NCBI GenBank assembly: GCA_003483345.1
Contig: DMWH01000139.1
Span: forward strand, 1 to 6,238
Direction of reading: 5' to 3'
Source: Clostridiales bacterium
GTDB lineage: Bacteria > Bacillota > Clostridia > Tissierellales > Sedimentibacteraceae
DNA: 6,238 nt
Program-made: the position numbers and the translations under genes
Notes under the pieces: model-generated
Told to the model about the DNA's origin: nothing
Database searches by the model: none
Seen by the model: only the letters and a program-made list of their open reading frames with translations
In this document: positions 1-6,238 of the stretch, piece by piece
How the letters are laid out: every line of letters starts with the position of its first letter
Numbering within the stretch: the stretch's first letter is position 1

Positions 1-1
1 A

Positions 2-37
2 TACACAGATGATGTTACAGTACACATAGTGCAATAA
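2..37 (+). CDS. Possible C-terminal tail of an off-window gene
   Basis: Frame 2 is open from the left edge and ends at TAA 35-37, giving the 11 residues YTDDVTVHIVQ. A strong plus-strand intrinsic terminator follows 54 bp later (91-116), as expected if a gene ends here. The two other plus frames stop at 10-12 and 27-29. The DDVTV string is reminiscent of the end of PP2C/SpoIIE-type phosphatases (DD-x-TV), but eleven residues cannot establish a family. This is inference from position and the terminator. Confidence 0.3.
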   Translation, partial: YTDDVTVHIVQ

Positions 38-90
38 GGCTTGTCCGATTTTGCGTCATACAATAAAGTCATAAACTGACAAAGCAAGAT

Positions 91-116
91 AAAGAGCTGT
101 AAAAGCTCTTTTTTTT
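91..116 (+). terminator. Intrinsic terminator
   Basis: A perfect 8-bp stem AAAGAGCT (91-98) / AGCTCTTT (104-111) with loop GTAAA runs into an eight-T tract (109-116). The minus strand has no comparable U-tract, so it acts on plus-strand transcripts, probably of the gene ending at 37. Confidence 0.75.
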
Positions 117-132
117 GTCCCGTTTTTATGTT

Positions 133-162
133 GAATATTAATAATTATATTTGCGTATCATA
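133..162 (+). promoter_or_regulatory. Bipartite sporulation-type promoter candidate
   Basis: GAATATT (133-139), a 14-nt spacer, then CGTATCATA (154-162). The -35 half matches the published sigma-E consensus KMATATT perfectly. The -10 half shares the CnTAnnAT framework with CATACANT but has G at the second position. Four other intergenic sites in the window have the same two boxes at the same spacing. It precedes the 25-codon ORF at 193 by about 30 bp, right for a short leader carrying GGAAG. Confidence 0.5.
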
Positions 163-192
163 TTAATGAACACATTTAAACGGAAGATATCA

Positions 193-270
193 ATGAATAA
201 TATATTTGATAACAATGAAGCTGCAATCACTCAACTTAAACGTGACAAACATGCTTTGCTTGAGAGTTAA
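193..270 (+). CDS. Candidate 25-aa small protein
   Basis: ATG 193 to TAA 268-270 encodes 25 residues beginning MNNIFDNNEAAI, hydrophilic, with a basic stretch (LKRDK) and ending in LLES. A GGAAG Shine-Dalgarno-like element (182-186) lies 6 nt before the ATG, and a promoter-like element ends at 162, so promoter, leader, RBS and ORF are in register. Strong hairpins follow at 335-379. No signal peptide or membrane segment is visible, and no family was recognised. It could be a genuine sporulation-expressed microprotein, or the surviving N-terminus of a decayed gene, since no continuation is seen in the same frame after the stop. The short length is the main reason for caution. Confidence 0.35.
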   Translation: MNNIFDNNEAAITQLKRDKHALLES

Positions 271-327
271 TAGAACTACAATAGAATGTAAAATTATATC
301 TTATTTTTTATCTTTAATAGAACCACA
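267..327 (+). repeat. Direct repeat pair TTAATAGAACYACA
   Basis: TTAATAGAACTACA (267-280) and TTAATAGAACCACA (314-327) are 14-mers differing at one base, 47 bp apart. The first begins at the stop of the 25-aa ORF. This could be a small local duplication. No function is evident. Confidence 0.4.
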
Positions 328-334
328 GTGGGAA

Positions 335-382
335 GGGAAGGAGCCTTTAGGCTCCTTTCCCAGATATACAAGCATATCTTTT
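335..382 (+). terminator. Tandem hairpins, possible terminator
   Basis: The first hairpin pairs GGGAAGGAGCC (335-345) with GGCTCCTTTCCC (350-361) around loop TTTA, with one bulged base. The second pairs AGATAT (362-367) with ATATCT (374-379) and runs into TTTT (379-382). The strong GC stem lacks its own U-tract and the following U-run is short, so termination is plausible but not certain. It may end the transcript of the 193-270 ORF. Confidence 0.4.
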
Positions 383-465
383 ATATACCCCCGACATCAG
401 GATCAAAATAACAGCCTTTAAAATAAACTACCCAATGCGTCCACTTCACACTGTCAAATGGCCAT

Positions 466-492
466 AAAAAAAACCGCCGCTTGAATGCGGCG
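466..492 (-). terminator. Intrinsic terminator, minus strand
   Basis: On the minus strand, CGCCGC (492-487), loop ATTCAA, GCGGCG (480-475), then one G and eight T (473-466). This is a textbook rho-independent terminator. It lies about 430 bp past the helicase stop and only about 40 bp past a minus-strand promoter candidate, so it may end either the helicase transcript or a very short RNA. Confidence 0.75.
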
Positions 493-530
493 TGAAAAAT
501 GGATGTAAAAATGTAGACAATAAAAAGATA

Positions 531-560
531 TATAATACGCAGTTTAAATACATGATATTC
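531..560 (-). promoter_or_regulatory. Bipartite sporulation-type promoter candidate
   Basis: On the minus strand, GAATATC (560-554), 14 nt, CGTATTATA (539-531). Box sequences and spacing match the yyaC and 5457-5486 copies. A start site near 523 would give a transcript of about 58 nt before the terminator at 466, with no ORF that has an RBS. Confidence 0.45.
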
Positions 561-569
561 TGACGATAT

Positions 570-599
570 TTTATAGCACAAATCAACTTTTATATACAA
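570..599 (-). promoter_or_regulatory. Possible sigma-A promoter, minus strand
   Basis: TTGTAT (599-594), an 18-nt spacer and TATAAA (575-570) on the minus strand. It would start a transcript near 563 that ends at the 466-492 terminator, about 100 nt. In such AT-rich DNA the match may be chance. Confidence 0.25.
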
Positions 600-690
600 G
601 GTAATGTTAATACTCATGTAGGGGATAAATCGTGCGTTAAAACGCATTTAAAAGCCTCACAAGGAATTAAAACATTGTTAAAAATTGTTT

Positions 691-720
691 TGTCGCAAAA
701 TGGCTCTTTTGCGACATTTT
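691..720 (+). terminator. 10-bp perfect hairpin with short T run
   Basis: TGTCGCAAAA (691-700), loop TGGCTC, TTTTGCGACA (707-716), then TTTT. The stem is too long and perfect to be accidental. On the plus strand it can act as a weak terminator, but no plus-strand gene is visible upstream of it. It could instead be a structured element in the helicase 3' region or a dispersed palindromic repeat. Confidence 0.4.
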
Positions 721-816
721 ACCTCTGTGACTAAAGAGACCTATAGGCATTGGAATTTCAACGTTCTTTGAATTATATATTGCTTATATATCCAAGAAAT
801 TAGGCATATTTGATTA

Positions 817-930
817 TTATTCATTCAAATCATATAAATTTACATCTGATTCTGCATAAAATTCAAAAATCATACAAAATTTTCTCTTAAATTTCTCAAT
901 GATTATCCCGTAAAAAATCTTATACGCCAT
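817..930 (-). CDS. Possible 37-aa ORF overlapping helicase stop
   Basis: ATG at 930-928 lies inside the last helicase codons (11-bp overlap) and the frame runs 37 codons to TAA 819-817. The protein starts MAYKIFYGIIIEKF and ends AESDVNLYDLNE, with a hydrophobic/basic first half and an acidic tail. A stop-start overlap of this kind is typical of translationally coupled genes. However, only an A-run precedes the ATG instead of a Shine-Dalgarno sequence, and an open frame of this length can occur by chance in AT-rich DNA. No family recognised. Confidence 0.2.
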   Translation of the reverse strand: MAYKIFYGIIIEKFKRKFCMIFEFYAESDVNLYDLNE

Positions 931-3133
931 CTTTTTTATAAAGTTTTATTAAATTATTCTTGCAGCAAAAATCAAATGATAAACTTTTTATGGTATTGTC
1001 CTCAAACATTACGTGCAAAATTCCTTCCTCGAATTTCTTTATAAGGCCGACACCCAGTTTTTTATGTTTTATGTAAATATTTTGATTATCAAAGTATTTC
1101 AGACTTTCCTTAAGTTTTTCAGTTTCATTTATGCCGAAATATTCCTCCGGCTTTTTTATGTTAAAAAATTCTATAGCATCTCTGTGCAGGTCTTTTTCTT
1201 CGGGCTTATTTAAATTTTGTTCTTTCTCCTGCTTTTCTCTTAACTTGTCAATGTCCATAACCTTTTTTCTCATTTCAAGTTTTTCCATAACATCATAAAC
1301 TTCGTCAATAAACAAGGAATAATAATTCTTGATGCTGTAAAGGACAATTTCCTTTCTGGCTCTTGTCATGCTTACATAGAAAAGCCTTCTTTCCTCTTCC
1401 ATTACCCTTCTGTTTCCCCTTTGAGCTTCGTCAAAGCTTGAATATGTCGGAAAAGTTCCGTTGACGGCATCTATTATATAGACCTTATCCCACTCAAGGC
1501 CCTTACTGGAATGAGAGGTTGACAAAACAACCGGGTTATTATCCTTATTGTAAACTGCATTCTGCATTATGAGCTTTAAATTTTCAATCTTTTCCCTTAA
1601 TTCTTCGACGGTCTTCAGGCCCTGCGACAATAACTTAAGGGTAGAAAAGATTATATAATTGCTTTTATTAAGCTTATTGTATTCAAGACCGTTTTTAATA
1701 ATATTAAGCATTTCTTCGGGAGTTTTGTTCTTCAATGCGGCAAAATCCCTTTTCATGGCCATAACATTGTCTTTCTGATAGTCGGTAATCTTTAAAAGCA
1801 TCATCCTATCAAATATGGGAAGGTCCTGATTCATGAATTTTATAGCTTCTATCATATTTTTTGATATGAAGTACCCGCTTAATTTGTAATAAATTTTTTC
1901 AAAGGATTTAATGTCCTTATTATTCAAGCCCACATTGATTATGGAAAACACATCATCAAGCATCCAATGGTCGAAGAAATAATTTTTAAAGCCCTTTAAT
2001 TTAAACGGCACATGGGCTTTTGACAATAAATCCACCAGAGACACTGCCGATATATTGTTTCTATATAAAACGGCTGTGGTAATATTTGTATTTCTGTATT
2101 TAAGCTTACCTGCAAGGTCCAGAAGCTGGTCTGTCTTATCCTCCGCTGTAGTGATTATGATTTCTTTTCCGGACGGGTTTTCGGTAAACATCTCCTTATT
2201 AAACCTTACTTCATTTTCTTTTATAAATTCGTTGCAAGCGGAGACAATCTCCGGGGTTGACCTGAAATTCTGTTCCATATATAAAACTTTCACATCTTCA
2301 TAGGTATCTTTTATGCTCAGCAAAAATTCAGGATAAGCCCCTCTAAACCCGTAAATGGACTGGTCATCATCAGCCACGTAAAAAACATTCCTGCTCTTGC
2401 TTCCGAGAACCCTTATAATTTCATGCTGGACTTTTGAAGTATCCTGAGCTTCATCAACCTGAATGAACTTGTACTGGTATTTCTCCAGAATTTTTCTGTC
2501 CTTTCCCAAAATATCAAGGCACATGGTAAGCATATCGTCATAATCTATAAAGGAATTTTTCCTCTTATATCTCTCATATTTCTCAAAAATTTCCTCAAAA
2601 TTCTTTATACCCAGATTATACTTCCAGAATTCGTTTTTCTTAAGCATCATATTTTTGACAAAGCCAACCTTGTTTGCCAAATCTTCTATTTCCTCATCGG
2701 TTATGAAGGCATCGTTCACTATCCTGTAAATCTGTCTTAAAACTTTTGTTTTCGTCGGTCTTTCCCCTGCTTTGTCATCTTTTTCCTCTATAAGCGTTAC
2801 ATTTATTCTATGTTTATAGTTATATTCCCTCAGTATCGAATAAGCAAGGCTGTGAATAGTTGAAAACCTTACATTGTATTCGCTGCCAAATAACTTCTCA
2901 AATCTTTCAGCCATATCCTTAGTAGATACTTTTCCGAATGTAACTGTAAGTATATCTTTGGGGTTTATGCCTTGGTCTATCATGTAAGCGGTCCTGCACA
3001 GGAGAGTTTGAGTTTTGCCTGCTCCGGGAACTGCTAACACAAGCGTATGTCCATAAATATTTATAACGGCTTCCTTCTGTTGTTCTGTCAGGTTTATGCC
3101 ATGCTCTTCCCTTAATTTTTCAAAGAAATCCAA
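920..3133 (-). CDS. UvrD/PcrA-type SF1 ATP-dependent DNA helicase
   Basis: A 737-aa superfamily 1A 3'-5' helicase expected to unwind DNA in repair or replication-conflict resolution. Visible motifs in order: Q motif LTEQQKEAV (15-23), Walker A PGAGKT (36-41), Ia (61-78), Ib FSTIHSLA (90-97), IDYDDM (196-201), Walker B VDEAQDT (226-232), III DDDQSIYGFRGA (255-266), IV QNFRSTPEIV (288-297), V HSSKGLEWDKVYI (541-553) and VI RRLFYVSMTRARKEI (582-596). After a charged linker (about 615-670), residues 688-732 (HKKLGVGLI..FEDNTIKSL) resemble the Tudor-like C-terminal domain of PcrA/UvrD that contacts RNA polymerase. All catalytic motifs are intact, so it should be active. The start is TTG at 3133, nine bases after AAGGAGG (3149-3143), and the frame is closed upstream by TAG with no ATG. 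PcrA or a paralogous UvrD-like helicase cannot be told apart here, so no symbol is given. Confidence 0.96.
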   Translation of the reverse strand: MDFFEKLREEHGINLTEQQKEAVINIYGHTLVLAVPGAGKTQTLLCRTAYMIDQGINPKDILTVTFGKVSTKDMAERFEKLFGSEYNVRFSTIHSLAYSILREYNYKHRINVTLIEEKDDKAGERPTKTKVLRQIYRIVNDAFITDEEIEDLANKVGFVKNMMLKKNEFWKYNLGIKNFEEIFEKYERYKRKNSFIDYDDMLTMCLDILGKDRKILEKYQYKFIQVDEAQDTSKVQHEIIRVLGSKSRNVFYVADDDQSIYGFRGAYPEFLLSIKDTYEDVKVLYMEQNFRSTPEIVSACNEFIKENEVRFNKEMFTENPSGKEIIITTAEDKTDQLLDLAGKLKYRNTNITTAVLYRNNISAVSLVDLLSKAHVPFKLKGFKNYFFDHWMLDDVFSIINVGLNNKDIKSFEKIYYKLSGYFISKNMIEAIKFMNQDLPIFDRMMLLKITDYQKDNVMAMKRDFAALKNKTPEEMLNIIKNGLEYNKLNKSNYIIFSTLKLLSQGLKTVEELREKIENLKLIMQNAVYNKDNNPVVLSTSHSSKGLEWDKVYIIDAVNGTFPTYSSFDEAQRGNRRVMEEERRLFYVSMTRARKEIVLYSIKNYYSLFIDEVYDVMEKLEMRKKVMDIDKLREKQEKEQNLNKPEEKDLHRDAIEFFNIKKPEEYFGINETEKLKESLKYFDNQNIYIKHKKLGVGLIKKFEEGILHVMFEDNTIKSLSFDFCCKNNLIKLYKKDGV

Positions 3134-3165
3134 TGATCCTTTCCTCCTTATTTTATTCTATATTA

Positions 3166-3195
3166 TATAATACGCATTTTATTATTATTTTATCA
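3166..3195 (-). promoter_or_regulatory. Weak sixth copy of the bipartite element
   Basis: On the minus strand, TGATAAA (3195-3189), 14 nt, CGTATTATA (3174-3166). The -10 half is identical to the strong copies and spacing is preserved, but the -35 half keeps only the ATA core. It overlaps the -10 of the sigma-A promoter at 3187-3214, which could give the helicase two promoters. Confidence 0.25.
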
Positions 3196-3214
3196 TTGTT
3201 CATAAATCTGTCAA
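3187..3214 (-). promoter_or_regulatory. Sigma-A promoter of the helicase
   Basis: On the minus strand, a consensus -35 TTGACA (3214-3209), a 16-nt spacer and -10 TAAAAT (3192-3187) preceded by TG at the extended -10 position. It implies a leader of about 45 nt before the TTG start at 3133. Confidence 0.6.
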
Positions 3215-3238
3215 AATAAATAAACAAAATCCGGCATA

Positions 3239-3268
3239 GAATATATTTTTTGCACTTTGCGTATTATA
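3239..3268 (+). promoter_or_regulatory. Bipartite sporulation-type promoter of yyaC
   Basis: GAATATA (3239-3245), 14 nt, CGTATTATA (3260-3268), about 30 bp before the yyaC ATG. The boxes and spacing equal those at 5457-5486 and 531-560. The downstream gene belongs to a sporulation-specific family, which supports a sporulation sigma factor. An alternative sigma-A reading (TTGCAC 3250-3255 with TATTAA) is poorer. Confidence 0.55.
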
Positions 3269-3298
3269 TATTATTAAAGAGAAAAAGTGAGGTTAATA

Positions 3299-3832
3299 AT
3301 GGAAAAATTCTTGGTTCATTACAAAGACATGAATGTGCCGGACAAAATAGGAGAGTATTTGAAAGAACACATGAAAGGGCGGACTGCCATAGTATGTATC
3401 GGGACAGACAAATGTATAATAGACTGTTTGGGTCCCCTGACAGGTACATTCCTGTTGGAAAAGAATATTTCAGCAGATGTCTACGGAACCTTAACAGATC
3501 CTGTTCATGCTCTCAATATTCACCGGATTGTAAAATTAATTGATAAGAAAAAATATGACACAGTAATTGCCTTGGATGCCTGCTTTACAAGTTCAAAAAA
3601 AATCGGGGCCATAGAAATAGCATCCGGCTCTATCTTCCCCGGAAAGGCAATAGGGAAAAATTTACCGAAGGTTGGAGACATTTCAATTATTGGAGTAATG
3701 GAAGAGGTAGAAATTGATTTTAAACTGTTAATGAATATAGTAAGGCTTTCATTTGTATATGAAATGGCACAAATTTTAAGTAGCGGAATTGTTTTGGCTG
3801 AAGAAAAGGTTAAAAAAAATAAACTTGCATAA
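3299..3832 (+). CDS. yyaC: Sporulation protein YyaC, GPR-like putative spore protease
   Basis: A 177-aa protein recognised as the YyaC family (DUF1256), found in endospore formers and related to the germination protease GPR in a HybD-like fold. Its substrate is not established. Family landmarks: CIGTDKCIIDCLGPLTG (33-49), YGTLTDPVHALNI (62-74), a central strand with LDACF (92-96), GSIFPGKAIGK (110-120) and GDISIIGVM (126-134). There is no signal peptide or membrane segment, so it is cytosolic, and the length is normal for the family. The start is ATG 3299; a GTG at 3287 in the same frame is part of the Shine-Dalgarno GTGAGG (3287-3292) and is rejected. It is a single-gene unit with a sporulation-type promoter at 3239-3268, and its stop codon lies inside the terminator stem. 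Divergent from the helicase. Confidence 0.95.
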   Translation: MEKFLVHYKDMNVPDKIGEYLKEHMKGRTAIVCIGTDKCIIDCLGPLTGTFLLEKNISADVYGTLTDPVHALNIHRIVKLIDKKKYDTVIALDACFTSSKKIGAIEIASGSIFPGKAIGKNLPKVGDISIIGVMEEVEIDFKLLMNIVRLSFVYEMAQILSSGIVLAEEKVKKNKLA

Positions 3833-3853
3833 TTATTTTTATGCAAGTTTTTT
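3812..3853. terminator. Bidirectional terminator between yyaC and zinc protein gene
   Basis: A 12-bp perfect stem (3821-3832 with 3839-3850) and loop TTATTT. The plus strand continues in a T-run to 3853, and the minus strand continues into eight T (complement of 3812-3819). It serves both convergent genes and contains the last three sense codons and the stop of yyaC. Confidence 0.88.
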
Positions 3854-3861
3854 GTATTACC

Positions 3862-4122
3862 TCATGCCTCATCAATACATCCGCATGATATAAGCTGCCC
3901 GCCGCATACGGGACATCTTTCGGTGTCGCATCCTACATGATGATAGTGGCCTATTTTGGCTCCACAGTCTCCACACCTGCTGTTATTATCGGCTCCTTCC
4001 AGCCAGTCTCCTTTGTCTCCGACTTTTATGGGATCATACTCCTTGCCGTTGTGAATAATGGAAACTTTTACGCACCCGTTAGCTGTAAGCATTTCCTTAC
4101 TACAGATATTGCACTTCGACAT
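3862..4122 (-). CDS. Small Cys/His-rich zinc-binding protein
   Basis: An 86-aa protein that probably binds more than one zinc. Potential ligands: CNIC (C4, C7), C17, CGDC (C50, C53), H59, H61, H62, C65, CPVC (C70, C73), C80 and C82. The C-terminal part [24 protein letters not shown] has the look of a conserved small-protein family, but I cannot name it or assign a function. Between the knuckles lies a hydrophilic stretch (residues 20-48), so this is not a plain rubredoxin or ribosomal zinc ribbon. ATG 4122 has an excellent RBS, AAGGAGGAG (4136-4128). Upstream is a leader of up to 160 nt with a promoter candidate at 4289-4318, a 16-bp palindrome and two tiny ORFs. It ends at the terminator shared with yyaC. 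Confidence 0.85.
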
Positions 4123-4134
4123 TTTAACTCCTCC

Positions 4135-4200
4135 TTATTTTTTATTATACATAGGATAATAAATCCTTAGTATTACTTTCTTAATTTTTTTCTTTTTCAT
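4135..4200 (-). CDS. Possible 21-aa basic leader peptide
   Basis: ATG 4200 to TAA 4137-4135 encodes 21 residues starting MKKKKIKKVILR, very basic. Its stop codon overlaps the Shine-Dalgarno of the zinc protein gene (TAAGGAGG), the same stop-in-RBS arrangement as at the gene junctions at 4930, 5179 and 5694. It directly follows, in frame, the TAG of a 9-codon ORF (4230-4201) that has GAGGAAG five bases before its ATG. It has no RBS of its own and is rich in A-tract codons, so chance is a real alternative. Confidence 0.2.
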   Translation of the reverse strand: MKKKKIKKVILRIYYPMYNKK

Positions 4201-4255
4201 CTAAGAAATTTTAAAAGATTTATTGTCCATAAAAACTTCCTCATCTCCTTCTGTT

Positions 4256-4271
4256 AGTGTAAATTTACACT
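4256..4271. promoter_or_regulatory. 16-bp perfect palindrome, operator candidate
   Basis: AGTGTAAATTTACACT is perfectly self-complementary over 16 bp. It lies between the divergent zinc protein and 4395 genes, about 10-25 nt downstream of the start site inferred for the minus promoter at 4289-4318. That is a typical position for a dimeric repressor operator. I do not match it to a known regulator. Confidence 0.45.
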
Positions 4272-4288
4272 CCTTTTTAGATTTGTCT

Positions 4289-4318
4289 TATAGTACGCTT
4301 TTCGTATTTATTTTATTC
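4289..4318 (-). promoter_or_regulatory. Bipartite sporulation-type promoter candidate
   Basis: On the minus strand, GAATAAA (4318-4312), 14 nt, CGTACTATA (4297-4289). It is slightly divergent from the other copies but has the same spacing. Transcription would start near 4282 and run through a leader of about 160 nt into the zinc protein gene. Confidence 0.4.
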
Positions 4319-4358
4319 CGTTTCATGTAATTTATTAGACAATATTCCCTCTATAATA

Positions 4359-4367
4359 TGATATAAT
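4359..4367 (+). promoter_or_regulatory. Extended -10 promoter of the 4395 gene
   Basis: TGATATAAT is a perfect extended -10 (TGnTATAAT) about 28 bp before the start codon. A TAGACA at 4336-4341 resembles a -35 but its 20-nt spacer is long, so the extended -10 probably carries the promoter. Confidence 0.5.
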
Positions 4368-4394
4368 AAAATCAAAAAAAAGGATTGATGTTTT

Positions 4395-4625
4395 TTGAAA
4401 ATAATGAACGAGCCCATAAAAGTCATGGCCGTTTTTGAAAAGAACGGCAAAATTACCCCAATTAAATTCAGGCTTAATGATCAGGTTGTAAAAGTACAGA
4501 AAATACTAAAAACATACGAAACAGGCAACAGATATGTGATGTTTGTATGTGAACATAACGGAAAAGACATTTATGAATTAAAATATGATATTAAAGAGAA
4601 CCTCTGGTATCTTTACAAAAAATAA
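4395..4625 (+). CDS. Conserved-looking 76-aa protein, DUF6504-like
   Basis: A 76-aa soluble protein rich in beta-strand pattern: VMAVFEKNGKITPIKFRLND, then a basic valine-rich strand, a central YVMFVCEHNGKDIYELKYD and a closing NLWYLYKK. The order (strand, F-R-x-ND/WKD turn, hydrophobic strand, YEL strand, final W-x-L) resembles small beta-barrel proteins of the DUF6504 type, which in other bacteria lie near DinB polymerases. This is a resemblance from memory and the function is unknown. The start chosen is TTG 4395, ten bases after AAAGGA (ending 4384). ATG 4404 in the same frame is 19 bases from it, too far, and ATG 4388 is out of frame with a short product. It is a single gene with its own sigma-A promoter, and its stop (4623-4625) runs into the shared terminator. 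Confidence 0.85.
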   Translation: MKIMNEPIKVMAVFEKNGKITPIKFRLNDQVVKVQKILKTYETGNRYVMFVCEHNGKDIYELKYDIKENLWYLYKK

Positions 4626-4650
4626 AAAAGAGCTTTAAAAGCTCTTTTTT
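4624..4650. terminator. Bidirectional terminator
   Basis: An 11-bp stem (4624-4634 with 4640-4650), loop TTAAA, with A-tract and T-tract on the two arms so that both strands end in U-runs. It lies between the convergent 4395 and 4649 genes and overlaps both stop codons. Confidence 0.85.
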
Positions 4651-4915
4651 ATTCTGCTATCACGACCAAAACAGGAAATATTTTTTTGTCAAAATTCTTG
4701 GAGTTTATTAAGCTCCCCGCTAAAATTGTATTGTCATATTCCTTCCGGTCCATTATTCTGAACTCCTGAACCTTATAGTGGTCTGTATTTCCGTCGAAAT
4801 CAACAGAAAAGATATTATCTGTATAAATTTTCTTTACGGCATTCTCATGGTATCTGTAAACTTCGGAATAGTTATATACCCCTTTAAGTTTTTCCTTAAG
4901 TTCATCTATTCTCAT
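4649..4915 (-). CDS. Hypothetical protein, 88 aa
   Basis: An 88-aa protein of unknown function. The first 15 residues (MRIDELKEKLKGVYN) look helical. The middle (about 31-55) is a mixed polar segment with alternating hydrophobics (NIFSVDFDG, YKVQEFRIM), and the C-terminus is a hydrophobic strand (FPVLVVIAE). There is no signal peptide, cysteine cluster or recognisable motif, so it is probably a small cytosolic alpha/beta protein. The start ATG 4915 is well supported: AAGGAG (4930-4925) is nine bases upstream and overlaps the TAA stop of the previous gene, implying translational coupling. It is the last gene of a three-gene unit (5373 to 4649) and ends in the bidirectional terminator. Confidence 0.82.
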   Translation of the reverse strand: MRIDELKEKLKGVYNYSEVYRYHENAVKKIYTDNIFSVDFDGNTDHYKVQEFRIMDRKEYDNTILAGSLINSKNFDKKIFPVLVVIAE

Positions 4916-4929
4916 GTGCAGCCTCTCCT

Positions 4930-5169
4930 TTAGAAACTTTTCAAAAGATATTCCGATTTAATTGAAATTTCGTAGAAGTTGCCATAATCGTCCATGTAAA
5001 TGTCTTTAGTGTCCGTGCTTTGGGTTTTTCTGTATCCCTCATCGATATGTTCTTCGGTAAGCCTTTCTTTTTCTTTTTCCGCATCGGCTATAAACTCAAA
5101 CGGTGTTACATAGATTTCTTTTTCTCCTGAAGCCAAAATGTTTAATTCGGTAACAATGTAAATCTCTAT
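4930..5169 (-). CDS. Hypothetical protein with non-canonical start, about 79 aa
   Basis: The function is unknown. The nearest conventional start is TTG 5136 (68 aa), but no Shine-Dalgarno precedes it. A perfect AGGAGGG (5180-5174) lies further upstream, and 5 nt after AGGAGG comes ATA (5169) in frame, giving N-terminus (M)EIYIVTELNILASGEKEI. Those added residues look coding: a strand with the IYIVTE pattern leading into GEKEIYVTPFEF, then a helix DAEKEKERLTEEHIDEG and a closing strand NFYEISIK. The overall strand-strand-helix-strand layout loosely resembles small DUF7336-like proteins. I annotate from ATA; ATT 5163 is another option. If the codon was once ATG, a point mutation may have weakened expression. 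The only internal Met (residue 59) is too late. Middle gene of the three-gene unit, with TAA overlapping the next RBS. Confidence 0.72.
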   Translation of the reverse strand: MEIYIVTELNILASGEKEIYVTPFEFIADAEKEKERLTEEHIDEGYRKTQSTDTKDIYMDDYGNFYEISIKSEYLLKSF

Positions 5170-5173
5170 AATT

Positions 5174-5181
5174 CCCTCCTA
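5174..5181 (-). promoter_or_regulatory. Shine-Dalgarno fused to the upstream stop codon
   Basis: TAGGAGGG on the minus strand: TAG (5181-5179) ends the 64-aa gene and AGGAGGG (5180-5174) is the RBS of the next gene. No ATG, GTG or TTG follows in the correct frame at normal spacing. The position argues for initiation at ATA 5169. Confidence 0.7.
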
Positions 5182-5373
5182 TTCGTATTCTATTCTGTCT
5201 AAGTCCCTTATTACTCTTCCCGGATCAAAAGTGTCTGTAATCATTGATAAATCACAAATCATGTTTACCAATAATTTATACGCTTTTGCCCCTGCTCTCG
5301 TGAATCTTCCTTCTACATTGAAAGCATTTCCTTTTAAGCCAAAATATTTTTGTAGAATTTGTTCTAAATCCAT
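5179..5373 (-). CDS. Hypothetical protein, 64 aa
   Basis: A 64-aa protein, not recognised. It looks largely helical: MDLEQILQKYFGL, then a short glycine/asparagine turn (KGNAFNVEGRF), a helix with GAKAYKLLVNMICDLSMI (about 28-45) and an acidic end DPGRVIRDLDRIEYE. There is no signal peptide; one cysteine. Start ATG 5373 has AGGAGG four bases upstream. It is the first gene of a three-gene unit behind a bipartite sporulation-type promoter (5457-5486) with a leader of about 77 nt. Its TAG stop is part of the next gene's RBS, and the two genes are in the same reading frame, so readthrough of one TAG would fuse them. Separate translation is the simpler reading. Confidence 0.8.
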   Translation of the reverse strand: MDLEQILQKYFGLKGNAFNVEGRFTRAGAKAYKLLVNMICDLSMITDTFDPGRVIRDLDRIEYE

Positions 5374-5430
5374 ATTTCCTCCTAATTTTTTCGAAAACTT
5401 AAAAGTTCCTCCTCCCTCTTGTTTTTATGC

Positions 5431-5447
5431 TTAAAAGCACCTTTTAA
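5431..5447. repeat. Inverted repeat at start of leader
   Basis: TTAAAAG-CAC-CTTTTAA is a perfect 7-bp inverted repeat with a 3-nt centre, at about +3 to +20 of the transcript expected from the 5457-5486 promoter. It could be an operator or a 5' stabilising stem. No regulator is assigned. Confidence 0.35.
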
Positions 5448-5456
5448 TGTTTAGGT

Positions 5457-5486
5457 TATAATACGTAATTTTAAGAATTTATATTC
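5457..5486 (-). promoter_or_regulatory. Bipartite sporulation-type promoter of the three-gene unit
   Basis: On the minus strand, GAATATA (5486-5480), 14 nt, CGTATTATA (5465-5457). Both boxes and the spacer length are identical to the yyaC promoter. It lies between the terminator at 5495-5520 and the first gene at 5373, exactly where a promoter is required. Confidence 0.55.
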
Positions 5487-5494
5487 CAAAAACG

Positions 5495-5520
5495 AAAAAA
5501 AAGAGCATTTCAGCTCTTTA
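5495..5520 (-). terminator. Intrinsic terminator, minus strand
   Basis: On the minus strand, AAAGAGC (5519-5513), loop TGAAAT, GCTCTTT (5506-5500) followed by five more T (5499-5495). The stem begins inside the TAA stop of the 54-aa gene. It separates the two minus-strand units. Confidence 0.8.
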
Positions 5521-5682
5521 TTTTTCCAACCTTTCCCGATACTCGTAGATTTCCTTTGCGGTATCTATGGTCCTGTTGAGGCTATAAACCATCGCCCGGG
5601 CTTCCTTTTCGGTTGCCACGGTATAAACAATGCTTTCTTGGTTCTTATTGCTGCTTAGTATCCTCAAATATATGTCGTACAT
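5518..5682 (-). CDS. Hypothetical protein, 54 aa
   Basis: A 54-aa protein, not recognised. Two predicted strands (MYDIYLRILSS and ESIVYTVA) are followed by a helix (TEKEARAMVYSLNRTI) and a charged helical end (EIYEYRERLEK). This beta-beta-alpha layout, in which a TVATEKEA turn leads into the helix, is like that of the neighbouring 4930 gene product, but similarity is too slight to call them paralogues. Start ATG 5682 is set by AAAGGA (5695-5690), seven bases upstream and overlapping the TAA of the preceding gene. The frame is open further upstream to 5811, but that stretch overlaps the previous gene out of frame and has no RBS. It is the last gene of its unit and its stop lies in the terminator stem. 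Confidence 0.75.
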   Translation of the reverse strand: MYDIYLRILSSNKNQESIVYTVATEKEARAMVYSLNRTIDTAKEIYEYRERLEK

Positions 5683-5693
5683 ATTACATTCCT

Positions 5694-6238
5694 TTACATT
5701 CTGAATTCTGTGTTTATTGGTGAAAATTCCTCTAAATATTTTACACATCTTTTTTCGAAATCCGTCATTTCTCTTACATTTATCCAGCCGTCCTCCGTGA
5801 AATTCATCCATATAAGCTGCCCGTTGTCGTTATTTGGCAGCCCGCCTTTTTTCTCTGATTCCGGTGTAAGCTTGTAATTGGGATTAATCAAAAATCCGAC
5901 ATCGAAAATATTACGGCATACAAATTCCAAGGTTTCTTTCCCGTCCGTTATGCTCACAAGAGCCTGTAAATCATCACCGTCAGGGCCTTTTACGGTCTTA
6001 TTGCTTAAAACCGTAACTTTCATAGATGCTTTTCTCTTTTCCCTTTCGATTCTTTCCTTTTCTTCTTTTGCCTGTCTTTCCTTGATTTCCGCAAGGTCTG
6101 TTATAATATCTTCAAGCTTCAAATCAAAGTGTGTCACTATTTCATCCCTTAGTTCTTCCCTTGCTTTTGTATCCTTGTTAAGCTCTACGTTTACTGCTTT
6201 TTCATTGAGGTTTTCTGTGAACTGCTCACCACTTACTC
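5694..6238 (-). CDS. Hypothetical protein, start beyond the window
   Basis: 180 residues are visible, not recognised. The frame is open to the right edge, and no well-placed ATG is present. A GTG at 6137 would give 147 aa, but the 33 residues before it (from VSGEQFTENLNEK) are equally protein-like, so the gene probably begins just outside. The N-terminal half is helical and highly charged (KAREELRDEI, then LEDIITDLAEIKERQAKEEKER), likely a short coiled coil ending near IEREKRKA. The C-terminal half is strand-rich (KVTVLSNKTV, DLQALVSITDG, LEFVCRN) with GQLIWMNFTEDGW and a final helix DFEKRCVKYLEEFSP. There is no membrane segment. The TAA at 5696-5694 overlaps the next gene's RBS. It could be phage- or plasmid-derived, but nothing proves that. 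Confidence 0.85.
   Translation of the reverse strand, partial: VSGEQFTENLNEKAVNVELNKDTKAREELRDEIVTHFDLKLEDIITDLAEIKERQAKEEKERIEREKRKASMKVTVLSNKTVKGPDGDDLQALVSITDGKETLEFVCRNIFDVGFLINPNYKLTPESEKKGGLPNNDNGQLIWMNFTEDGWINVREMTDFEKRCVKYLEEFSPINTEFRM

Follow-up and report, generated by a model that had tools for sequence, protein, structure and literature searches.

A fixed-spacing motif on a probable conjugative megaplasmid of Sedimentibacteraceae and the SigE-derived sigma factor that may read it

The window considered here is the whole 6,238-nt stretch of DNA that was analysed, and it carries several copies of a bipartite, promoter-like motif. We consider it likely that these copies are part of a set of 44 sites on what appears to be a conjugative megaplasmid, and that a SigE-derived sigma factor, itself encoded on the element, reads them. 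Apparent from the sequence are the motif, its fixed spacing, its placement upstream of genes and its restriction to nine contigs of the genome, together with a sigma factor gene on one of these (contig C164), genes of megaplasmid type, and parts that are near-identical in two species. We infer from these features that the nine contigs belong to a single replicon, on which the sites act as promoters recognised by the C164 sigma factor.

The motif in the window and in the genome

The original prediction was of five copies of GAATAWN-N14-CGTAYYATA and a degenerate sixth. All five were found at the positions and on the strands claimed, with the 14-nt spacing exact in each (5/5); the degenerate copy (TGATAAA, 3166-3195, minus strand) is also present, and the 13-mer TGCGTATTATATA was recovered at 529-541, 3164-3176 and 3258-3270. 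The asserted excess over chance is equally sound: among Markov-simulated windows (300 each at orders 1, 2 and 3) there was no instance of the full pattern or of the 13-mer, and CGTAYYATA alone, present six times in the window, had a simulated mean of 0.1-0.3 and a maximum of 2. The copies and the features that they face are as follows.

133..162, plus strand: copy 1, GAATATT-N14-CGTATCATA
193..270, plus strand: possible microprotein, a 25-aa ORF recognised by translation, 30 nt downstream of copy 1
466..524, minus strand: short RNA predicted to run from copy 2, about 59 nt, without an ORF (G+C hairpin followed by a T run)
531..560, minus strand: copy 2, GAATATC-N14-CGTATTATA
920..3133, minus strand: UvrD-like helicase, 737 aa
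3166..3195, minus strand: degenerate copy, TGATAAA-N14-CGTATTATA, facing the helicase gene (matrix score 18.6)
3239..3268, plus strand: copy 3, GAATATA-N14-CGTATTATA
3299..3832, plus strand: YyaC-like DUF1256 protein, 177 aa, starting 30 nt past copy 3
3862..4122, minus strand: small Cys-rich protein, 86 aa, starting 166 nt past copy 4; no Pfam family
4289..4318, minus strand: copy 4, GAATAAA-N14-CGTACTATA
4649..5373, minus strand: three small ORFs (64, 68 and 88 aa) after copy 5, the first starting 83 nt on; no Pfam family
5457..5486, minus strand: copy 5, GAATATA-N14-CGTATTATA

The targets named at the outset, namely the YyaC-like protein, the small Cys-rich protein and the small-protein unit, thus hold. 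The degenerate copy lies 32 nt from the start codon of the UvrD-like helicase, whose best plasmid relatives are on Alkaliphilus pB6464 and on Aneurinibacillus, P. polymyxa and Brevibacillus records. Copy 2 has no ORF of at least 35 aa with a ribosome-binding site ahead of it; a terminator is predicted about 60 nt downstream, and Rfam gave no match at the gathering score anywhere in the window.

The window's own genome (G000) is a fragmented assembly of 300 contigs, 82% complete, in which the motif consensus is GGAATA-N16-CGTAWTATA. Genome-wide scans returned 44 sites for GAATWW-N15-CGTANNATA and 24 for the strict pattern, the reversed pattern giving 0 in both cases. All 44 sites are on nine of the 300 contigs (99 kb in total, collected by the presence of the motif), with 0 on the other 291. 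The -35 box is preceded by an extra G, giving GGAATA, in 39 of the 44, and on the nine contigs the gap from GAATAW to CGTANNATA is 15 nt 42 times and never 8-14 or 16-23 nt. An unguided count of box pairs ranks the motif first both in the G000 contigs (z 38.9 against a shuffle maximum of 9.1) and in those of G015, a congener genome that also carries it (z 28.5 against 8.7). Chance or low complexity as the source of the motif is ruled out by the simulations, the reversed controls and the fixed spacing.

The placement of the sites was examined in a wider set of 89 (57 from G000 and 32 from G015, with a single box spacing throughout, near-identical sites common to both being included). ORFs of at least 90 aa occupy 76% of the G000 motif contigs, and 87 of the 89 sites lie outside such ORFs; a ribosome-binding site with a start codon is found within 260 nt of 82 of the 89, at a median of 49 nt (a raw distance, with no chance control). 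Sites vary at the second -10 base, with CGTA in 52/61 and CATA in 7/61 G000 sites, and CATA in 7/34 G015 sites; the G-for-A change is therefore a preference.

An element resembling Bacillota megaplasmids

Tad genes are present on the nine G000 contigs, along with genes for replication and nucleotide metabolism. Conjugation (T4SS) genes, encoding VirB4/TraG-like, VirD4-like and PrgI proteins, are found on motif-bearing G015 contigs; no assembled copies of these three turned up in the G000 contigs scanned. Three of the nine G000 contigs have counterparts in G015 at 98.8-99.8% identity, compared with 81-82% for two sporulation regions, which argues that the element is mobile; the window's contig and five others had no match among the G015 contigs compared.

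In gene content the element contigs resemble megaplasmids of Bacillota, amongst which are P. polymyxa pSC2, Geobacillus pGspE55-1, and plasmids of P. thiaminolyticus SY20, Brevibacillus halotolerans and Aneurinibacillus. These have a DnaE related at 45-50% and a related sigma factor near Tad and TlpA genes, and one or more of them have primase, SSB, topoisomerase, a RecD-like helicase and ribonucleotide reductase. The best plasmid relatives of the C164 sigma factor and of DnaE are on overlapping sets of megaplasmids, with a neighbourhood in common, although the gene order around the sigma gene is not identical to that of C164. In the portions examined of the P. thiaminolyticus, Brevibacillus and Alkaliphilus plasmids, no exact copy of the motif was present. 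As a separate observation, the Geobacillus plasmid may hold a weak kindred set, GAATA-N16-TGTA, which we regard as a lead: there are four intergenic occurrences in the discovery part and two in the rest, with one in each part at other spacing, and the top-ranking pair, GAAT-N17-TGTA, has z 7.4 against 6.0-7.7 in shuffles.

The C164 sigma factor and other possible readers of the sites

The sigma factor gene lies at C164:9445-10074, on a contig that also bears 13 of the 44 motif sites, and sigma regions 2 and 4 are detected in its product. Amongst chromosomal sigma factors the closest is the sporulation factor SigE (about 41% to the SigE of congeners), and two metagenome proteins are related at 64% and 57%; no further close sigma was found in 249 genomes of the order, nor in the scanned genome and viral contigs. 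In a phylogenetic tree, for which the program issued a long-branch warning, the plasmid-type sigma factors form one clade (99/97) that is sister to SigE (96/93), the joint fork having support of 85/77. Subject to that warning, the tree places the C164 sigma factor in the SigE lineage, within a sister clade to SigE. All seven SigE rows of the alignment have methionine at the place aligned with Met124, and none of the nine plasmid-type rows does. SigE Met124 presumably contacts the -13 promoter base; a literature search found nothing on this contact.

The original prediction attributed the motif to one regulon, probably that of a sporulation sigma factor with a variant -10 preference. The SigE-type layout is indeed seen in the host, where GGAATA-N16-CATA lies upstream of spoIVA in 14/23 regions exactly and in 19/23 at N15-17, carrying A in the position of the element's G. 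(The host patterns were formulated after viewing the alignments. Of 24 spoIVA loci used, 23 yielded a region; L240, L242 and L244-L246 were left out, as were L271-L276 for spoIIIAA, L301 for spoIIID and L325-L328 for spoIID, mostly fragments or weak matches. G000 itself contributes only spoIVA and spoIIIAA.) Neither host pattern is present in the 24 spoIIIAA regions. Across all 94 upstream regions of the four sporulation genes in the family, GGAATA-N16-CGTA and CGTANNATA were not found (0/94), and CGTA is absent from the promoter place in every one (94/94), where host SigE-type promoters have CATA. Thus one regulon with sites upstream of genes stands, and its identity as a sporulation regulon of the host does not: when enrichment was checked, there were no sites off the nine contigs and none at the sporulation genes, so that the sporulation reading fails the test which had been proposed for it. 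A host sporulation regulon was rejected on account of this confinement, the 0/94 result and the near-absence of the motif from other family genomes.

We therefore have to ask what reads the sites. That host SigE (or SigK) does so, the element being expressed in the mother cell during sporulation, would accord with the -35 box and spacing common to the element and the spoIVA promoters, with the gene for a YyaC-like spore protein in the window and with CATA in some element sites. We nevertheless consider it very unlikely, as CGTA-type sites are found neither off the element in G000 nor in the sporulation-gene regions and, amongst 27 Sedimentibacteraceae genomes, occur in number only in G000 and G015 (two of the 25 others have one site each). 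The element-encoded sigma factor is the better candidate. A different factor of the element, be it another sigma or an activator or repressor acting with the housekeeping sigma, would explain restriction of the sites to the element. It would also suit G015, which has 32 sites and no close sigma in its assembly, and the lack of a site at the C164 sigma gene; moreover, 17 nt past GAATAW the -10 region reads TATTAT, which differs from TATAAT at one position. However, GAATAW is not a housekeeping -35 box, the motif has no palindrome, the layout is shared with the spoIVA promoter of the host in 14 of 23 genomes, and the C164 sigma factor is the sole PF04542 match on the nine contigs; we regard this alternative as unlikely.

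A binning artefact, in which the nine contigs come from another organism or from a phage for which the motif is an ordinary promoter, is scarcely credible. The fragmented state of G000 might suggest it, as might a phage-like IMG/VR record (G027, 185 kb) with 17 sites of similar form, but the element recurs in another genome bin of this genus, its gene content is plasmid-like, and a strict form of the motif matched six stretches of the genome collection, four of them on G015 contigs. In four 20-kb stretches of G027 there are relatives of only three element proteins, at 24-27% identity; phage origin was set aside on this ground, and the similar sites of G027 are likely to be convergent.

If the C164 sigma factor is the reader, another sigma would start its synthesis, as no motif was found upstream of its gene or of the two upstream neighbours (best score -4.2, compared with at least 18 for true sites). 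The plasmid sigma would then guide host RNA polymerase to sites ahead of many element operons, serving replication, transfer, nucleotide metabolism and small proteins. On this scheme the sites would have kept the -35 box and spacing of one host SigE-type promoter class, with the second base of CATA (about -13) changed from A to G, and the sigma factor would have lost the methionine of SigE at the Met124 place, so that the two promoter sets could be read apart. A wider proposal, which we put forward tentatively, is that a clade of sigma factors split off from SigE has become part of the core gene set of conjugative megaplasmids throughout Bacillota, and that plasmid lineages have re-specified its -10 recognition, placing a whole megaplasmid on a private channel insulated from host sporulation.

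Comparison with known systems

Should the C164 sigma factor read the sites, one factor would control a large share of the genes of a conjugative megaplasmid, and one could then test directly how the plasmid is expressed as a whole, when this happens and what it costs the host. The system would also be a natural experiment in the specificity change of a developmental sigma factor, with one -10 base and one candidate contact residue differing and the -35 box kept. The motif is specific enough to pull contigs of such elements from metagenome bins.

According to the Discussion of PMC6751061, sigma factors encoded on plasmids are rare. Our literature searches on them turned up SigN and cases from phages; none of the titles described a sigma of the C164 type. 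SigN (ZpdN) is encoded on the large Bacillus subtilis plasmid pBS32 and has a mostly plasmid-restricted regulon that includes replication and nucleotide genes (PMC6751061). Similarly, the C164 sigma gene is on the element and the putative promoter set is confined there (44/44, if the nine contigs are one replicon). The SigN promoters given there differ from the element motif (e.g. TTTACGTTT ... TAGATA), and SigN is called possibly a new subclass, whereas the C164 sigma factor groups beside SigE (PMC6751061). SigN is also described as activating its own gene (PMC6751061), whereas a search upstream of the C164 sigma gene found no such autoactivation site. The phage-encoded sigma factors of PMC9429907 are, like the C164 factor, sporulation-like and found on mobile elements of spore-forming bacteria. 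That study tests how they affect the sporulation genes of the host, and treats as a hypothesis that one of them uses phage promoters (PMC9429907); in contrast, the predicted targets of the C164 sigma factor are the element's own genes. Sporulation SigE is a further point of comparison: the element has the GGAATA -35 box and N16 spacing of the host spoIVA promoters, and differs in a -10 box of CGTA in place of CATA, in the changed Met124 place of its putative reader and in the confinement of its targets to the element.

Form and genomic confinement of the motif

According to the original prediction, the window carries five copies of the bipartite pattern GAATAWN-N14-CGTAYYATA, a degenerate sixth (3166-3195, minus strand) and three exact occurrences of a 13-mer; a pattern check of the window confirmed all of these. 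The window is an entire contig of its genome (G000; 2,264,991 bases in 300 contigs, 82% complete), across which the pattern occurs 24 times and its reversed control not at all. The form GAATWW-N15-CGTANNATA occurs 44 times, always on nine contigs (C3, C79, C135, C164, C196, C266, C273, which is the window, C274 and C284; 99,288 bases in total) and never on the remaining 291, with the reversed control again giving none. CGTAYYATA was absent from ten further control contigs, one of them wholly masked. The consensus of the 44 sites is a T-rich lead, GGAATA (first G in 39/44), an A/T-rich spacer, TG (T in 39/44, G in 30/44) and CGTAWTATA. A scoring matrix trained on them finds, at threshold 12, 63 sites in the nine contigs, which were selected by the motif itself, 37 in contigs of G015 (a second genome bin of the genus; 66,564 bases) and none in other contigs (67,220 bases); at threshold 8 the counts are 64, 39 and 2.

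The boxes are separated by 15 nt in 42 cases in G000, with none at 8-14 or 16-23 nt; in G015 the spacing is 15 nt in 21 cases and 13 and 16 nt in one each. An unguided count of box pairs ranks the same motif first in both genomes (z 38.9 in G000 and 28.5 in G015; shuffle maxima 9.1 and 8.7). The wider form C[AG]TA..AT[AGT] matches at 89 positions, of which G000 has 57 and G015 has 32, with some common to both; 87 of the 89 lie outside ORFs of at least 90 aa, although such ORFs span 76% of the G000 contigs; for 82 of the 89, a ribosome-binding-site-like stretch and start codon follow within 260 nt, at a median raw distance of 49 nt. On one G015 contig (C139:18458-18642), three tandem CATA-type copies stand within approximately 190 nt ahead of a single gene. 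The window has two further features:

466-524, minus strand: predicted RNA of approximately 59 nt, faced by copy 2; hairpin and T run, no ORF
4395-4625, plus strand: gene for a small protein of 73-76 aa; own terminator at 4621-4653

The predicted RNA has no Rfam match. The small protein gene has no copy of the motif upstream; a TATAAT-like box near 4352 suggests possible use of the housekeeping sigma factor of the host.

In a set of 27 family genomes, 25 of which belong to the genus, the motif occurs in number only in G000 and G015, with one site each in two others. The stricter form TTGGAATA-N14-TGCGTAWTATA matched six stretches of a genome collection that may not include the window's own genome: four in contigs of a Tissierellia bacterium MAG (JAAYPY), at the site positions of G015, and two in Bacteroidota. 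Viral contigs gave two matches to this form. A 185-kb phage-like IMG/VR record (3300030330_004956) holds 17 copies of GAATAAA-N14-CGTANNATA at 94-164 kb, 16 of them on one strand; it has little kinship to the element, and its sites are possibly a convergent promoter type.

Gene content and plasmid kinship

In a scan of 20 proteins from motif-bearing contigs, those of G000 were found to encode a topoisomerase, CHC2-type primase, SSB, DNA polymerase III alpha, RecD2-like helicase and replication-relaxation protein, together with a B12-dependent-type ribonucleotide reductase, PhoH, a T2SSE (Tad-type) ATPase and a ParA-like ATPase. The motif-bearing G015 contigs add VirB4/TraG-like and VirD4-like proteins, PrgI, an M23/SLT protein, gyrase A and B, and RecJ. 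The DnaE of the element is closest (45-50%) to those of plasmids from P. thiaminolyticus, Brevibacillus, Geobacillus, P. polymyxa and Aneurinibacillus. The top plasmid relative of the window's helicase is on Alkaliphilus pB6464 (42%), followed by Aneurinibacillus, P. polymyxa and Brevibacillus records, and pB6464 also carries yyaC; these kinships connect the window to such plasmids independently of the motif. Seven records of Clostridioides difficile plasmids (127-136 kb) hold a yyaC-like gene 31-34% identical to that of the window; plasmid-borne yyaC is thus not unique to the element.

The exact motif was not found in the pieces of related plasmids examined (P. thiaminolyticus, Brevibacillus and Alkaliphilus). 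Geobacillus subterraneus pGspE55-1 has six intergenic GAATA-N16-TGTA sequences, a weakly kindred set, identical to the element's in spacing and in the G; the statistics are weak.

Contigs C79, C196 and C3 have counterparts in G015, 98.8-99.8% identical over up to 13 kb, whereas identity between the two genomes is 81-82% at spoIVA and spoIIIAA, which implies recent transfer. No comparable match to the window or to five other motif contigs was found among the G015 contigs fetched. We infer that the nine contigs form one replicon.

The element sigma factor and host SigE-type promoters

One of the motif contigs encodes a predicted sigma factor:

C164:9445-10074: gene for a 210-aa protein containing sigma regions 2 and 4

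Its best match in congeners, at up to 41%, is SigE, recognised by the position of its gene next to sigG. No SigE-type match of that kind was found in G000, whose own sigE is apparently unassembled, and no close relative of the element sigma was found in the G015 assembly. Adjoining the gene is a region-2-only relative (C164:10179-10409, minus strand; 45%), perhaps a decayed duplicate or a regulator. The element sigma has plasmid relatives on the records that also hold those of DnaE, near Tad genes and TlpA, with ClpX, PrgI and VirB4-like genes further out on several; the C164 gene is likewise flanked by a thioredoxin-like gene (assigned by eye) and Tad genes, in a different order. On the records from R. 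albus, P. cellulosilyticus and B. velezensis the gene is an ordinary sigE accompanied by spoIIGA, and on that from Monoglobus it is a sigE lacking such neighbours. In a tree of 22 sigma proteins, for which the program warned of long branches, one clade (99/97) beside SigE (96/93) unites the element sigma with six plasmid sigmas and two relatives from metagenomes (64% and 57%). According to older work, SigE Met124 contacts the -13 base. At this place, in B. subtilis numbering, Met is present in 7/7 SigE rows, and T, S, F or L in 9/9 plasmid-type sigmas.

The host promoters were considered for spoIVA, spoIIID, spoIID and spoIIIAA, assumed to depend on SigE as in B. subtilis. The spoIVA upstream regions show TTTGGAATAAA ... 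CATATAAATT, with GGAATA-N16-CATA in 14/23 (G000 included) and in 19/23 at N15-17. GTTCTA-N15/16-CATA is present in 23/24 spoIIID and 21/23 spoIID regions; neither pattern was found in the 24 spoIIIAA regions. None of the host patterns has CGTA in place of CATA. Over all 94 sporulation-gene upstream regions, CGTANNATA is absent and CGTA occurs as a bare word somewhere in four.

Proposed working and known systems

No site was found at the sigma gene or its two upstream neighbours, so another sigma factor likely starts its synthesis. The element sigma would then jointly activate operons for replication, transfer, nucleotide functions and small proteins. In the set first scanned, the CATA variant occurs at 7/61 G000 and 7/34 G015 sites; the -10 letter is therefore a preference, and judged by these sites some cross-talk with SigE is possible.

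No title listed in literature searches describes such a sigma factor and motif set. The precedent is SigN of pBS32, a plasmid-encoded sigma factor whose regulon is largely confined to that plasmid (PMC6751061); phage-encoded sporulation-like sigmas are a second (PMC9429907). The element differs from these in the likely descent of its sigma factor from SigE with an altered -10 box, in its probable conjugative megaplasmid setting and in the breadth of its site set.
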